Shown: positions 1-64,000 of the stretch, one piece after another
Layout of the letters: the number at the start of each line of letters is the position of its first letter
How positions within the stretch are numbered: the stretch's first letter is position 1
DNA from: Methanosaeta sp. PtaB.Bin039
GTDB lineage: Archaea > Halobacteriota > Methanosarcinia > Methanotrichales > Methanotrichaceae
Length of the DNA stretch: 64,000 nt
Reading direction: 5' to 3'
Assembly (NCBI GenBank): GCA_002067795.1
Contig: MVQI01000051.1
Location: forward strand, 1-64,000
The notes under the pieces: generated by a model
What the model was told of the DNA's origin: nothing
What the model saw: the letters and a program-made list of their open reading frames with translations, nothing else
The model's database searches: none
Translations under genes and position numbers: made by a program

Positions 1-2
1 CC

Positions 3-74
3 GGACCGCTGCGGCCCGCTGACGTCAGCTTCGACCCAACAAACATAGAGAGAAAGATCAGGGTCAGGAAGTGA
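3..74 (+). CDS. C-terminal end of an unidentified protein (partial)
   Basis: An open frame runs in from the left edge and stops at TGA (72-74), giving a 23-residue tail rich in Arg and Lys. Codons end mostly in G or C, as in the real genes nearby. A hairpin followed by six T residues lies 21 bases after the stop, which is what a genuine gene end would show. Too little remains to name the product. Confidence 0.4.
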   Translation, partial: GPLRPADVSFDPTNIERKIRVRK

Positions 75-94
75 TAAGGGCAGAAACTGCATAG

Positions 95-141
95 CATGGG
101 GCTGAATGACCAAGGAGACTGCCCCATGTGACATCTTTTTT
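95..141 (+). terminator. Hairpin plus T-run terminator
   Basis: A perfect 8-base inverted repeat, CATGGGGC (95-102) and GCCCCATG (121-128), encloses an 18-base loop. The T-run TTTTTT (136-141) follows. It would end transcription of the partial gene at the left edge and insulate the hdrED leader. Confidence 0.6.
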
Positions 142-662
142 CCCGGGTAGTTGTGTCGAGTTGTGTCGTTGTGATTTATTTATAGGCCTGCAACTATATC
201 TGTCGCAGAATTAAGCCGTGTAGGATGCGGATCTCCTTGCTGACATCCTCAGGATGCCATTTTTTTTCGGAGCTTTTCTGGGAGGATCTATCTCATCAAT
301 CCAGCTTTTGGAGGAAGAACCTCAATTTTCTGGATCCAGATCATTGCGTCCTGCAGAAAGCCCAAAAAATTTCCGAGTATTCATTCCTCCGTTTCCGGCC
401 GCATAGCTCTCATGAACGCCTCAGGATATGCCTTGCCTCCCACAGGCCACAAACATGGGAGGTGATATGCCATCGGTGTCTCACAAGCGGATGGACCTTC
501 CTCGTGCACACCTCAAAAACTCCAGGACAGGTCATATTTTTTAGTTAAAATTAAATTTTCCCAATGGGTGGCAATGTTTAAGTATTAGTTCTCCGCTAAC
601 TATTTCGCGGAGATTGCCTAGTCGACATATAATATTGATCTGGCTTAGGAGGAGGAAACTAG
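142..662 (+). promoter_or_regulatory. Long gene-free leader upstream of hdrED with two candidate promoters
   Basis: No convincing gene is visible; the open frame at 225-548 has poor composition for this genome. A direct 10-base repeat AGTTGTGTCG occupies 149-158 and 159-168, immediately before a strong TATA-like box TTTATTTATA (175-184). A second TATA-like box, GTTTAAGTAT (576-585), is followed by an inverted repeat TCTCCGC/GCGGAGA (590-596 and 607-613) near the expected transcription start. A purine-rich ribosome binding site GGAGGAGG (649-656) precedes hdrE. Transcription from the first box would give a leader of about 450 bases. The promoter roles are inferred. Confidence 0.55.
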
Positions 663-1421
663 ATGGCGTTTTACACATTGGGCCTCACCTTTTCCATCGT
701 GATAGCTCTGACAGTCGTGGTCCTGGGCATATGGCTCTACGGCCTCTATTTCAACTTCAAGAAATGGGGTCTAGGGTCTACCGGGTATACTGCGCCTCTG
801 GCAAACAGTTTCTGGCTGTTCATAGCTACATGGATTCACGAGGCTTTCAAGGATGGGATTTGGGTATTTATAAGAACACTGGTACTGGATGTCTTTTTGT
901 TGAGGAGGACTCTGCGGCGAAGCCCTGTGAGATGGGTTATGCATATGACTATCTTCTACGGCTTTGCTGCTCTGGCTGCCCTCTCCGGCCTCGGCCTGAT
1001 GATGGACATACTCGAGCAGCCCTTCATGAGCTTCTTAGGCCTGGCTCACCAGGCGGAGATCGTGAAGGAGTCCATGGCCCTTCCGTTCGATCTATTTGGC
1101 TACCTGCTTCTGATAGGCACAACAATCTCTGTTCTCCGCAGGATTTTGCTCAAGGAAGTAAGGGACGCCACAACTGCTTATGACGTGGTACTGGTTGGAG
1201 GGGTCTTCCTGATCACGATCACAGGGTTTTATGCCGAGTGGATGAGAGGCAACGCTTTCCTGGTGGGAGATGTCTTCTCAAATACAATCTATGCGCCCCA
1301 CTTTGCCCTGATCCATACGGTCCTGGCCCTGGCCCTCTTCGCATTCATCCTTCCCTGGACCAGATACATCCACGTGGTAGCGGCTCCCATGACCATTCTG
1401 GCCAACCGAGGAGGCGAGTAA
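663..1421 (+). CDS. hdrE: Heterodisulfide reductase subunit E, cytochrome b
   Basis: Membrane anchor of the HdrDE complex, which takes electrons from methanophenazine and reduces the CoM-S-S-CoB heterodisulfide formed in the last step of methanogenesis. The 252 residues match the family length. Hydrophobic segments lie near residues 8-30, 97-120, 140-160, 175-195 and 215-240, with histidines in or near the membrane that could ligate haem b. A GGAGGAGG site sits 6 bases before ATG 663. hdrD follows after one base, so the pair is co-transcribed. HdrDE with a b-type cytochrome is typical of cytochrome-containing methanogens. Confidence 0.93.
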   Translation: MAFYTLGLTFSIVIALTVVVLGIWLYGLYFNFKKWGLGSTGYTAPLANSFWLFIATWIHEAFKDGIWVFIRTLVLDVFLLRRTLRRSPVRWVMHMTIFYGFAALAALSGLGLMMDILEQPFMSFLGLAHQAEIVKESMALPFDLFGYLLLIGTTISVLRRILLKEVRDATTAYDVVLVGGVFLITITGFYAEWMRGNAFLVGDVFSNTIYAPHFALIHTVLALALFAFILPWTRYIHVVAAPMTILANRGGE

Positions 1422-1422
1422 A

Positions 1423-2778
1423 TTGGCTGAAAACAGCAAGCCTCTCATATCCGGATTTCTGATGGGCACTCAGCTCCTGGAGCTCAACGGATGCACCAGG
1501 TGCAAGGAGTGCATGAACTGGTGTCCGACCTATGCAGCCCGGCCGGACCGCCCTGAGATCACCCCAATGTACAAGATCGCCAAGTTCAGAGAGCTTTTGG
1601 ACAGCCAGTACGGCCTGCGTGCCAAGCTCTTCGGTCCCAAGCCCCTGAACGAGGACGAGATGACCCGCTACACAGAGGACAGCTATTATTGCACCACCTG
1701 TGGCGTCTGCGGCACCGTCTGCGAATCTGCCATCCTTACCGTGGAGCTGTGGGAGGCCATCCGGCCAAACCTGGTCGCCCGCGGGAATGGACCTTACGGC
1801 AAGCAGAACATGTTCCCGAAGCTGGTAGCGGCCGACAGAAATCCATACATGGCAAAGCAGGAGGATCGGCTCTGCTGGGTTCCCAAGGACGCAAAGGTGG
1901 ACGAGTCTGGCAAGATAGCCTACTTCGCCGGGTGCACCGCCGCCTACCGACAGCAGGCACTGGGAGTGGCCACGGTAAGGGTGCTCAATGCCCTTAATAC
2001 CGACTTCTGCATGCTGGGCAAGGACGAGTGGTGCTGCGCCTCGGCCATGATAAGGACCGGGCAGAGGCCCCTCATGAAGGAGCATGCGGTTCATAACATC
2101 GACGCCTTGAAAGACCGTGGAGCAGAGAAGGTCCTGTACGCCTGTGCCGGATGCCTGAGGGCTGCCACCATTGACTGGCCGCGCTGGTATGAGGGATATA
2201 TTCCCTACAAGAACATGCCACTCTCGGTCTTCCTGAGGGAGAAGATCAGAAACGGAGACGTGCAATACCGCAGAAATATCAACTACAAGGTCACCTACCA
2301 CGACCCCTGCCACAACGGCCGGCACCTGATGCATGTCAACGGCCGCGACTGGGCGTTCGAGGCTCCAAGGGACGTAGTTCAGTCCATACCGGGAATCCAG
2401 TTCTCCGATATGGCCCGATCTCGCGAGCTGCAGAGATGCTGCGGTGCCGGAGGCGGCGTGAAAGCCGGCATTCCCGACCTGGCCAACGACTGCGCTGCCA
2501 ACAGGGTCAGGGATGTGGAGGGCTCGGCCTCGGATATAGTGGCCAGCACCTGCCCGTTCTGCCGAAGGAACCTGATGGATGGGCGCAACCTGATCAAGTC
2601 ACCGATCAAGATCTTAGATGTGGTCGAGCTGATGGCCCAGGGCATGGGCCTGGACGTCACCATCCCCGAGAACCCCTACACCAAGTTCCAGGAGCAGGAC
2701 ACCATCGTCTGCCAGGACGTCTGCAAGCTGGACACGGTCACGCAGAAAGAAAAGACCGACGACATCGGCGAGTACTAA
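1423..2778 (+). CDS. hdrD: Heterodisulfide reductase subunit D, catalytic
   Basis: Catalytic iron-sulfur subunit of HdrDE on the cytoplasmic face; it reduces CoM-S-S-CoB. Two ferredoxin-type cluster motifs are visible: CTRCKECMNWCP (Cys 24, 27, 30, 34) and CTTCGVCGTVC (about residues 89-99). Two cysteine-rich CCG domains follow (CC near residue 204 and QRCCGAGGG near 338), which in this family carry the active-site cluster. The start is TTG 1423: GAGGAGG (1408-1414) lies at good spacing, and the next ATG, at residue 14, has no such site. The protein is about 40 residues longer than some homologues because of N- and C-terminal extensions. A terminator follows. Confidence 0.94.
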   Translation: MAENSKPLISGFLMGTQLLELNGCTRCKECMNWCPTYAARPDRPEITPMYKIAKFRELLDSQYGLRAKLFGPKPLNEDEMTRYTEDSYYCTTCGVCGTVCESAILTVELWEAIRPNLVARGNGPYGKQNMFPKLVAADRNPYMAKQEDRLCWVPKDAKVDESGKIAYFAGCTAAYRQQALGVATVRVLNALNTDFCMLGKDEWCCASAMIRTGQRPLMKEHAVHNIDALKDRGAEKVLYACAGCLRAATIDWPRWYEGYIPYKNMPLSVFLREKIRNGDVQYRRNINYKVTYHDPCHNGRHLMHVNGRDWAFEAPRDVVQSIPGIQFSDMARSRELQRCCGAGGGVKAGIPDLANDCAANRVRDVEGSASDIVASTCPFCRRNLMDGRNLIKSPIKILDVVELMAQGMGLDVTIPENPYTKFQEQDTIVCQDVCKLDTVTQKEKTDDIGEY

Positions 2779-2822
2779 AGCCCCGATCTCTCGGGGCTCA
2801 TGTTCTCTTTTTGCTTTTTTCG
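2779..2822 (+). terminator. hdrED operon terminator
   Basis: The perfect hairpin AGCCCCGA (2779-2786), loop TCTC, TCGGGGCT (2791-2798) begins right after the hdrD stop. T-rich sequence (TTTTTGCTTTTTT) ends near 2820. Confidence 0.75.
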
Positions 2823-3026
2823 TCAATTCTGCCAAGCGTGGCCAATCGTAGATGGACAAGGAGTATCGGAGCAAAGCTCCCGACCTGCAGCCACTGTCAG
2901 GCTGCCTGATATCGCAACCGTGATCCTCAAGCTTCAAAGGCTTCTTCATGCCTGTCCGGACCATATTAATGAAAAATATTTATATGAAAATGTGCATATT
3001 ATGCCTGCCAGGGAGACAGACCGGAG

Positions 3027-4226
3027 ATGTCAGATAGTGCTTTTGAGATCCGAGACCCCATCCACGGCTACATCAAGATGGATGAACTGGCCAAGTCGCT
3101 CCTTGATACGCCTCAGGTGCAGCGCCTGCGATGGATCAGGCAGCTGGGACTCGCCAGCCTGGTCTATCCCGGGGCGTGCCATTCCCGCTTTGAGCACAGC
3201 CTTGGCACCTATCACCTTGCAGTCGGCCTGGCTGACCGCCTGGAACTGGCGGAGGACGAGCGCTTGCTTGTGGGGGCGGCGGCGCTCCTGCACGACATAG
3301 GGCACGGGCCGTTCTCACATGCCAGCGAAGTGGCTCTATCGTCGTATCTGCGCCAGGCTCATGAGACGGTCTTCAGCCTGCTTCAGGAAGGGGAGATCAG
3401 AGACAGGCTTCACGAACATGGATTTTTTCCTGGCCAGGTTCAGGAGCTCATACATGGCCAGGGCCGGCTCGGCCCTATAATCAGCGGCGAGATAGACGCC
3501 GATCGCATGGATTACCTTATCCGCGATGCCCATTACACAGGAGTGGGCTATGGGGTCTTCGATCACCTGAGGCTGATGGAGCGCATGTCGGTCTATTCCG
3601 GGCGTCTGATGGTTGATCGGGGAGGCCTCGCGGCTGCCGAGTCCCTGCTTGTCTCCCGAACCCTGATGCACCCGACAGTCTACTTCCATCACGTCTGCCG
3701 CATCTCGGAAGGGATGCTCTGCGCAGCCCTTCGCTGGCTCATAGAGGAAGGGATATCCGAGCCACGGTCCCTTAGACGCATGGACGACTACCAGCTATTG
3801 TCCCTGCTGGACCGGTCCGGTGGCAGGGCGGGGGAACTGGCAGGCCGCCTCAAGTCGAGAAGGCTCTACAAGAGGGCGGTGTATGCCGGCCCAGAGGCGC
3901 TGGAGCCTGACATGCGCAAGGTCAGCCCCGGCCGGCTTGCCGAGGAGATCGCATCTGCTGCAGGGGTGGACTCGGCCCTCGTCATCGTGGACAGCCCGGC
4001 CAGGCAGGAGGTCTCCGAGGGGCGTCTTCCGGTTCTGGTCAACGGAGGACTGAGGCCGCTGCGTGAGGTCTCTCCTCTGGCCGCAGCTCTTGAGAAAGCT
4101 CAAGTAGCATCCTGGCGCTTTGGGATATATGTCCCGGCCGAGATCCGGGACCGGGTCAGATGGGCAGCAGAGCGCATCCTGAACCTGCAAAAGAGCGCTG
4201 TTCAATATACATTTGACGACATATAA
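3027..4226 (+). CDS. HD-superfamily phosphohydrolase, dGTPase-like
   Basis: A 399-residue metal-dependent phosphohydrolase of the HD superfamily (COG1078-like). The ligands are visible as SRFEHSLGTYHLA (about residue 53 on), HDIGHGPFSH (about 90-99) and GEIDADRMDYLIRDA (about 150-165). Related proteins hydrolyse dNTPs or other nucleotides; the substrate here is not shown by sequence. AT-rich, TATA-like sequence around 2972-2985 precedes ATG 3027. Terminator and spacing separate it from hdrD, so it is probably a single gene. Confidence 0.85.
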   Translation: MSDSAFEIRDPIHGYIKMDELAKSLLDTPQVQRLRWIRQLGLASLVYPGACHSRFEHSLGTYHLAVGLADRLELAEDERLLVGAAALLHDIGHGPFSHASEVALSSYLRQAHETVFSLLQEGEIRDRLHEHGFFPGQVQELIHGQGRLGPIISGEIDADRMDYLIRDAHYTGVGYGVFDHLRLMERMSVYSGRLMVDRGGLAAAESLLVSRTLMHPTVYFHHVCRISEGMLCAALRWLIEEGISEPRSLRRMDDYQLLSLLDRSGGRAGELAGRLKSRRLYKRAVYAGPEALEPDMRKVSPGRLAEEIASAAGVDSALVIVDSPARQEVSEGRLPVLVNGGLRPLREVSPLAAALEKAQVASWRFGIYVPAEIRDRVRWAAERILNLQKSAVQYTFDDI

Positions 4227-4628
4227 TGCCGTTTAGGTCCCTGGATTTGCTCTTCTTACACCCAAGAAATCTCTGAAAAGAAATCGATGCCGAAAAGGCC
4301 TTCAGCCCTCCGATCGCCCACTATTTTCAAAGGCCACAACATCCCGCCAGGCATAATTGAAATCTCCCCAAAAAAACGGGTCAAACCGGAAAGGAGGCCG
4401 TATAAAGGAAGCCGTCTGATGACCAAGACTTCCGACATCTCTTCTGGCTTCTGCCGCAATCCTGGCGAAGAATGCTCTCGATCCCCCCTGCAGATATTTA
4501 ATAGATCATTTTAGGGCGTGGTAATATCTTATTAAACCAGTTGGCATTAAATAGCAAAAAATATTCAATTGCATAGCCACTGAGTTTGGACTGCCGCCAA
4601 TAACAGCAGCCGGGGGAGGAAGACTGAA
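4227..4628. other. Gene-free stretch with promoter of the dockerin gene
   Basis: Short open frames occur on both strands, but none has convincing composition or similarity. A TATA-like box CATTAAATAG lies at 4545-4554, and a strong ribosome binding site GGGGGAGGAAG at 4612-4622 serves the gene starting at 4629. Nothing else recognised. Confidence 0.5.
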
Positions 4629-5975
4629 ATGAGGCGCTTAATCAAGATTGCACTGCTGATGGCACTCAGCTGTTCGATCTCACAATCATCAGCCGAAACT
4701 TGCGTCCTGAACATCTTCGGCAATGCCGATATGAATGGTTCCATAGATGAAAAGGATATAGAATATCTGAAGGGTATAGTAGGAGGAACTCTGAATCCGA
4801 CACTCCTGGCAGACGCCAACTATGATGGCAAGATAGATGATGAAGATATACATCAGGTGGAGAGGATCATCGAAGATACTCAGGAGAATCTGACCATACT
4901 GGATGGAAACGGCAGAGCCGTTACCATCCGCCTCCCTGTGGAGAGGGCCATAGTCGAACACCTGGATAATTCCGAGATGATGATGATCCTCAACAGGACG
5001 GATAAGGTGGTAGGCGTGGACCTTGCCATGTCCAGATCTGAGATGGAGTTTCCTCAGCTGATCAAGAAGACGAACTTGCCGGGATTTTCTCCGGCAAAAA
5101 ATCCCGATTACGAGCTTGCATTGAGCCTGAATCCGGATCTGCTTCTTACGTTCTCCAACAATACCGCCGAAAAAGAGAAGAACCTCCCGGGCGTGCCAGT
5201 AGTCTTTGCCGGCCTCTACTACCCAGACCTGATCGATCCGGAGAATTCATCGTTCACAGATGCCGTACACAAGCTGGGCTACATCATGCAGGCAAGAGAG
5301 GAGGCAGGGGAGTACATAAGCTGGCACATCTCCAAGATAAACGAGATCAAGTCAGCCACCCAGGCCATTTCCCATTCGTACAGGCCCACGGTTCTGATAG
5401 CTTCTCTGCCCAAAGAGGGAGATAAATCGCTCTATACATATGCCAAGATCGATACTCTCAGCCAGATGGTGGCGCTGGCCGGAGGCATAAGCATAGCCGA
5501 AGACCTGCCAGCCTACTTGATGTCGGCTTACAGGGTCGAGGTAGATCCCGAATGGGCGATCGATCGCGATCCCGAATATATCGTATTTATAACAATAGTC
5601 CTTGACCCGCCAATAGGATACGACTCTGATGATATCACAGGCATCTCACGGGCTCTGGATGCATTTAAGAGCAGGCCGGAGTACGCAAACTTGACTGCGG
5701 TCCGAAACGATAACGTCTATATCATCAACGGAAATCTGAGAAACGATGCCAGCAAAGGACTAATAGGCGCTGCCTACCTGGCGAAGATCTTCCATCCAGA
5801 GGAGATCGATATGGATCCCGAGGCTCTGCACCAGGAGTACCTGAACCGATTTTTGAGGCTGAACTTCGACCTGGACCAGCACGGAGTCTTCGTCTATCCT
5901 CCGCTGAGAATCGGAAAAGGACTGCTTGGAGGCGTGCCAGATCGCTACTGGGATGCTATCAGCGAAAAAGCGTGA
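4629..5975 (+). CDS. Exported dockerin and periplasmic-binding-fold protein
   Basis: A 448-residue exported protein. A signal peptide (about residues 1-22) is followed by a type I dockerin module at about 32-83 with two calcium-loop repeats, NADMNGSIDEKDIEYL and DANYDGKIDDEDIHQV. A BtuF/TroA-like substrate-binding domain (PF01497-like) covers about residues 100-395, with AIVEHLDNSEMMMILN at its start and NPDYELALSLNPDLLL typical of the fold. Such domains bind iron chelates, cobalamin or metals, but no permease or ATPase gene lies nearby. The dockerin suggests docking to a cohesin-bearing surface protein (inference). Ligand unknown. Confidence 0.82.
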   Translation: MRRLIKIALLMALSCSISQSSAETCVLNIFGNADMNGSIDEKDIEYLKGIVGGTLNPTLLADANYDGKIDDEDIHQVERIIEDTQENLTILDGNGRAVTIRLPVERAIVEHLDNSEMMMILNRTDKVVGVDLAMSRSEMEFPQLIKKTNLPGFSPAKNPDYELALSLNPDLLLTFSNNTAEKEKNLPGVPVVFAGLYYPDLIDPENSSFTDAVHKLGYIMQAREEAGEYISWHISKINEIKSATQAISHSYRPTVLIASLPKEGDKSLYTYAKIDTLSQMVALAGGISIAEDLPAYLMSAYRVEVDPEWAIDRDPEYIVFITIVLDPPIGYDSDDITGISRALDAFKSRPEYANLTAVRNDNVYIINGNLRNDASKGLIGAAYLAKIFHPEEIDMDPEALHQEYLNRFLRLNFDLDQHGVFVYPPLRIGKGLLGGVPDRYWDAISEKA

Positions 5976-6133
5976 AAAGCAGCCGAATGAGAATTGCGAT
6001 CTGCGCCCCAATCTGCGCTCGGGACTTGGAGACTTGCTGACAGCATTACCAGGACGGCTGAGGAGATCGGGGCAGAAAATACGATGTAATCCCGGCAAAC
6101 TATATGACCGGCCAGGCGAAACAGTGGATCCAG

Positions 6134-6565
6134 ATGCCCAATATAGACAACAAGATCCTGATCAAGACCATACAGAACCTCAACCAGCACCTTCCCGCCA
6201 AGAGGAGGTCACTGGCCGAGCTGCTTGAGGACAGCCGGCCTGGGGTCAAGGGCAAGGACAACACGTTCTATGCCATGGACCGCCCAGAGCTCGAGCTGAT
6301 AGCAGAGTCCATCCCCCGCTTCCTCTGGCCACGGCTCAAGCTGCCGATGCTAATAGAGATGTCCCCTGACCTGGGAAGCGGATCTGCCCGCATACAGGGA
6401 GAGGTCGAGAGCGAGGCCGTATCAAAGATCCTGGACCTGAAGAGAGACCGGGGAGGATTTCTCATCATCTACATGCCGGAGGTGCGAGACCTTCGCCGGA
6501 AGCTTCCCACCACCACACAGTATGCCTTTGTGGCCTCAATACGCGACTTGGATGAAGGCATCTGA
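6134..6565 (+). CDS. UPF0216 (DUF61) family protein
   Basis: Archaeal protein of unknown function; the C-terminal RRKLPTTTQYAFV and N-terminal LNQHLPAKRRSLAELL segments are hallmarks of the UPF0216/DUF61 family. 143 residues from ATG 6134. An ATG at 6104 would add ten residues, but it falls inside a TATA-like sequence (ACTATATGAC) about 30 bases before 6134, so a leaderless start at 6134 is preferred. No operon partner is evident. Confidence 0.8.
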   Translation: MPNIDNKILIKTIQNLNQHLPAKRRSLAELLEDSRPGVKGKDNTFYAMDRPELELIAESIPRFLWPRLKLPMLIEMSPDLGSGSARIQGEVESEAVSKILDLKRDRGGFLIIYMPEVRDLRRKLPTTTQYAFVASIRDLDEGI

Positions 6566-6609
6566 ACCTTTATACGGGCTGAAAGACCACTATATTGCTG
6601 GTGGTTTAA

Positions 6610-7161
6610 ATGGCAGAGACCTTTGATGCGGGGCTTTCCAAGTTCCGAGAGAGCCTGGCCCGTGGCAACCTGAAAGAGGCTGCGAAGATCAGGGAGCAGT
6701 ACAGCCTGCCGATGGATCTCCTGGAGACCGATGTCAGGTCCGCCTTTAAGGCGCTTGTGGACAGGGGAGAGTACTCGCTGGCCGCCGATCTGGGCAAGGC
6801 CTACGGCCTGGACGCCGAGACTGTCAGAGAGGTTGCGGCCCGCTCGTTTCAGAGAAAGCTGGAGGGCGAGCAGCATCGAGCCGCCGCCGCGTACGCCCGG
6901 GAGTTCGACCTGCCCGCTCAGATGATAAGGGAAGCTGCATCGGCGGCTTTTCAGAAGAGCATGCAGTTCGGGCTGCTCAAGAACGCCGCAGAGATAGCCA
7001 AGGAGTTCGACCTGCCGGACGACATGAAGAAAGAGGCTGCATCTTCGGCTTTTCGCAGCTATATGGAGACAGGCCTCTACCACAAAGCCCTGACCCTGGC
7101 CAAGAAGCATAACCTGCCTGAGGAGCTGATCAGGGAGGCAGAGAAGAAGCTTGGAAAATGA
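6610..7161 (+). CDS. Helical-repeat protein of unknown function
   Basis: Not recognised. The 183 residues form about five imperfect helical repeats of 33-36 residues, with recurring elements such as AAEIAKEFDLPDDMKKEA and AAYAREFDLPAQMIREA, each followed by (S/A)AF...(M/L)..G. This suggests an alpha-solenoid used for protein binding. No signal peptide or membrane segment. A TATA-like box CTTTATACGG (about 6570-6579) lies about 30 bases before the start, so the mRNA probably has a very short leader. The very regular coding composition supports a real gene. Confidence 0.7.
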   Translation: MAETFDAGLSKFRESLARGNLKEAAKIREQYSLPMDLLETDVRSAFKALVDRGEYSLAADLGKAYGLDAETVREVAARSFQRKLEGEQHRAAAAYAREFDLPAQMIREAASAAFQKSMQFGLLKNAAEIAKEFDLPDDMKKEAASSAFRSYMETGLYHKALTLAKKHNLPEELIREAEKKLGK

Positions 7162-7233
7162 GAGCCCGCTTAATCCTGGCAACGGCCAGTGGGAAGACAG
7201 GTTTTTAGAGGCAGGCAGCCCAGACAGGTGAGC

Positions 7234-8595
7234 ATGGAGCAGACTTCTGGCGCAGATAGGGTTCCAACAGTGCTCTGCATCGGGGGCCATGATTCAGGAG
7301 GAGGGGCCGGGATCTCGGCTGATCAGAAGACGTTCTCCGCCCTGGGGGTCCATGGCGCAGCGGTGATCACCGCCGTCACCGCCCAGAACACAATTGGAGT
7401 CAGACAGGTTTTCGGCCTGCCACCGGAGCAGGTGATCGCCCAGCTGGATGCTGTGCTTGATGACTTCAATGTCTCCTGGGCAAAGGCCGGAATGCTGTAC
7501 TCCGCTGAGAACGTATCGGCCCTGGCATGCCGCCTGCGGTCGCATGAGCTGTCTTTGGTTATAGATCCCGTGAAAGAGGCCGAGGCCGGCGGCTTGCTCC
7601 TGTGTGGTTCGGCCCTGACAGCGCTCAAAGATGAGCTCGTGCCCCGCGCTGCCCTGATAACTCCAAACATCTTCGAGGCCGAGATGCTGACGGGGCTTTC
7701 GGTCAGAAACCTGGACGAAGCAAAGAGGGCTGGTCTGGCGCTGCTTGAGATGGGGGCCAAGGCTGCCGTCATAACCGGAGGCCACCTGGACGGAGACGTC
7801 CTGGTGGATCTGCTGGTCTGTGAAGATGGCGTCCAACGAATCTGCGGGCCGCGAATGAGGGGGGGAAATCACGGTGTGGGCTGTACCTACTCAGCAGCCC
7901 TGACCGTTTACCTATCTCTTGGCCACCCCATTTTGGAGGCTGCCAGGAAGGCCCAGTCCTTTGCAGCTGCGTCGGTGAGGTATAGCAGGCATGCTGGACG
8001 GGGAGTGGCCCCGGTGGACCAGTGCGGAGACCTGCGATCCAACTCCGAGAGGTTCTCGGTGCTTGATAACCTTAACAGGGCCATAGATATGCTGCTTGAC
8101 GAGCCATCGTTCGGACTGCTGATCCCGGAGGTTGGATGCAATATAGGAATGGCCATATCTGGCGCTGCAGGCGCTGATGATGTCGCAGCGGTGCAAGGCA
8201 GGCTGGTTCTGGCAGGAAGTCGGATTCGTCAAGCAGGTTGCCCGCGTTTCGGTGCCAGCCGCCATGTAGCCCGCGTCATACTGGCAGCCTTGAAGCACGA
8301 TGCGCGAATCAGGGCTGCTGTAAACCTGCGCTGGAGCGAGCGCACGCTGGAGGATGCAGCCAGGCTCGGCCTCTCGATGTCGTGTTTCGATCGCAGGGAT
8401 GAACCGCCGGGGGCAAAAAGCATGAGTTGGGGGACCGACCGGGCCATCAGGCTGGCGGGTGGGATGCCGGACATCATATGGGACCTTGGTGGCCCAGGCA
8501 AGGAACCCATGATCCGCTTGCTTGGAGAGGACGCCGTGGCCGTTGCCGCGACTGCGCTTCGGCTGGCCAGGGCAAAGGCCGACAGGAAGATATAA
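7234..8595 (+). CDS. thiDN: Bifunctional HMP(-P) kinase / ThiN-type thiamine phosphate synthase
   Basis: Thiamine biosynthesis fusion of 453 residues. The N-terminal ThiD domain (about 1-265) phosphorylates hydroxymethylpyrimidine and its phosphate; GGHDSGGGAGISADQKTF is the ribokinase-like N-terminal signature and MRGGNHGVGCTYSAAL carries the anion hole. The C-terminal ThiN domain (about 285-450) joins HMP-PP to thiazole phosphate and replaces ThiE in many archaea; GCNIGMAISGA and PRFGASRHVARVIL are its motifs. ATG 7234 is chosen because an upstream GTG/ATG extension is unlike the family and CAGGTGAG precedes this start. Confidence 0.9.
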   Translation: MEQTSGADRVPTVLCIGGHDSGGGAGISADQKTFSALGVHGAAVITAVTAQNTIGVRQVFGLPPEQVIAQLDAVLDDFNVSWAKAGMLYSAENVSALACRLRSHELSLVIDPVKEAEAGGLLLCGSALTALKDELVPRAALITPNIFEAEMLTGLSVRNLDEAKRAGLALLEMGAKAAVITGGHLDGDVLVDLLVCEDGVQRICGPRMRGGNHGVGCTYSAALTVYLSLGHPILEAARKAQSFAAASVRYSRHAGRGVAPVDQCGDLRSNSERFSVLDNLNRAIDMLLDEPSFGLLIPEVGCNIGMAISGAAGADDVAAVQGRLVLAGSRIRQAGCPRFGASRHVARVILAALKHDARIRAAVNLRWSERTLEDAARLGLSMSCFDRRDEPPGAKSMSWGTDRAIRLAGGMPDIIWDLGGPGKEPMIRLLGEDAVAVAATALRLARAKADRKI

Positions 8596-8597
8596 AT
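8589..8597 (+). promoter_or_regulatory. TATA box of the rps17e-dapAB unit
   Basis: GATATAAAT overlaps the stop codon of thiDN and lies 46 bases before the S17e start, a usual archaeal promoter position allowing a short leader. Confidence 0.5.
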
Positions 8598-8642
8598 CAA
8601 AGGCAGATACTAGGGTCCTGATCGCTATCTGGAGTGTCAACC

Positions 8643-8861
8643 ATGGGAAGCGTAAAGCCGAGCTACATCAAGAACTTCGCCAAGGAGCTTATGAGGACCT
8701 ACGAGGGAAGCTTTAGCCTGGACTTCAACGAGAACAAGGCCAGGGTTGGGGAGTTCACCAACATCAAGAACAAGACTATCCGCAACCGGATAGCCGGATA
8801 CATAACTCGGATCCTGGAACAGAGAGTCTCCCGGAGAAGAGAGGTCGAGAGTGATGTTTGA
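8643..8861 (+). CDS. rps17e: 30S ribosomal protein S17e
   Basis: 72 residues beginning MGSVKPSYIKNFAKELM, the characteristic S17e N-terminus, with FNENKARVGEFTNIKNK and RNRIAGYITR in the middle. It is a small-subunit protein shared by archaea and eukaryotes. ATG 8643 is preferred to ATG 8634 by family length. Its 3' end overlaps dapA by 8 bases, suggesting translational coupling. Confidence 0.93.
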   Translation: MGSVKPSYIKNFAKELMRTYEGSFSLDFNENKARVGEFTNIKNKTIRNRIAGYITRILEQRVSRRREVESDV

Positions 8862-9726
8862 AGGCGTTCTGCCCGCCCTGATAACACCTTTCAAGCAAAA
8901 CGGAGACCTGGACGAAGAAGGATTGAGGAGGAACATCGAGCTTCTGGGCGAGACCGGTATCTCCGGGATCGTGCCCTGCGGAACCACCGGCGAGTCCGCC
9001 ACCCTCACCCACGAGGAACACAAGAGGGTGGTGGAGGTTGCTGTTGAGTGTTCCAAGGTCCCCGTGGTTGCTGGAACGGGTTCTAACAATACGGCTGAAG
9101 CTGTTGAGCTGACCAGACATGCCGCCGATGTGGGTGCTTCAGCTGCTCTTCTGATCACACCGTACTACAACAAGCCAAACGATGCCGGCATGCTGGCTCA
9201 CTACAGCAAAGTGGCAGAGAGCGCGGATATCCCCCTGGTGCTCTACAATGTGCCAGGCAGAACCGGAGTGGACATAAAGCCCGAACTGGTGGCAAAGCTG
9301 GCCGAGATCAGGAACGTCGCTGCCATCAAGGAAGCCATAAGCAACCTGACCGAGGTGTCCCGAGTTATAGAACTCACGCGAGATCGGAGCTTTTCGGTGC
9401 TCTCTGGAGAGGACGGGCTGACTGTGCCAATGCTCTCCCTCGGAGCAACTGGAGTAATATCCGTGGTTGCAAACGTAGCGCCTTCCAAGATGGTGGATAT
9501 GGTCAAGTCGTTTCGCATCGGCGACCTGGAGAAGGCCAGGCGCCTTCACTACGAGCTATCTCCCCTGACCCGAGCGCTCTTTCTGGAGACAAATCCCATC
9601 CCGGTCAAAACGGCGTGCAGGATGATGGGGCTGGCAGCCGGGCCGCTTCGACTTCCCCTTGCCGAGATGACCGAGAGCCACCAGCGAGAGCTGGAAGCTG
9701 TTGTGAGAAGGCTGGGCGAGTTCTGA
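8854..9726 (+). CDS. dapA: 4-hydroxy-tetrahydrodipicolinate synthase
   Basis: Condenses pyruvate and aspartate semialdehyde, the first step committed to lysine and diaminopimelate. Motifs seen are PCGTTGESATL, the tyrosine region ITPYYNKP, YNVPGRTGVD and the Schiff-base lysine in AAIKEA. 290 residues from ATG 8854; GTG 8851 would add a single residue. It overlaps rps17e upstream and dapB downstream, so the three genes form one unit. Confidence 0.95.
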   Translation: MFEGVLPALITPFKQNGDLDEEGLRRNIELLGETGISGIVPCGTTGESATLTHEEHKRVVEVAVECSKVPVVAGTGSNNTAEAVELTRHAADVGASAALLITPYYNKPNDAGMLAHYSKVAESADIPLVLYNVPGRTGVDIKPELVAKLAEIRNVAAIKEAISNLTEVSRVIELTRDRSFSVLSGEDGLTVPMLSLGATGVISVVANVAPSKMVDMVKSFRIGDLEKARRLHYELSPLTRALFLETNPIPVKTACRMMGLAAGPLRLPLAEMTESHQRELEAVVRRLGEF

Positions 9727-10493
9727 TGATCCGGGTAGCCCTGAGCGGAGCCCGCGGAAGGATGGGCGGGCTGATAATGGAAGAGATCGCCAGAGCCGAT
9801 GATATGGAGCTGGTGGCAGCCTTCGACGTTGTGGGCATAGGCTCGCCGGTGAGAGACGGGATATTCCTCTCCGATCCGAGGCGGATGGGGGAGGAATTGA
9901 GGGAGACGAGGTCCGACGTACTGATAGACTTCACGGTGGCCTCGGCTGCAGTTGAGAATGCTGTGGCAGCAGCTACAGAAGGTGTGGCCCTCGTCATCGG
10001 GACCACCGGACTTTCCAAAGAGCAGCTCTCCCGGATGCAGGAGGCAATCGAGGATCATGTCCCGGCCGTGATATCCCCCAATTTCAGCGTCGGCGTCAAT
10101 ATTTTCTGGAAGCTGGTCGAGCAGGCAGCGGCAGCCCTGAAGGATTACGACGCGGAGGTTGTGGAGGCTCACCACAACAAGAAGAGGGACGCCCCCAGCG
10201 GGACCGCTCTGAAGGCTGTCGAGATACTCAAGAAGGAGACGGGGATAGAAAACGTCTCGTTCGGCAGGGAGGGTATCGACCCCCGGGGCAGGGAGATCGG
10301 AGTCCACGCGGTGCGGGCAGGAGATATCGTTGGCGATCACCTGGTCCTCTTCGCAGGACCAGGCGAGCGGATAGAGATACGCCATCAGGCTCACAGCCGA
10401 TCGGCGTTTGCCAGCGGAGCTGTAAGAGCTGCGCGCTGGGTGGTCGGGGCCAGGCCCGGAGTGCACAGCATGGCCGAGGTCCTGGACGTATAG
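9726..10493 (+). CDS. dapB: 4-hydroxy-tetrahydrodipicolinate reductase
   Basis: NAD(P)H-dependent second enzyme of the lysine pathway, 255 residues. The nucleotide-binding GARGRMG lies near the N-terminus; EAHHNKKRDAPSGTA holds the catalytic His and Lys residues. ATG 9726 shares its A with the dapA stop codon, showing tight coupling. Confidence 0.95.
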   Translation: MIRVALSGARGRMGGLIMEEIARADDMELVAAFDVVGIGSPVRDGIFLSDPRRMGEELRETRSDVLIDFTVASAAVENAVAAATEGVALVIGTTGLSKEQLSRMQEAIEDHVPAVISPNFSVGVNIFWKLVEQAAAALKDYDAEVVEAHHNKKRDAPSGTALKAVEILKKETGIENVSFGREGIDPRGREIGVHAVRAGDIVGDHLVLFAGPGERIEIRHQAHSRSAFASGAVRAARWVVGARPGVHSMAEVLDV

Positions 10494-10514
10494 ATCCGCA
10501 AGACCTCCATCCAC

Positions 10515-10967
10515 ATGCAGATCGTCAAGGGCAGCTTCACGCTGCTGGCAAAGGACGGCCCAATAGAGCCCATCTCTTTGCAGCGGAATTCGATAGGTTT
10601 CTGTCATTGCGGCGGGGAGCTGGTCAGCCGTGCGTACTTCCCATGGATGGGCTGGGCGGTGGCAGCAGCCTGTTCTGACTGCCACCGTCTGATACTGCTG
10701 GAGTACGGGACGGATTGGACCTGGCGTAAGGATACCGCTTTAGAGGAGGTCGTCGATCCCGGCGATGTGGATACCCAGCATCCAGTTGAGGTGGTACCGG
10801 TATCAGCAGTTCCAATGGAACAGCTCCAGTCGGTATTTACCAGGGCAGAGATAAGGGACCTATTGGCCTTGCAGGAAGGTCGGCCCTACGTCCGCCAAAA
10901 CGTTTACCGCGCGCGGGCCAAGTTCGAGCTTTTCGAGCGGCTGTTCCGGATCAGGATCAAGCCCTAA
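10515..10967 (+). CDS. Zinc-ribbon-like protein of unknown function
   Basis: Not recognised. 150 residues with a possible zinc site CHCGG (about residue 30) paired with CSDC (about 53), and a charged C-terminal half with a helix QNVYRARAKFELFERLF. It begins 21 bases after dapB and is probably the last gene of the rps17e-dapAB unit. No signal peptide or membrane segment. Confidence 0.65.
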   Translation: MQIVKGSFTLLAKDGPIEPISLQRNSIGFCHCGGELVSRAYFPWMGWAVAAACSDCHRLILLEYGTDWTWRKDTALEEVVDPGDVDTQHPVEVVPVSAVPMEQLQSVFTRAEIRDLLALQEGRPYVRQNVYRARAKFELFERLFRIRIKP

Positions 10968-11230
10968 AGAGACCTTCGCCAGAGGATTGTCCGGCATTGG
11001 AAATTTGCAGTGACGAAAAAGGGCAACATCGGCAGGCGGACTTCGCATTCGTATATCCAGACGCAAAACAGCGGAAAGACGACGTGGCCGATGTAGCCTT
11101 TGAGGAAAGCCCGACTGCCAATCCGGCGAGGAAGCCACGAAAAAGGCTGGCTTCGCTGCTTCTCTTCAGTGTGCCGGATGGAATAGATCCGTCTTTCTCA
11201 AGGATTTGACCTTTCAGCACTCCTTCAGCA

Positions 11231-12124
11231 CTATCCGCTCGTCAAGTTCTGGTCGGAGCGGACCTGGGATAGCCGCTCTTTGGCTGCGGCCACCTTGGCC
11301 TTTACGGAGTTCGGGTTCTCCTCAGCCGCCGACTTCTTGGAGCAGCATGCCGGGCCAGAAGCCGCCTCATTTGTCCCGGCTGCAACAGCCAGGCAACCCT
11401 GATCGATCTCTATGACCATGGGCTGGCCCAGATTGTCGTAGATCAGCCTGACCGGACGGCTGTATGGGGAGACGGGGACGAAATCGACACCGGTTCGGAG
11501 GCTCTCGTTGAACTGGAGCTGCCTGGATGTGAAGCCCGATCCCCCGTAGCTCCAGTTCCACTGGTCCACCATGGTGAAGTTCGAGGCGAATACCGGCAGC
11601 ACAGAGTTGTCGCGGTTGATCACGCCCACCTCAAGGGTGATCGACTTGGTCAGGGGTTCAAACCTCGAGCCGGCGATTCCGTAATAGAGGAGAGTCAGGT
11701 TCTGGTCGCTTACGTTAGCCAGATCTCCCAATTCCACGGAGAACAGCTGGCCGCCCTCAGGACTGGCTCTTGGGTCTGCCATCAGCCTTTTTGGGAGGGC
11801 CTCCTTTGGAACAACGAAAACCAGGATCCTGCGGCCGGTCTGTACATCCCTGGACAGACGGGAATTGAGATCGTAGACCCGGTCGTTTCGGTCAACCAGA
11901 TTGTACCTGACACCAGACATGTCGGCGTAGCTCCCGTTCGGGTATCGCAAACCGGTATCCAGGCAGAGCATCACATTCTTAGGATAGTTGATGTCGCCTG
12001 TGGTGAAGGGTGCCTTGAAGGAATCGAAGACCGTGCAGTTCAGCTGGCCGTTGTCGCCGCTGAATGGATAGGCAGAGGCAACCGAAGCCATGACTAAAAG
12101 GAGCATCCAGAGATGGTATCTCAT
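11231..12124 (-). CDS. Exported protein of unknown function near the tubulin-like operon
   Basis: 297 residues with a signal peptide ending about residue 18 (MLLLVMASVASA). The body looks beta-rich with several N-glycosylation sequons (for example NVSDQNLT, NWSY, NESL), then a charged helical tail after an ACC motif (about residue 260). No C-terminal membrane segment is seen. A purine-rich site (GGGGGTAGGGAAG) precedes ATG 12124 and a TATA-like box lies at 12171-12180. It is on the same strand as, and 300 bases downstream of, the tubulin-like gene, so a role in the same envelope locus is possible. Family not recognised. Confidence 0.72.
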   Translation of the reverse strand: MRYHLWMLLLVMASVASAYPFSGDNGQLNCTVFDSFKAPFTTGDINYPKNVMLCLDTGLRYPNGSYADMSGVRYNLVDRNDRVYDLNSRLSRDVQTGRRILVFVVPKEALPKRLMADPRASPEGGQLFSVELGDLANVSDQNLTLLYYGIAGSRFEPLTKSITLEVGVINRDNSVLPVFASNFTMVDQWNWSYGGSGFTSRQLQFNESLRTGVDFVPVSPYSRPVRLIYDNLGQPMVIEIDQGCLAVAAGTNEAASGPACCSKKSAAEENPNSVKAKVAAAKERLSQVRSDQNLTSG

Positions 12125-12424
12125 ATCTTCCCTACCCCCAGCATAAAGAACTCATCCATGATCACAGTCCGTATATATTGATGCTAGATATATTTTCTTC
12201 GCTCAGAAACACCCCGGCGAATCCAAGGGTCAATAAGCCAGACCGACCTCTCGGGCATGTCATCAGCCGAACCGAGATATGAAGGGAGATCGTGCTCTAT
12301 GATGCAGATGCGATCCGGCACTCTTGTGGCAGCCCTAATCATGCCCAGCCTTTTCTTTTCGGCTCGCTGCCCGGATGTCGAGGCAGTGACCGAAATCATC
12401 AGATCCCGTGGCATCAGATGGATA
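12125..12424. other. Gene-free stretch between exported protein and tubulin-like gene
   Basis: Contains the probable promoter of the exported protein (CAATATATAC read on the minus strand, 12171-12180). Open frames on both strands are short and unsupported. Nothing else recognised. Confidence 0.45.
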
Positions 12425-14131
12425 TCAAGAGCCGATCAACCTCTTTATGCGGGCCGCGCCCTCATCAGAGCTGAGGATCTGCTCCAGCTGAGATCTGACT
12501 ATCTCCTCAAGAGCTGCCCTTTCGGTTGCTTGTGGTGTGCACGCCTCGCGAACCGACCTAAAAGACCTCAAGTCGCCGATCCCGAACATGCTCATAGGTC
12601 TGCGGAACGGGTGCTTTTCCCCTCCCTCCAGCCTGGCCAGCGAGAGGCCGAGCTCATCCTTTAGCCCGCCCTGACCATACAGGTACTCCCTCAGATGTTC
12701 CTTTGTGAGGTCGCTGTAGCCCAGGTACTCTATGATGTCGGTCTCGTTCTCCTCGATATATCGTATGGCTTCGCCGATTACCTGATGCAGCCGGCTTTCA
12801 AGCGTCCCCTCCTCACGGCATGCCCCGGCACTGCCCCCATAAGGATTCCTGAGCAGGATCAACAGATCTTCCATCCGATCACCAAGCTTGCGGTAGACCT
12901 TGATCTCATGCCTTGGCAGACCTGTGCGTTTAGCTGTTGCCGAGATTAGCTCCTCGCTTGAGAAGAAGCCCCTGGATAGCACGTAAGCCCTCTCAGCCCT
13001 GGCCGGATCGCATGGAAACAGGCGGCCGTCCTTGGAGAGGGCCCTGTCTACCAGCGACTGTACCTGGCCGTCAGGCCTGCCGGCAGCGTAGCATGGGACC
13101 AGAAGCGGTGGCAACAGCCCTCCGGCGTCCGCGAGGTTTGCAGACTCGCCGTCCGTCTCCCAAAAGACCCGTCGCATGGCCGGGGCGTCGTCCTGGAGGC
13201 TGGATCCAGGGTAGTGACGGAGGTCCAGAAGAGGCTTTAGGCTGCGATAGATTGCCTCGTCCATCCGGGAGTAATTTCGGTCATATCGCTCCGACAAAAC
13301 CTGGTTATCGACAAGAAGCAAGCCGTCGATACCGGTTCCTGCCTCCTTGGTCAGCAGGTCGTACATGGCTATGGTCGCCCCCAGACATCTCTGGCCCTCG
13401 CTGGCATGTCGGGAATCCGATCCCCTTTCGGTGAGCACGCCAAGGGCGAATATCGGAAAGGCCAGCTCCTCGGACCGCACATAGCTGGTGATGGGATTTA
13501 TAAAGCCGGTCCCAGTCCCACCGCCAAGCGAGGCTATGAAAAGTATGCTGTCGCATAGACGCGAGTCGTGGCCATTGCTCTTAGGGGCGATGTCATGCCA
13601 TAACCACTGCATCCCGCTCAAGGCGCTCGGGTCCTCTCCATTTCCCACGTTGTTCTTGTTGCCCTTGCCCGCCCGCCTGGACAATGTTGTGAGAGGGCGG
13701 ATGCCTTCCTTCCAGACGTATCCTGATAGAGGATTCTCCTCGCCCGAAAACTCCTCCCGGGTCATCTTTTTCAGGTCTAAATCGTACTCGAAGATCTCGA
13801 ATATGCCTTTCAAGTACTCAGCCCGCCGGTCGTAACCCATGGCCTTGAGGTCGAATCCATAGACGCTCTGGATATAATCACGTGACGGCGAACCATCCGG
13901 CACCAGATCATGACAGATCAGATACCCTGGATAACATCCTTCTGCAAGGCTGCCGTAGAAATTTTGATTCTGAGCGTCCTGGCTGGCAGAGTCAAGCCAT
14001 ACACCCTTGACATCGCCGAAGGCGAGGTGCTGGCCGAAGCTGTGGACCTTGAGATCCACATCCTGGCTCTCCAGGAACTTGCGCAGGACATTGCATCCCG
14101 CACCGCCGATACCCACAACGCACGGTCTCAT
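12425..14131 (-). CDS. Tubulin/FtsZ-like GTPase, non-canonical
   Basis: A 568-residue cytoplasmic protein with the nucleotide-binding landmarks of the tubulin/FtsZ superfamily: GIGGAGCNVLRKF at residues 7-19 and the signature GGGTGTG at about 203-209, followed by LLLVDNQVL in a position like the FtsZ PND loop. About 185 residues separate the two motifs, against roughly 85 in FtsZ, so a large insertion is present. The usual NxDxAD-type catalytic loop is not evident; the closest segment reads ANLADAGGLL. It fits the tubulin-like (Tubulin_2 / FtsZ-like) families better than cell-division FtsZ. It is last in a four-gene operon, overlapping the preceding gene by ATGA, with membrane and exported partners. 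Filament formation and membrane remodelling are inferences. Confidence 0.8.
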   Translation of the reverse strand: MRPCVVGIGGAGCNVLRKFLESQDVDLKVHSFGQHLAFGDVKGVWLDSASQDAQNQNFYGSLAEGCYPGYLICHDLVPDGSPSRDYIQSVYGFDLKAMGYDRRAEYLKGIFEIFEYDLDLKKMTREEFSGEENPLSGYVWKEGIRPLTTLSRRAGKGNKNNVGNGEDPSALSGMQWLWHDIAPKSNGHDSRLCDSILFIASLGGGTGTGFINPITSYVRSEELAFPIFALGVLTERGSDSRHASEGQRCLGATIAMYDLLTKEAGTGIDGLLLVDNQVLSERYDRNYSRMDEAIYRSLKPLLDLRHYPGSSLQDDAPAMRRVFWETDGESANLADAGGLLPPLLVPCYAAGRPDGQVQSLVDRALSKDGRLFPCDPARAERAYVLSRGFFSSEELISATAKRTGLPRHEIKVYRKLGDRMEDLLILLRNPYGGSAGACREEGTLESRLHQVIGEAIRYIEENETDIIEYLGYSDLTKEHLREYLYGQGGLKDELGLSLARLEGGEKHPFRRPMSMFGIGDLRSFRSVREACTPQATERAALEEIVRSQLEQILSSDEGAARIKRLIGS

Positions 14132-14712
14132 TTAGATCTCCCCAGATAGCTAAGGATTACCGGCAGCATCAACAGCACAAGAGCGCCTGCCAGAGAAACG
14201 TAGCCAAGCCTCCAGGCCAACTCATCGCTGCCGGGGTATATTGTTCCCAGATAAGAGGAAGACAGGATCGATGTCGTCAAGAGCAGTGGAGCCACACGGG
14301 ACATCAGGCTCTTGGTCTGCCTGGATATCACATAGTAGCCATAGATGCGAGGCAGATACAGGTTTATCAGCGTCGCCAAAACCAGCACACATACACCAAG
14401 GAGCAATAGCCCCAGCTCCCAGGAGGCCACCGCAGGAAGACGGAAATAGTTCCACTGGGCGAAGACCTGCGGCGTGAGCAGGTAGAGGAACACGACCGCC
14501 ACGAAGAACAGGTTCCATGAAACCAGCATGATGGTAATGAAGTTGGAGCCCTGGGGGAGACGAAGCGAATCCTTGAGCTGGCTCATATTGAAATGGATAT
14601 CTGCACTCCTGCCAAGCCTGGCCTTCACCCGGACCAGGTAGGCCTGGTGAGCCAGAAGGCAGAGCGCCAAGAATCCCAACAGGGCTGCCAGAAGGATCAG
14701 CTCGTACCTCAT
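14128..14712 (-). CDS. Polytopic membrane protein in tubulin-like operon
   Basis: Not recognised. 194 residues with hydrophobic segments at about 4-27, 58-82, 95-118, 143-156 (weak) and 166-190. A basic loop (VRVKARLGRSADIHF) follows segment one. Overlaps of ATGA link it to the Ig-like gene before it and the tubulin-like GTPase gene after it, so the three are made together. It may be the membrane link between the cytoplasmic GTPase and the exported proteins (inference). Confidence 0.75.
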   Translation of the reverse strand: MRYELILLAALLGFLALCLLAHQAYLVRVKARLGRSADIHFNMSQLKDSLRLPQGSNFITIMLVSWNLFFVAVVFLYLLTPQVFAQWNYFRLPAVASWELGLLLLGVCVLVLATLINLYLPRIYGYYVISRQTKSLMSRVAPLLLTTSILSSSYLGTIYPGSDELAWRLGYVSLAGALVLLMLPVILSYLGRSK

Positions 14713-16100
14713 CGGTAAAACCTCCTCTCCACCACCATGCCTGCCAGCAGGGTCAGCAACAGCAGCAAGCCCAGGTTCAGGAACATGGGAAGCGAGACAA
14801 GATGGTACTTGACCAGCTTGGCACCGATGGGCTGTTTTCGTTCCGCCTCGGTGTAATCCTTCTGATGCTGATCGGGCTCAGTGTACATGAAACGATAGCT
14901 GAAAGTCTGATTGGCGTCCAAGACGTCGAACGGCCGAACGTTAAAGCTGACCACAGCCCGATCCTGACCGAGTACCACCTCCTTTGAGGCCACCCTCTTC
15001 CAGGGGTGGGAGGGCGTGTTGGTCAGAAGGGTCACCGCCACCTTGGCCTCGCCCGACTCCTGATTCTTCATATCGATGCTGAAGTTGTAATTCTGCCACC
15101 AGTACTGGTTCTCGTCCTCAGGCATGACCCGGGGATTGTCCACATAGAGAAGGGCGCTCCTGCGCAAGTTTGGACCTTGCTGCAGCTCAGTCTCCGAGAC
15201 ATTTATGCCATCGCCGAAGCTGTAGTAATAGCTGAAGTTCTTGCCGGCATCTGCCTTGCTGAAGAAGCCGTATTCGTTGGCCCGGAAATCAACTACCTGA
15301 CCTGATCGGACGTCCTGGCTTGCATTGCCGACCTCCCCACCCTCACCACTGAGCACGTGGATGGTCAGATTGATCAGGTCGCCATCCACGTCTGCCGGCT
15401 CCGACCGGTAGACTATCGGATCGTTGTAGCGGGGCGGAGTGGGTGCCTGGATCGTCAGGTTGGATATGTTGGGGGGATTATTGGTCACTGTCAGTGTCAG
15501 GTTCTTGGATGTCCAGGGACGAAGCCCATCAGTCAGACGCATTCGCAGGACCACCGGGCCAACCTCCTTCAGGTGCTTGAAATCTGTCAGGTCGGGGAAC
15601 GTGCGCACAGTGAAATTTTGCTCTGTGCTCTTATCGTAAGTGTAATCGTTTATCTGGATTATCTGGGGAATGGAGTTCACCTGCCTGAAATCGGTCGCTC
15701 CAGGCTCCAGAACATCCAGGTAGAGATAGTAAGCCCGTCTGATCTGAATGGGATTGGGATTCTCCACCCGGGCGTAGATATTGGCCTTTTCGCTTCGGGA
15801 TATAGTCTCGTTTCCTGTAGTGTACAGGGCCATGCGTGGAGACAGATACTCTTCTGTGGTGAACGGCTCGATATACAGCAGCTTTTTCAGCTGTTCGAAC
15901 TTCTGGGGCTTTTGAGTCTTGCCGTCCTCAAGGGCCTTGAATATCCTGTCGAAATCGATGGTTCGGTGGCCACCACCGCCACCGCTGCTGACCGGTGTTG
16001 GAGGAGGGATGGACTGGGTGGGACCCTCAGCCCAGGCCACTGCCGTAAGCACGGCCATCAAAGCGAGCAGCAGTAGCAAAGCAGCCTGGACGCCCCTCAT
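14709..16100 (-). CDS. Type I membrane protein with Ig-like extracellular domains
   Basis: 463 residues from ATG 16100, which overlaps the upstream stop by ATGA. A signal peptide (about 1-24) and a Gly/Pro/Ser linker are followed by a beta-rich extracellular region with many N-glycosylation sequons. Ig-like or PKD-like stretches include RLTDGLRPWTSKNLTLTV and ADVDGDLINLTIHV. One membrane helix lies near the C-terminus (about 436-456) with a short basic tail (VERRFYR). The topology puts the bulk outside the cell. The open frame extends further upstream, but that part belongs to the neighbouring gene's other frame. Confidence 0.78.
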   Translation of the reverse strand: MRGVQAALLLLLALMAVLTAVAWAEGPTQSIPPPTPVSSGGGGGHRTIDFDRIFKALEDGKTQKPQKFEQLKKLLYIEPFTTEEYLSPRMALYTTGNETISRSEKANIYARVENPNPIQIRRAYYLYLDVLEPGATDFRQVNSIPQIIQINDYTYDKSTEQNFTVRTFPDLTDFKHLKEVGPVVLRMRLTDGLRPWTSKNLTLTVTNNPPNISNLTIQAPTPPRYNDPIVYRSEPADVDGDLINLTIHVLSGEGGEVGNASQDVRSGQVVDFRANEYGFFSKADAGKNFSYYYSFGDGINVSETELQQGPNLRRSALLYVDNPRVMPEDENQYWWQNYNFSIDMKNQESGEAKVAVTLLTNTPSHPWKRVASKEVVLGQDRAVVSFNVRPFDVLDANQTFSYRFMYTEPDQHQKDYTEAERKQPIGAKLVKYHLVSLPMFLNLGLLLLLTLLAGMVVERRFYR

Positions 16101-17737
16101 CCTCTCACCACATCGTACTTGACCGCCTGATGCCAGGGCTGGTTGGACCAGACGAGCTCCTTCCATTCGCCACTCTCGGACTCGTAGTATTGGATCAGAC
16201 TTGACCTGGTCCACTTTACGCCGTCGTCGGTATAGATCAGTTCGACAGGCAGACGGGAATACGAAGATCGAAGCTTGACCTTGTAGTTGAAGCGGTCGGT
16301 CTGGCCGACCCGCTCGTAGGTGGTCCCCTGGAAGTTGACATCGAAGTTGGGACCAAAGAACTCTCCCAGGACGTTGTTGTCCCATACGAAGCGATACCTG
16401 GCCAATCCCACCTCCTCAACGGAAGGATCGAATGTGGCATTTCGCCAGATGAGCGTGCTATTCGCTCCGTTGTAGGTGGCAACTCCACGGCTCTCCCAAA
16501 TGCCAGAGCCGGGTGCAGCAGCCTGCAGCTCGACCTCGCAGCGCGGGCGGGCTGTCACGACCTCGACCGAATAGGTGTAAGGGGTATAGGCGCTGCCGTT
16601 GTAAGGCGCAACAGAAGCGTCATTGAGCGCCACTACCACCAGATCCGGCCCGGCGAAGTACTTGCCTGTCATCTCCCGGGTCGTGGCGAAGGGGGCCTCG
16701 GCACCCGGATAGTAGAACCCGAAGTAGTGGTTGGCAGATCCGGCAGCTTCAGGGTCGGCCGATGCTGACACAGCGTCCCAGTGCAGGGACTGCCACCGGC
16801 CTGCATCCTGGTAGGATCTCCGACCGGCCTCAACGAAGCTCTTGCTGCTCACATCGAAGATGCTGAGCCCCACCTCGATAGGCCGGGAGGAGTTGACCTG
16901 TATGCCGAACTGAAACGCCGTGCTTGAAAGCCCCCGCTCCGGGGCGAGGGTGTTGTTGGAAAAGATCACGTCCACCGGCCAGAACGGGCCCTCGCCCATG
17001 GACTGCTTCCTCCCCGTGAACCTGTAAGCAGCGGAGTCGAAATCGAAGGCCAGAGAGATGTTGCTCCATGTGAGGGTCTGCCAGGATCCAGGAGTCGAGT
17101 ACTCTCTTCGTCCCATATCGGTCCAGGGGCCGTTTTTCGATGGTGCTACCTCCAGGGTGATGTTGTCTGATATGGTGGACATCACCTGAACCTGGTATGA
17201 AAACACGTCCTTGGATGTGCCTTTGCGGGGCTCTACCCGGAAATTGCGGAACTCCTCCATCACCTTGATCAGGGATGGACGGCCGCTGTAGTCTTCCATA
17301 TGGGCCGGCTGCTCGAAGGGATTGAGTGAGCTGACATCCACTGAGAACCAGGCCCTATCCCAGGCCGATGTCTGGTTCTTGTCGCTCAGCCACTTGCCGA
17401 ACTCGCCGCGGCGGAACTCGGGGGACTGGAAATTAACCTGAAAGCTGAGCACGCCAGAGGAGCCGGGGTTGAGGTTGATATCCTGGCTCTGGGTCTTTGA
17501 GATCTCGGTATCTTCCAGGTCAGGCCCAAGGCTGAGCTTGACCGAATAAAGCATGGAGCTCTTGGCCCCGGAGAGCGTGACCTGGTAGGTGACGGTCTTT
17601 CCGACATCCAGTGGCTCGCGCTGCATGCCCTCCTGAACTGTCGTGACCGAGAGCTCTACCGCCCCCGCCGGCACAGCTGATACAATAAGCAAAATTGTAG
17701 CCAGTACCATTATCCCAGAGCAACCTAATTGGACCAA
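16097..17737 (-). CDS. Exported repeat protein, first gene of tubulin-like operon
   Basis: 546 residues with a signal peptide (about 1-26). An N-terminal domain (about 30-160) resembles the N-terminal domain of the divergent transglutaminase: QEGMQREPLDVGKTVTYQVTL compares with QDGSDQEPFDIQRPITYRISL, and GRPSLIKV with GHPRLIKP. Four tandem beta-rich repeats follow at about 165-262, 270-370, 378-470 and 480-546. They share the pattern E(V/L)...(G)R..Y...G.W..L.W and AxYRF...F.GP...V; the fourth is cut short. No C-terminal anchor is visible, so it is either secreted or held by partners. TTG 17737 follows GGGGGGT; ATG 17710 is an alternative. Confidence 0.78.
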   Translation of the reverse strand: MVQLGCSGIMVLATILLIVSAVPAGAVELSVTTVQEGMQREPLDVGKTVTYQVTLSGAKSSMLYSVKLSLGPDLEDTEISKTQSQDINLNPGSSGVLSFQVNFQSPEFRRGEFGKWLSDKNQTSAWDRAWFSVDVSSLNPFEQPAHMEDYSGRPSLIKVMEEFRNFRVEPRKGTSKDVFSYQVQVMSTISDNITLEVAPSKNGPWTDMGRREYSTPGSWQTLTWSNISLAFDFDSAAYRFTGRKQSMGEGPFWPVDVIFSNNTLAPERGLSSTAFQFGIQVNSSRPIEVGLSIFDVSSKSFVEAGRRSYQDAGRWQSLHWDAVSASADPEAAGSANHYFGFYYPGAEAPFATTREMTGKYFAGPDLVVVALNDASVAPYNGSAYTPYTYSVEVVTARPRCEVELQAAAPGSGIWESRGVATYNGANSTLIWRNATFDPSVEEVGLARYRFVWDNNVLGEFFGPNFDVNFQGTTYERVGQTDRFNYKVKLRSSYSRLPVELIYTDDGVKWTRSSLIQYYESESGEWKELVWSNQPWHQAVKYDVVRG

Positions 17738-18255
17738 TAAGACCCCCCGTTAGCAATTCTTGAAAGACCCATTGAATATCGTCAATAAACGAGTAACCGG
17801 TCAGATAATAACTCTTTTGGTCGCCACATCCCGGAAAGACCGGACCAGAAGTTGAATGCATCCACCGCTCGGCATTTCGGATGGATCACTGCTACCCTGC
17901 CATCCCTGAACTGGAAATAAACGACTGGCGTCCTGCTGCAGTCCTCGATCAACGACGGAGACAAATGATACGAAGCGATGGTCCAAAGAGTAGGAAGGGT
18001 CCAAGGATCGATAGTCGTGAAAGCAGTATCAATAAATGCAGTAACTAAAAAAAGGCCGCAGGATCAAAAAGAGCAATTCCCAAACAGAATAGATATGAGG
18101 AATTGGAGGATGCTCCACGATTTGTACAGCGAAAGGCATCCAAGGTAAAGAGGCATAAGCCAGTGTATATGCATGGAAATCCCATCCCCTGACACACCCT
18201 CACCCAAACTGCCTTAAATACATCGGCCTCAAATCACCACAGAGATCAAACGACG
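17738..18255. promoter_or_regulatory. Divergent intergenic region of the envelope locus
   Basis: 518 bases between the tubulin-like operon (minus) and the transglutaminase gene (plus). A TATA-like box CTTAAATAC (18213-18221) lies 35 bases before ATG 18256. AT-rich sequence around 17770-17790 could serve the operon. No supported gene; short frames on the minus strand (17782-17964) are unconvincing. Confidence 0.5.
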
Positions 18256-19620
18256 ATGGCAGATATGAATCCCCACCACATCCCCTCCCCGGCCCCTCTG
18301 GCCCTGGCCATCCTGCTGACCCTATCTTTGACAATCTCGGCTGCAGCAGTCTTTAGCCCGGCCGTCACCCTGTATCAGGACGGCTCAGATCAGGAGCCGT
18401 TTGACATACAGCGCCCCATCACATACCGGATATCCCTGCCTTTCGAGTCGCTGGAGAACCAGAGTTACCGGGCCAGGCTGCAGGTATGGGCCGACGGCAG
18501 CTGGGTGGGCTGCCGAACACTGATCGGGCATCTGGACATGGACAGCCCAAAGCTCAACTTCTCGGTAGGCCTGGCCGGATCCGACCTGCGATCTCCTTCA
18601 CTTCAGGCCTGGCTGGCAGGCGGCAACTCCCAGGAGTGGAAGAGCGCCAGGTACGTCCTCACACTCACAGCGGAGAGCGGCCCGTCCTTCGGCCGGGAGG
18701 TGAAGGGCCATCCCAGGCTGATCAAGCCCAGGCCAGCCAGATGGAACGCGACAGACTACTCGGCCATTGACCGTCACGCCCTCTCTGCACCAGCCGACCT
18801 GCAGACAATACCCAGGCTCTCCGACTACCTCACAAGGACTGCCAGAAATGACCGGGAGAAGGCCAGGGCGCTGTTTCGCTGGGTGACCGAGAACGTGAAC
18901 TACGATATGGGCGGCCTGACCTCCGGCCAGCCTGCCGATACCTCGGCAGCCGCAGTGCTCAAGAGCCGCCGCTCGATCTGCGGCGGATACACCGACCTGT
19001 TCTCAGCCCTTGCCCAGTCTGCTGGCCTTGAGGCGGTCAGCATAAGCGGCTACGCCAAGGGCTACGACTACAGGGTCGGTGACGTTTTTCCAGATGAGGC
19101 AAACCACGCCTGGAACGCCGTCCGGCTGGATGGCGCGTGGTACCTGCTGGACACCACTTGGGGCGCGGGGTATGTCGATGCAGGCAGGTATATCCGCCAG
19201 TTCGAGGACTTCTACTTCCTGACCCCGCCCGAACAGTTCGCCTACACCCATTATCCATTGGACAGCTCATGGCAGCTGCTGGCCGATCCGATCAGCAAGC
19301 AGGAGTTCGAGGATCGTGCCTATCAGAAGCCAGCATTCTTTAAAGCTGGCCTGCGTCTGATCAGACCCCGCAACGGAACCATCCTGGCCGATCGCAATGT
19401 GGAGGTGCTGATGGCTGCACCTGCCGACGTATTCCTGACCGCCCAGCTGCTGCGGGGTGAGGTTGACGGACAGCCATCAGTGAGCAGAGATGGCCCGCTC
19501 TACCGCATCAGCGCCACGCTTCCAGGAAGCGGTGAGTACATCCTGAGGATTTTTGCCCGCCGCGGCGATCAGTACGGATATTACGACTGGGCTGCAGACC
19601 TTCTGATCCGGTCTGAATAG
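18256..19620 (+). CDS. Secreted transglutaminase-like protein
   Basis: 454 residues. A signal segment (about 14-31) precedes an N-terminal domain (36-158) shared with the first protein of the divergent operon. A transglutaminase/protease-like core follows (about 185-305), with the expected triad Cys242 in RSICGGYTDLFSALA, His284 in NHAWNAVRLDG and Asp299 in YLLDTTWG. A beta-rich C-terminal domain (about 345-454) has no membrane anchor. Family members cross-link or cleave peptides; the target is unknown. The shared domain suggests it works on or beside the operon's surface proteins (inference). ATG 18265 is an alternative start. Confidence 0.85.
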   Translation: MADMNPHHIPSPAPLALAILLTLSLTISAAAVFSPAVTLYQDGSDQEPFDIQRPITYRISLPFESLENQSYRARLQVWADGSWVGCRTLIGHLDMDSPKLNFSVGLAGSDLRSPSLQAWLAGGNSQEWKSARYVLTLTAESGPSFGREVKGHPRLIKPRPARWNATDYSAIDRHALSAPADLQTIPRLSDYLTRTARNDREKARALFRWVTENVNYDMGGLTSGQPADTSAAAVLKSRRSICGGYTDLFSALAQSAGLEAVSISGYAKGYDYRVGDVFPDEANHAWNAVRLDGAWYLLDTTWGAGYVDAGRYIRQFEDFYFLTPPEQFAYTHYPLDSSWQLLADPISKQEFEDRAYQKPAFFKAGLRLIRPRNGTILADRNVEVLMAAPADVFLTAQLLRGEVDGQPSVSRDGPLYRISATLPGSGEYILRIFARRGDQYGYYDWAADLLIRSE

Positions 19621-19801
19621 GCCTATCTGAATAGTTGCTCATGTGCAGGTTTATGCAGGTAAGAGGCCCCAATTTTGGCAGGCAGAAAAGACCAAAGTGC
19701 ACATGGAACCGGATCGGAGGCCAGCCGGGGACCGCGTGAGTCAAACGGCGGCGGCGCACCCCGCGGCAGAGCTGCGGGGCATTCAAAATAATAAAAGCCC
19801 A

Positions 19802-19835
19802 CCACGGCTCTGCCTGGATGGCATCCAGACCGTGG
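19802..19835. repeat. Nested hairpin between convergent genes
   Basis: CCACGG (19802-19807) pairs with CCGTGG (19830-19835), enclosing CTGGATG/CATCCAG around one base. An additional GC stem, CCCCGC/GCGGGG, lies at 19759-19779. It sits between the transglutaminase and aminotransferase genes, which converge. It may act as a two-way transcription end or belong to a small RNA. Confidence 0.35.
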
Positions 19836-19896
19836 ATCTGTAGATTGATCCAGAAGAAAGAGAAAAAATGGGGGCGAATTCCCAAAACGCGGGATA

Positions 19897-21042
19897 TCAG
19901 CCCAAGAGCACCTTGCCGGCAGCCTCCACGCCTGCGCCGGGCCGCTCGATCACGCCTTCTCGCGTCAGGATCAGCTCCAGAGTCTGAATCGTGCGCAGTA
20001 TGTCGCCCTCAGAGCAGACGCCCATGGTCCCTATGCGGAAGATCTTGCCCTTCAGCGCCTCCTGGCCGCCGGAGACCACGATGCCCTGCTTCTTCATGCC
20101 TCCGCGCAGCTTGTCGTCGGTTATTCCCTGCGGGATCTTCATCGCGGTGACCGTGTTGGAGTACTGCGAGTAACGGCTCTGGACTGGGAACAGCTCTATG
20201 TTCAGGGCTCTTGCGGCTGCCCGCACCGACTCGGCCAGCCTGGTAGTTCGAGCTCGCCGAACATCGAATCCCTCCTCTTTTGCCATGTGAAGTGCCTCCT
20301 GCAGGGCATAGAACAGGGGAACGGCTGGGGTAAACGGCGTCTGAGTGGGGCTCTTTCTGGCGCTCTTCAGATGGGCCAAAAGGTCGGTGTAAAATCCACC
20401 GCTATTAGGCACAAGGGCGCTCTCGGCTTTCTTGCTCACCGAGACTATGGCCAGGCCAGGGGGGACAGCCAGACACTTTTGGGACCCGGTTACTGCGATA
20501 TCGATCCCCCACTCATCGGTGAGAAACTCGTTTCCGCCAATTGAGGAGATACCGTCAACAATGAATACGGAGTTGCTCTTTCGCGCGATTTTGCCGATCT
20601 CACGTGCCGGATTTACCATGCCTACCGAGGTCTCGTTATGGACCATGGTGACCGCCCTGCACCCTTCGAAAACGGCCGCCTCTATCCTCTCTGGATCGTA
20701 GGGCGTGCCCCAATCGAAGCTGACCGGCACCGCTTTTCCATATCGATTGCCTATCTCGGTGAAGCGATCTCCGAACTTCCCGTTGGATATGGTGAGAATC
20801 GCACCGTCCTTGCCGATAACTCCGCCGACCGCTGCGTCCATGCCGCAGGTACCGGAACCGCTCATGATGACTATCTCGTTTTGGGTCTGGAAAAACTCCT
20901 GAAGGAGAGATCGGCAATCATCGTATATCTTGCCGAACTCGGCACTCCGGTGGCTGATCATTGGCCTGGACATGGCGCGAAGCACTCTGGGCGCCACTTT
21001 GACCGGGCCGGGTATCATAAGAAGCGTATCCTCTGCATCCAA
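19897..21042 (-). CDS. Class V aminotransferase, alanine-glyoxylate / serine-pyruvate type
   Basis: 381 residues, PLP-dependent, fold type I. It begins LLMIPGPVKVAPRVLRAM, typical of the alanine-glyoxylate/serine-pyruvate group. The PLP lysine is in TGSQKCLAVPPG (about residue 195), and HNETSVGMVNP and SIGGNEF line the active site. Methanogen relatives act as broad alanine/aspartate transaminases, so the exact amino-acid pair cannot be read from the sequence. It appears to be a single gene, with RNase HII 34 bases downstream of its start on the same strand. Confidence 0.88.
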   Translation of the reverse strand: MDAEDTLLMIPGPVKVAPRVLRAMSRPMISHRSAEFGKIYDDCRSLLQEFFQTQNEIVIMSGSGTCGMDAAVGGVIGKDGAILTISNGKFGDRFTEIGNRYGKAVPVSFDWGTPYDPERIEAAVFEGCRAVTMVHNETSVGMVNPAREIGKIARKSNSVFIVDGISSIGGNEFLTDEWGIDIAVTGSQKCLAVPPGLAIVSVSKKAESALVPNSGGFYTDLLAHLKSARKSPTQTPFTPAVPLFYALQEALHMAKEEGFDVRRARTTRLAESVRAAARALNIELFPVQSRYSQYSNTVTAMKIPQGITDDKLRGGMKKQGIVVSGGQEALKGKIFRIGTMGVCSEGDILRTIQTLELILTREGVIERPGAGVEAAGKVLLG

Positions 21043-21076
21043 TAAAATCCCTCTGCGATTAGCACCTGGGGCAGGC

Positions 21077-21709
21077 TTACATCAGGCTAGCTCTTAAACG
21101 TTGTGCAGTCTTCCAGCTCCTCCGGGCACAGGGCGGGAGATCGCCCGTCTCAGATAGCCAGCTCTGCAGGAAGCATATCGTATCCGGATCAGCCGGATAG
21201 CCGCTTCCCATGGTGCAGCCAAATTCCTTCTCCAGATCTCGCATGGAACGATCCCGTCTCACCTTGGCCAGTATGGAGGCTGCCCCAACCTCCAGGTACC
21301 TCCGATCAGCCTGGTGCTCTGCAATGACGGATATTGGTCGGGTCAATCTGGCCTCCACCCGCAGGGCGAAGCGGCTGGCATCCACATCTGCCGCATCCAG
21401 GATAGCCCGTTCCGCAGTGAGCTGGGATACGACTTTGCTATGGCAGCGGACCATGATCTCGTTCATGGTCATGACCGACCGCAGCTCATCGATCATGCGC
21501 GGCGTTACCTCAAGGACGTAATTCTCCTCGGCAATGTCCAGTATCCGCCGCTCCAAAGCCTCTCTGCGGGCAGCAGGGACAAGCTTGGAATCCTTCACGC
21601 CCATGGCGGCCAGGTCGAAGATGCGGTCCTCCGAGAATACCACGCCGGCAACGAACATCGATCCCAGGACCGGACCTTTCCCTGCCTCGTCCACGCCCAG
21701 CGTCCGCAT
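21077..21709 (-). CDS. rnhB: Ribonuclease HII
   Basis: Removes RNA from RNA-DNA hybrids, including misincorporated ribonucleotides. 210 residues from ATG 21709, giving MRTLGVDEAGKGPVLGSM, the standard archaeal start with the first two catalytic acids. Further upstream ATGs extend the frame but not the family match. GAASILAKVRRDRSM near residue 150 is the C-terminal signature; a Gly-Ser-Gly-Tyr-Pro (GSGYPADPDT) motif follows. Confidence 0.92.
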   Translation of the reverse strand: MRTLGVDEAGKGPVLGSMFVAGVVFSEDRIFDLAAMGVKDSKLVPAARREALERRILDIAEENYVLEVTPRMIDELRSVMTMNEIMVRCHSKVVSQLTAERAILDAADVDASRFALRVEARLTRPISVIAEHQADRRYLEVGAASILAKVRRDRSMRDLEKEFGCTMGSGYPADPDTICFLQSWLSETGDLPPCARRSWKTAQRLRASLM

Positions 21710-21779
21710 ATCCGAAGCTAGTGCCTCGTGCCAGTATTTCAAGGGTGCTATCATCAATGGTCCGCTTGCCTGACCAGCC

Positions 21780-22307
21780 TCAAAGGATGGAACCGATGAC
21801 GGTCAGCGAACCAATTACGGTTGCGGTTATAAGCAGGCCTGCGACCAGAACTCCGGCTGCAACTGCCAAAAACGACTCCCAGAACCGCATTCCCAGCAGG
21901 AAAGCTATCAGACACCCGGTCCAGGCCCCGGTCATGGGCAGCGGTATGGCCACGAAGATCGCCAGGGCCAGCATCCCAAAGGTCTCGCTCTTCTGGAGGT
22001 GCTTTCTGCGGGTGCGGGAGAACAGCCATGTGAAGAAGCCGTGACCCCAGGGATGGCGCATCAGCAGCTCTGAGACCGGCCCGAGGAAGAGAAGCAGAGG
22101 AATAACTGGGATCAGGTTGCCGGTCACCGAGAGAAGATAAGCCTCCCATGGGGGCAGACCGTAAAAGCCTATGGCCAGGGGGATAGCCCCTCGAAGCTCT
22201 GATATGGGTGACATGGCCACGAACATGGTCACCATCCATCCTGGAAGCTCGATCAAGCCGAGACCGCCGCGAGATCGATATCTCCACTGCCGCGTGGTCC
22301 TGGCCAT
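21780..22307 (-). CDS. COG2426 small multidrug-export-type membrane protein
   Basis: 175 residues with four or five membrane segments. ISELRGAIPLAIGFYG and AIPLPMTGAWTGCLIAFLLGM are hallmarks of the PF06695 family, named for putative small-molecule export but essentially uncharacterised. The internal symmetry of these two motifs resembles re-entrant loops. The start at 22307 is uncertain; a start at 22235 would remove a 24-residue charged lead. It lies 70 bases upstream of rnhB on the same strand. Confidence 0.8.
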   Translation of the reverse strand: MARTTRQWRYRSRGGLGLIELPGWMVTMFVAMSPISELRGAIPLAIGFYGLPPWEAYLLSVTGNLIPVIPLLLFLGPVSELLMRHPWGHGFFTWLFSRTRRKHLQKSETFGMLALAIFVAIPLPMTGAWTGCLIAFLLGMRFWESFLAVAAGVLVAGLLITATVIGSLTVIGSIL

Positions 22308-22369
22308 GGGGCCGTATCCTGCGCTGGTTCAGGATCGGGCTGCATCCCTGCCATTCTTGAGATCATGCA

Positions 22370-22789
22370 TCAACGACCGATGGAGCCCTTTATCTCCACC
22401 CTGAACACCTGCTCAGAGGCTGGTGAGAAGACCGAGACCGTCAGGTCTATCGGGATCTCCCCAATGGCCACCTTCACAGGACGATCTGCCAGCTCCACCT
22501 TGATCCCGGAGGCCAGACGGGCCAGGGAGTCAGACAGTCCCTGAAGCAAAGGCATATCGATGGATATCGGGGCATCCATTCTGACCGTTGCCGGTCCGTC
22601 CAGCCGAATGGCGACGGGAGTCTCCATCGCGACCCGGGCTCCGACGGGAGCGCCATCTCCGGAGATGGAGACGCCGATGGACCCGTCCTTGCCTGGTCCC
22701 TTGACCTTGGCCACTATCGGATAGCGTTCCAGGCTCTCGTCCCCCTCCACCCGAGCTTTTGCGTCTGCCTCAACCTTGAAGGATACCAT
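22370..22789 (-). CDS. Beta-rich protein of unknown function
   Basis: Not recognised. 139 residues of strongly alternating hydrophobic pattern, for example VAMETPVAIRLDGPATVRMD, suggesting a beta barrel or sandwich. No signal peptide or membrane segment. The start is well supported: GGTGTG lies about 9 bases before ATG 22789, and a TATA-like box CCTTTATATCGG on the minus strand at about 22819-22830. It is the first gene of a probable unit with the COG2426 gene and rnhB. Confidence 0.65.
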   Translation of the reverse strand: MVSFKVEADAKARVEGDESLERYPIVAKVKGPGKDGSIGVSISGDGAPVGARVAMETPVAIRLDGPATVRMDAPISIDMPLLQGLSDSLARLASGIKVELADRPVKVAIGEIPIDLTVSVFSPASEQVFRVEIKGSIGR

Positions 22790-22916
22790 CTTTCACACCG
22801 TCTCGGTTCTAAGAGATACTCCGATATAAAGGAATGCAAGAGGCAGCAGACCCGCCGAAAAGCTGATATGTCCTCCTGGGGTAAGGGAGCAGGATAGTCT
22901 GTCCGGATTTGATAAG

Positions 22917-23885
22917 ATGCTCAAGGTCGGTTATCTATCTCTTCCCAGCCCCGTCGCCGTGACGGCAACCGTATCTGCCATGGAGATCCCCAATGCCGGA
23001 TTGGTGATATTGAGTGGACTTTGCTCCAGCCAGATGACTGCCGATGGCCTAGAGAGAGCGGTAAAGGAGAAGAGGATCTCCAATGCGATAGGCATATCCA
23101 CGTCATCCACCTCTATAAATGAGCTCAAAGAAGCGGCGATGGCTGCCAGATACAACCGCTACCTTATGGAGCTGGATCTCACCGATTATGACGATGTCAA
23201 TCTGGACGTGCTCATCCCGGTGCTCGGGACCCTGAAGCAATCCGGTGCCACCATATCTATGCGAGTGCTGGCCTCTGCGATAGCCCCCGAAGATGTCCTT
23301 GGCCTGAGAAAAGCCGGCCTTGACCTGCTCCATCTGGATATGACAGGCCAGGATGGAAATGCTCCAGGAATCGTCAAGAAGATGCACGATCTGGGAGCAC
23401 CGCAGATCATGGCCCAGGATGATATAGGCGATTTCGATGAGGCCGCCGCCCTGCTTACGATGGGCGCCTCAACCATCTGCTTAAACGGCAACTCCCAGCC
23501 CGACTTCGTGGAGTGGCTGACATCAGCCATGCAGGAGTGGCAGAACCGGACCGGCTGGTACAACGCGCCGAAGCACATCTGCTCAGGAGGCGACCTGAGG
23601 GGACTGGCATTTTGCTGCCCGCCTGTGAAGTCCTGCCCAGTTCATGGGGCGCTCAAGAAGCTGGGGATCGGCCCAAAGGAGTTCGTCCGAAGAAAGCTCG
23701 AGCTTGGCCGTGGGACTCTGCTTGAGAAAGGGGATGGAACCTGCTTTGGAAGCCTGGTATGGTGCTGCAAGTCATCAAAACCCTGTTACCTCCGTGACGC
23801 GGCGCTTCGCCAAAACGGGCTATCCGACCAGCAGTACATGGAACTCAAGAGCAGGCTTGCACAGCGGCTTTTGGACGAGGTATGA
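22917..23885 (+). CDS. Methanogenesis marker 9 protein, DUS/DHOD-like barrel
   Basis: 322 residues. The N-terminal two thirds look like a TIM barrel of the dihydrouridine-synthase / dihydroorotate-dehydrogenase type (GASTICLNG near the phosphate site). The C-terminal part is a cysteine-rich domain with CSGGDLRGLAFCCPPVKSC and CFGSLVWCCKSSKPCYLRD, characteristic of methanogenesis marker 9 (TIGR03277). The eight or so Cys residues may bind a metal cluster. Its function is unknown; conservation among methanogens is family knowledge. It overlaps the next gene by ATGA. Confidence 0.82.
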   Translation: MLKVGYLSLPSPVAVTATVSAMEIPNAGLVILSGLCSSQMTADGLERAVKEKRISNAIGISTSSTSINELKEAAMAARYNRYLMELDLTDYDDVNLDVLIPVLGTLKQSGATISMRVLASAIAPEDVLGLRKAGLDLLHLDMTGQDGNAPGIVKKMHDLGAPQIMAQDDIGDFDEAAALLTMGASTICLNGNSQPDFVEWLTSAMQEWQNRTGWYNAPKHICSGGDLRGLAFCCPPVKSCPVHGALKKLGIGPKEFVRRKLELGRGTLLEKGDGTCFGSLVWCCKSSKPCYLRDAALRQNGLSDQQYMELKSRLAQRLLDEV

Positions 23886-24733
23886 GTTTGAGGCCGGAAC
23901 GTGTGGCCTCTTTCGCCCAGCTGGCCATGCTGCTGGAGCTCTCCTCCACGCCAAAGCCCGGAAATGTCGACCGGTGCCATGATTTCCCAGACATCAAATT
24001 CTCCCATTTCCTGGCCAGCTCCGCGCTCTGCTACCCGGTTTTCTGCAGAGCCGCCAGAGGCGAATCTGGACTGGGGTCGCTTATCCTTGAGGCGGTCACC
24101 TCATGGCGGCAGTTCGGCCTGCCAGGCAACACCCACTTCGGAGAGGTCACGCTCCTGGTGCCTCTGGTCCGGGCTGCTGGAATGAGTGAGGACCTGAGAT
24201 CGGCTGTTGCCCAGGCGCTAAGAGCCTCGAACGTGCAGGATTCCCTGGACTTTTACCAGGCATTCGCCATGGCCGGGGCCAGGGTGAGCGAGGTAGAGGA
24301 GCTGAGCCTCAGCGACAGCAGAGCAGCCGATGAGATACGGCAAAAGGGACTTCGTCTCCTCGACCTTATGCGCCGCTCCGAGGGACACGACCAGATCGCA
24401 CGTGAATGGGCGCATGGATACCGCCGCTGCTTCGATCTGGCCGAAGCCCTTGAGAAGAACGTGGCCAGCCATGGTCTGAACGAAGGAGTGGTCCTCACCT
24501 TCCTGGAGGCACTGGCAGATGAGCCAGATGGTCTCATAACCTCCAAGCACGGACCCGGCCTGGCCAGGCAGGTCCAGGAGATGGCCCGGTCCGCTCTAAA
24601 GAGCAGCGACTGCTTCGAGGCGGCCGAAGAAATGGACAGGACCATGCTGGAGAGGGACATCAATCCCGGGTCCACCGCCGACCTGCTGGCGGCAGCCCTG
24701 TTCATATCCCTCTGGCGAGGATTGAGGTTCTGA
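23882..24733 (+). CDS. Triphosphoribosyl-dephospho-CoA synthase-like protein (COG1767)
   Basis: 283 residues of the CitG/MdcB family: LLELSSTPKPGNVDR, FGLPGNTHFGEVTLLVPL and DEPDGLITSKHGP are typical. CitG makes the citrate lyase prosthetic group precursor from ATP and dephospho-CoA, but methanogens lack citrate lyase. Homologues sit in H4MPT-dependent C1 gene clusters of methylotrophic bacteria, so a role in cofactor synthesis is likelier (inference from family knowledge). Translationally coupled to the marker 9 gene. Confidence 0.83.
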   Translation: MSLRPERVASFAQLAMLLELSSTPKPGNVDRCHDFPDIKFSHFLASSALCYPVFCRAARGESGLGSLILEAVTSWRQFGLPGNTHFGEVTLLVPLVRAAGMSEDLRSAVAQALRASNVQDSLDFYQAFAMAGARVSEVEELSLSDSRAADEIRQKGLRLLDLMRRSEGHDQIAREWAHGYRRCFDLAEALEKNVASHGLNEGVVLTFLEALADEPDGLITSKHGPGLARQVQEMARSALKSSDCFEAAEEMDRTMLERDINPGSTADLLAAALFISLWRGLRF

Positions 24734-24774
24734 GAGGACCGTCGATCAAATTGCGATCCTAGGAGAATACGTCG

Positions 24775-25353
24775 ATGAGTTACGATCCAGAGACCATGGA
24801 CAACTTGGGAATACTTCCCGGTATCAACGAGGTGATTGTCACTACCGAGATGGATGGCCGGGCAAACGCCGCCCCGATGGGTATAATCAGGAACGATATC
24901 ATAACTGCCCGCCTCTTCCTGGGTACCCATACCTATAGCAATATCCTGGCCACCGGCACCCTGGTGGCAAATGTCTGCCATGACCCGGTGATATTCGTGC
25001 AGGCTGCAATGGCCGAGCTGAACCCGGAGCATTTTATCCGCGAGGACGATGTACTGATACTCCGAGAAGCCGAGGCCTGGGCGCTCTTCCGGTGTCAGAC
25101 ATACCGGGCCGATATCCTGATGCCAGAGCTTGAGTTTGTTAAGGGGCGGGTCGTCAAAGTGGGACTGCGATCGATCAACCGTGGATTGGCCGGGGTGATC
25201 GAGGCGGCAGTTGCAGCAACCCGCTACCAGGCGCTCAAGGTCGACTCCTATCTGGAGGATATCCGCAAGATCAAGAAGATCATCCACCGCTGCGGCGGTC
25301 CCCGCGACATAGAGGCCATGGACCTGCTGGAGAGCTATCTCGACGAGCTCTAA
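24775..25353 (+). CDS. DUF447 family flavin-fold protein
   Basis: 192 residues. GINEVIVTTEMDGRANAAPMG and TLVANVCHDPVIFVQAA match the DUF447 family, which has an FMN-binding split-barrel fold. RSINRGLAGVIEAAVAATRY is a conserved C-terminal segment. AGGAG precedes ATG 24775 and the gene follows 41 bases after the CitG-like gene. DUF447 homologues also occur in H4MPT gene clusters of methylotrophs, supporting a common pathway for this pair. The reaction is unknown. Confidence 0.82.
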   Translation: MSYDPETMDNLGILPGINEVIVTTEMDGRANAAPMGIIRNDIITARLFLGTHTYSNILATGTLVANVCHDPVIFVQAAMAELNPEHFIREDDVLILREAEAWALFRCQTYRADILMPELEFVKGRVVKVGLRSINRGLAGVIEAAVAATRYQALKVDSYLEDIRKIKKIIHRCGGPRDIEAMDLLESYLDEL

Positions 25354-25513
25354 AAAAAAAAGCCCAATTGTGGAAAAGAGTTGAACCTCGCTTATTTCAG
25401 GATCAGGTCAAGCGAGATCCTGAACTTGCGCCTGCCACCGCTGGCCGAAAAACCGTGCGGGCTGCCGGGATGGTCCTGAGACTTTTCCGCCACAGAAGTA
25501 ATCCAAAACGAAT

Positions 25514-26182
25514 ATGAATCTGCAAAGGCTTCCCTCTGGCTGTCCCGGACTGGACCTACTGTTGGGAGGCGGTTTTGAGGCCGGGATAATCACCCAGCTC
25601 TACGGCCAGTCCGCAACTGGAAAGACGAATATAATCCTGCAGTTGGCGGTCCAGGCCGTTGCCCGAGGATGGCGGGTGATATTCATCGATACTGAGGGTT
25701 TCTCGCCGGAGCGCTTTTGCCAGATAGCCGGAGAAGGGGCCCGAGAGATCGCATCCCGAATCATGGTCTTTGAGCCGCTAAACCTTGAACAGCAGTCGTC
25801 AGCCATCAGGGACGCTGCCAGGATATCCGGCGAAGGCGTCGGCTTGATCGTGATGGACTCGGCCACATCGCTCTACAGGGCAGTTTTAGAAGGGGACGAC
25901 ACCCGGGCTGCCAAGCGCACGCTGGCCACCCAGATGGCGGAGCTGCAGGAGATCGCCAGAAGAAACAGGATACCTGTGGTGATAACCAACCAGGTATACA
26001 TGGATGTTGAGGCCGGACAGCTGCGCCCAATAGGAGGGACGGCGCTGGAGCACATATGCAAGGCCATAATCTGCCTGGAAAAGACTGCCAGTGGCCAGAG
26101 AGAGGCTCGCATAGTAAAGCACAGGTCCCGGCCGGAAGGGGAGAAGGCAGAGTTCACCATCTCAGCTGCCGGCGTGATTTGA
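25514..26182 (+). CDS. radB: DNA repair and recombination protein RadB
   Basis: 222-residue RecA-family ATPase without the N-terminal domain of RadA, as expected for RadB. Walker A is GQSATGKTN, Walker B LIVMDSATSLYR; NQVYMDVEAGQLRPIGGTALEH matches the conserved RadA/RadB loop and C-terminal region. RadB is regarded as a recombination mediator in Euryarchaeota. It stands 160 bases after DUF447, and a poly-A stretch lies between them. Confidence 0.93.
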   Translation: MNLQRLPSGCPGLDLLLGGGFEAGIITQLYGQSATGKTNIILQLAVQAVARGWRVIFIDTEGFSPERFCQIAGEGAREIASRIMVFEPLNLEQQSSAIRDAARISGEGVGLIVMDSATSLYRAVLEGDDTRAAKRTLATQMAELQEIARRNRIPVVITNQVYMDVEAGQLRPIGGTALEHICKAIICLEKTASGQREARIVKHRSRPEGEKAEFTISAAGVI

Positions 26183-26312
26183 GAGGACCTAAAAAAGTCA
26201 TCAGATAAGCGGTTGGGCCCAACTGAGACCGACATTCTGCCGCCACCCATGACCGCCGAAAGCCCAGGAGTACCCCCGCCCTCAGAGGGCGGCATGATTT
26301 ACGCACGTGCCG

Positions 26313-26783
26313 CTACAGCCGCTTTTGCATTATCAAAGCAGCCTCTCCATCTCCGTAGTAGCTCGGGATCACCGTCACTGGCTCAAATCCCATGGATGTG
26401 TAGAGTGCCAAAGCCTGACTGTTGCTGATCCGTACCTCCAGCGTGGCGGTTGGAGCCCCAAGACGACGGAATATGGTCAGGAGCGCTGTTAGAAGACGCC
26501 TGCCCAATCCCTGACCCTGATAAGCCGGCTGGACTGCCAGCCAGAAGATACGGCCCTGCAGAGGGTGGGACTTGAATCCCAGGATGAAGCCAACCACACG
26601 TCCCTGCTGCTCGGCCACCAGCAGGGTACGGGGATGAAGCTCGTAAAAGCTGACGAAGAGCTGGGGGTCATAGCTCCCATGGACCTCACGATCCAGGTCC
26701 ATCACATCAGATAGGTCATGTGGCCGAAATTGCCTGATCAGCACCGCCGATTCAGGAAGGCTGGACCGTGATGGCGAGTCCAT
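26313..26783 (-). CDS. GNAT-family N-acetyltransferase, RimI-like
   Basis: 156 residues. The acetyl-CoA loop is QGQGLGRRLLTALL, and LEVRISNSQALALYTSMGFE is the C-terminal RimI-like motif. It may acetylate protein N-termini, but the substrate is unknown. ATG 26783 is chosen because GGTGA lies 8 bases upstream; longer starts at 26798, 26810 and 26837 exist. It converges on radB. Confidence 0.83.
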   Translation of the reverse strand: MDSPSRSSLPESAVLIRQFRPHDLSDVMDLDREVHGSYDPQLFVSFYELHPRTLLVAEQQGRVVGFILGFKSHPLQGRIFWLAVQPAYQGQGLGRRLLTALLTIFRRLGAPTATLEVRISNSQALALYTSMGFEPVTVIPSYYGDGEAALIMQKRL

Positions 26784-26989
26784 GGTCAGGTTCACCATTC
26801 TCTTGACCATCTTTTGGCCATGTGAGGGAAGGGCCACATTATTCCTCTCTCGACAATTCCATCTTTCTGTCCAAGACCGCTCGAGTCCATCGCGAGCTTC
26901 ACCCGGGGATCAACCAGCATATCAGTCGCATCCATTTCCCATCATTCGTCCGATATCCTGGTGAGACTTCCTCCAAGCATCCCGGCTTT

Positions 26990-27520
26990 TCAGCGGGGTA
27001 CGGTGCCTATTGGCAGCGTGTTCTCCCGCCCTCTGGTGGAGGGAACATATGCCCAGTCAGCCGACCTATCCTCGTCCTTGCCATTGGGGAACCTGGACCA
27101 TGTAAACCCATCGTTCTTGCTGTCTACAAGCAGCAGTGAGTTGTCCACCTCCTGGCTTGAGGCGTCGTATAGGATGGCAGTTGCGTTGATGCCATGCTGC
27201 CAACTGGATTGCCCTACCAAAACAAGATACCCATCGGCCTGCAGCACCGTTCCTGAGGGAATCGGGATCTGACCCTGCCAGGAGAACGCGCCGCCTGACT
27301 CGCCGGGCACGGTTGAGACTATGACTACCTTCCATCCGGACAGGTCCACATCCTGCGGACCCCTGTTGTACAGCTCGACCCATTCCGTGGACCCTGGCGT
27401 CTGGGGCGGGTTGAGCTCAACCTCGTTTATCACAACGCTTGCCACGCACGGGGCTGGCAGGACGGCAATTGAGAGCATTATAGCCGTCATTGTAACGACA
27501 ATTCGATTGACAGGCTTCAA
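26990..27520 (-). CDS. Secreted lamin-tail-domain protein
   Basis: 176 residues with a signal peptide (about 1-27) and a single lamin-tail-type Ig domain (about 28-155): VVINEVELNPPQT, EWVELYNRGPQDVDLSGWKV and YLVLVGQ are typical. Such domains occur on bacterial and archaeal surface proteins and are thought to mediate binding. The start is TTG 27520, with AAGGAG about 10 bases upstream. It may lie outside the cell as a free domain, since no anchor is present. Confidence 0.82.
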   Translation of the reverse strand: MKPVNRIVVTMTAIMLSIAVLPAPCVASVVINEVELNPPQTPGSTEWVELYNRGPQDVDLSGWKVVIVSTVPGESGGAFSWQGQIPIPSGTVLQADGYLVLVGQSSWQHGINATAILYDASSQEVDNSLLLVDSKNDGFTWSRFPNGKDEDRSADWAYVPSTRGRENTLPIGTVPR

Positions 27521-27692
27521 GACTTATCCACTCCTTGAGAGAGATATGGGGCGGCGATGACGTATTAAACCTGTCGAGGCAGGGCTCCTTAAGAGGCATC
27601 TGCTACAGTCCACAATGCCCGGATTTCGTCTTGGTCACTCATCCGAAAGGCCCCGGTTTCATGCATACAGTTCAAGCCATGAAAGAGAGCAG

Positions 27693-28466
27693 CTACCAGG
27701 AGATGTAGCGGCGAAGATCAGCCAGCGAGTCCAGAACCAGGTCCGGTCGAACCGAAGAGGCAAGGGTGTCCTCCAGCCTGTACTTGCCGGTCCTGACCAA
27801 TATACCCTTCATGCCAGACCTCTGAGCCCCTCCAACGTCCGTCTCGATATCGTCGCCGATCATTCCCGCGTCCTTGGGCTCAATTCCAAGATACCTCAAA
27901 CCCATCTGGAAGAAACCGGGCGAGGGCTTGCCCATAAGCTCTGCCTGCCTGCCGGTGGCATACTCCAGGGCCCTTACGAAGGGACCTGTAGAGAGGACCA
28001 GACCATCGGGCTCCCGCCAGTACCTGTCCATCTCCATGGCCAGTAGATCTGCGCCTTCGAATACCAGACGCATGGCCAAGTTGAGCCGGCTATAGGTGAA
28101 GTCAGGGCCGGCATCGCCAACCACGACAGCCTCAGCCCCCACATCCGTCACCTCAAGGCCAGCTGCCAGGAAATCCTGACATACGTCGCCTGTGGTCAGG
28201 AGATGGCAGCTCTTCTGCCCTTTGCGCTTCAGCCGCTCTATGGCGGCCATGGGAGGTGTGAAGATGCGCTCCTCCTGTATGCTGTAGCCCAGCCCGTCCA
28301 GACGGCGGGCAACCGAGGCCCGGCAGCGCCTGGTTGAGTTCGAGACGAAGCTGAAAGGGATCTTGCGGCTCTCGAGCAGGTCAAGCAGATCACGCGCACC
28401 TGCTACCGGGCTCTTGCCGACGTAAAGCACGCCGTCCAGATCGATCAGAAATCCCTTGCAGTCCAT
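27693..28466 (-). CDS. HAD-IIA family phosphatase
   Basis: 257 residues from ATG 28466. MDCKGFLIDLDGVLYVG carries the nucleophile and acid-base aspartates (DxDG), FVSNSTRR is motif II, and KPSPGFFQMGLRYLG then MIGDDIETDVGGAQ are motifs III and IV. The NagD/4-nitrophenylphosphatase type fits the cap position; the substrate is unknown. The frame is open further upstream, but that region overlaps the divergent membrane-protein gene, so the short start is used. Confidence 0.88.
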   Translation of the reverse strand: MDCKGFLIDLDGVLYVGKSPVAGARDLLDLLESRKIPFSFVSNSTRRCRASVARRLDGLGYSIQEERIFTPPMAAIERLKRKGQKSCHLLTTGDVCQDFLAAGLEVTDVGAEAVVVGDAGPDFTYSRLNLAMRLVFEGADLLAMEMDRYWREPDGLVLSTGPFVRALEYATGRQAELMGKPSPGFFQMGLRYLGIEPKDAGMIGDDIETDVGGAQRSGMKGILVRTGKYRLEDTLASSVRPDLVLDSLADLRRYISW

Positions 28467-28545
28467 GGACGCTGAATTGGGGTCTGACCGGAGATAAAGC
28501 TGATCCTGGGGATATGGATTAATAGGCCAGGGGTCCAATCTGGAC

Positions 28546-29259
28546 ATGATGAGCCGAATAGTCCCCTGGCTGATACTCTCCCTGCTGCTTCTGCCAGCGG
28601 CCAACTGCCAGATGGACAAAGCAGGCACCGATGCCCCGAATGCCACGGTAAAAGAGGCGCTCTTCTTTACCACAATTTACCTCGACTTGGAGCGGGCGGT
28701 TGTGGAGATGCCTGTGAACGGAACAGGATACAATCTGACAACTGCCATCGAGGCCAAGAACATCTCGTTGACCGAAGGAAACAGGCCTGTCAACCTATCC
28801 ATCGAGGCGGAATACTGGAGAGGGGTGCATACCTACCGGCTGAACTTCAACCGAACCGAGAATGCGATCCTGCGCTTTGAGATAGCGGCCACAGGCCAGC
28901 AATTCATATCGCCAGTCCTGACAGATGGACCTCTGAGGGTGGTTCTTCCGGCAGGCTACGCAACTGGAAACCGTCTGATGGGGATTGCCAGGCCGCCCCC
29001 AGACAGGATAGAGACGCTTGCCCGCCCCGAAGGAAACCGAACAGCACTGATCTGGGCCTCGGCACCAGCCCGGCAGGTGGAGGTGGACTTCTATTCTGAG
29101 CGAGCCCCCAGGGCACTCCTCATCAGCATGGCATTGCTGGCGGTCCTGGCATTGATGGTGGCGGTGGATTACATCCTGGCAATACGGCGTATGAGGGATG
29201 TCAGGGATGGGGAGGAGATGATATGGCTGAGGGGGCGAAGAGGAAGGCACAGGGGCTGA
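28546..29259 (+). CDS. Exported type I membrane protein of unknown function
   Basis: 237 residues. A signal peptide is followed by Cys21 in LLLLPAANCQMD, so lipid attachment is possible. The extracellular part is beta-rich with sequons; one membrane helix lies near 188-212, and a basic cytoplasmic tail (RRMRDVRD, RGRRGRHRG) ends the protein. It resembles the DUF5803-type architecture of archaeal membrane proteins, though the family match is uncertain. Divergent from the HAD gene. Confidence 0.68.
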   Translation: MMSRIVPWLILSLLLLPAANCQMDKAGTDAPNATVKEALFFTTIYLDLERAVVEMPVNGTGYNLTTAIEAKNISLTEGNRPVNLSIEAEYWRGVHTYRLNFNRTENAILRFEIAATGQQFISPVLTDGPLRVVLPAGYATGNRLMGIARPPPDRIETLARPEGNRTALIWASAPARQVEVDFYSERAPRALLISMALLAVLALMVAVDYILAIRRMRDVRDGEEMIWLRGRRGRHRG

Positions 29260-29300
29260 GTGATGGGCTGGCTGGAGGATTTAGACCAGGCGTTTCCCAT

Positions 29301-29338
29301 GGTTCTTCCGGCAACTTTTGGTTCTTCCGGCGACTTTT
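29301..29338 (+). repeat. Tandem 19-base direct repeat
   Basis: GGTTCTTCCGGCAACTTTT (29301-29319) is followed at once by a copy differing at one base (29320-29338). It lies in the 169-base gap before the metallo-beta-lactamase-fold gene. The core GGTTCTTCCGGC also occurs inside the preceding gene near 28942. Confidence 0.55.
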
Positions 29339-29428
29339 GTCAGCGGATAGAGATTTTTCGGCAGGCTGCCGCCAGAACCAGGACCAGCCACCAGTTCTAA
29401 GTATAGAAGATCTCCTTAGACAAAAATC

Positions 29429-30136
29429 ATGTTCGGTTCAAGAAACGCGTGCGACCAAAACCCACCAATCTGCGATCGGGTGTATGCAGTTGGCGGCTCA
29501 GGAATCTCAAGCGGCGATGATTGCTGCGTCTACCTGGTTGATGCCAAGACCGAACTTGTGCTGATCGACTCCGGGGCCGGACGTGGAACTGACAATATCC
29601 TGCGCCATGTAAAGTGCGCCGGTTATGAGCCGCATATGATCTCATACGTAATCGCCACCCACTGCCATATCGACCATATAGGCGGGCTTCACTCGCTGGT
29701 CCAGCTGTACGGCCCCAAGGTGATAGCTCACCAGCTTGACAGATTGGGAATAGAGGAAGTGCGCGATGACCTTACTGCAGCCAGGATGTATGGTGTGGAC
29801 TACCAGCCCACCAGAGTTGATATAGCGGTCAGCGGAGAAGAGGATGTCCTTAAACTGGGGGATCTCGAATTTCACATGCTGCACACCCCCGGCCATACCC
29901 CTGGATCGATCTCGCCTTACATAGACATCGGAGACCAGCGGGTGCTCTTCGGTCAGGACGTTCACGGGCCGTTCTCCTCCGCATGGGGATCCGATATAAG
30001 GGAGTGGAGGAGGTCGATTGAAAAGCTCATAGGCCTGGACGCGGACGTGCTCTGCGAGGGGCACGCCGGAGTATTCCGTGGCGAGAGGGTCAGGAAGTAT
30101 ATGGAAGCGTGCCTCAAGAGGTACAAGTCGGACTGA
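29429..30136 (+). CDS. Metallo-beta-lactamase-fold hydrolase
   Basis: 235 residues of the MBL superfamily with the metal motif THCHIDHIGG (HxHxDH), HTPGHTPGSI supplying the next His, and GQDVHGPF and CEGHAGVF the later ligands. The group is glyoxalase II-like; the substrate is not shown. A TATA-like TAAGTATAGA (about 29398-29407) lies 20-30 bases before ATG 29429, so the mRNA is probably leaderless. Confidence 0.85.
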   Translation: MFGSRNACDQNPPICDRVYAVGGSGISSGDDCCVYLVDAKTELVLIDSGAGRGTDNILRHVKCAGYEPHMISYVIATHCHIDHIGGLHSLVQLYGPKVIAHQLDRLGIEEVRDDLTAARMYGVDYQPTRVDIAVSGEEDVLKLGDLEFHMLHTPGHTPGSISPYIDIGDQRVLFGQDVHGPFSSAWGSDIREWRRSIEKLIGLDADVLCEGHAGVFRGERVRKYMEACLKRYKSD

Positions 30137-30556
30137 TAAAACCGCCCTATCTATGAAGGCCACGAGCAGAAAGCTTTAGAGTGGGCAGCAGGCGCTCTTT
30201 GTCATTGGCTGCTGGTATTTTCCAGTTTCCGGAAAGACCTTATCCACGATCTGGAGATAGGGCCTGATCTGGAAACATCATAAGGAAGTGCTGAAGCTTC
30301 GCGAAATCAAGTTACTGATCGCAGATATCGCACCATCGGATTCACTGGCCGATTCTGGTCCGAAGCGCGCGCCTGGGCGAGGCATTTTTCCGCCAACCTG
30401 CATGGTTTTTTCCAGCAATCTTAAGTAAAATAGAGATTGGATAGATGGATATTTCCTCTGTCGCACAGAGCATTTGTCTGGGAGAGATCCCTTTTTTCGT
30501 GAAAATTCTGCAAATGTGAGCACAGAGGAGGTGAAGCGAATAAGAGGTGAGTGCAT
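30137..30556. other. Gene-free stretch upstream of the KamA-like gene
   Basis: About 420 bases with no supported gene. It includes a small hairpin CTCTGT-CGC-ACAGAG (about 30458-30472) and, at 30544-30550, the ribosome binding site GAGGTGA of the next gene. The AT-rich CTTAAGTAAA near 30419-30428 is a possible promoter element. Confidence 0.4.
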
Positions 30557-31711
30557 ATGGCATATATGACGAGGTTGGATCAGCTCAGGTCTCTGAAGCC
30601 AGACGAGGCCATGCAGCTGCAAGAGGTATCACGCGTCTTTCCGTTCCGGGCCAGCGAATACTACTGCTCCCTGATAAACTGGGATGATCCCGCCGATCCC
30701 ATCCGCAGGATAATAGTCCCCAGCCCGGAGGAGCTTGGTCCTGGAGGTGTTCTGGACGCTTCCAGGGAGTATGACTATACCAGGTTGCCCGGCCTGCAGC
30801 ACAAGTACCGTGAGACTGCACTGCTCCTGATGAACGATATATGCGGCGGGTTTTGCCGCTTCTGCTTCCGCAAGAGGCTCTTCATAAACGACGGCGATGA
30901 GGTGTCAAGAGACGTCTCAGCCGGGCTCGATTACATCTCCAGGCACCCGGAGATAACCAACGTCCTGCTGACAGGCGGCGACCCTCTTCTCGTATCCACC
31001 CGCAAGCTGGAGGAGATCATGGCCGCCATCAGAGACATAGACCACGTCAGGATCATCCGGTTGGGTACGAAGATGCCGGCATTCAACCCATCCCGCATCT
31101 ACGACGACCCCGAACTGCTGGAAGCTTTGAGGAAGCACAGCTCGGTTAAGCGCAGGATATACATGGTGCTTCACTTCAACCACCCCCGTGAGATCACTCC
31201 AGAATCCCTGCGTGCGATAAGGATGCTGCAGGAGGCCGGGACCATCACCGTTGCCCAGACGCCGATTCTGCGGGGCATCAATGACGATTCGGATACCCTG
31301 GCGCATCTCTTCAAAGCCCTCTCTTTCTGCGGCGTCTCCCCATATTACGTATTTCAGTGCCGTCCAGCTGTTGGCAACGGCCCTTTCCAGGTGCCGCTTG
31401 AAGAGGCGTATCTGATATTTGAACAGGCACGGTCCCGCTGTTCCGGCCTCGCCAAGAGGGCCAGGTTCGTTATGTCTCATGCCTCCGGAAAGATCGAGGT
31501 TAGCGGGCTTACCAAGGACCGGATCTACTTCAAATACCTGCAGGCTGCCCGGCTGGAGGATATCGGCATGTTCCTGGCGTTTAGAAGAAGGCCAGATGCG
31601 TGCTGGTTCGACGACTATGCCAGGCCTGCGGAAAGCTGCCGGGTTGGCGACGTCGTCCCAGAACCATGCTCGGTCGATGGGATGGCAATTGCAGACCGAG
31701 GTGGGTGGTGA
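30557..31711 (+). CDS. KamA-family radical SAM aminomutase
   Basis: 384 residues of the lysine 2,3-aminomutase family, combining a SAM-cleaving iron-sulfur cluster and PLP. The cluster motif is CGGFCRFCFRKR (Cys at three- and two-residue spacing), NVLLTGGDPLL the SAM-binding turn, and HASGKIEV the likely PLP lysine. True AblA makes beta-lysine for the osmolyte N-acetyl-beta-lysine together with AblB, but no AblB gene is adjacent, so the substrate is open. ATG 30557 is chosen from GAGGTGA 6 bases upstream; GTG 30551 is an alternative. Confidence 0.83.
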   Translation: MAYMTRLDQLRSLKPDEAMQLQEVSRVFPFRASEYYCSLINWDDPADPIRRIIVPSPEELGPGGVLDASREYDYTRLPGLQHKYRETALLLMNDICGGFCRFCFRKRLFINDGDEVSRDVSAGLDYISRHPEITNVLLTGGDPLLVSTRKLEEIMAAIRDIDHVRIIRLGTKMPAFNPSRIYDDPELLEALRKHSSVKRRIYMVLHFNHPREITPESLRAIRMLQEAGTITVAQTPILRGINDDSDTLAHLFKALSFCGVSPYYVFQCRPAVGNGPFQVPLEEAYLIFEQARSRCSGLAKRARFVMSHASGKIEVSGLTKDRIYFKYLQAARLEDIGMFLAFRRRPDACWFDDYARPAESCRVGDVVPEPCSVDGMAIADRGGW

Positions 31712-31731
31712 GAGCCAAGTCCTCGCAAAGA

Positions 31732-32730
31732 TCATAATCCTGGAGCAGATATGAGGGACAGACCGTCACGCTGCTCCACCCGAACCTCATGCTCTAAGAA
31801 CTGGCAGACCGTCCACAGATTTGTGCGGGTGTGGCTTGAGATCTCTCTCACGGAAAATGACCCGCCGCCAACTGCCAGATAGGGCACTAGCTGGTCTGCC
31901 AATCTGACGTCCACCGCTGCCGACGAGGAGAGCTCCTGCAGCAGCTCCTCTGCAGCTTGGCGACCCACATCTTCCGCAGGCAGACCACGAGCCCCCAGGG
32001 CGGATGCGCCCTTCCATCCGCACCACAGGGTTATACCGCTGCCGGTTGATTGACCGGACTGGACATCACAGGACACCAGGGCCTTACGGCCGGCTGCCTC
32101 AAGATGCTTGACGGCGGCGGAGGCCTGGCGGCTGGATACGTGTTGCGGAAGGCCTGAGGAGTGAGAGATTCCCAGCACATCGCCATCAATTCTGGACAGG
32201 TCAGCTGCGCATATCCCAGATGGCTTTACCTTTAAAAGCACATGGCCTCCGCCCCGTGGATAGTATCCCCGGGTGATCAGCTCAACGCTTGCCGAGAGAC
32301 CGAAGCTGCAAAAGGCAGGAAGAGCCACATTTCGCAGATAATCGAAGGTGGGGCTCCACTGAACGTCGGTTCCCCCGCGGACCGAGATCTCCACAGGCCC
32401 ATCGGCGCTTGACAGAGCAGGAAGAAGACACTGGATGAGAAGGGTCACGCTTCCGGCTGTCCCGATGTCAGCATGGTATCGCCCGCCACGCACAGGCCCC
32501 GGCTGGAACTCCACATCGCCGGAGCCCACCGCCAGGCCTCTGGTCTTGGCTTTGCAGATCTCGGCCAGCATCTGGATGGCCTTGACGTGCTGGGCTGCCA
32601 GGCCTGGCCTGGGCCGCCCTTGCCTTATGCGAGAGAGGCGGACGGACTGCCCGGTCAGGGCGGAAAGGGCTGCGGCGGTGCGGACGATCTGCCCTCCGCC
32701 CTCGCCGAAGGATGCGTCGATCTCCAGCAT
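31732..32730 (-). CDS. rtcA: RNA 3'-terminal phosphate cyclase
   Basis: Converts an RNA 3' phosphate into a 2',3'-cyclic phosphate using ATP. 332 residues from ATG 32730, starting MLEIDASFGEGGGQIVRTA, the family signature. RGGTDVQWSPTFDYL and the C-terminal HTRTNLWTV with the nucleophilic His are present. It is 28 bases downstream of rpo11 and could be read with it. Confidence 0.93.
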   Translation of the reverse strand: MLEIDASFGEGGGQIVRTAAALSALTGQSVRLSRIRQGRPRPGLAAQHVKAIQMLAEICKAKTRGLAVGSGDVEFQPGPVRGGRYHADIGTAGSVTLLIQCLLPALSSADGPVEISVRGGTDVQWSPTFDYLRNVALPAFCSFGLSASVELITRGYYPRGGGHVLLKVKPSGICAADLSRIDGDVLGISHSSGLPQHVSSRQASAAVKHLEAAGRKALVSCDVQSGQSTGSGITLWCGWKGASALGARGLPAEDVGRQAAEELLQELSSSAAVDVRLADQLVPYLAVGGGSFSVREISSHTRTNLWTVCQFLEHEVRVEQRDGLSLISAPGL

Positions 32731-32758
32731 ATGCCAGTGTCCAGGCCGCCGAAATCGT

Positions 32759-33037
32759 CTAAGGGCCCAAAGCTGCGTCGTACTCTTCAAGGAACTGATC
32801 GCAGAGGTCCACTATTCGGCTGGTTGCGGACTTCATCACGTCCATAGGGTCAGCCCCTTTGGTGCGCAGGCGGAAGATAGGGTTGTCCATTATCGGGAAC
32901 TTTGAATCATAGGTGGCTACCACCACGTGCTCGTCCTTGAGAAGCTCGGTGCGGAGCAGGTTGAGCAGGGTGTGGCTCTCCCCATCAAACTCTATCTGTA
33001 TCTCGTCATCGTTCTTCTTTATGATCTTCAGATTCAA
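32759..33037 (-). CDS. rpo11: DNA-directed RNA polymerase subunit L (Rpo11)
   Basis: Small assembly subunit that pairs with Rpo3. 92 residues if TTG 33037 is used, giving (M)NLKIIKKNDDEIQIEF, which aligns directly with the usual N-terminus; FDGESHTLLNLLRTELL is the signature. ATG 33070 would add 11 residues and overlap csl4 by 20 bases. GGGGGC lies about 12 bases before the TTG. Confidence 0.9.
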   Translation of the reverse strand: MNLKIIKKNDDEIQIEFDGESHTLLNLLRTELLKDEHVVVATYDSKFPIMDNPIFRLRTKGADPMDVMKSATSRIVDLCDQFLEEYDAALGP

Positions 33038-33050
33038 GCTCTTGTGCCCC

Positions 33051-33620
33051 CTAAACCACACCAAGTCCATAGCTTGCGGATAGCTTTCGAGTCTCGCTGT
33101 GCTTGCAGGATGGACACTCCAGGCGGCTTTCCTTTCGCTGCAGCCCCGTCATGCATCGGCTGCAATAGGCCTTGATCACTCCCAGGTCATCCTCCCCGGT
33201 GGTGAGACGCATCTGCCTGTCGTCCACGATGCGGGCCTTTATGATATCCCTCAGCGAGAACATCTGTCGCAGATCCTTCACATACGAGTTCTTCACGTTG
33301 GATATGTGGATGGTGGCCTCCTCATCGGGGAGCGGCCGGTACTCGTAGCCCTTCTTGAAAGCCAGAGACAGGATCACCAGGCTCTCCTTCATGTCCACAA
33401 CCTCGCCCACCACTATATCGCCTTGCTCCAACCTCGGCGGTGCATTGCTGATCGGCACAACACGGGCCGATCGGGTCTCAGGATCTACCTCCACCGTGCC
33501 TGTTGTGGAAGCGTATATGAATCCGCTCCTAACATAGGTCTCTTGGCCGGGGACGTACTCCTCAACCGAACCCACCCGGTCTCCCGGCAGCACCATACAG
33601 CCGTTCGTCATCTCGCTCAT
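33051..33620 (-). CDS. csl4: Exosome RNA-binding subunit Csl4
   Basis: Cap subunit of the archaeal RNA exosome, 189 residues. An N-terminal domain (MVLPGDRVGSVEEYVPG) is followed by an S1-type RNA-binding domain (about 60-150, GDIVVGEVVDMKESLVIL) and a C-terminal zinc ribbon (YCSRCMTG and CPSCKH). ATG 33620 fits the family start. It lies 7 bases after the METTL5-like gene and just before rpo11: a transcription/RNA-decay operon. Confidence 0.92.
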   Translation of the reverse strand: MSEMTNGCMVLPGDRVGSVEEYVPGQETYVRSGFIYASTTGTVEVDPETRSARVVPISNAPPRLEQGDIVVGEVVDMKESLVILSLAFKKGYEYRPLPDEEATIHISNVKNSYVKDLRQMFSLRDIIKARIVDDRQMRLTTGEDDLGVIKAYCSRCMTGLQRKESRLECPSCKHSETRKLSASYGLGVV

Positions 33621-33627
33621 CTCAGCC

Positions 33628-34218
33628 CTACTTGCAGACAATCCTATATAACTCAACCTCTAGTTCCATACATTCCTGCCGGTGAAATGCGAAACAGCGC
33701 TTTATGGGAAGCGATCCGCGCCATACCCGGTCCACCCTCGCTGGCGCAACGAACTTCCGGATGAAGCCCTCGCTCCCGGCGTTGTGTATGGAGTATACCA
33801 CGGGCGCCAGCTGAATCGCTTTTTTAAGAAAAATACGATCGCCCCGACTCGCCAGCTGAGCCCCGAATGGGGGATTCATCACCACTGCATCCATATCGCG
33901 AAGCCAGATGGAAGATACGTCCCCACGCACAATGTCAACCTCAACCCCGGCCAGAGCGGCATTTCTCCTGGCATGCGATATGGCCAGCGGGTCTATCTCA
34001 ACTCCAACTGCCCGAGCGCCCAGGAGCGCTGCACCGATCGCCAGGATGCCGGTGCCACAGCCCAGGTCGGCAATCTGGCCCAGGTCACCATGAAGCGCGG
34101 CCAGGTGGAGAAGCTCCGCTGCCAACGAGGGCGGGGTTGCATACTGCTCGAGGCGTGATGAGGGCTGAGAGAAGCCCTCAAGCCCCTGCAGCCTTATCTC
34201 CAGTTGTCGTTGCTTCAT
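33628..34218 (-). CDS. METTL5-like RNA N6-adenine methyltransferase
   Basis: COG2263 methylase, 196 residues. The SAM-binding motif is IADLGCGTGILAIGA, acidic loop GVEIDPLA, and the catalytic NPPF motif lies in AVVMNPPFGAQ. The substrate in METTL5 is small-subunit rRNA; archaeal members are predicted to act similarly. ATG 34218 gives MKQRQLEIRLQGLEGF, typical of the family. Confidence 0.87.
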   Translation of the reverse strand: MKQRQLEIRLQGLEGFSQPSSRLEQYATPPSLAAELLHLAALHGDLGQIADLGCGTGILAIGAALLGARAVGVEIDPLAISHARRNAALAGVEVDIVRGDVSSIWLRDMDAVVMNPPFGAQLASRGDRIFLKKAIQLAPVVYSIHNAGSEGFIRKFVAPARVDRVWRGSLPIKRCFAFHRQECMELEVELYRIVCK

Positions 34219-34327
34219 TCCGGGATCAAAAGGCCTATTCACGAACGTGGCCACAAGCCACCTTGGAGCCGGATATAAAAAGGATTGGGATGGTCCGGAC
34301 GGCTGATGACCCTGGTCCCTGGGCTTC

Positions 34328-36667
34328 TCATCGCAGGTATCCCTGAATCAGCAGGTAAGCGACGACAGCCAGGAACAAAGCTCCGCCTGCAGCTTTCATG
34401 ACCAGTGGCACATCGACTGACAGCCTGCCGAGATCGATGGAAGGCAGATGGAGGAGGCCCTTGAACCGCTCGAGAACAGATGCCGAATCGTCGTCCTCGC
34501 TCACCGTGCCGATCTGCCCCGGAGCCTCCGAGAAATCCGCTCTTGGCGGCGGATATTGATAGGACGCAACCTCTTCCTCCATCCACGAATGGACATGGGA
34601 TCGCTGGGCAGGCCCTGAAGACCATGGCGTCTGATGGCCGTAGTCAGTGGTGGATTTTACATGGTCCCAGTTGAGTGCCGGCCGTACAACCTGAACCTGT
34701 CCGGCGCTGGCTGCCCCGGCAGGCACCGGGACCAGGCCACCTGTGACAACAGCCGCCCCCAAATCAGCGGACTGCTGTGGGCGGGTCGATGGGAAGATCT
34801 CAACTGCCGGCACGTCGGTCTCAGAGGCGGACTCCTCGGTCTCCCAGGGAGACGGCTCCTCCCATTCACTGGATGGATAGGCCTTCTTGCGCTCGATCTT
34901 CTGGCGAGCCTGCGGCTGACTCGCCGGCCCAAGCTCTGTAAGGTTCATCGAGTCGTCCCACACGTACAGCCAGTCGTTCTTGCCGACCAGGGAGAATCCC
35001 GACTCCACGAGGGCCCACCCGATCATCAACAACGCCCGGCGGTGGGACGTATAGTTCAGAATGTCCGGGGCTGAGGACTGGTCACCCTCTGCCAGCTTCT
35101 CCAGCGTCTCGGCTGCCAATGATATGCGGGATGCGATCCGCTTTGAGAATGCGGTATCGGTCTCGCCAAATCGCCTCTCAGCCCGTCGCAGTTGAAGGGC
35201 TGCTCCGGCAAGCTGAGGGGACGGGTCCCTGCGCTGCCTGTCCTCCTCAAGAGAGCCGCTGATGGATCGCAACGCCTCAAAGACGTGTCTGCAGGCCTCT
35301 GAGAACTCTCCGAGATCACGGGCCCCGCCCATCAGGTACTCGGAAGAGGCACAGACCATCTTCATCATCTTCCAGGGCTCGTGACAAAATACCCCGACCG
35401 CCCAGACCTCTTTGAGCCCGACAAGGCAGCGCTGGACTGCCGTAAGCCTGATTCGCTCAGAACCGCCGGAGTTTGCAACTGCCGCGTCCAGGGCGGAGAT
35501 GGCCCGCTCGGCAAAGGAGACGGCCTGTTCGTCACGGGGATCGGCCGAGAGAAGGGCAAGGTATGATAGGGAGCGGTTGAGGCTGGAGACCACCTTAAGT
35601 TCGGTCAGACTAACGCGGGGCGACGTTGACAGCTGGCTATAGCCGTCCGATGCCCTGGCGAACTGCTGAGATATAGCCCTGGCGCCGGCCTCTTTGGCAG
35701 ACTCGCTGCCGGTCAGCTTATTCCATGCATCCCAGCTATAGGCAGCGGAAAGCGCGGCCACCGCATTGGGATAGGCCGGTTGCATCTCGGTTCTGATCAG
35801 CTTTAGGCCCTGTTCCAGCGTCTGCTGGGACCTGGAGAGGTCACCCCTATCGAGAAGGGATCGGCCAAGGTTGCATAAGACCACACCGGAGTTATGGGGC
35901 TGGCCCAGCTCATCGAATACGCCCAGGGACGAGCGGAAGGACTGGTCTGCATCCTCCCAGCGGTGCTGATCGGAATAGGCTCTGCCAAGTCGGTTCATCA
36001 CCCAGGCGGCGCTTCTGCGGTCCCCCAGCCGCTGAAACTCCTTTTGGCTTCGCTCAAAGTAAAGGACTGAGAGGTCAAGCTCGCCCATCTCGGCATATAC
36101 CCTGCCCAGGCTTCCGGTCATCTGGGCAACGCCGAACTCGTCGGCCAGCTTCTCAAACGCCTTGAGGCTCTTGAAGCAGTTCTCAACTGCCAGGTCCCAG
36201 TTGTAGCCACGCCGGTAAGCCGATCCCAGATTGCCGAGCACGTGGGCAACCCCCGAAGGGCTACCTGAGTACTCGAAAGCGTCAACGGCCTTCTTGTAGT
36301 AGAGGATGGCCTTGTTGAGGTCCCCCTGTCTGGCCTGTACCTGGCCGAGGTTGTTCAGGAGAACAGCCCGGACGTGGTGTTCGCTAGCTGCGGACAGGGC
36401 CTTGTGGTAACATCGAAGGGCTATGTCCAATATCCCGGCCCGGCGGCATATATCACCCAGCCGCTTCAGCTCATAGACATCGGTAAAGCATTCTGCCAGA
36501 TCGCTGCAGGCTGCCCGGTCTATCTGGCCCTGCAAACAGCTCTCCAAGAGCCTCCTGACCCGGGAGGCGCATTTGCCCTGCACCGAGGCAGGGTCCAAGG
36601 TATGGAGGGAGTCCTTGCCCTTGGCAAACGACTCGAATATTTCATGGAGAACTACCAATTGATCCAT
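34328..36667 (-). CDS. Tail-anchored tetratricopeptide-repeat protein
   Basis: 779 residues without a signal peptide. About seven or eight TPRs cover residues 60-310, with 40-residue spacing and motifs such as LNNLGQVQARQGDLNKAILYY, typical of Rapsyn/LGN-type TPRs. A helical middle and a Pro/Ser/Glu-rich linker (about 590-740) lead to one C-terminal membrane helix (AAGGALFLAVVAYLLIQGYL), so the TPR part faces the cytoplasm. Probably a membrane-bound scaffold; partners unknown. The TATA-like ACTATTTAAAG (minus strand, 36690-36700) suggests a leaderless mRNA. Confidence 0.82.
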   Translation of the reverse strand: MDQLVVLHEIFESFAKGKDSLHTLDPASVQGKCASRVRRLLESCLQGQIDRAACSDLAECFTDVYELKRLGDICRRAGILDIALRCYHKALSAASEHHVRAVLLNNLGQVQARQGDLNKAILYYKKAVDAFEYSGSPSGVAHVLGNLGSAYRRGYNWDLAVENCFKSLKAFEKLADEFGVAQMTGSLGRVYAEMGELDLSVLYFERSQKEFQRLGDRRSAAWVMNRLGRAYSDQHRWEDADQSFRSSLGVFDELGQPHNSGVVLCNLGRSLLDRGDLSRSQQTLEQGLKLIRTEMQPAYPNAVAALSAAYSWDAWNKLTGSESAKEAGARAISQQFARASDGYSQLSTSPRVSLTELKVVSSLNRSLSYLALLSADPRDEQAVSFAERAISALDAAVANSGGSERIRLTAVQRCLVGLKEVWAVGVFCHEPWKMMKMVCASSEYLMGGARDLGEFSEACRHVFEALRSISGSLEEDRQRRDPSPQLAGAALQLRRAERRFGETDTAFSKRIASRISLAAETLEKLAEGDQSSAPDILNYTSHRRALLMIGWALVESGFSLVGKNDWLYVWDDSMNLTELGPASQPQARQKIERKKAYPSSEWEEPSPWETEESASETDVPAVEIFPSTRPQQSADLGAAVVTGGLVPVPAGAASAGQVQVVRPALNWDHVKSTTDYGHQTPWSSGPAQRSHVHSWMEEEVASYQYPPPRADFSEAPGQIGTVSEDDDSASVLERFKGLLHLPSIDLGRLSVDVPLVMKAAGGALFLAVVAYLLIQGYLR

Positions 36668-37167
36668 CAGAATATCAACTAACTTATATCTTTAAATAGT
36701 TTTTGAATGGATCAGATTCAATCAAATTTATTCTTCAACATCAAAACCACCTATTCGGCGGCATTAGTTATAAAACATCCCGGATTGGTCGATACGAGCC
36801 TGGTCCTATTGTCCTGCATTAATAATATCTAACTAAAAATAAAATAAAAATTTTCTTTGAAGTGAAACCAAAATCCCGGCAAAATGGGCCTCTGGAGCAA
36901 TCCCGGAAAAATCCCAGATACCTCACTTGAGGGAGATATCCACGTCGAGCCACGGAATGGCTCGCAGCACCCCCTCGCTCTGAAATGCGGTGCGATTGGG
37001 AGATGTGGGCCCAAAATTCGTTCTGCCCAGATATGCTCTGAGGATATCGAGATCGAAGGCAAGGTGGTGAGAAGGCAGAAGGGGACAGATGGCCAGACCT
37101 GCACAACAGAGGCCGCACCGTTGAAGTGCAGGGCGGTTGCCCAGGCGACCCTTCATCCTGGAGATGA
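36668..37167. other. Gene-poor stretch between mtnA and the TPR gene
   Basis: The part next to the TPR gene (36668-36860) is AT-rich and holds its promoter. The rest includes a minus-strand open frame (36923-37171, GTG start overlapping the mtnA stop) of 82 residues with a Cys pair; its tail reads protein-like but it resembles nothing known. A plus-strand frame at 36884-37264 looks like a shadow. Neither is called as a gene. Confidence 0.4.
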
Positions 37168-38178
37168 TCACAGAGGAGGCATCAGTGGGGGCTTGAAGAC
37201 GCCTTTCTCCGTGATAAGGGCAGTCACCTTCTCCAGTGGGGTGGCATCGAAGGCCGGATTATAGACGTCCACATCGCAAGGTGCCAGCTGCGTATGGCCC
37301 ATCCTCCGCAGCTCGTCTCCATCACGCTCCTCGATCTGCACATCGCACTCCTCCCGGATGGGATCGAAGGTGCTGAGCGGCGCCGCCACATAGAAGGGCA
37401 CACCGTGCGCATGAGCCAATACAGCGTGGTTGTAGGTGCCCACCTTGTTGAAGACCGCATCCCTGGTTATGCGGTCAGCCCCGACTATAGCCTTCTGAAT
37501 GCGGCCCTGTCTCATAAGAGTGCCTGAGACGCCGTCGCAGATCAGGGTTACAGGGATGTGGTCGGCTCCCAGCTCCCAGCAGGTCAGCCTCGATCCCTGA
37601 TGAAGCGGCCTGGTCTCGCAGGCATAGACATGGATCTGCTTTCCGTCCTGCACAGCCTGGCGGATCACTCCCAAGGCTGTCCCCCAGCCCACGCAGGCCA
37701 GCCTGCCGGCGTTGCAGTGGGTGAGAACTCCATCGCCGTCCTCCAGGAGGCGGGCGCCGCTCTTTCCGATGGCCCGGTTTATCGCCAGATCCTCGGATGC
37801 CAGTGCCTCTGCCTCCTGCAGGGCAAGAGCACGCACCTCATCTGCATCCTCGCCCTGCCTTGCAGCCGCGAGCACCCGGTCCACACCCCAGGAGAGGTTT
37901 ATGGCTGTGGGGCGCGCAAGACGCAGCCGCTCTGCCGCCTCCTCCATCTCCGAAAGCAGTCCCGAAACATCGCCGTAGGGCGAACGGTGGGCAGCCAGCG
38001 CAACTCCATAGCCGCCAGCAGCGCCCAGGGCCGGAGCGCCCCGGACTCGCAGGGATCGGATGGCCTCCACGAGCTGAGGGATGCTTTTTACCCGAAGCGC
38101 CTCCAGCCTGGCGGGCAGCAGGGTCTGATCAATCATAAAGAGCCCGTCCTGCCACCAGATTGTCCGCTCTCCCTCCAT
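37168..38178 (-). CDS. mtnA: S-methyl-5-thioribose-1-phosphate isomerase-like protein
   Basis: 336 residues of the MtnA/aIF2B-related sugar-phosphate isomerase family. RSLRVRGAPALGAAGGYG is the phosphate-binding start, YACETRPLHQGSRLTCWEL holds the catalytic Cys, and IVGADRITRD the catalytic Asp. It isomerises methylthioribose-1-phosphate in methionine salvage, consistent with the methylthioinosine phosphorylase gene in this window (44 kb). The close relative ribose-1,5-bisphosphate isomerase has a different N-terminus. It follows rpiA by 7 bases. Confidence 0.88.
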   Translation of the reverse strand: MEGERTIWWQDGLFMIDQTLLPARLEALRVKSIPQLVEAIRSLRVRGAPALGAAGGYGVALAAHRSPYGDVSGLLSEMEEAAERLRLARPTAINLSWGVDRVLAAARQGEDADEVRALALQEAEALASEDLAINRAIGKSGARLLEDGDGVLTHCNAGRLACVGWGTALGVIRQAVQDGKQIHVYACETRPLHQGSRLTCWELGADHIPVTLICDGVSGTLMRQGRIQKAIVGADRITRDAVFNKVGTYNHAVLAHAHGVPFYVAAPLSTFDPIREECDVQIEERDGDELRRMGHTQLAPCDVDVYNPAFDATPLEKVTALITEKGVFKPPLMPPL

Positions 38179-38185
38179 CTCTGCA

Positions 38186-38884
38186 TCACCCCCGTCTCAG
38201 GATCTGAACCCCGCCCGAATCGGCCACGTGCAGCTCGTCCACGTTCGTGAACAGACCGTGCTCAACCACACCGGGTATGGACGATATCCGCATTCCAAGG
38301 CCCTCAGGATCGGTGATCTTTCCGAAGTCGGTATCAAAGACGAAGTTTCCGTTATCCGTGATCACGGGACCGTCCTTCATCCGACCCTGCCGAAGGGTCG
38401 GCGCCCCGCCAAGATCGGCGAGCCAGCGTCTTGCCAGGCTGGCTGAAAAGGGCAGGACCTCTATCGGAACTGCCACGTCCAGGCAGTGCGCATGCTTGGA
38501 CCTATCTGACACCAACACGAAACGCCGGGCCGAATATGCCACAACCTTCTCCCTGGCATGTGCAGCCCCTCCTCCCTTGATGGCGTTCAGATCGGCGTCG
38601 ATCTGATCAGCACCGTCTATCGCCAGGTCAAGCACTGGATGCTGGGATAGGGTTGTCAGGGGGATGCCTGCGGATATCGCAATGGCCTCTGACTGATACG
38701 AGGTGGCAACCCCTTGTATTGACAGCCCTTCGCCGACTCGCCTTCCCAGCCGGCGGATTGTCCAGGCGACGGTCGAACCGGTGCCCAGCCCCACCACCAT
38801 TCCGTCTTCGACAAGGTCTGCGGCCGATTCGCCTGCTGCCCGCTTCTCCTCCTCAAAGGACCCCGGAGTCCTCTCCTTGGACAT
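38186..38884 (-). CDS. rpiA: Ribose-5-phosphate isomerase A
   Basis: 232 residues interconverting ribose-5-phosphate and ribulose-5-phosphate. [18 protein letters not shown] and [14 protein letters not shown] are the phosphate-binding and catalytic motifs; [13 protein letters not shown] is the C-terminal signature. It is 6 bases from the end of sepS and part of the same operon. Confidence 0.94.
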
Positions 38885-38890
38885 GGAAGA

Positions 38891-40549
38891 TCACTCCGGC
38901 CCGCCGGAGGTGGCCGGCGGCTCCGCTGGTGCGGCCGGCCCCAGTATCCGGGAGCGCACTGTGGTAAATACTGGGCCCCGAACATCCATCTTCCTCTTGT
39001 GAGATGTGACATACCGCTCGAGTGCCGGGTCCACCCGAAGATTGATCTCGCCAGCGCCCCGCACTATCCGGACCCGTGTCTCGCTCTCCCTGCCCTCCAT
39101 GGCAGCCATCTCGGCCTCGTAGGCGGCCAGGTCCGCAAATGCGTCGACAAATCGCAGGCCGGTCGGCACACCCTCCTCAAAAGCCGATTCCCAGCGAGGG
39201 GTGCGTGGCACTCCCAGCACCTCATCCTTGTAGATCACAACCTCGTTTAGGAAGGCCGGGCCGCATAGCTTGGTATTCTCCTCAGGCTCCACCACCCAGG
39301 CCTCCGCCTGCCTGCCGAAGAGCTCGCCCTTCCAGGCCAAAAACTCGCAGGGAGAAGGCGCGTTGCCATGAAGGAGGCAGGTCTCTACAACTCCCCTGGC
39401 TATCTCGCGCCCAGCCCTCGTCATAGGCTCCCTGTCCACACGGATCATCCTGGCCATCTCCAGGGCAGAAAGGGACCACTCCGGCTGTAGCTGCGGATAT
39501 GAAAGGGCTCGCAGATCCCGGGAGTTGTTGAGTATCATTGCCAGACGCTCGACACCCAGTCCCAGGTTCATGACCGGATAGGGTATGTCGTACTGGGCCA
39601 GAGCTGTCGGCGAGTACACGCCGAACGTCGCTATCTCCACCCAGCCACTCTCGTACTTGGTGCCTGAACCGATCAGCCCGGGATGATAAGCGTAGACCTC
39701 GATTTGAGTGCCGGGGACGTAGTACTTGGAGCGCTTCTCGTCCGGCTGGAACCGGAAACCCTCAAACCCGAACTGGCTGAGCAGCCCTTCGGCCACCGCC
39801 TTTCCATCGTCGGCAGAGACGTCCTCTGCCATTATAACACAGCTTGCCGAGTGGTAGGTCATGAGCCTGGCAGCATCCTCGGCCTGCTCCCTCCGAAAAC
39901 AGCGGTCCACGGAGAACAGCCGGACGGGTAGCGAAGCCCGATGGTGAAGGTGAGAGAGGGATATGAACCATCCCGAGGTCATGTGGCTGCGCAGTGTGCG
40001 GGTCGTGGGCTCGGCCTTGAGCTCCCGGAACTCCGGGAACACCCTGTCCAGCATCGTGGAGGTCAGGGCGTCGGATGCCTGAAGCGACTTGGAGATCTCA
40101 GGCACCAGGTCATCTCCCTCTACCCGGCCTTTCTTGTAGCCGTGAAGGATCTGGGTCAGTGCCTCCACCTCCTGGGGCTCAACGGTCCGGCCAAGGATTG
40201 CGCCTACCTGGGATATGCGCTCCTGGGACAGGCCAACGTCGGGGCGGGGAAGTCCGGCCAGATAGAAGCAGCGGTCCAGCACGGCCAAAGCCTCAGAGCC
40301 GAACTGCTTGTGCACCTCGGAGGCATCCACTATCACCGGGTTCATGGCTTCTGAGAAGCCCAGCCTAAGATAGGCCTCACGCAGGCGCTGGATGGTCTGA
40401 AACACGGGGTGAGGTGTACCAAAAGGATATCTCAGACGAGGGTAACTCCGGTTTGGAGACGGCTGGTCCAACAGGTCTCTGCCTTGCTGCCAGGCCTGGT
40501 CGAAATTCCTGGCTTGTGCCTCTCTGATCTGGGCCGGATCAAATCTCAT
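38891..40549 (-). CDS. sepS: O-phosphoserine-tRNA(Cys) ligase
   Basis: SepRS charges tRNA(Cys) with O-phosphoserine, which SepCysS then converts to Cys-tRNA; this route is typical of methanogens. 552 residues, class II synthetase. MRFDPAQIREAQARNFDQAW is the family start, FSVDRCFRREQAEDAARL holds motif 2, and MNLGLGVERLAMI motif 3. The Pro/Ala-rich C-terminal tail is a small extension. It heads directly into rpiA and mtnA. Confidence 0.94.
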   Translation of the reverse strand: MRFDPAQIREAQARNFDQAWQQGRDLLDQPSPNRSYPRLRYPFGTPHPVFQTIQRLREAYLRLGFSEAMNPVIVDASEVHKQFGSEALAVLDRCFYLAGLPRPDVGLSQERISQVGAILGRTVEPQEVEALTQILHGYKKGRVEGDDLVPEISKSLQASDALTSTMLDRVFPEFRELKAEPTTRTLRSHMTSGWFISLSHLHHRASLPVRLFSVDRCFRREQAEDAARLMTYHSASCVIMAEDVSADDGKAVAEGLLSQFGFEGFRFQPDEKRSKYYVPGTQIEVYAYHPGLIGSGTKYESGWVEIATFGVYSPTALAQYDIPYPVMNLGLGVERLAMILNNSRDLRALSYPQLQPEWSLSALEMARMIRVDREPMTRAGREIARGVVETCLLHGNAPSPCEFLAWKGELFGRQAEAWVVEPEENTKLCGPAFLNEVVIYKDEVLGVPRTPRWESAFEEGVPTGLRFVDAFADLAAYEAEMAAMEGRESETRVRIVRGAGEINLRVDPALERYVTSHKRKMDVRGPVFTTVRSRILGPAAPAEPPATSGGPE

Positions 40550-40561
40550 GGGTCCACTTTT

Positions 40562-41269
40562 CTATGGTCCGACCCCTTTAATCTTATCCTCGAGGCAGAG
40601 CATCCTCTGCTCCAGAGATGCACGCCCGATGGCGTTAGCCAGATCGCCCCTCGTCCGCTCAAGCATGGACCTGGACAGGTCTGACTTGCGACGCAGTCCC
40701 CTCACCAGGGCATCCGGAAAATCAAAGAGCATGAGCAGTGAGAATATCTCCTCCATCTGGACCAAGAAGGGCTCTGCCTCTTGAGGCCGTCCCTGCCGGA
40801 TCAGGTCCAGGACGTGACGGCGCAGCTCTCCGCTGGCGTCTCCCAGGCCGGCCAGGTAGTTTGCCGGCTGCACACAAGCCACCTCTGGCGTGGGCAGGCT
40901 TCTTTCGTGGATCAGGGAGAAGACTGCCAGGGCCTCTGCATATTCCTGCTCGGCACCATCCACAAATCCCGAATACCTGATATCCGGATGGGTCAAAAGG
41001 ACTGCCTGCATTTGCAGCAGCGTCTCTTTGGCCTCGTGCAGACGTGACTGTGCCGCCGAGCTCTCGCCCCTGTGAATGGAGCGGATGGAGGCGGAGCAAT
41101 GCCTTATGATCTGCCTGGATAAGGAGAGGGCCTCCTCCCTGGCCTGGTCCTTGGACTCAAATAGGGCTAGCAGGTCCGAGACCAGCGAACCTGGCACCAG
41201 CCCCTCGTGGCTGTCCTGGTGATCCGGAGGATCGGAGCTGCCAGAAGGCCGTCCCGTCAGATAGATCAT
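40562..41269 (-). CDS. Translin-family RNA-binding protein
   Basis: 235 residues, all alpha, of the translin family (COG2178). KDQAREEALSLSRQIIRHCSASIRSIHRGE and PANYLAGLGDASGELRRHVLD are strongly conserved. Archaeal homologues form octameric RNA- or DNA-binding shells and may have RNase activity. It lies 12 bases before sepS and 4 bases after the isomerase-like gene in the same operon. Confidence 0.87.
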   Translation of the reverse strand: MIYLTGRPSGSSDPPDHQDSHEGLVPGSLVSDLLALFESKDQAREEALSLSRQIIRHCSASIRSIHRGESSAAQSRLHEAKETLLQMQAVLLTHPDIRYSGFVDGAEQEYAEALAVFSLIHERSLPTPEVACVQPANYLAGLGDASGELRRHVLDLIRQGRPQEAEPFLVQMEEIFSLLMLFDFPDALVRGLRRKSDLSRSMLERTRGDLANAIGRASLEQRMLCLEDKIKGVGP

Positions 41270-41273
41270 GGAA

Positions 41274-42050
41274 TCAGGCGCCTCCCATCAGCTTCTTGAG
41301 CCTGGTCATGCTGCGTTGCCCCTCGGCCAGTGAGCGCGCCTCGGTCACGAAACGACCGGAAAAGCCGTCGAATGCGGACACTACCATATTCCAGTCGACC
41401 GTTCCGAAACCCACCGGCAGGTGCTCGTCACGCTCGCCGTGGTTGTCATGGATATGGGCGTGGATTATCCGGGGCCGTAGCTGGGCCAGGAACTGGTCGA
41501 GGTTCCCATTTGTGTGGGCGTGCCCAACGTCAAGGACGAAGCCCAGGTTTTCGCGGTCCACGTTATCCATTATCCCTATTATCTCGGACGGAACTCTGCC
41601 CAGCAGTGCCGGCATGTTGACCATGTTCTCGACGCCGATGGTCATGCTCAGGTCGGCGGCGTGGTCGCATATCTGCTGGATGCCAAGCACGTTTTGCTCC
41701 CAGGCTGCATCGGGAAGCTGAGCCCCCAGCGGTGAGAGGTGGCCGGGGTGGACCACTGCAAGCGTGGCGAAATCTGCACCCAGTGTCAGACAGGCCTTCA
41801 TCTGGCGGACTGTCTCCTCCCAGATGGGCTGGTTCATACTGGCCAGGTTCAGGTCGGAATAGGGGAGGTGAAGGGTTATGTGAAGGCTGGTCGTCTCGGC
41901 AATCTTCTTTGCGTCCGATACGTTATCAGCCGTCAGCTTCTGCCGCCCCTCATTGACGATCTCCCAACCGGTATAACCCAGGTCCTCCAGCTGATACGCC
42001 CAATCGAATGGGCCCTTGATCAGGGCGCTGGAGGAAAAACTGATCACCAC
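41274..42050 (-). CDS. TIM-barrel sugar phosphate isomerase/epimerase-like protein
   Basis: 258 residues of the xylose-isomerase-like/AP-endonuclease-2 barrel. HLPYSDLNLAS, ATLAVVHPGHLSPLG, IGVENMV, VLDVGHAHTNG and HAHIHDNHGERDEH provide the usual metal-binding Glu, His and Asp residues. The substrate cannot be told. The start abuts the stop of the COG1325 gene, so the two are coupled. Confidence 0.83.
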   Translation of the reverse strand: MVISFSSSALIKGPFDWAYQLEDLGYTGWEIVNEGRQKLTADNVSDAKKIAETTSLHITLHLPYSDLNLASMNQPIWEETVRQMKACLTLGADFATLAVVHPGHLSPLGAQLPDAAWEQNVLGIQQICDHAADLSMTIGVENMVNMPALLGRVPSEIIGIMDNVDRENLGFVLDVGHAHTNGNLDQFLAQLRPRIIHAHIHDNHGERDEHLPVGFGTVDWNMVVSAFDGFSGRFVTEARSLAEGQRSMTRLKKLMGGA

Positions 42051-42581
42051 TCAATCTGCCTCCTGAATATCGATATTCTTTTCCGCAATCCGTTCTGACC
42101 TGTCATCAAAGGCCCCATCGTCTGATGTCTCGCCTGGCTCTGACTCGATCGCCTCATCTCTTGCAGCATCCCCGGAGGATGTGGCCAGCTCTATCTCAAA
42201 GACCGGCCTGCCGTCCTCTGTTCGCGGGGCAAGCCAGTCCACCAGGCGACGATCTCCTGAGATCTGGACGTGTATGGAGCCAAGGGGCTCCTCCTCGGGA
42301 GGAAAGCCGATCCGGCCCATGAGAGCTCCCATTTTGCTCAAGCGAAACTGGACCATTTCCCCCAGCGTGCCTGCCAGCATAACAGAGCGCGCCGTATCCA
42401 AGATGCGCTGCTCCCTGAGCAGCCCGTGGAGCCGGAGGAGGTTGTCCAGGCCGCCATATCCCTGCACCCGGTCGTCCCGGATGTCGAGGATCAGGTTCGG
42501 AAATATGCGGTCCACTGCAAGAGCAACCCTATCAGCCCTCTCGGTGGGCTTGACCAGCACGTGAACCTGCACCTCTATCAT
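42051..42581 (-). CDS. COG1325 RNA-binding protein, exosome-associated
   Basis: 176 residues. The archaeal family starts IEVQVHVLVKPTERADRVALA and continues with TLGEMVQFRLSKMGALMGRIGF. It is predicted to bind RNA and is often found with exosome and ribosomal genes. The acidic C-terminal tail (after about residue 135) is not part of the conserved domain. First gene of the operon leading to sepS, rpiA and mtnA. Confidence 0.85.
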   Translation of the reverse strand: MIEVQVHVLVKPTERADRVALAVDRIFPNLILDIRDDRVQGYGGLDNLLRLHGLLREQRILDTARSVMLAGTLGEMVQFRLSKMGALMGRIGFPPEEEPLGSIHVQISGDRRLVDWLAPRTEDGRPVFEIELATSSGDAARDEAIESEPGETSDDGAFDDRSERIAEKNIDIQEAD

Positions 42582-42652
42582 GAACTCGCCCCATCACAGA
42601 TGAAAACGAAGAGCCCGGCCATTCTGACCCATACCCTCATGACCCAGCCGCC

Positions 42653-43894
42653 CTAACGGTGAGACGTGCGGTAACGCAGGACTGCCGCCACTCCGCCGAA
42701 GGCGTGCAGGAGCTGGGCACCTTCCTCGAAGTCGGTGGAGATGATCTTCATCTTGGCGCCGCCCTGCTCTGCCAGCGAGGAGAGATCGGATATCAGGTCC
42801 TTCTCCTCGGCTATGTTCAGCTGGCTTCCGCACTGGGGACAGCTTCCCGGCGGAGGCATGTTAGGGGCTCGAGTCACGGTCTGGCAACAGTCGCAGTTCT
42901 GGTTGGAGCACCTGATCTCGGCCCTGGTCTTGCGAAGCTCTTCGGAAAGAAGCAGCGTATCAACCGCACCCAGAGCCAGGTTTTGCCTGACCTCCTTCTC
43001 TCCATATGCTGCCAGGCCCTTGTCGTTGACCAGCTCCTTCATGAACCTCTTCATTGCCAGCTTCTCCTGGGTGAGTTCCAGGTCCAGCAACCGGTCCTGG
43101 GCAGCCTCCACAAGCTCGTTTAAGCCCGACTCGTCTGTATAGGAGACGTCGAGGGCGTCCACGATCTTCTTCTGGAGCTCATGGTGCAGAAATGCCCCGT
43201 CCACGAACTCCTCCTTGGTGGGAGAGGGGCCCCCTATCAGGATGCCTTCCAGGTCCTTTGGATCGACCGCCAAAAAAGCGTCGTTGGCAGCTTCACCGAT
43301 GCGCTTGTAGAAGTCGTGGATGGCGATGAGCCGCAGCTGCTGGAAGCGGTGGCTCGACTGGCCTCCCTTTCTCTGCTTTCCAGGCACAGTCGATGTCAGG
43401 TGCTTTATCGGGTCCACCCGCTTTCCCCGCAGGATTCCGACGGTCGCCTCCCTGCGGTCCAGGACTATGAGGCCGAACGTCTTCTTGTCTGCCAGCATGT
43501 CCTCCAGCGGCCCTATCAGGAATGATGAATCGCAATGGTATCGATAGGTGGTTATGGGCTCCGGAGGCTCGATGGCCTTGCTGTACATGTCAGTCTTGTT
43601 CCCGCCCACATCTATTGTCCCTATGAAGATGACCACTCCGTTTTCAGGTGGGCGAGGTATCAGCCGCAACCTGGCCATGGCTGACTCAAGTGCGCTCTGG
43701 ACATTTGTGCGGGTCAGCTTCGACTTGATGTTTGCTGCCTGTCCATGCTCCTCCCTTAGCTGGGAGGTGACGTCGGATATCTGCTTGTCCGGAGGAATGT
43801 AAAGGGATATCAGCTCCGTCCCTCGCCCGGCCTTGGACCGGAGATCCTCCAGCAGCCGCTTGAACTCGTACTTCTCCTGTGCCGAAAGTTCCAT
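42653..43894 (-). CDS. prf1: Peptide chain release factor aRF1
   Basis: Recognises all three stop codons and releases the peptide. 413 residues from ATG 43894, the family length. The NIKS motif in AANIKSKLTRT reads the stop codon; GKQRKGGQSSHRF carries the catalytic GGQ. A C-terminal zinc ribbon (CSNQNCDCC and CPQCGSQL) is present. CCTTTTATAG (minus strand, 43941-43950) is a likely TATA box. Upstream ATGs in frame belong to the divergent gene's region. Confidence 0.96.
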   Translation of the reverse strand: MELSAQEKYEFKRLLEDLRSKAGRGTELISLYIPPDKQISDVTSQLREEHGQAANIKSKLTRTNVQSALESAMARLRLIPRPPENGVVIFIGTIDVGGNKTDMYSKAIEPPEPITTYRYHCDSSFLIGPLEDMLADKKTFGLIVLDRREATVGILRGKRVDPIKHLTSTVPGKQRKGGQSSHRFQQLRLIAIHDFYKRIGEAANDAFLAVDPKDLEGILIGGPSPTKEEFVDGAFLHHELQKKIVDALDVSYTDESGLNELVEAAQDRLLDLELTQEKLAMKRFMKELVNDKGLAAYGEKEVRQNLALGAVDTLLLSEELRKTRAEIRCSNQNCDCCQTVTRAPNMPPPGSCPQCGSQLNIAEEKDLISDLSSLAEQGGAKMKIISTDFEEGAQLLHAFGGVAAVLRYRTSHR

Positions 43895-43977
43895 CCAAAG
43901 GTCTCCTAAAGAAGGAATCCTTCCACCGGTCGCGGCCCAGCTATAAAAGGTTTCTTGAATCATTCCCCGGTGGCCGA

Positions 43978-43986
43978 AGTTTTTAT
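43978..43986 (+). promoter_or_regulatory. TATA box of the methylthioinosine phosphorylase gene
   Basis: AGTTTTTAT lies 24-32 bases before ATG 44010, the position expected for a leaderless archaeal mRNA. Confidence 0.45.
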
Positions 43987-44009
43987 GCCGTGGCATGTCA
44001 TGTGGATGA

Positions 44010-44804
44010 ATGATGACTCCACCACAGATCGCGGAGATCGACTCAACCAGCCACTCTGCCCCTCTGGTAGCGATACTGGGCAGGGTGGACCTGGGGGTGA
44101 ACGGTGACATGGAGACCATCGAGACACCCTACGGCCAGGTGGAAGCGGTCATGTCATCCCTGGGAGGTGTGCCCATCCTGCTGATATCCAGGCATGGAAA
44201 AGATAGGCTCCCGCCCCACAGGGTCAATTACCGTGCGCTCGTAGCGGCGGCGGCCCTTGCCAAAGCCCGCCGTCTGATCTCGGTGAATACCGTTGGCTCC
44301 ATGAGCCCAATCCCGGGAAGCTTCTTCTTGCCAGACGACTTCGTGGAGTTCACAAAGGCCCGGCCCAATACATTCTTCGAGGACCGGGCTACGCATGTGG
44401 GGATGTCACGGCCATATTGCCCGCAGATTCAAGAAGCACTTGGACATGGACTGGAGAAGGCTGGGGCTGCCGCCTCCCGTGGTGTCTATGTATGCACCGA
44501 GGGGCCTCATCTCGAGACGCCTGCCCAGATCCGCATGCTGAGCCAGTATGGCGATGTGGTGGGCATGACCGGCTATCCTGAGGTGGTTCTTGCGAGGGAG
44601 ATGTGCCTCTGTTACGCCTCTCTCTGCTTAATAACCAACCAGGCATCGGGACTTGCCGAGGGCCCGCTGAGCGCCCGCGATGTGGGAGAAACAACCGAGC
44701 GCTTAGCCCCAGTGATACGCCAGATCCTGGAAGAGGCAATCGTCAGGCTCCCTGTCGAGAGGAGATGCTCATGCCACCGGGCACTGGATGATGCCCACAT
44801 ATGA
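44010..44804 (+). CDS. S-methyl-5'-thioinosine phosphorylase
   Basis: 264 residues of the MTAP/PNP family. CTEGPHLETPAQIRML, VGMTGYPEVVLAREMCLCYASL and LITNQASG are the conserved base- and phosphate-site segments; the Thr/Pro pattern is that of the methylthioinosine enzymes of methanogens. With the MtnA homologue at 37 kb it would recycle the methylthio group after deamination of methylthioadenosine. It converges with the lipoprotein gene 10 bases away. Confidence 0.87.
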   Translation: MMTPPQIAEIDSTSHSAPLVAILGRVDLGVNGDMETIETPYGQVEAVMSSLGGVPILLISRHGKDRLPPHRVNYRALVAAAALAKARRLISVNTVGSMSPIPGSFFLPDDFVEFTKARPNTFFEDRATHVGMSRPYCPQIQEALGHGLEKAGAAASRGVYVCTEGPHLETPAQIRMLSQYGDVVGMTGYPEVVLAREMCLCYASLCLITNQASGLAEGPLSARDVGETTERLAPVIRQILEEAIVRLPVERRCSCHRALDDAHI

Positions 44805-44814
44805 GGTGGTCTTT

Positions 44815-45186
44815 TCAGATCACCCTGATCTGGACCGAGCCCTGGGCCCTCTGACCTGCCGAGTCCTCCAACTGGACAATTATCGTATGCGCGCCCTTCT
44901 TGAGCCCGTCAGGCCGCAGCCGAACGGATTCGCCTCTGCCCAAAGCGCCGTTCAGGTTGGAGGTCCACACGTAGGTGTAGGGCTTGCTGCCACCGCTGGC
45001 AACAGCAGAAAATGCCACTTCACCGCTTCCGCTCAGGATTTCACCGGACCGGGGAGACGTTATCTTGACCGCAATAGGCGATGCATCAGTCATGTCGGGG
45101 GAAGCGGGTGAGGGCGACTTCTCCTCCACGCATCCGGCCGCCAGAAGGACGACTGCCAGAGACAATGTCAACAGCATGGATCGCAT
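44815..45186 (-). CDS. Small lipoprotein with Ig-like domain
   Basis: 123 residues from ATG 45186. Signal with lipobox LLAAGC (Cys about residue 19), a Pro/Ser linker, then one Ig/PKD-like domain (ITSPRSGEILSGSGEVAFSA, YVWTSNLNGALGRGESV, HTIIVQLEDSAGQ). Anchored outside the membrane. Ligand unknown. Confidence 0.72.
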   Translation of the reverse strand: MRSMLLTLSLAVVLLAAGCVEEKSPSPASPDMTDASPIAVKITSPRSGEILSGSGEVAFSAVASGGSKPYTYVWTSNLNGALGRGESVRLRPDGLKKGAHTIIVQLEDSAGQRAQGSVQIRVI

Positions 45187-45529
45187 AAAGATGCATTTGG
45201 TCAGGGATGGATAATACTTCTTTCGGTTTAGCGTCCCTATAGACCTAATTAAGGCAAGAACAGGCTGCCGCATTTGCCCCATATGATTCGATGCTGGATG
45301 TGGCCATCCAGGGCCATTCGAAGCTGCTGGATGGAGGAAAGAAGGACATCGGGTCGATTCATCCGTGCAGGGCCTTGAGGATCGCAGGCGAAAGTCGCGT
45401 GCTAGGGAGAAGGGACACTTGGAAGAACGCCCGGTATATGTCAAGACTTGTTGAGACGGCTACTTTCGGGGAAAATGTGTCGATGCTGCCAGTAAACAAA
45501 AAAAAGGCCTGGATAGCCCGGTGGCGCCC
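45187..45529. other. Gene-free stretch with a likely terminator
   Basis: 343 bases without a supported gene. A T-run on the minus strand (45498-45506) about 25 bases after the stop of the exported-protein gene is a probable terminator. A TATA-like AGTATTATCC read on the minus strand near 45207-45216 may serve the lipoprotein gene. Confidence 0.4.
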
Positions 45530-46612
45530 CTACGGGAAGAGGTAGGCGGCCGTCCCCGGCTCCACGTTGATCTGCTTGAATCCGCCGGCATCGAAGAACA
45601 TGGTCTTCGGATAATTGAATTCGCCGTCGAACACCCGGATGTTGTGGTACCCTGGGGTCACGGTGAAGCTGAACTTGCCGTCAGAGACGTCGCCGCCCTG
45701 GCCATCCTGCCCGATCAGCTTACCATCAACATAGACCAGGTAGTTTCTCATCCCCGACGACACTATTAATGCTCGGGAGCTGCCGGAGCTGACGCCAGGG
45801 TAATGGGTTGGGGCTTCTTGGGAAGGCGTGCTCACCGGCCCGGTGATCAGGCCGGATGGGTACTGGACACCGCCGGGAACCGTGGTGGCGCTGGGAACCT
45901 GGGTCCCAGCCTGGCCCCAGCTTGCCGGTGGCATGTCGGTCATCTGGCCTGAGGCCGGGGTGCCGACTGCACTAATCGGCAGCACGTCGATTATGACGGC
46001 ATTGCTTGGCCTGTCACCGGCTATGAAGAACACAACGTTGCGGCCGGGATTTGTCGCCTTGAACTCCATGTTGCTGTAATCAGCGAACATCCTGTAGCTT
46101 GTCTTCTGCACCGTATCGTTCGGGTAAATCTTGTAGATGACTGCAGTGCCACCCATCGGGGTGTAGGCAAGCAGGTTGACCAGGCTTCCGGCCGGGCAGA
46201 CAAGATACTGGGTCCAGGCGTCGTTATCGATTCCCATTATCCATAGCTGGTTCATTCCCAGAGAGGTGGTGAAGCTCTTGTACTGCCGGTAGGAGATGGG
46301 GGAGCTGCCCACCAGATAGACCTTGGCAGGCTCCTTGCCGAGTATATCGAATTTGACCGGGCTGCTGATCACCTCTCCGAGCAACGGGGAGCCTCCGGTC
46401 AGGAAGAACTCGTCGAAGAACGACAGGTTGGTCTCAAATCCAAACCATGAGAAGCTGGTGCTGGAGTTGAACCAGGGAAGGTCGGTACCAATCCCAAGAG
46501 CATTGTCGAAGATACCTGCGTACGAGTCCTCGAGGGGACCGTCTGGGCTTAAGGCCAGAGCTCCGCTGGCCGATGCCAGCAGCAATATCAATACGGCCAT
46601 TTCTCTAATCAT
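45530..46612 (-). CDS. Exported protein with PEGA-like C-terminal domain
   Basis: 360 residues: a signal peptide (about 1-21), a beta-rich domain (about 22-215) with several sequons, a Pro/Thr/Ser-rich linker (220-275), and a C-terminal domain where YLVYVDGKLIG and PGYHNIRVFDGE resemble a PEGA-type beta domain. No membrane anchor at the C-terminus. Function not recognised; probably a surface or secreted protein. Confidence 0.7.
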   Translation of the reverse strand: MIREMAVLILLLASASGALALSPDGPLEDSYAGIFDNALGIGTDLPWFNSSTSFSWFGFETNLSFFDEFFLTGGSPLLGEVISSPVKFDILGKEPAKVYLVGSSPISYRQYKSFTTSLGMNQLWIMGIDNDAWTQYLVCPAGSLVNLLAYTPMGGTAVIYKIYPNDTVQKTSYRMFADYSNMEFKATNPGRNVVFFIAGDRPSNAVIIDVLPISAVGTPASGQMTDMPPASWGQAGTQVPSATTVPGGVQYPSGLITGPVSTPSQEAPTHYPGVSSGSSRALIVSSGMRNYLVYVDGKLIGQDGQGGDVSDGKFSFTVTPGYHNIRVFDGEFNYPKTMFFDAGGFKQINVEPGTAAYLFP

Positions 46613-46698
46613 AACATTTGCCTCAGATCGTTTTGCAGCCTCAGGGTTGATGCTGCTCGATATAAAGAGTTAAGTCTCTCATGAAGGTCAGATGAACA

Positions 46699-47079
46699 TC
46701 AGCGAGGATTGCTGTACTGCTGCCGATCCACAAAGAACCTCTCCAGCTCTTGGTCGATCCGCCTCTCCTCCTCGGAGAAGACCGCTTCCTCTTGCAGATC
46801 TTTTTTTGCCGCAAGCCTGATGGAAAAACCCACGAATACGCCCTTAAGAAAGGCTGGACGCTCGTTTTCACCCAGGCTGGCTGCAGCCCGGTTGATATAG
46901 CGGCGAAGAATCGTCCCCGGTATAGAGCGAAAGCCCTCCAGCTCGATTATGCAGCCCTCAACCTCATCCTCAGAAAATCCCAGGTCCAGCATGAAGCTGA
47001 CCAGATCATCCCCCGCCTGCTGTTGCATATAAAATCCGTCCTCATGGCGGCAATGGCCCAGGTCGTCAGACTTCGTCAT
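46699..47079 (-). CDS. Small cytoplasmic protein of unknown function
   Basis: 126 residues from ATG 47079 (alternatives at 47109 and 47028). FMLDLGFSEDEVEGCIIELEG looks like a helical, UBA-like pair; the second half is charged and helical. No motifs, signal or membrane segment. Good coding composition and a conserved-looking hydrophobic pattern support it, but the family is not recognised. Confidence 0.55.
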   Translation of the reverse strand: MTKSDDLGHCRHEDGFYMQQQAGDDLVSFMLDLGFSEDEVEGCIIELEGFRSIPGTILRRYINRAAASLGENERPAFLKGVFVGFSIRLAAKKDLQEEAVFSEEERRIDQELERFFVDRQQYSNPR

Positions 47080-47213
47080 CCCCCGCTTGAGAGAAGAAGC
47101 CGACGGCAAATCCTGGTCTCGTCTTGCTGCAAGAAGAACCCGGCCATTTTGCCTTACCGAAGGCCGTGATACCAGCAGATAATTTTATTCCCTAATCAGG
47201 CCAATCGTCCTTC

Positions 47214-47708
47214 ATGTCCGCATCAGAACAGGTCCAGCCTGAGATCGGAGACTTGGCCCCTCCGTTTTGCCTGCCGGATCAGGATGACCACGAGGTCTGC
47301 CTTGCCGCCCTGGCCGGCAAGTGGGCGGTGCTGTACTTCTATCCCAAGGATAATACAAGCGGCTGCACCCAGGAGGCCAGGGAATTCTCTTCAGAAGTCG
47401 AGAGGTTCGAGCAGCTAGGGGCGGCAGTGCTGGGGATAAGCCCCGACTCGTCAGCCAGCCACGCTCGGTTCGCCGCCAAGCACCAGCTAAAGCTGAAGCT
47501 GCTAAGCGACCCGGAGCACAAGGCGCTGGAGGCCTACGGTGTCTGGGGCCAGAAGAAGATGTACGGACGCGAGTATTACGGTGTGACCAGGTCCACCTTC
47601 CTGATCGATCCGGAGGGAAGGATAGCCGAGATCTGGAGAAAAGTCAAGGTCAAGGACCACGCTATCGCAGTGCAAAGACGCCTTAAGGAACTCAGAGCCG
47701 GCACCTAG
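47214..47708 (+). CDS. bcp: Peroxiredoxin of the Bcp/PrxQ type
   Basis: 164 residues; reduces peroxides through a reactive thiol. LYFYPKDNTSGCTQEAREF contains the peroxidatic Cys in the TxxC context; the resolving Cys five residues later found in some PrxQ members is replaced, suggesting a one-Cys mechanism or an external partner. FLIDPEGRIAEIWRKVKVKDH is the usual C-terminal segment. TATA-like ATAATTTTATT (about 47180-47190) precedes it. Confidence 0.92.
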   Translation: MSASEQVQPEIGDLAPPFCLPDQDDHEVCLAALAGKWAVLYFYPKDNTSGCTQEAREFSSEVERFEQLGAAVLGISPDSSASHARFAAKHQLKLKLLSDPEHKALEAYGVWGQKKMYGREYYGVTRSTFLIDPEGRIAEIWRKVKVKDHAIAVQRRLKELRAGT

Positions 47709-47796
47709 AGGCAGGAGCGCCCAACCTGTCGGTCCCCTGTCCCTTTTCTTTGCGAAAAGGAGGCGGCAGGAGCAGCCCAGAGGAGCTGCCGGCCTT

Positions 47797-48255
47797 TCAG
47801 ATCCGGGGATAGGAGGGGTTGCCGAGGGACAGGAGGTGCAGCCCGGAGCGCTGGTCCAATGCCCGCCTGGCCGAAAGTCCGATCATCTCGATTATCACCA
47901 TCTCTAAAACCAGGTATACTTTCGCAGCTCCCCTCAGGCAGCCGGTTAGCGTATCCTCCCCGCGGCCGGCCGATGCATGAAGATGTACCCTGCTGCCACC
48001 ATCAGATGGAAATATAGTGGCTACGCCTACCAACTCCCAGGCACCTTCCACCGACTCGTAATGAGGCCTGGGAGGAATTACTGGCTGCTCAGGCCCGGTA
48101 ACCATGCTGCCCCTGCCCAGCCCCCCAAGGATATGAACGACCGCTGACTCGATCCCATGATCCATGGAGAAGCCGGACAGCGTATCCAGCAAATCCTCCC
48201 CGTCGTCCAGACGGAGCACGAAGACCCGCCCAAGTCGTCCCTCTGAGTACTGCAT
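47797..48255 (-). CDS. PPC-domain (DUF296) protein
   Basis: 152 residues of a single PPC domain: GRVFVLRLDDGEDLLDTL, ESAVVHILGGLGRGSM, and HLHASAGRGEDTLTGCLR are typical, the last with clustered His residues. The fold is a trimeric alpha/beta protein; in bacteria and archaea its function is unknown, while plant members fuse it to AT-hooks. No AT-hook is present here. Confidence 0.82.
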   Translation of the reverse strand: MQYSEGRLGRVFVLRLDDGEDLLDTLSGFSMDHGIESAVVHILGGLGRGSMVTGPEQPVIPPRPHYESVEGAWELVGVATIFPSDGGSRVHLHASAGRGEDTLTGCLRGAAKVYLVLEMVIIEMIGLSARRALDQRSGLHLLSLGNPSYPRI

Positions 48256-48376
48256 GAACCGATCTGATATGCGTCATGGTACCTGTCCTTTTCCCCAGGA
48301 CCGGATGAAAGGCGCATTTGCCCCAAAGGACATCTTTTCGCAAAGAATCGGAAGATCTTGATTCCTATCGTTTCGG

Positions 48377-48718
48377 TCACTGCGAGCCTCTGTCCTGCTC
48401 CACCATCTTGTCCAGAACGCAGCGCTTCCAGCGAATAGTCACCGGCCCTCCGCAGCGCCCTTCGAGCAGGAAGGATATACCTGGTCTGCCAAGGAGATAG
48501 CCCTTTAGCTGCTCCAGCAAGCCGGGACTGAGCCGCACCCTTCGCCCAGGCAGGATGAGGACACCCTCGTCGAGATCCAGGTCAGAGACCCGCACAGCAA
48601 CAAGGTCAGAGAGTTCGAGGCCTGTTTCGGATAGAAGCGATATTATGAGCCTGTCAAGTGGCGAGCTAGCCCTCCTGCAGAGCCTGCGGGCCATCTCCTG
48701 GTCCAAGCCGACGGTCAT
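48377..48718 (-). CDS. Truncated tyrosine-recombinase-like protein
   Basis: 113 residues resembling the start of a phage-integrase catalytic domain: IISLLSETGLELSDLVAVRVSDLDLDEG corresponds to the usual LLYxTGLRxSELLxLRWxDID. The catalytic Arg after TGL is Glu here, and the HxxR and Tyr motifs are missing, so it cannot act as a recombinase. It is either a decayed integrase or a protein that kept only the fold. It sits at the edge of an AT-rich, gene-poor stretch. Confidence 0.55.
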   Translation of the reverse strand: MTVGLDQEMARRLCRRASSPLDRLIISLLSETGLELSDLVAVRVSDLDLDEGVLILPGRRVRLSPGLLEQLKGYLLGRPGISFLLEGRCGGPVTIRWKRCVLDKMVEQDRGSQ

Positions 48719-49003
48719 GCCAGGCTGATGGATGGGGCAAATGCAAATGAATTGCGCCTGGGTGGCTTAAGGTGGCCTAAAGAACCTCGAAGATCGTATA
48801 CACCTGGCCTGGGGACGGACCAGACAGCCGGAATATATCGATGAGGAAGAAAGCAAATCGGTCCGAAAAGACCGCCCTCGTAGCGGAAAAGTACCCGCCT
48901 CTATGGCAATCCTCTTGCCGGAGATACCTCTTGTATAGCCATATCGGACATTGGCTGGCCTTTGCAGAGCCTATCAAGATGCTGATGAGGGCATCTTTTT
49001 TGT

Positions 49004-49252
49004 TCAGGCCTCGTAGAGCTCGTTTTGGACCAGACGGAACCTCTCCAGGAGTTCGGAGCCCTTGCTCGTTGTCTTATAGGTCGTGGTGTGCCCCTGAACG
49101 ACGTCGATCAGACCGTTCTTGGCCAAGAGATCAAGATAAGGATTCACCATCCTGAAGTTCAGGTTTGCCTGATAGACTATCCTGGTCTTGTTGGCGCCCT
49201 CTCTGCAGATGGTTAGGATGTCGTAAACGATCTCAGCTCTGCTTCTCTTCAT
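49004..49252 (-). CDS. Winged-helix DNA-binding protein 1
   Basis: 82 residues of the archaeal HTH_45-type winged helix. YDILTICREGANKTRIVYQANLNF contains the helix-turn-helix, and NPYLDLLAKNGLIDV the recognition helix and wing lead-in; YKTTSKGSELLERF completes the wing. A paralogue lies 360 bases upstream on the same strand. Likely a transcription regulator, target unknown. Confidence 0.8.
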   Translation of the reverse strand: MKRSRAEIVYDILTICREGANKTRIVYQANLNFRMVNPYLDLLAKNGLIDVVQGHTTTYKTTSKGSELLERFRLVQNELYEA

Positions 49253-49611
49253 GGTTCACCCCAAATCCGTCCCAGCCCAAAATCAGGGAAGGACATAGAT
49301 ACGACTGATTGTATTAAATCAGCAATTTTGCCTGTCATCTTTTCGGCATAAAACACTATCGCAGGAAAAGAACCATACCTGAAATCGAAAAGTTCTATAG
49401 AAAGAATTATTTAATAATCAATCAATTTGATGTAAATTGGAAAGTTTCCGACCAACTGCGAGGGATTCTGAGCCAGTACTTCAGATACATTACCCGTATT
49501 ACGGGCCAATCAGCAGAGTCGTTCTGAGCGGCTCTGCAGAAGCCCGATGCGGAGATCTGTGCGCGACGAACCATCACTGCCCAAAGACATGGCCGGTCGT
49601 GGGCGCAGACC
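49253..49611. other. Gene-free AT-rich stretch between winged-helix genes
   Basis: No supported gene. AT-rich between about 49300 and 49440 (for example ATTATTTAATAATC at 49404-49417), suitable for promoters or regulator binding. Nothing else recognised. Confidence 0.4.
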
Positions 49612-49887
49612 TCAGGGGACCAGCTCGCTCTCCGCGATCTCCTTCAGATCGGCATTGATGCTGCGCAGCTCATCCAGAAGCTTCATGCCCTTGGGCGACG
49701 TCTTGTAGAACTTGACCGATCCGGGCACCATCTCCAGAAATCCCCGGGCCATGAGGAGGTCTAGATAGGGATTTACCGTCCGGAAGTTCAGGTTGACCTT
49801 GTATACTATGCTTGTCTTGGTGGCCCCGTCAACGCACCGCTGAAGTATCTCGCAGATTATGTCGAGCTTGTCCCTCTTCAGGCTCAT
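49612..49887 (-). CDS. Winged-helix DNA-binding protein 2
   Basis: 91 residues, paralogous to the protein at 49004-49252: both have the pattern (A/G)xxKTxIVYxxNLNFRxVNPYLDLLxxxGxxxxVxG then YKTxxKGxxLL. The C-terminal tail (DELRSINADLKEI) may form a dimer helix. Upstream, a TATA-like CATATATAT (about 49924-49932) and the purine-rich GGATGGAGAGAG before ATG 49887 support expression. Confidence 0.8.
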   Translation of the reverse strand: MSLKRDKLDIICEILQRCVDGATKTSIVYKVNLNFRTVNPYLDLLMARGFLEMVPGSVKFYKTSPKGMKLLDELRSINADLKEIAESELVP

Positions 49888-50514
49888 CTCTCTCCATCCT
49901 CAATTTTTTTGATTTATTCTATTCATATATATCCCCTGTGGAAAGCCATGAACTTGCACGATCTGGACGGCCTGGCAATGTTTTAAAATAATAATTATTA
50001 AATTAATTCAGCAGGCCCGTTCATCGGGGGGAGGGAGTGAGATTGTGGGCCCGCTGATATGGCCTAGTTCTATTTGGCTGGTCTACCAATCATCCGCACA
50101 AGAATTAATTTGAAGATAAATAAGTTTTTCTTATAAAAGCATATAATCGATGGGCCTGCCAGGCCAAGCCGTGGCGATCTTCAGAATAAAGACCTTACAT
50201 TCTGATCCTTGGAAATCCGCGACCAATTCCGGCATCTCTCCGGGGGCAAACCGGGCGGTCCTCCATCCGCAGCAAAAATGGCCTTTGCATCTTCGCGACA
50301 GATGGTACGGGCTTCAAGGAGGGATCGGGAAGTCCAAAGCCGGATCGGACCGCCTCCAGATCCCGGCAACCCAAGCACAGGCAGATTTGCCTGGAGGTCC
50401 GCAGGCGCCGAACCCCCGAAAAGGGCTTTTGGCATGCTGCTATATTTCTGTCCTGCGGGCAGCACGAGGCTTGAGAACCCTGATTTATCGTGTCATAAAC
50501 GGTTCTGATCTGGA
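49888..50514. other. Gene-free region with strong plus-strand promoter, possible ncRNA
   Basis: 49975-50010 is extremely AT-rich (AAAATAATAATTATTAAATT). A consensus-like TATA box TTATAAAAG (50131-50139) points rightwards and predicts a start near 50160, where the hairpin GGCCT-GCC-AGGCC (50153-50165) lies. The 350 bases that follow are GC-rich but hold no frame with convincing protein features; the frame at 50150-50584 would begin upstream of the predicted start. A structured RNA or a decayed gene is possible; I did not match it to RNase P or SRP RNA. Confidence 0.3.
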
Positions 50515-50733
50515 TCAGGATGAGCCGCCAGGCTTTCGGGGCCGATACTTGCGGGTCACGAAGCGCGTCCTGCCGCCGCCATAATCCCTGCTTACCCGGG
50601 CGGCAACGGTCTTCTCGATTCGCAGGTCCCGTGACCTCCTATCCCTTGCGGCCCTGACTACCACCAGGTAATTCAGGGCATAAAAGACCGGGAGGGCCAT
50701 AATGCAGACAACCACTACCTGCCAGATCTCCAT
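50515..50733 (-). CDS. Small single-span membrane protein
   Basis: 72 residues from ATG 50733. One hydrophobic helix (about 4-26, WQVVVVCIMALPVFYALNYL) is followed by a highly basic tail (many Arg and Lys, ending YRPRKPGGSS) that would face the cytoplasm. A very good TATA-like box (ACTATTTATAC on the minus strand, 50755-50765) lies 22-32 bases upstream. Family not recognised. Confidence 0.62.
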   Translation of the reverse strand: MEIWQVVVVCIMALPVFYALNYLVVVRAARDRRSRDLRIEKTVAARVSRDYGGGRTRFVTRKYRPRKPGGSS

Positions 50734-50895
50734 GCCAGATGGATTGCATGAGGGGTATAAATAGTTCGTATCTGGCCGCAAGCCTGCCCGGGCAAGAAGG
50801 CCAGATCACGATTATACAGCAAGACTGTTACCACCACCCCACTTGAGTGCCTCACCGATGCGGGATGAAGATGGCAACAAAGACAAAAAAAGCCA

Positions 50896-52911
50896 TCAGA
50901 ACTTGTCGAGCAGACGCCTGTAGAAATCCCTCTCCCGGCCTCTGGTGGTGCGCACCAGCCTGGCCAAGATCAGCTCCGGAGTCGAACGGGCAAGATGGTT
51001 GTACCTTGGGCTGCGTCTGACCACCAGGTTGTTCTGGCTGTCCAGACCCTCCGCCTCGATCCCGTCCACCCTGACCGGGGTCTTGATAAAGCGCCGCACC
51101 TCACCGGCCAGGTGGCTGACGAATACGCCTGCCGAACCATGATAATTTAGCTCGTCCAGCATGGCGGCTATGATTCGAGCTGAGGCTCCGGGCTCGGTTA
51201 TGGCCTCCAGCTCGTCGGCAAGGACCAGCTTGCTTTGGTCGTCCTCCACCGCCGAGAACTTCCGAAGCGCCGTCTCAAATGCGCCAGCACTCAGCGTCCC
51301 TCGCCCCTTGGAGAAGTAAAAGAGGCGGCAAAAGAGGCCCACACGTGACTGCCTGGCAGGAACCGGAAGCCCCATATGGGCCAGTATCGCCACCTGGGCC
51401 ATCAGGTCCAGAAGCGAGGTCTTGCCCCCGGAGTTTACCCCGCTTAGGATGGATACGCGCTCGGAAAACTCAGTAAGAGAGGTATCTCCAAGGGCGTAGC
51501 TGACCGGCTCTGCATCCCGCAAGAATAGGTTGCGCCCTTCCAGAAAACCGATGCAGGGATGGCTTGTCAGCTCGGCCTCAACAAGCCCTGAGGAGAGACA
51601 GAAGCAGCCCAGAGAATAGCGGAAATCGAACTCCATCAGGTAACGGATGAGGCTTTTGACCGCCTCCTTCCGACCGAAAAGCTCGCTGGCCAACCGTCGC
51701 CTGGCACGGAGGATGCGGGCTTCCCTCGCCGAGAGAACCTCCTGCTCGAACCGCCGCAGCGCTCCCCGGTCCATCTGCAACGGAAAGCCAGCCTCTACGG
51801 CGAATACCTCCTCGAGCTTGACCGCTTCCCCGCCCCGCAGATCGAGTCGATCCAAGGCCCTGGCAGCTGCGTCGCGCAGAACTCTTTGGTATATCCCCCG
51901 CATCTGCACCCCGAGGACCTCAGACACCCCCCTGCCCAGTGCCAATAGAAGCTCCTTTCCACCAAGAGTGACTGAGCTTGCCTCGATCTGCCTCCTGATC
52001 TCTCCGTTGGCCCAGGAGAAGGCCTCCTCGACAGCAGGAGCCAGCTGTTGGGATAAATCGTGCAGCCGGCAAGCTTCCTGATCTTCACCCATCTCCAGGT
52101 CAGCCATTAGTGCAGAAGTCCCCTGCAGCCCGGGAAACTCCTCGATGCCGGCCTGCTCAAGGATCTCGGCTGCAGAAAGCGCCGCCCTGATGATGCCGAG
52201 GTTCTCCTGGAAGTATGCCAGTATGGCTTCCGGCACCAGATACCAGACCTCTGTGGACTCCACATTCTCCAGGTTGCGGCTCTCGAATTCCAGGTCGCCG
52301 AGGAAGCCCACCTGCCTGTACCCGCCAACGACATCCCGCAGCTCCATGGGATTTTCGACGAGGTGCAGGTCGATTAGCCGGTCCAGCCCACGGGCACGAA
52401 AGCCCTCGAGCACCTTGGCACTGTCCACAACAAGGGCCCTATCCCGAACCCGAGGGCTGGGTCGTTCCCGGAGAGGACCTATCTTGCGAAGCAGATCCTC
52501 AATTCCCGTTCCCTGCAGCCGCTGTGCCAGTGAGACCGCCTCACCTGCGAGTCGTCTGTTCTCTTGTATCAACTCCATAGAGGAGGATGGAAAGAGGGCT
52601 GAGAGGCGCAGCCGCGCATAATCCGTATGAGCAAAACCGGCGATTATGCGCAATATCTGGTCGCATACGCGGCCTGCCTCCTCCGTTGCCAGGAAATCCT
52701 CAGGACGTACCCTGTGGCGAACGGCTGATGCAAACCGTGCCAGCGAGACTGCCTGCCGCTCGCTCACCGCGCCAGACAGCGCGGCTACATCGCCACCCAG
52801 GACCACTTGCAAAGCAGCCTCTTCACTTCCAAAGTGCTGAACCAGCCTCTCCTTAAGTCGGGGGCCGATCCCGGGAATGTCCCGCAGCTCCATCGCCATT
52901 GTCCATCCCAT
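50896..52911 (-). CDS. MutS-family ATPase with N-terminal helix-hairpin-helix
   Basis: 671 residues from ATG 52911 (52899 and 52893 also possible). It starts with helix-hairpin-helix DNA-binding sequence (LRDIPGIGPRLKERLVQHFG, about 7-26). The C-terminal MutS ATPase domain has Walker A GVNSGGKTSLLDLM, Walker B LVLADELEAITEPG and an H-loop FVSHL. Canonical MutS has GPNMGGKS; the mismatch-binding domain I is absent. It belongs with archaeal MutS-like proteins of uncertain role in recombination or repair. A TATA-like CATAAATATC (minus, 52924-52933) suggests a leaderless mRNA. Confidence 0.84.
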   Translation of the reverse strand: MGWTMAMELRDIPGIGPRLKERLVQHFGSEEAALQVVLGGDVAALSGAVSERQAVSLARFASAVRHRVRPEDFLATEEAGRVCDQILRIIAGFAHTDYARLRLSALFPSSSMELIQENRRLAGEAVSLAQRLQGTGIEDLLRKIGPLRERPSPRVRDRALVVDSAKVLEGFRARGLDRLIDLHLVENPMELRDVVGGYRQVGFLGDLEFESRNLENVESTEVWYLVPEAILAYFQENLGIIRAALSAAEILEQAGIEEFPGLQGTSALMADLEMGEDQEACRLHDLSQQLAPAVEEAFSWANGEIRRQIEASSVTLGGKELLLALGRGVSEVLGVQMRGIYQRVLRDAAARALDRLDLRGGEAVKLEEVFAVEAGFPLQMDRGALRRFEQEVLSAREARILRARRRLASELFGRKEAVKSLIRYLMEFDFRYSLGCFCLSSGLVEAELTSHPCIGFLEGRNLFLRDAEPVSYALGDTSLTEFSERVSILSGVNSGGKTSLLDLMAQVAILAHMGLPVPARQSRVGLFCRLFYFSKGRGTLSAGAFETALRKFSAVEDDQSKLVLADELEAITEPGASARIIAAMLDELNYHGSAGVFVSHLAGEVRRFIKTPVRVDGIEAEGLDSQNNLVVRRSPRYNHLARSTPELILARLVRTTRGRERDFYRRLLDKF

Positions 52912-53046
52912 TTCATAAGTGGAGATATTTATGCTGTTGGACAGAAGAGTGGCCAGGCGGCCTTTTGCCGGCAGAAAATCCGACGACTGGCTATTCTCTT
53001 TCATCCATGACGCAAATTTGATATCGTCGCTCTGAGAGGTGCCACT

Positions 53047-53931
53047 GTGCTTCTTCACGACCTGCTGGGAATTGGCGAGGACGAAGGGATCTTCCTCGCC
53101 GAAGAGTCGCTTGAGGACCTCCTGAGCCTTCCGGTGACAAGAGACGTCCTGTCCAGCGGAATTGAGTTCGACCAGGCCCTGCTCATCGAGGGAACTGGCG
53201 TTGCCCTGCACCTGAAAGAACCCGCGGCCTGGCTGCTTCTGATCGACCGCTACTCAAGGGAAAAGCCGGTGCGTGAGTTTGCAGCAAAGCTGGAGGCGCA
53301 TAGGATAAAGCTGCAAGAAGAACTTATCCTGCCGGCGGTGACCGAGTATTTCTCGCAGGCATTGAAGGACGAGCTGCTCTGCCAGAGCTGCCGGACTGCA
53401 ACCGGCACGCTGCACCTGGCTGACCGGATGGCCAGCCTGGCAGAGTTCCTGAGGCCTCTGGTCCCAGATCCGTCGGTCTCAACGCTTGAGATCGGCTGCG
53501 GGAGCGGAATGGCCACGCGATCTCTCCGGGGGCTGGGGGTATCGCCATGGTGCCTCGACGTCGAGAGGTGCGATGTGTGCCAGGGCCTGAAGGCTGGATA
53601 CCTCGATCCATGCAAAACCATGGTCCTGGACGCACGCCTGCTGTCTTGCTTCTTCCAGCCAGGCTCATTTTCCCTGATCACCGGCTTCATGGTGGGCATG
53701 ATAACCGACGCGAACTGGGATCTGTGGAGGCGGATAATCCTTGAAGCGGCTGCTCTCTGCCCAGATACCCTGCTCTTCACAGTCTATACCAGGCCTGAGG
53801 CGAAGCGTATCTGCAAGCTCCTGGATCAGAAGGGGTGGAATGCCAGGATAATCGACAACACAGGCAGCATCGTCATCTACGACCAATGGGCCTGTCTGGG
53901 CCGCCCGAAAGAGGCCGAGACGAAAAATTGA
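53047..53931 (+). CDS. SAM-dependent methyltransferase-like protein
   Basis: 294 residues. The second half is a Rossmann methyltransferase with TLEIGCGSGMATRSL as motif I and CLDVERCDVCQG after it; the first half is helical. Cys-rich positions (CQSC at about 117, CDVC near 179) may bind metal or be redox-active. The substrate is unknown. GTG 53047 is used because GAGAGGTG lies just upstream. Divergent from the MutS-like gene. Confidence 0.75.
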   Translation: MLLHDLLGIGEDEGIFLAEESLEDLLSLPVTRDVLSSGIEFDQALLIEGTGVALHLKEPAAWLLLIDRYSREKPVREFAAKLEAHRIKLQEELILPAVTEYFSQALKDELLCQSCRTATGTLHLADRMASLAEFLRPLVPDPSVSTLEIGCGSGMATRSLRGLGVSPWCLDVERCDVCQGLKAGYLDPCKTMVLDARLLSCFFQPGSFSLITGFMVGMITDANWDLWRRIILEAAALCPDTLLFTVYTRPEAKRICKLLDQKGWNARIIDNTGSIVIYDQWACLGRPKEAETKN

Positions 53932-53952
53932 TCAACATTCCCTATAGATATC

Positions 53953-54087
53953 ATGATGGTGATGCTGGTGCCCAAGTTCAAGAAACGAGACGTCGAGCGC
54001 AAGGGTGACAAGAAGAGCGAGGCTTTGGAAGAGAAGCTGATTAGGGACCACGTCGAAGAGATAAAGGGCACGGGCGAGGAGGACTGA
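53953..54087 (+). CDS. 44-residue charged protein
   Basis: A short gene: MMVMLVPKFKKRDVER then mostly Lys, Glu and Asp, ending GTGEED. The TGA stop (54085-54087) lies 12 bases before the MoaD-like start, and the start is 21 bases after the methyltransferase gene, so it fits tightly between two genes on one strand. Composition suggests a basic N-terminus and an acidic helical tail. Family not recognised. Confidence 0.5.
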   Translation: MMVMLVPKFKKRDVERKGDKKSEALEEKLIRDHVEEIKGTGEED

Positions 54088-54099
54088 GAGATAGAGACC

Positions 54100-54312
54100 T
54101 TGGCCGTAGTGGAAGCGACCCTGGTAAAAGGGAAGGAAGAGACCAGGAAGTCCGTCTGCCTGCCTGACGGTGCCACATATTACGACCTGCTTGATGCGCT
54201 ACAGGTCAATTCGGAGACGGTGATGGTCCTAAGAGACGGCCAGCCAGTTCCCGAAGACGACCGCATTGGTCCAGGATCGATCCGCATCCTGCAGGTGGTC
54301 TCCTCAGGCTGA
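54100..54312 (+). CDS. MoaD/ThiS-like ubiquitin-fold protein
   Basis: 70 residues with a beta-grasp fold: VEATLVKGKEETRKSVCLPDG, YYDLLDALQVNSETVMVLRDG and RIGPGSIRILQVVSSG. It would carry sulfur or serve as a small modifier when its C-terminus is adenylated by an E1-like enzyme. The usual terminal Gly-Gly is replaced by Ser-Gly, but one terminal Gly remains. TTG 54100 is the start. T-rich sequence follows at 54346-54356. Confidence 0.78.
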   Translation: MAVVEATLVKGKEETRKSVCLPDGATYYDLLDALQVNSETVMVLRDGQPVPEDDRIGPGSIRILQVVSSG

Positions 54313-54432
54313 GAGCCTCAAGGCGGACGGCCCCGATGGCCTTTTAGGCTTATTTTTCTCGATTCTGCCGGCATGATCCAGCAGGTTTTCGGCTCCCTGC
54401 CATGGAGCTGCAGCTCGCTGTTCTGGATAAGC

Positions 54433-54441
54433 TACATATAT
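54433..54441 (+). promoter_or_regulatory. TATA box of trpS
   Basis: TACATATAT lies 21-29 bases before ATG 54462. This favours 54462 over the in-frame ATG at 54402 as the true start, giving a leaderless mRNA. Confidence 0.5.
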
Positions 54442-54461
54442 CCGCTGCCAAATCCCTGCCC

Positions 54462-55757
54462 ATGGAAGTGAAGCTGGACCCCTGGGGCGCTGTTCAGATA
54501 GACGATTATAGCAAGCTGTTCGAAGAGTTCGGAATCTCCAGCTTTGCGGAGATGCTTCCCCAGATAGACGACCCCCATCCCTACATGCGCCGCCACATCA
54601 TATTTGGCCACAGGAACTACGGCTCTGTTCAAAGAGCAATGAAAGAGGGACGACCCTTTGCTGTCTTGAGCGGATTTATGCCCAGCGGCCACGCCCATTT
54701 CGGCCACATGATGGTCATGAACGAGATCATATGGCACCAGCAGCACGGTGCCGACGCGTTTGCTGCCGTCGCCAATATGGAGGCACATGCTGTGCGCGGA
54801 ATCTCCTGGGAGCTCTGCCGCAAGATCGGCATCGAGGATTACCTGCTCAGCCTGATCGCCCTGGGATTTCAGCCCAGCGGCCACATCTACTTCCAGTCAG
54901 AAAATTACCCCATGCGCAACCTGGCCTTCGAGCTTGCCGCTGAAGCCCGTTTCTCCGAGGTCAGCGCTATATACGGATTTTCTGGGGAGACATCCATAGG
55001 CCATATGGAGAGCGTCATGGTGCAGAGCGCCGACATCCTCCACCCCCAGCTCTCGATGTTCGGCGGGCCAAAGCCGGTGGTCATCCCGGTGGGCTCGGAC
55101 CAGGACGCCCATATCCGCCTGACCAGGGACCTGGCCTATCGCATGCGCCGGTTCTTAGTTGAGCAGCGTGAGGGCTATGTTAGCGTTCGTGGCAAAGCTG
55201 CCAGCCCCCAGCTGATGGGAGGTGCAGAGGAGGGGCTAAAGGAGGCAGGCTACCAGGTGAAACGCTACGAGGAGCATTTGGATATCCCTGGCAACGACCT
55301 TGAGCGGATCGATGAGTTGATCAGGGAGATCGAGGTCAAGAACGGCGAACTTGGATTCTTGCCCCCGGCCTCCATCTATCACCGGTTTATGACTGGGCTT
55401 ACCGGAGGGAAGATGTCCTCGTCCAAGCCCGACTCCTACATAGCCCTGACCGAGCCGCCAAAGGAGGCCGCAGGAAAGGTCATGAAGGCAATCACCGGCG
55501 GCAGGCAGTCCCTCTCCGAGCAGCGGAAGCTAGGAGGCGAGCCCGAGAGGTGCGCAGTCTACGAGTTCCTGGTATTCCACCTCTCAGAGGACGACTCCGA
55601 GCTTGAGGAGATCTACACAGCATGCAAGAGCGGCCGCCAGATGTGCGGGACCTGCAAGAAGGAGGTGGCAGAGAGGATCGCCCGCTTCCTCGCCGCACAC
55701 CAGCAGGCAAGGGAAGAGGCAAGGGGGAGGCTGCCCGAGTTCGGGATCAAGGCCTGA
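54462..55757 (+). CDS. trpS: Tryptophan-tRNA ligase
   Basis: 431 residues from ATG 54462, beginning MEVKLDPWGAVQIDDYSKLF as in archaeal TrpRS. The class I HIGH-like motif is PSGHAHFGH, the KMSKS motif GGKMSSSKPD, and VGSDQDAHIRLTRDLA is the conserved subunit of the active site. The C-terminal CKSGRQMCGTCKKEVAERI is standard. Single gene with its own promoter and a T-rich stretch upstream. Confidence 0.95.
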   Translation: MEVKLDPWGAVQIDDYSKLFEEFGISSFAEMLPQIDDPHPYMRRHIIFGHRNYGSVQRAMKEGRPFAVLSGFMPSGHAHFGHMMVMNEIIWHQQHGADAFAAVANMEAHAVRGISWELCRKIGIEDYLLSLIALGFQPSGHIYFQSENYPMRNLAFELAAEARFSEVSAIYGFSGETSIGHMESVMVQSADILHPQLSMFGGPKPVVIPVGSDQDAHIRLTRDLAYRMRRFLVEQREGYVSVRGKAASPQLMGGAEEGLKEAGYQVKRYEEHLDIPGNDLERIDELIREIEVKNGELGFLPPASIYHRFMTGLTGGKMSSSKPDSYIALTEPPKEAAGKVMKAITGGRQSLSEQRKLGGEPERCAVYEFLVFHLSEDDSELEEIYTACKSGRQMCGTCKKEVAERIARFLAAHQQAREEARGRLPEFGIKA

Positions 55758-55830
55758 ATGCCTCAATCACGGATGAGGTGGCTCGAACCCGGGTAAATCG
55801 ACATCCTGCAATGGGGGCTTGAAGACCTGG

Positions 55831-55884
55831 CAGCGGTTCTGGTACCGGGTGCTCTTGCCCCGCGCCCTCCAGCATAGCATTTCG
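55831..55884 (-). pseudogene. Degenerate copy of the nadM 3' region
   Basis: Read on the minus strand, this gives R..MLEGA....PVPEP, matching the nadM segment R..MLEGA....LVPEP encoded at 56069-56122. By eye about 42 of 54 bases are identical without gaps. The copy loses similarity on both sides, and no start or full frame is present. It lies 185 bases downstream of nadM, so it looks like a decayed partial tandem duplication. Confidence 0.6.
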
Positions 55885-55988
55885 ACGATCCAGAAAGCGG
55901 GATGCGGCTCGCCATAAGTATATACCTATCGATAGGCACGGGCTGTATCCCGCCTTTGAAAAAGCGGGGATTAACCCTGAGTTCGTCC

Positions 55989-55998
55989 TAAAAAAAAA
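55989..55998 (-). terminator. T-run terminator of the mer-nadM operon
   Basis: On the minus strand an unbroken T-run follows the nadM stop codon within about 10 bases. Archaeal terminators commonly consist of such U-tracts without a strong hairpin. Confidence 0.5.
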
Positions 55999-56005
55999 GT
56001 CGCTC

Positions 56006-56518
56006 TCAATCGCTCTGGCAGATATTTCTCAGGCGATTTACCCCTCCGACCTCATCGATCACCTCGGCCACCGGTTCTGGCACCAGGTGCTTCCACTCCG
56101 CGCCCTCCAGCATGAGCTTTCGTATTGCTGTGCCCGAGTAGGTATCCCTCTGGTAAAGAGGCGGGCGCTTGACATGCATTCCTGCCTCGGTGAACAGCTC
56201 CACGACGAGGTGATTGTTTGAGTAGACTGTCTCAAAGGGAGGGGTCATTGACTTGACGTGCGAGACCCAAACCGCGTTTCGATTCAGGTCAGGCAGGGGT
56301 ATGACGTAGAACCAGCGACGCAGCTTTCGAAGGGCACCATAGATCATGGCAATGCGCTCGCCGGCTGTGAAGGGATCGGTGGGGGTGTGGCTGGCATGGG
56401 CCGAGCCTATCCCCACAATTATCTCATCTGCTTCCCTGGAGATCTGCTCCAGGACAGCCTGGTGCCCACCGTGATAGGGCTGAAAGCGGCCGATATAAAG
56501 GCCCCTGGTCACCTGCAT
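56006..56518 (-). CDS. nadM: Nicotinamide-nucleotide adenylyltransferase
   Basis: Makes NAD from NMN and ATP. 170 residues with YIGRFQPYHGGHQAVLE (the nucleotidyl-transferase HxGH motif) and SVFSNN-like Y SNNHLV; TYSGTAIRKLMLEGAEWKHLVP is the archaeal ISGTxIR-type motif near the C-terminus. It is the last gene of the operon and starts 15 bases after mer. Confidence 0.94.
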   Translation of the reverse strand: MQVTRGLYIGRFQPYHGGHQAVLEQISREADEIIVGIGSAHASHTPTDPFTAGERIAMIYGALRKLRRWFYVIPLPDLNRNAVWVSHVKSMTPPFETVYSNNHLVVELFTEAGMHVKRPPLYQRDTYSGTAIRKLMLEGAEWKHLVPEPVAEVIDEVGGVNRLRNICQSD

Positions 56519-56533
56519 ATGCTGCTCTTCAGT

Positions 56534-58235
<1,702 letters not shown>

Positions 58236-58239
<4 letters not shown>

Positions 58240-59450
58240 CGTCCGCACCACGCCTCCTCCACCACGATCGACCTCTGCCTGAGCTCTTCCATGTATTCCT
58301 GATAGGCACGGCCGGCAAGGGCGTCTTCCGGGGCCGCGATGCCCCTCTCCTGGATTGCTCCCCTGGCCAGGAGGCGCGCGCCGATGGCGGCCGAGGAGCC
58401 GGTCACCCTGGCCATGGCAGACAGGCCGTCGCCGCCCTCTGCCCACATGTACTGATCTGCGCGGACAGGTCGACCATCGATCATCCCGCATACGGTATTC
58501 CACATCACGCAAACATCCCGATCATCTGGCAGCGGCCGCAGACGCGGCTCCATGATGGCGGCCAGCGCCTCCCTGGGAACCACCGGCTGCCCCCCAATAA
58601 GGACGGGCTTTGCCTCCAAAAGCCCGCACGATCGCAACATGTCCACCGCCGCCCAGTGGCCTGGCCAGCGGATCGTCTTCTCACAGAAATCCCGAAGTCC
58701 GGGACGGGTGTGAAGGAAAGATGGCATTCCTGGAGTTATCGCGCATTCGAGGTCCTCGTCGTGTCCACACCGATCAAACCGGAAGACCTCCCGTCCGGAT
58801 GTGGCTTTGACCTCCTCCAATACGCCCCCGCGAATTACCGTCACCGGGACCGAGTACTCCCGCAGCACATGGCCGAAAGACCAGGTTACCATGTAGCCCA
58901 GAGGATGGCGTGCGGCCGAAGCCCTGTCAGGAATTCCGCCGACCCTTGCCACAGCTTCATCAGCCCGGTCCATCTGGCGGATGGCCTGGCCAATGGCAGC
59001 GTTGCTCAGCCCCGGAGCAAAGCCCATGCCATCCAACAGGCACACCCCGGCCTGCAGTGCCCGCCGGTGCAGATCCTCGCCGTATTCGTTCAGATCAAGG
59101 CCGGCAGGAGACTGCAGGCCTTCCTTCTCATGCAGGTCTGGACGGCGGTGGTACTCCTCGAGGACGTCCACCGAATCCACGCCGGCGGATATGCAGGCTT
59201 CAACTGCCCGATAGCTGCTGCGCCGGTCAGGAAGTGCGATCACTGCGACGTCGAAAGATGAGAGCGCCAGATCCGCCTCCTCTGGCAAGAGGCACAAAAC
59301 CCTGTCCGAGCCCAGCCACCTATTGGTGCTGGCCAGGGATGCCTGGTTCCGGCCCACTATGCCTATCAGCTCTACCTCACGATCGCCGACCATATCCCAG
59401 GCCGCGGCCGATCCGATCCGTCCCGACCCACCGAATATCAAGACCTGCAA
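58236..59450 (-). CDS. Saccharopine-dehydrogenase-like oxidoreductase
   Basis: 404 residues of COG1748 type. VLIFGGSGRIGSAAAWDM is the NAD(P)-binding loop; FDVAVIALPDRRSSYRAVEACISAGVDSVDV and DGMGFAPGLSN are conserved. In methanogens the true substrate is unknown, since the saccharopine pathway is absent. The start TTG 59450 has GGGAGG about 7 bases upstream; an ATG at 59513 would add 21 unmatched residues. First gene of the unit that ends with mer and nadM. Confidence 0.83.
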
Positions 59451-59598
59451 AGACTGCCTCCCGCGGAAAAATGCGTCGGATCCTCTTCCATGATAACAGC
59501 AACCCTTGGCCATTTGAGCGGAAACGGACGGCTCCTCGATATTTGGGAAGATTTGTGCCGGACTTCATTGGCGCGAACTGCCACATGAAGCCCTCATC

Positions 59599-59967
59599 TC
59601 ATCGTAGCTTTTGAACCGCCGATGACCTGCCCACCCGTATCTCAGGCTGGCCACGATACTGGCCTAATTCACCGGTAACCGAGACCCTGTCGCCAACCTC
59701 CAATATCCCGGAGAGCTCATCTGCCCCCCGATCTGCAGGGACGAAGATCTGCTCCGGCGTCGAGTCGAGCCTGATCAGCAGATGGCCGCCGCTGCGCGTC
59801 TCCTCGAACTGGGTTATCTGGCCTTCCACGGTCAGGGAACGGGACGCGTCCGCAGCCTGCCCTTCGTGGGGATCAAAGGCCCAGCAGGCTACGGCAAGAG
59901 ATGATGCGACCATCAGCAGGAGGATAAGTGCAACCTTCTCCTCACGCTGAAGATTCACGCCAGGCAA
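59599..59967 (-). CDS. Exported OB-fold protein
   Basis: 122 residues: an N-terminal hydrophobic signal or anchor (about 11-29), then an OB-fold nucleic-acid/oligosaccharide-type barrel (VEGQITQFEETRSGGHLLIRL, LEVGDRVSVTGELGQYRGQPEI). Related extracytoplasmic OB domains bind small ligands or nucleic acid. The start is uncertain (TTG 59967 or GTG 59958). Confidence 0.72.
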   Translation of the reverse strand: MPGVNLQREEKVALILLLMVASSLAVACWAFDPHEGQAADASRSLTVEGQITQFEETRSGGHLLIRLDSTPEQIFVPADRGADELSGILEVGDRVSVTGELGQYRGQPEIRVGRSSAVQKLR

Positions 59968-60030
59968 GAAAAGCCCTCGCTAGGGCAGCGGCTGATCGGT
60001 GCAGTCCGATGGCCAGGGCGATTTGGGGGC

Positions 60031-60204
60031 TTACTTCGTCTCCTCTTTTGGCCCAAAGCGCTCCACCCAGGCGGCGTTCAGTGAGTCAAGACAGCTCTCG
60101 CAGACACCCTTATAGGCGCCTTCGGGGTTGGCCAGGGTGTGGACAGGGGCCTTTATGGGGATCAGGGTGGGCTTAGCCAATGTGCACAGATCGCAGTCTG
60201 CCAT
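60031..60204 (-). CDS. 57-residue zinc-ribbon protein
   Basis: A small gene from ATG 60204 to TAA 60031. MADCDLCTLAKPTL supplies one CxxC and YKGVCESCLDSLNAAW the other, a plausible four-Cys zinc site. A basic-acidic tail ends it. The coding composition matches the neighbours. It lies 63 bases from the OB-fold gene on the same strand. Family not recognised. Confidence 0.6.
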   Translation of the reverse strand: MADCDLCTLAKPTLIPIKAPVHTLANPEGAYKGVCESCLDSLNAAWVERFGPKEETK

Positions 60205-60408
60205 GTGATATCAACCTCAGAACCTGCATGATGCTCCACCTGGTATTAAGGCTTCCTCAAAAGGGATCGATCTGTTCCCTGATTATGGACGGCCATTGCA
60301 TGGATGGCCGATCGGAAACGAAAAAAATCTCTTCCTCGCCCATGAGGCGGCAGCTCAGCCGCACGCCTGGATTTCTTCAAAAAGAGAATCACGCGTGTCA
60401 GGTGATCT

Positions 60409-61038
60409 TCAGAGGCAGGGCATCCAGTCCACGCGTGTACCGGAAGCAGATCCATTACCGAGCTGGATCATCTTGCGCACTGCGAACGTGCCGGTCAGCT
60501 CCTCCACCGAGCGCCCAATCTCCACGAACCTGCGCTCGGTCCTCTGCCTGGAGATCCAGCCGATGCGGGCAACGCCGGTTATCTTGCTGTCGATGTTGGC
60601 CTGGAGCGAGGCATTGGTGAAATTGCCCCAGGTACGGATCTCGCTGCTGCGCATCAGGCTCTCAGCATGCGTATAGGCCTCGGTGAAGACCGCTCCTGCG
60701 TCGTAGTTTATCGCACAGATCATGTCAGACCATTTCCGGTCATAGACGCCTGTCTGGTAGCTGATGGGGAAGTACTCGAACTCCGCGTTCTTGGTATAGT
60801 TTATTGTGTTGTTGAGGCTATCCACCTCGAACTCGGTCCGATCGTCGAACCTGCCGGAGCCCATGATCGACTCGGAGAATTTCTGGCCCTCGAAACCGGC
60901 GACGGTCTGGCCCATGAGAGAGGAGTCCCGGTAGCCCACACCCTTGACGTTGGACTTCTCGAAGATATAGGTGGAGGCCAGGCTGGACCCTATCATGGAT
61001 GATATCAGGACAAATGTCAGCCAGAAACGCACCCTCAC
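60409..61038 (-). CDS. Exported protein of unknown function
   Basis: 209 residues with a signal peptide (about 1-22, FWLTFVLISSMIGSSLAS). The body is beta-rich with three sequons (NNTINYT, NFTNAS) and a C-terminal Cys; no anchor. A TATA-like CTTTTTATGG (minus strand) lies near 61073-61082, about 35 bases upstream. Not recognised; probably one of the abundant secreted proteins of this lineage. Confidence 0.68.
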   Translation of the reverse strand: MRVRFWLTFVLISSMIGSSLASTYIFEKSNVKGVGYRDSSLMGQTVAGFEGQKFSESIMGSGRFDDRTEFEVDSLNNTINYTKNAEFEYFPISYQTGVYDRKWSDMICAINYDAGAVFTEAYTHAESLMRSSEIRTWGNFTNASLQANIDSKITGVARIGWISRQRTERRFVEIGRSVEELTGTFAVRKMIQLGNGSASGTRVDWMPCL

Positions 61039-61328
61039 TCACAGACTCCTCGCCCAGGGAAGTGACCTGCCACCATAAAAAGATGTCGAGATCGGGGATC
61101 TGGCTGATGTTTTTCTGGACAACAAACTGCACGTAAGCCAACAAACTGGAAAATCCTACCACCAATTGAAAGGCTACCAGCACATTAATGCAGATCGGTG
61201 ATGGAATTCGGACTTTACTGCATTATGTTGCCGGCCCCAGGACTGGAGGCCAAGATCACCTGTCGGCAGCTTTATCGCCCATTCCATTCGCGGCCTTGCC
61301 CGTCTGGTTGCCTGCACAGACAGGCACC

Positions 61329-61769
61329 CTATATCACCGAACAGCAAAGGTCGATTTCGGGCTGGTCCAGAACCAGCCTGACAAGGTCCGATACCCGCTC
61401 AGTGTCAAGATCGGAGAGCTCTATCTGGCACAGAGTATTCGGCGCCTCGATGCCGCCTACTGCGATCTTCGGAAGCGCGCTGCTCTTGAAGCCCTCCACC
61501 AGGGCGAAGTCAATACCTCTGCTCTCCAGGTCCCGCAAGGCCGATAGGAGGGTCCATTCCCGTTCGATGGTTATCCTGCCGTCGCCCAGCCCCACGACCA
61601 CTTCAGCCCCCGCCCGAAGATGACGCCAGGTGTCTCCCTGGGTGACGGGATGGCCTGGCATATGCTTCACCGTCCCCACCCTGCCGTGGGCGAGCAGAGC
61701 AGATACCAGGGCTTCCAGTACCGTGGTCTTTCCGCTCTTGTGGCAACCAACAACGGATATCACCCTCAA
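61329..61769 (-). CDS. mobB: Molybdopterin-guanine dinucleotide biosynthesis protein MobB
   Basis: 146-residue GTP-binding accessory protein for molybdenum or tungsten cofactor synthesis, serving enzymes such as formylmethanofuran dehydrogenase. ISVVGCHKSGKTTVLEAL is Walker A; VGTVKHMPGHPV and DFALVEGFKSSALPKIAV are MobB motifs. The start may be TTG 61769 or GTG 61763. It lies 32 bases after the M20 peptidase gene on the same strand. Confidence 0.88.
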   Translation of the reverse strand: MRVISVVGCHKSGKTTVLEALVSALLAHGRVGTVKHMPGHPVTQGDTWRHLRAGAEVVVGLGDGRITIEREWTLLSALRDLESRGIDFALVEGFKSSALPKIAVGGIEAPNTLCQIELSDLDTERVSDLVRLVLDQPEIDLCCSVI

Positions 61770-61801
61770 GGACGATCGCTCCTGCTCTGCCCACCCGCAA
61801 T

Positions 61802-63049
61802 TCAGGCCTCCGAAGAGAGCAGCACCTCGATGAAGCGCACGTAAGACACCAGATCGGCTACCCGCACGTTCTCGTCCAGGCCGTGGTGGTTGCTCTCGGT
61901 CTGCCGGCCAACTCCGTAGACTGCTGCTGGGATCCTCGTCTTCTCGGTGGCATAGGCCTGGTCCAGGGTGCCCTGAGAGCCGGCGATGCTGGGCGGCGAT
62001 CCCTTGACCCTGCCTACTGCCAGTGCCACCTCCTCAATCCACGGGTGGTCCTGGTTCATGCGCATGGGAGGATATCCAGGCAATATCCTCAGATCCAGCT
62101 GGATGCCCAGATGGTCCTTGAGAGACTTTATGGTGGACTCCAGTCCCTCCATGGCCTCCTCCATGCTCTCCTCTGGTATGACCCTGCGGTCTCCCCGGAT
62201 GACGCAGCGGTCGGGGATTATGTTCTCCTTGATGCCGGCATCGATCATCGTCACATTGAACCTGGGAACCAGACCTTCCAGGCCCAGCGTGCGCACCGAA
62301 GAGCTGGCTGGAACGGTGGAGGTTTTGGATTCCACAATTTTCCGATACTCCATCATCCCTTCGAGCACAGGGATCGCCTTCTCTATGGCATTCTCGCCCA
62401 GGAAGCTGTATCCGCTGTGGGCAGCCCGTCCCTGCACAACCACCTCCCAGGTGATGGTGCCGTTAGACCCGATAACAACATCGTCTGAGAAGCCATCCAT
62501 ACAGAGCATCTTATCTCCACGCACCAGCCCGGAATCGGTCAGGTAGCAAAGACCGGAGTAGCCACCCACCTCCTCATCGGTGGTCAGCAGGACCTGCAAG
62601 TTGTACTTGGGCCGGCTGCTCTCAAGCAGCCTCTGAAGTGCGACGATCATGGCAGCTACCGGCCCCTTGGAATCAGCCACACCCCGGCCAAAAGCCCGTC
62701 CGTCCCTCACGTCCAGGACGAACGGATCTGAGCTCCATCCCTCCCCTGGAGGCACGACGTCTATATGCGTGTAGATTACCAGCGTCTCCTTTGCACCCAC
62801 GTCCAGGGTGGCTATCAGGTTGACCCGCTCCCCCTGAAGACGGGGGTCGTCGCAGCGGGCCAAGAAGACGTCTTCGGGCATCAGGAGCTTCTCGGTCCGA
62901 AAGCCCATCTTCCGGAATGTCTCAGCCAGGTAGTCGATGGCCTGATGGTAGTTGTGCCCAGGCGGTGCCTGGGTCCTGAACGATACCAGATCGGCCAAAA
63001 TCCCCAGCAGGTGCCCTTCGTCGATATCCTGGTGAGTCTTTTCGGTCAT
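61802..63049 (-). CDS. M20-family metallopeptidase, ArgE/DapE type
   Basis: 415 residues; two-zinc amidohydrolase that could deacylate amino acids such as N-acetylornithine or N-succinyl-diaminopimelate. Zinc ligands are in IYTHIDVVPPGEGW, GVADSKGPVAAM and LTTDEEVGGYSG; GRAAHSGYSFLGENAIEKAI marks the dimerisation domain. DapE use would fit the dapA-dapB genes of this window, but archaeal lysine routes vary, so the substrate is open. Confidence 0.87.
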   Translation of the reverse strand: MTEKTHQDIDEGHLLGILADLVSFRTQAPPGHNYHQAIDYLAETFRKMGFRTEKLLMPEDVFLARCDDPRLQGERVNLIATLDVGAKETLVIYTHIDVVPPGEGWSSDPFVLDVRDGRAFGRGVADSKGPVAAMIVALQRLLESSRPKYNLQVLLTTDEEVGGYSGLCYLTDSGLVRGDKMLCMDGFSDDVVIGSNGTITWEVVVQGRAAHSGYSFLGENAIEKAIPVLEGMMEYRKIVESKTSTVPASSSVRTLGLEGLVPRFNVTMIDAGIKENIIPDRCVIRGDRRVIPEESMEEAMEGLESTIKSLKDHLGIQLDLRILPGYPPMRMNQDHPWIEEVALAVGRVKGSPPSIAGSQGTLDQAYATEKTRIPAAVYGVGRQTESNHHGLDENVRVADLVSYVRFIEVLLSSEA

Positions 63050-63231
63050 GGTTTTCAGATAGGAGGGGCAGATCTATAAGAGTTTCCCGGCGAAAAAAGG
63101 CGGGCTGGGCAAGATATGGGCACGTGGCTTTGGCGAAGATAAAAGGAAAGAAAGAGGAGAGAAAAATGGGAGCATTAGATGCAAAAAGGCATCAAGGTCG
63201 CCTGCCCCAGAAATCACATGTGACCGATCTT

Positions 63232-63822
63232 TCAGATCTGAGCAGGGGAGACCATCAGGCTCACGACGAGTATGGTGACCAGGCCGACGACGAGCATCCT
63301 CAGGCCGGAACGCACTGCCTGCTCCTCGCTGATCCTGGCCAGGAATATGCCCAGGAGAAACAGGATCGCCAGGCCGGCTGCCAGTGATATGTAGAAGGCT
63401 GTATCCAGCGACAGTGGCGGGACCAGCAGGAATGGAGATATCAGAACCGCAGCGCAAGCGGCCGGGCTGATGCCATCCACCACGGCTACCACAAGGCTGG
63501 CCAGACGGGAGGCCTCGGCCACCTGAGTGCTCTGCAGATCTATCAGCATGGCCAGCTGCAGCTTCTTTAAGTCCCTCATCCGCTCTGCCCTCTCAGCCAT
63601 GTAAGCGCCGGTCATCCCTGAGATCCCCATGGCCACGCTGCCACCAACGCCTGCCGTGATAACCACCTTGGGGTCCATCACCCCGGAGAGGTGAGCGCCT
63701 ATGACCACGCCCATGATGGTGAGGGTCCCGTCAAACGCGTTCATCACGAACAGCCGGCGTGCTATCTCAACTGCCCCGCTGGCCTTCAGATATCGTTTGA
63801 ACAGATCCAGGTTCTTGATCAT
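63232..63822 (-). CDS. VIT1/CCC1-family membrane protein
   Basis: 196 residues with five hydrophobic segments. MNAFDGTLTIMGVVIGAHLSG and GVGGSVAMGISGMTGAYMAERAER are typical of the CCC1/VIT superfamily (TIGR00267 group), whose members move iron or manganese across membranes. The loop (AERMRDLKKLQ) between segments 2 and 3 is short, lacking the long metal-binding domain of plant VIT1. Confidence 0.83.
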   Translation of the reverse strand: MIKNLDLFKRYLKASGAVEIARRLFVMNAFDGTLTIMGVVIGAHLSGVMDPKVVITAGVGGSVAMGISGMTGAYMAERAERMRDLKKLQLAMLIDLQSTQVAEASRLASLVVAVVDGISPAACAAVLISPFLLVPPLSLDTAFYISLAAGLAILFLLGIFLARISEEQAVRSGLRMLVVGLVTILVVSLMVSPAQI

Positions 63823-63905
63823 CCCACAGCCTCGGTGAAATACAGGCGCATGTCGCAGAGGTCCTCAGACAAAAGAGCCAGGGAAAGGGAGGTTCCCAGA
63901 CGTCT

Positions 63906-64000
63906 TCATGTCGCTGACTGCGCGATCAGGCTTCTGCCGCTCATCTCCTGCGGCTGATGGAGGCCCATCAGCTCGAGGATGGTCGGGGCTACGTCTGCCA
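63906..64000 (-). CDS. gpmI: 2,3-bisphosphoglycerate-independent phosphoglycerate mutase, C-terminal end (partial)
   Basis: The last 30 residues, read on the minus strand from the right edge, give ADVAPTILELMGLHQP then QEMSGRSLI. This ADxxPTxLxLMGL...P.EMxGxSL ending is characteristic of GpmI. TGA is at 63906-63908. It interconverts 3- and 2-phosphoglycerate in glycolysis and gluconeogenesis. The VIT-family gene lies 83 bases downstream. Confidence 0.82.
   Translation of the reverse strand, partial: ADVAPTILELMGLHQPQEMSGRSLIAQSAT

Follow-up and report, generated by a model that had tools for sequence, protein, structure and literature searches.

A divergent tubulin-superfamily GTPase encoded in a conserved operon with membrane and exported proteins in the Methanothrix family

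The DNA analysed here (the window) is a stretch of 64,000 nucleotides from Methanosaeta sp. PtaB.Bin039 (contig MVQI01000051.1, positions 1 to 64,000). Between positions 17737 and 12425 it carries four head-to-tail ORFs on the minus strand, named X, I, M and Z in transcript order. Each pair of adjacent genes overlaps in an ATGA of the minus-strand sequence, at 16097..16100 (X/I), 14709..14712 (I/M) and 14128..14131 (M/Z); the four genes and the three overlaps had been reported in a preliminary description of this DNA, and both the ORF coordinates and all junctions are exactly as given there. The 4-base overlap is kept in 6/34 loci at the X/I junction and in 25/41 loci at the I/M junction, while the M/Z overlap (NTGA) is kept in 39/41. 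Since the gene order recurs in 10 genera and the junction overlaps are kept, the arrangement is not a matter of chance; the preliminary description had proposed to look for the four genes together in relatives, and there they were found in the same order.

The first gene, X (16097..17710, minus strand), encodes a protein of about 537 aa if read from the ATG at 17710, a start that alignment with relatives makes more likely than the TTG at 17737. Hydropathy analysis shows a signal sequence and no other transmembrane segment, so the earlier reading of X as an exported protein holds. The repeats claimed along with it are less clear: an N-terminal module is followed by beta-rich repeats that are visible only as a degenerate pattern, and BLASTP comparison of X with itself detected none. 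Gene I (14709..16100, minus strand; 463 aa) starts at 16100 and not at the start of the longer ORF at 16385. Its product has a signal sequence, a single C-terminal transmembrane segment at residues 432-459 and a short tail, as judged by hydropathy, and in many members this tail contains a conserved ER-x-x-R. The topology is thus that of a type I membrane protein, as had been proposed. No Pfam match was obtained for I of the window, and its relatives match Big_9 (4.6e-5), PKD and cadherin-like families, which weakly suggests the Ig-like character (an Ig/PKD-like ectodomain) ascribed to the protein earlier. Gene M (14128..14712, minus strand; 194 aa) encodes a polytopic membrane protein, in agreement with the first reading: hydropathy reveals several segments, and the AlphaFold model (pLDDT 91) has five helices of membrane-spanning length. 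The fold of M has no PDB match at an E-value of 0.001 or better and no match to a known family.

The last gene, Z (12425..14131, minus strand), encodes a 568-aa member of the tubulin superfamily (family length about 510-690 aa). The protein has the T1 motif GIGGAGCN (residues 7-14) and the T4 motif GGGTGTG (residues 203-209), together with a CetZ-like DNQ motif, and hydropathy shows no membrane segment; the preliminary description, which had noted the first two motifs and considered the protein cytoplasmic, was right on these points. Pfam Tubulin scores 31.4 bits (E 2.9e-7) against Z of the window alone, just below the cut-off of 33, and matches 40/40 members of the Z family (best 2.1e-10). 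When the family profile was compared with PDB, CetZ structures ranked first (4b45, E 3.8e-5). The AlphaFold model of Z, made with 40 sequences (pLDDT 80), has a tubulin fold: Foldseek finds tubulins at E 5e-12, with >1000 matches below 0.001. The profile search that had been suggested as a check on superfamily membership thus places Z inside the tubulin superfamily. Residues G7, G9, G10 and G12 and the entire GGGTGTG are invariant in the 40 Z sequences.

The T7 region is different. At the position that profile alignment assigns to the T7 Asp of CetZ, the 40 sequences have Ala (35), Gly (3) or Ser (2). Nearby residue 310 is Glu in 29 and Asp in five of the 40 sequences, and Ser in Z of the window. 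The catalytic acid of T7 therefore appears to be lost in Z, making FtsZ-like dynamic turnover doubtful. Tubulin-superfamily members without a T7 acid exist in principle; the apparent loss thus bears on the mechanism of Z more than on its membership. Towards the C-terminus the folded core gives way to a variable linker and then, in nearly all members, to a conserved helix. We considered this helix as an amphipathic membrane helix and rejected the idea, as its hydrophobic moment is no better than that of shuffled tails (mean p 0.34).

The same genome encodes two FtsZ and one CetZ at other sites, and Z is thus an extra paralogue. According to CetZ surveys, each Methanosarcinales genome has one clear CetZ (PMC9856176). 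The strongest profile-profile match of Z is to CetZ (hhalign probability 98, E 1.5e-13, 185 columns); matches to FtsZl1 (E 7.6e-6, only 58 columns) and FtsZ (E 1.9e-5) are weaker. Likeness to CetZ (e.g. PDB 4b45, 3zid) extends to the DNQ motif and to alignment of the C-terminal domain. However, T1 and T4 of Z are of the FtsZ type (GIGGxG, GGGTGTG), whereas the genome's own CetZ, a separate gene, has GVGQCGN and SGGTGSS; Z is also longer than CetZ (about 370 aa), lacks the T7 acid and lies in an operon of its own. The CetZ-like genes described in quasi-tandem copies in Halobacterota (PMC9871819) are arranged differently from X-I-M-Z. With FtsZ1 and FtsZ2, Z has in common T1, T4 and the layout of linker and C-terminal helix, but the similarity is weak, and the score of 21.4 bits against NCBIfam ftsZ is far below the equivalog cut-off of 295.2. 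The nearest described kind of system is that of the FtsZl1 (Tubulin_2) operons with membrane partners (PMC2875224), in which, as with Z, a divergent tubulin-family GTPase has lineage-specific membrane genes as neighbours and typically accompanies canonical FtsZ; FtsZl1 and Z both have an extra segment between T1 and T4. Still, Z reaches 14.7 bits with Tubulin_2, whose cut-off is 27, and FtsZl1, at about 1050 aa, has a coiled coil and a C-terminal domain that are both missing from Z. The FtsZl1 partners, moreover, are vWA, kinase and GTPase proteins, and the core X-I-M-Z has no vWA, no kinase and no second GTPase. Z is thus a further tubulin subfamily, neither FtsZ, CetZ nor FtsZl1.

Z was found in 45/50 Methanotrichales genomes, including 32/33 of those of good quality. 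In a sample of 394 genomes from across the phylum, the profiles of Z and I each match the same 14 and no others, 13 of them Methanotrichales and one a Methanocellales MAG. When 84,980 species genomes were scanned by pattern, full-length relatives of Z turned up only in the Methanothrix family and in UBA148, a Methanocellaceae MAG with all four operon genes and 4-base overlaps. Z of UBA148 nests inside the family tree, within the clade of Z of the window, which points to transfer, and X-I-M-Z seems to have moved there as a unit. GC content is 41.6% at this locus, set against 50-57% at the other loci examined, which makes a misbinned Methanothrix contig the less likely explanation. Inheritance of the operon is otherwise mostly vertical. 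One complete family genome, G015 (two contigs, of 3,008,626 and 18,019 bp), which we take to be M. soehngenii GP6, gave no match in profile searches for X, I and Z, and no remnant of the operon was found there beside the anchor gene.

Upstream, the operon is flanked in 22 loci by genes for an aminotransferase and RNase HII (names read from the sequences), which look like position anchors. Other neighbours vary by genus and none is universal. A DsbD-like gene lies a short way downstream of Z in 12 loci, in the same orientation, and next to it 10 of these also have a thioredoxin-like gene. Genes for vWA surface proteins occur near the operon, outside its core, in eight loci. In the window a secreted transglutaminase-like protein, T, is encoded on the plus strand at 18256..19620 (Pfam Transglut_core, 1.9e-19). 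T is transcribed divergently from X, and their N-terminal domains are homologous (BLASTP 7e-8; the X profile matches T at 6.6e-10); T is associated with the operon, probably without belonging to its core. Downstream of Z lies the gene for D, an exported protein of 297 aa with no assigned family (11231..12124, minus strand); it occupies the same place in six genomes of one sub-lineage (g9), with about 40% identity, and is possibly a fifth operon gene in that sub-lineage. The DsbD-like, vWA and transglutaminase-like neighbours point to assembly or crosslinking of extracytoplasmic proteins. In some genera a secreted repeat family (fam 6) is encoded upstream of the operon; it was considered as a sheath protein and is probably not SH, because its profile matches Methanosarcinaceae, which is not the published SH distribution.

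The preliminary description had proposed one machine across the membrane; co-occurrence and overlaps support this well, and the physical association is what we infer. The interpretation that we prefer, and give an even chance of being correct, is that X, I, M and Z form one envelope-spanning complex special to Methanotrichaceae, in which Z is docked on M and/or I and organises proteins that are secreted or lie at the surface. It draws on the conservation of the operon in 10 genera, the co-occurrence of Z and I in the same 14 genomes, the M/Z overlap and the presence of the whole operon in UBA148, as well as on the tubulin fold of Z with its variable linker and conserved C-terminal helix, the recurrent extracytoplasmic neighbours and the N-terminal domain that X has in common with a secreted transglutaminase. 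On the other side, neighbours change from genus to genus and one complete family genome lacks X, I and Z. With T1 and T4 both intact, Z would bind GTP through these loops, and self-association is probable; given the apparently missing T7 acid, a scaffold that is slow or acts like a switch is more likely than treadmilling of the FtsZ kind. FtsZ reaches its anchors by a linker and C-terminal helix, and by analogy the conserved helix of Z may dock on M, on the short I tail or on both, a guess, as the helix is not significantly amphipathic. The Ig-like ectodomain of I would sit below the S-layer and sheath and engage secreted X. Along this chain of M, I and X, Z might position or gate the step in which surface proteins outside the cytoplasm are assembled or crosslinked.

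Several other readings have to be weighed against this complex. Z could fill, in a system for membrane remodelling or vesicles, the role that in other prokaryotes falls to FtsZl1 together with its vWA and membrane partners. FtsZl1 as a protein of ~1000 aa was not found in the family that carries Z and is present in Methanosarcinaceae, vWA proteins occur near the operon in eight loci, and the lineage-specific membrane genes and extra segments described above (PMC2875224) are as this reading would have them. Yet the missing FtsZl1 domains, the 58 aligned columns, the stronger profile similarity of Z to CetZ and a core operon free of vWA, kinase and second GTPase genes make it unlikely. The FtsZ-like layout of Z (T1, T4 and C-terminal tail) would suit an accessory function in cytokinesis, with Z as a third component of the Z-ring, recruited along with FtsZ1 and FtsZ2 and anchored by M and I; but the genome already has two canonical FtsZ and a CetZ, one complete family genome does without X, I and Z, and Z apparently lacks the T7 acid on which hydrolysis in an FtsZ polymer depends, so that we think this quite improbable. 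That no operon partner has a known function might suggest unrelated genes in one transcript, or else a defence system or mobile element. We give this very little credence: exact co-occurrence and gene order already contradict it, PADLOC returned no defence-system match, no relatives were found on viral contigs, and inheritance is mostly vertical.

Assembly of the sheath or septal plugs deserves separate consideration. On this account Z would mark where sheath hoops are inserted or filament plugs built with the help of I and X. The operon is almost confined to Methanotrichales, all of which are reported to have SH proteins, neither an assembly protein nor a plug protein could be named in the sheath survey, and the sheath hoops are linked by disulfides (PMC11576556), a point of contact with the DsbD-like gene downstream of Z in 12 loci. 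The SH system and X-I-M-Z resemble each other in lineage, in extracytoplasmic Ig-like proteins and in disulfide enzymes near some loci, but they part in the complete genome of this sheathed lineage that lacks X, I and Z (G015). In that genome the absence of the three genes, although SH proteins are reported in all Methanotrichales (PMC11576556), means that the operon cannot be essential for the sheath; it may have a modifying role there, or a role confined to certain species. No link between the operon and an SH gene cluster was found in searches made with queries other than SH sequences. Methanospirillaceae have sheaths as well, though outside Methanotrichales Z was seen in no sampled genome other than the one Methanocellales MAG. 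We therefore consider a role in sheath or plug assembly doubtful, and even less probable the claim that a tubulin machine acting through the membrane, without the canonical T7 hydrolysis switch, controls the assembly of extracellular sheath or septal plugs from the cytoplasm. The roles named in the preliminary description (envelope shaping, septum, sheath) stay candidates: with two FtsZ and a CetZ the genome is already equipped for division and shape, and X, I and Z are missing from G015. Its interpretation as a whole is partly supported, well in superfamily membership and gene conservation and less so in these specific roles.

To our knowledge, only a handful of functional classes exist among prokaryotic tubulin relatives: those for division, for shape and for the segregation of plasmids or phages, besides the FtsZl1 systems, which are uncharacterised. 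The preliminary description knew of no described system with the partners seen here, and we too found no description of X-I-M-Z in the open-access literature. Z is a further tubulin subfamily with an almost invariant set of transmembrane and secreted partners, in a globally abundant methanogen lineage. That one complete genome naturally lacks X, I and Z offers a ready comparison, and the operon provides identified genes with which to ask how an archaeal cell surface could be acted on by a tubulin in the cytoplasm.

Second, divergent copies of the gene for Z, the tubulin-superfamily GTPase, are found in three genomes (G011, G009 and G001; loci L067, L069 and L071), where each lies next to an I gene and an M gene of its own (both for membrane proteins) as well as an X-like gene. 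The exported protein X is 1235–1460 aa long in part of the family (X genes of L044, L062 and L067), and what these long forms share with the short ones is mainly the C-terminal region.

In L051 (12378–14368) and 11 further loci, in part of genus g8, a DsbD-like gene (AhpC/TSA and DsbD_TM domains) lies a short way 3′ of Z on the same strand, adjoined in most cases by a thioredoxin-like gene. The upstream ends of L045, L046 and L047 carry a tandem secreted family (218–296 aa) with no match in Pfam, of which Methanosarcinaceae hold longer repeat relatives (about 700–830 aa).

Large exported surface proteins are encoded close to the operon in L063 (13791–16136; Pfam vWA) and in the Methanocellaceae MAG (L155, 457–4272; vWA-like by eye), recalling FtsZl1, a GTPase family with vWA partners. 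The operon of this MAG also adjoins a gene for a secreted GH25 (lysozyme-family) protein (L155, 10241–11869).

Divergent from X on the plus strand, T (18256–19620) encodes a secreted transglutaminase-like protein carrying a KY-type Ig-like domain. T and X have an N-terminal module in common, which is a case of domain shuffling between divergent neighbour genes.

Follow-up and report, generated by a model that had tools for sequence, protein, structure and literature searches.

The locus belongs to an archaeal genome of 2.45 Mb that contains mcrA, within the 64,000-nucleotide stretch of DNA analyzed here (the window). In it, a gene for a transglutaminase-like protein (TG) stands between an aminotransferase gene and an operon that encodes the proteins named here SurfA and SurfB, a membrane protein, and a divergent FtsZ/tubulin-like GTPase. 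TG and SurfA were first annotated as lying head to head across a 518-base gap, and both open reading frames and the gap were located as claimed. The features are as follows, with the shared N-terminal domain abbreviated NTD and transmembrane abbreviated TM.

11231..12124, minus strand: P0006, a probably secreted protein, whose gene also comes after that of the FtsZ-like protein in genus g9 (L066, L067)
12425..14131, minus strand: P0004, divergent FtsZ/tubulin-like GTPase, GGGTGTG at residue 203, PF00091 at E 2.9e-7, just below the cut-off
14128..14712, minus strand: P0005, membrane protein with about four TM segments
14709..16103, minus strand: SurfB (P0003), likely start at 16103, secreted, with a TM anchor at the C-terminus
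16097..17737, minus strand: SurfA (P0001, 546 aa), signal segment, NTD, and four related repeats of Ig-like size
17252..17656, minus strand: NTD copy on SurfA, from profile comparison, kept in 28 of the 50 genomes compared
17738..18255, no strand: divergent intergenic region of 518 bases, G+C 46.9%, with dissimilar upstream halves
18256..19620, plus strand: TG (P0002, 454 aa), transglutaminase-like, with signal segment, SurfA-type NTD, TG core, and KY-type Ig-like domain
18361..18726, plus strand: NTD copy on TG, approximately residues 36-157, from a SurfA-NTD HMM built without TG and from hhalign
18814..19152, plus strand: TG core, Cys242-His284-Asp299 all intact
19897..21042, minus strand: aminotransferase gene (AGT), the gene immediately preceding SurfA in most of the relatives examined; here TG comes between them

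A palindrome or inverted duplication spanning the intergenic region was considered and rejected, as nothing except the shared G.P.LIK codons was found and the upstream halves are unlike.

TG carries a Transglut_core domain (PF01841; E 1.9e-19, residues 188-299, 70.4 bits against a curated cut-off of 23) and an Ig-like_KY domain (E 9e-11, residues 349-452), preceded by a hydrophobic segment at residues 9-27. The Cys-His-Asp triad is intact (C242, H284, D299), and the Cys and His motifs also occur in the relatives checked. By sequence, the nearest solved relative is FAP246, a cilium protein (7n6g, E 2e-14), followed by 9crn and 3isr. The arrangement of a Transglut_core with Cys-His-Asp followed by a KY-type Ig-like domain is that of the KY-type transglutaminase-like proteins (PF01841 + PF23265), from which TG differs in being archaeal, apparently secreted, and equipped with a SurfA-type NTD. 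Judged from these matches, the core, triad, and Ig-like domain are of known kinds. Because the transglutaminase-like superfamily holds peptidases as well as cross-linkers (PMC10318531), cross-linking and cleavage by TG cannot be told apart from its sequence.

The N-terminal regions of TG and SurfA, which the first-pass annotation had aligned with each other, do so with 25% identity over 152 aa in a BLASTP of the full proteins (E 7e-8). Their local score of 89 compares with a shuffled mean of 28 (z ~12), and 0 of 5000 mature-region shuffles reached 89. Alignment of a profile of 28 SurfA NTDs with the TG NTD gave E 1.4e-11 and a probability of 97%. When the whole genome was searched with a SurfA-NTD HMM built without TG, SurfA and TG alone were matched (TG at E 2.0e-9), which makes the TG N-terminus a match to the SurfA-NTD family as defined in this analysis; across all window ORFs, the same HMM gave TG 36 bits, while no ORF of 20 shuffled copies exceeded 6.5. 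The likeness is confined to the NTD of SurfA (z 12), with the four internal repeats, most of which are related to one another, reaching z of at most 0.6. Sites common to both NTDs are Q..G...EP.D....TY...L, two W, and G.P.LIK. No Pfam or NCBIfam model covers the domain, and its profile had no match among PDB sequences. We consider homology of the two N-terminal domains established by these sequence comparisons.

The TG copy has nonetheless diverged strongly, with a branch of ~3 changes per site in the NTD tree, and it lacks the GPD motif of the SurfA NTDs; it may therefore have lost its binding site. Placement of this long branch within the SurfA tree was attempted and gave no resolved position; it was neither joined to nor rejected from the window's own SurfA (p-AU 0.24) or that of G085 (p-AU 0.30), a genome of another order. 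AlphaFold models of both NTDs, generated from one two-row alignment and of modest confidence (mean pLDDT of 66 and 80), display the element order E-E-E-E-E-H-E-E of a beta-sandwich. Because one alignment is common to both, the models are not by themselves proof of homology, and we take them as agreeing with it. A PDB fold search with either model returned generic beta-sandwiches (factor XIII barrel, arrestin, dextranase) and no specific family. The better model, that of SurfA, matched the factor XIII barrel domain with Z 11.6 and rmsd 2.9 over 112 aligned residues, a likeness taken as one of common fold type only.

We compared the window genome with 49 relatives, giving 50 genomes of one family. 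Of these 50 genomes of the order, 28 encode the NTD, always as one copy on SurfA; the window genome alone adds a second, on TG. Carriage by other enzymes, which the first-pass annotation had proposed looking for, was not found in the 50 genomes of the order or in 392 of the phylum, nor was any other instance of the NTD-TG fusion. The proposal that the domain co-targets TG and SurfA therefore survives in part: it is plausible, with an export segment on both proteins, but the NTD is not a general enzyme-targeting module. Many g8 genomes keep the operon with a SurfA that lacks the NTD. In L076, L079, and L085, a long SurfA (~790-1460 aa) with another N-terminus and no NTD occupies the same operon position.

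The operon itself is conserved across almost the entire family. Homologues of SurfA are found in most Methanotrichaceae genomes and those of the FtsZ-like gene in 45 of the 50. In 20 neighborhoods located by tblastn of the window genes, the order SurfA, SurfB, 4-TM protein, FtsZ-like is the same in the relatives, and the operon usually lies directly behind aminotransferase and RNase HII genes; only in the window genome does TG stand between aminotransferase and SurfA. SurfA has no second hydrophobic segment and no C-terminal TM segment, the latter being present in SurfB, and its earlier label of structural protein is one we infer from its signal peptide and Ig-like repeats. The GTPase P0004 has the tubulin-superfamily signature (GGGTGTG; PF00091 at 31.4 bits versus a cut-off of 33, E 2.9e-7) and matched Tubulin_2 (PF13809) only at E 0.018. 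Outside the family, the operon is clear in one genome, G085 (L102), which has no mcrA match and in whose order 1 of 11 genomes carries SurfA; its presence there may reflect transfer or a binning error.

Homologues of TG occur in most relatives, with cores 40-51% identical and the Cys-His-Asp triad, and begin with a short leader, a lamin-tail domain (LTD), or TPRs in place of the NTD; some have a signal and short linker only. On the TG-core tree, the kind of N-terminus switches five times or more, and the window TG falls on the short-leader side. Since the N-termini differ in this way, the fusion can be read as a single-lineage domain swap in a module-swapping enzyme. Several short-leader TGs share another common locus, adjoining a gene with a metallo-beta-lactamase fold (fold read by eye). 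A scan of genome contigs returned two distant Chitinophagaceae TGs only, and the viral contigs searched held no relatives. Elsewhere in the window, a secreted lamin-tail-domain protein (26990-27520, minus strand) resembles the LTD that forms part of the G010 TG (E 1.4e-10).

Three more genomes, G011, G039, and G021, have TG genes near the operon (L080:5855-12101, L079:11694-13220). G011 has a second copy of the operon, with a codirectional TPR-TG gene 137 bp upstream of it; in G039 and G021, TG is ~4 kb from the FtsZ-like gene, a proximity that may be one event in both. With the window genome counted, 8 kb or less separates the two genes in 4 of 35 TG/FtsZ-like pairs, versus 0.23 expected; without it and with G039 and G021 merged, there are 2 proximities versus 0.23 expected, a modest excess. 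Most TG genes lie away from it.

The single explanation that we judge best begins with the gene of a secreted thiol enzyme of transglutaminase fold, which in this lineage would have ended up in the conserved envelope operon, with the aminotransferase gene on one side and SurfA on the other. A duplicate of the beta-sandwich NTD of SurfA would have replaced the enzyme's usual N-terminus. This domain may dock TG on the extracellular partner of SurfA's own NTD, either SurfB or SurfA itself, and the docked enzyme may act, as peptidase or cross-linker, on proteins of an envelope system whose anchors are SurfB and the 4-TM protein and whose counterpart inside the cell is the FtsZ-like GTPase. Taken whole, this docking account has about an even chance of being right. 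In its favor are the NTD-specific homology, the export segments on both proteins, the intact triad, the family-wide synteny, the swapping of N-termini, and the proximity of TG genes to the operon; against it are the restriction of the fusion to one genome, the long TG-NTD branch without GPD, the distance of most TGs from the operon, and the g8 SurfA proteins without the NTD. The domain was most probably taken from SurfA into TG, since no protein but these two carries it. That direction is one we infer, the TG NTD having no firm place in the tree, as we do the docking partner, substrate, chemistry, and co-expression.

Its main rival assigns the domain no function beyond export. A TG gene that landed beside SurfA may have taken the 5' part of SurfA, encoding signal peptide and NTD, as an export leader, after which the NTD drifted. 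The length of the NTD branch, the other TGs with signal and short linker only, and upstream regions that no longer share anything are consistent with this course, and a domain so diverged could be a mere export leader. However, the TG copy retains the core positions of the sandwich (EP.D, TY, two W, G.P.LIK), its frame is open across the whole domain, and TGs adjoin the operon elsewhere with other N-termini. We therefore hold this course possible, though clearly less probable than docking. It is unlikely that the fused gene was imported ready-made from an unsampled relative and inserted beside SurfA, so that co-location came after fusion. The NTD tree, undecided between the window's own SurfA and G085, would allow it, but the fusion is absent from the other genomes of the order and the 392 of the phylum, and the G+C of TG (0.61) is close to that of SurfA (0.58), with third-position G+C also similar. 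Chance or convergence of two unrelated Ig-like domains would fit the generic PDB sandwiches matched by both models and the frequency of Ig-like sandwiches on archaeal surfaces, yet it is strongly disfavored, to the point of being hardly credible, by the genome-wide and profile-profile E values and by a likeness specific to the NTD over the SurfA repeats.

If docking is correct, an enzyme with an N-terminal domain taken over from a neighboring envelope protein points to its own likely workplace, and the idea is checkable by binding with recombinant domains. The operon also merits attention for bringing secreted Ig-like proteins together with a tubulin-like GTPase in sheathed acetoclastic methanogens, a combination of which no description was found in the literature searched. 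To our knowledge, the plug and septum proteins of these organisms are not known. A wider reading, to which we give only a small chance, is that the operon forms a Methanotrichaceae envelope-septum machine coupling an inner tubulin-like cytoskeleton to outer Ig-like proteins (e.g., of sheath plugs or septa), with TGs as recurrent cross-linking or trimming accessories, here docked by a SurfA domain. The known sheath proteins and adhesins of Methanotrichales (PMC11576556), from the order to which the window genome belongs by gene content, are likewise secreted with Ig-like domains, and the archaeal sheath survey could not assign further sheath or plug proteins (PMC11576556). A link of the SurfA operon to such proteins is speculative, a candidate and no more.

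Among described systems, the operon resembles the FtsZl1 systems (Makarova and Koonin 2010, PMC2875224), which likewise combine a divergent FtsZ/tubulin-like GTPase with membrane and secreted lineage-specific proteins, and it is a candidate member. Unlike them, it showed no gene for a kinase, P-loop GTPase, or OmpA, and the vWA protein appears not to be a constant partner, although one lies near the operon in G039. As in the FtsZl1 systems, large secreted proteins are encoded beside the operon at L079:8672-11143 (G039), with vWA domains, and at L102:457-4272 (G085), where the protein appears vWA-like by eye.
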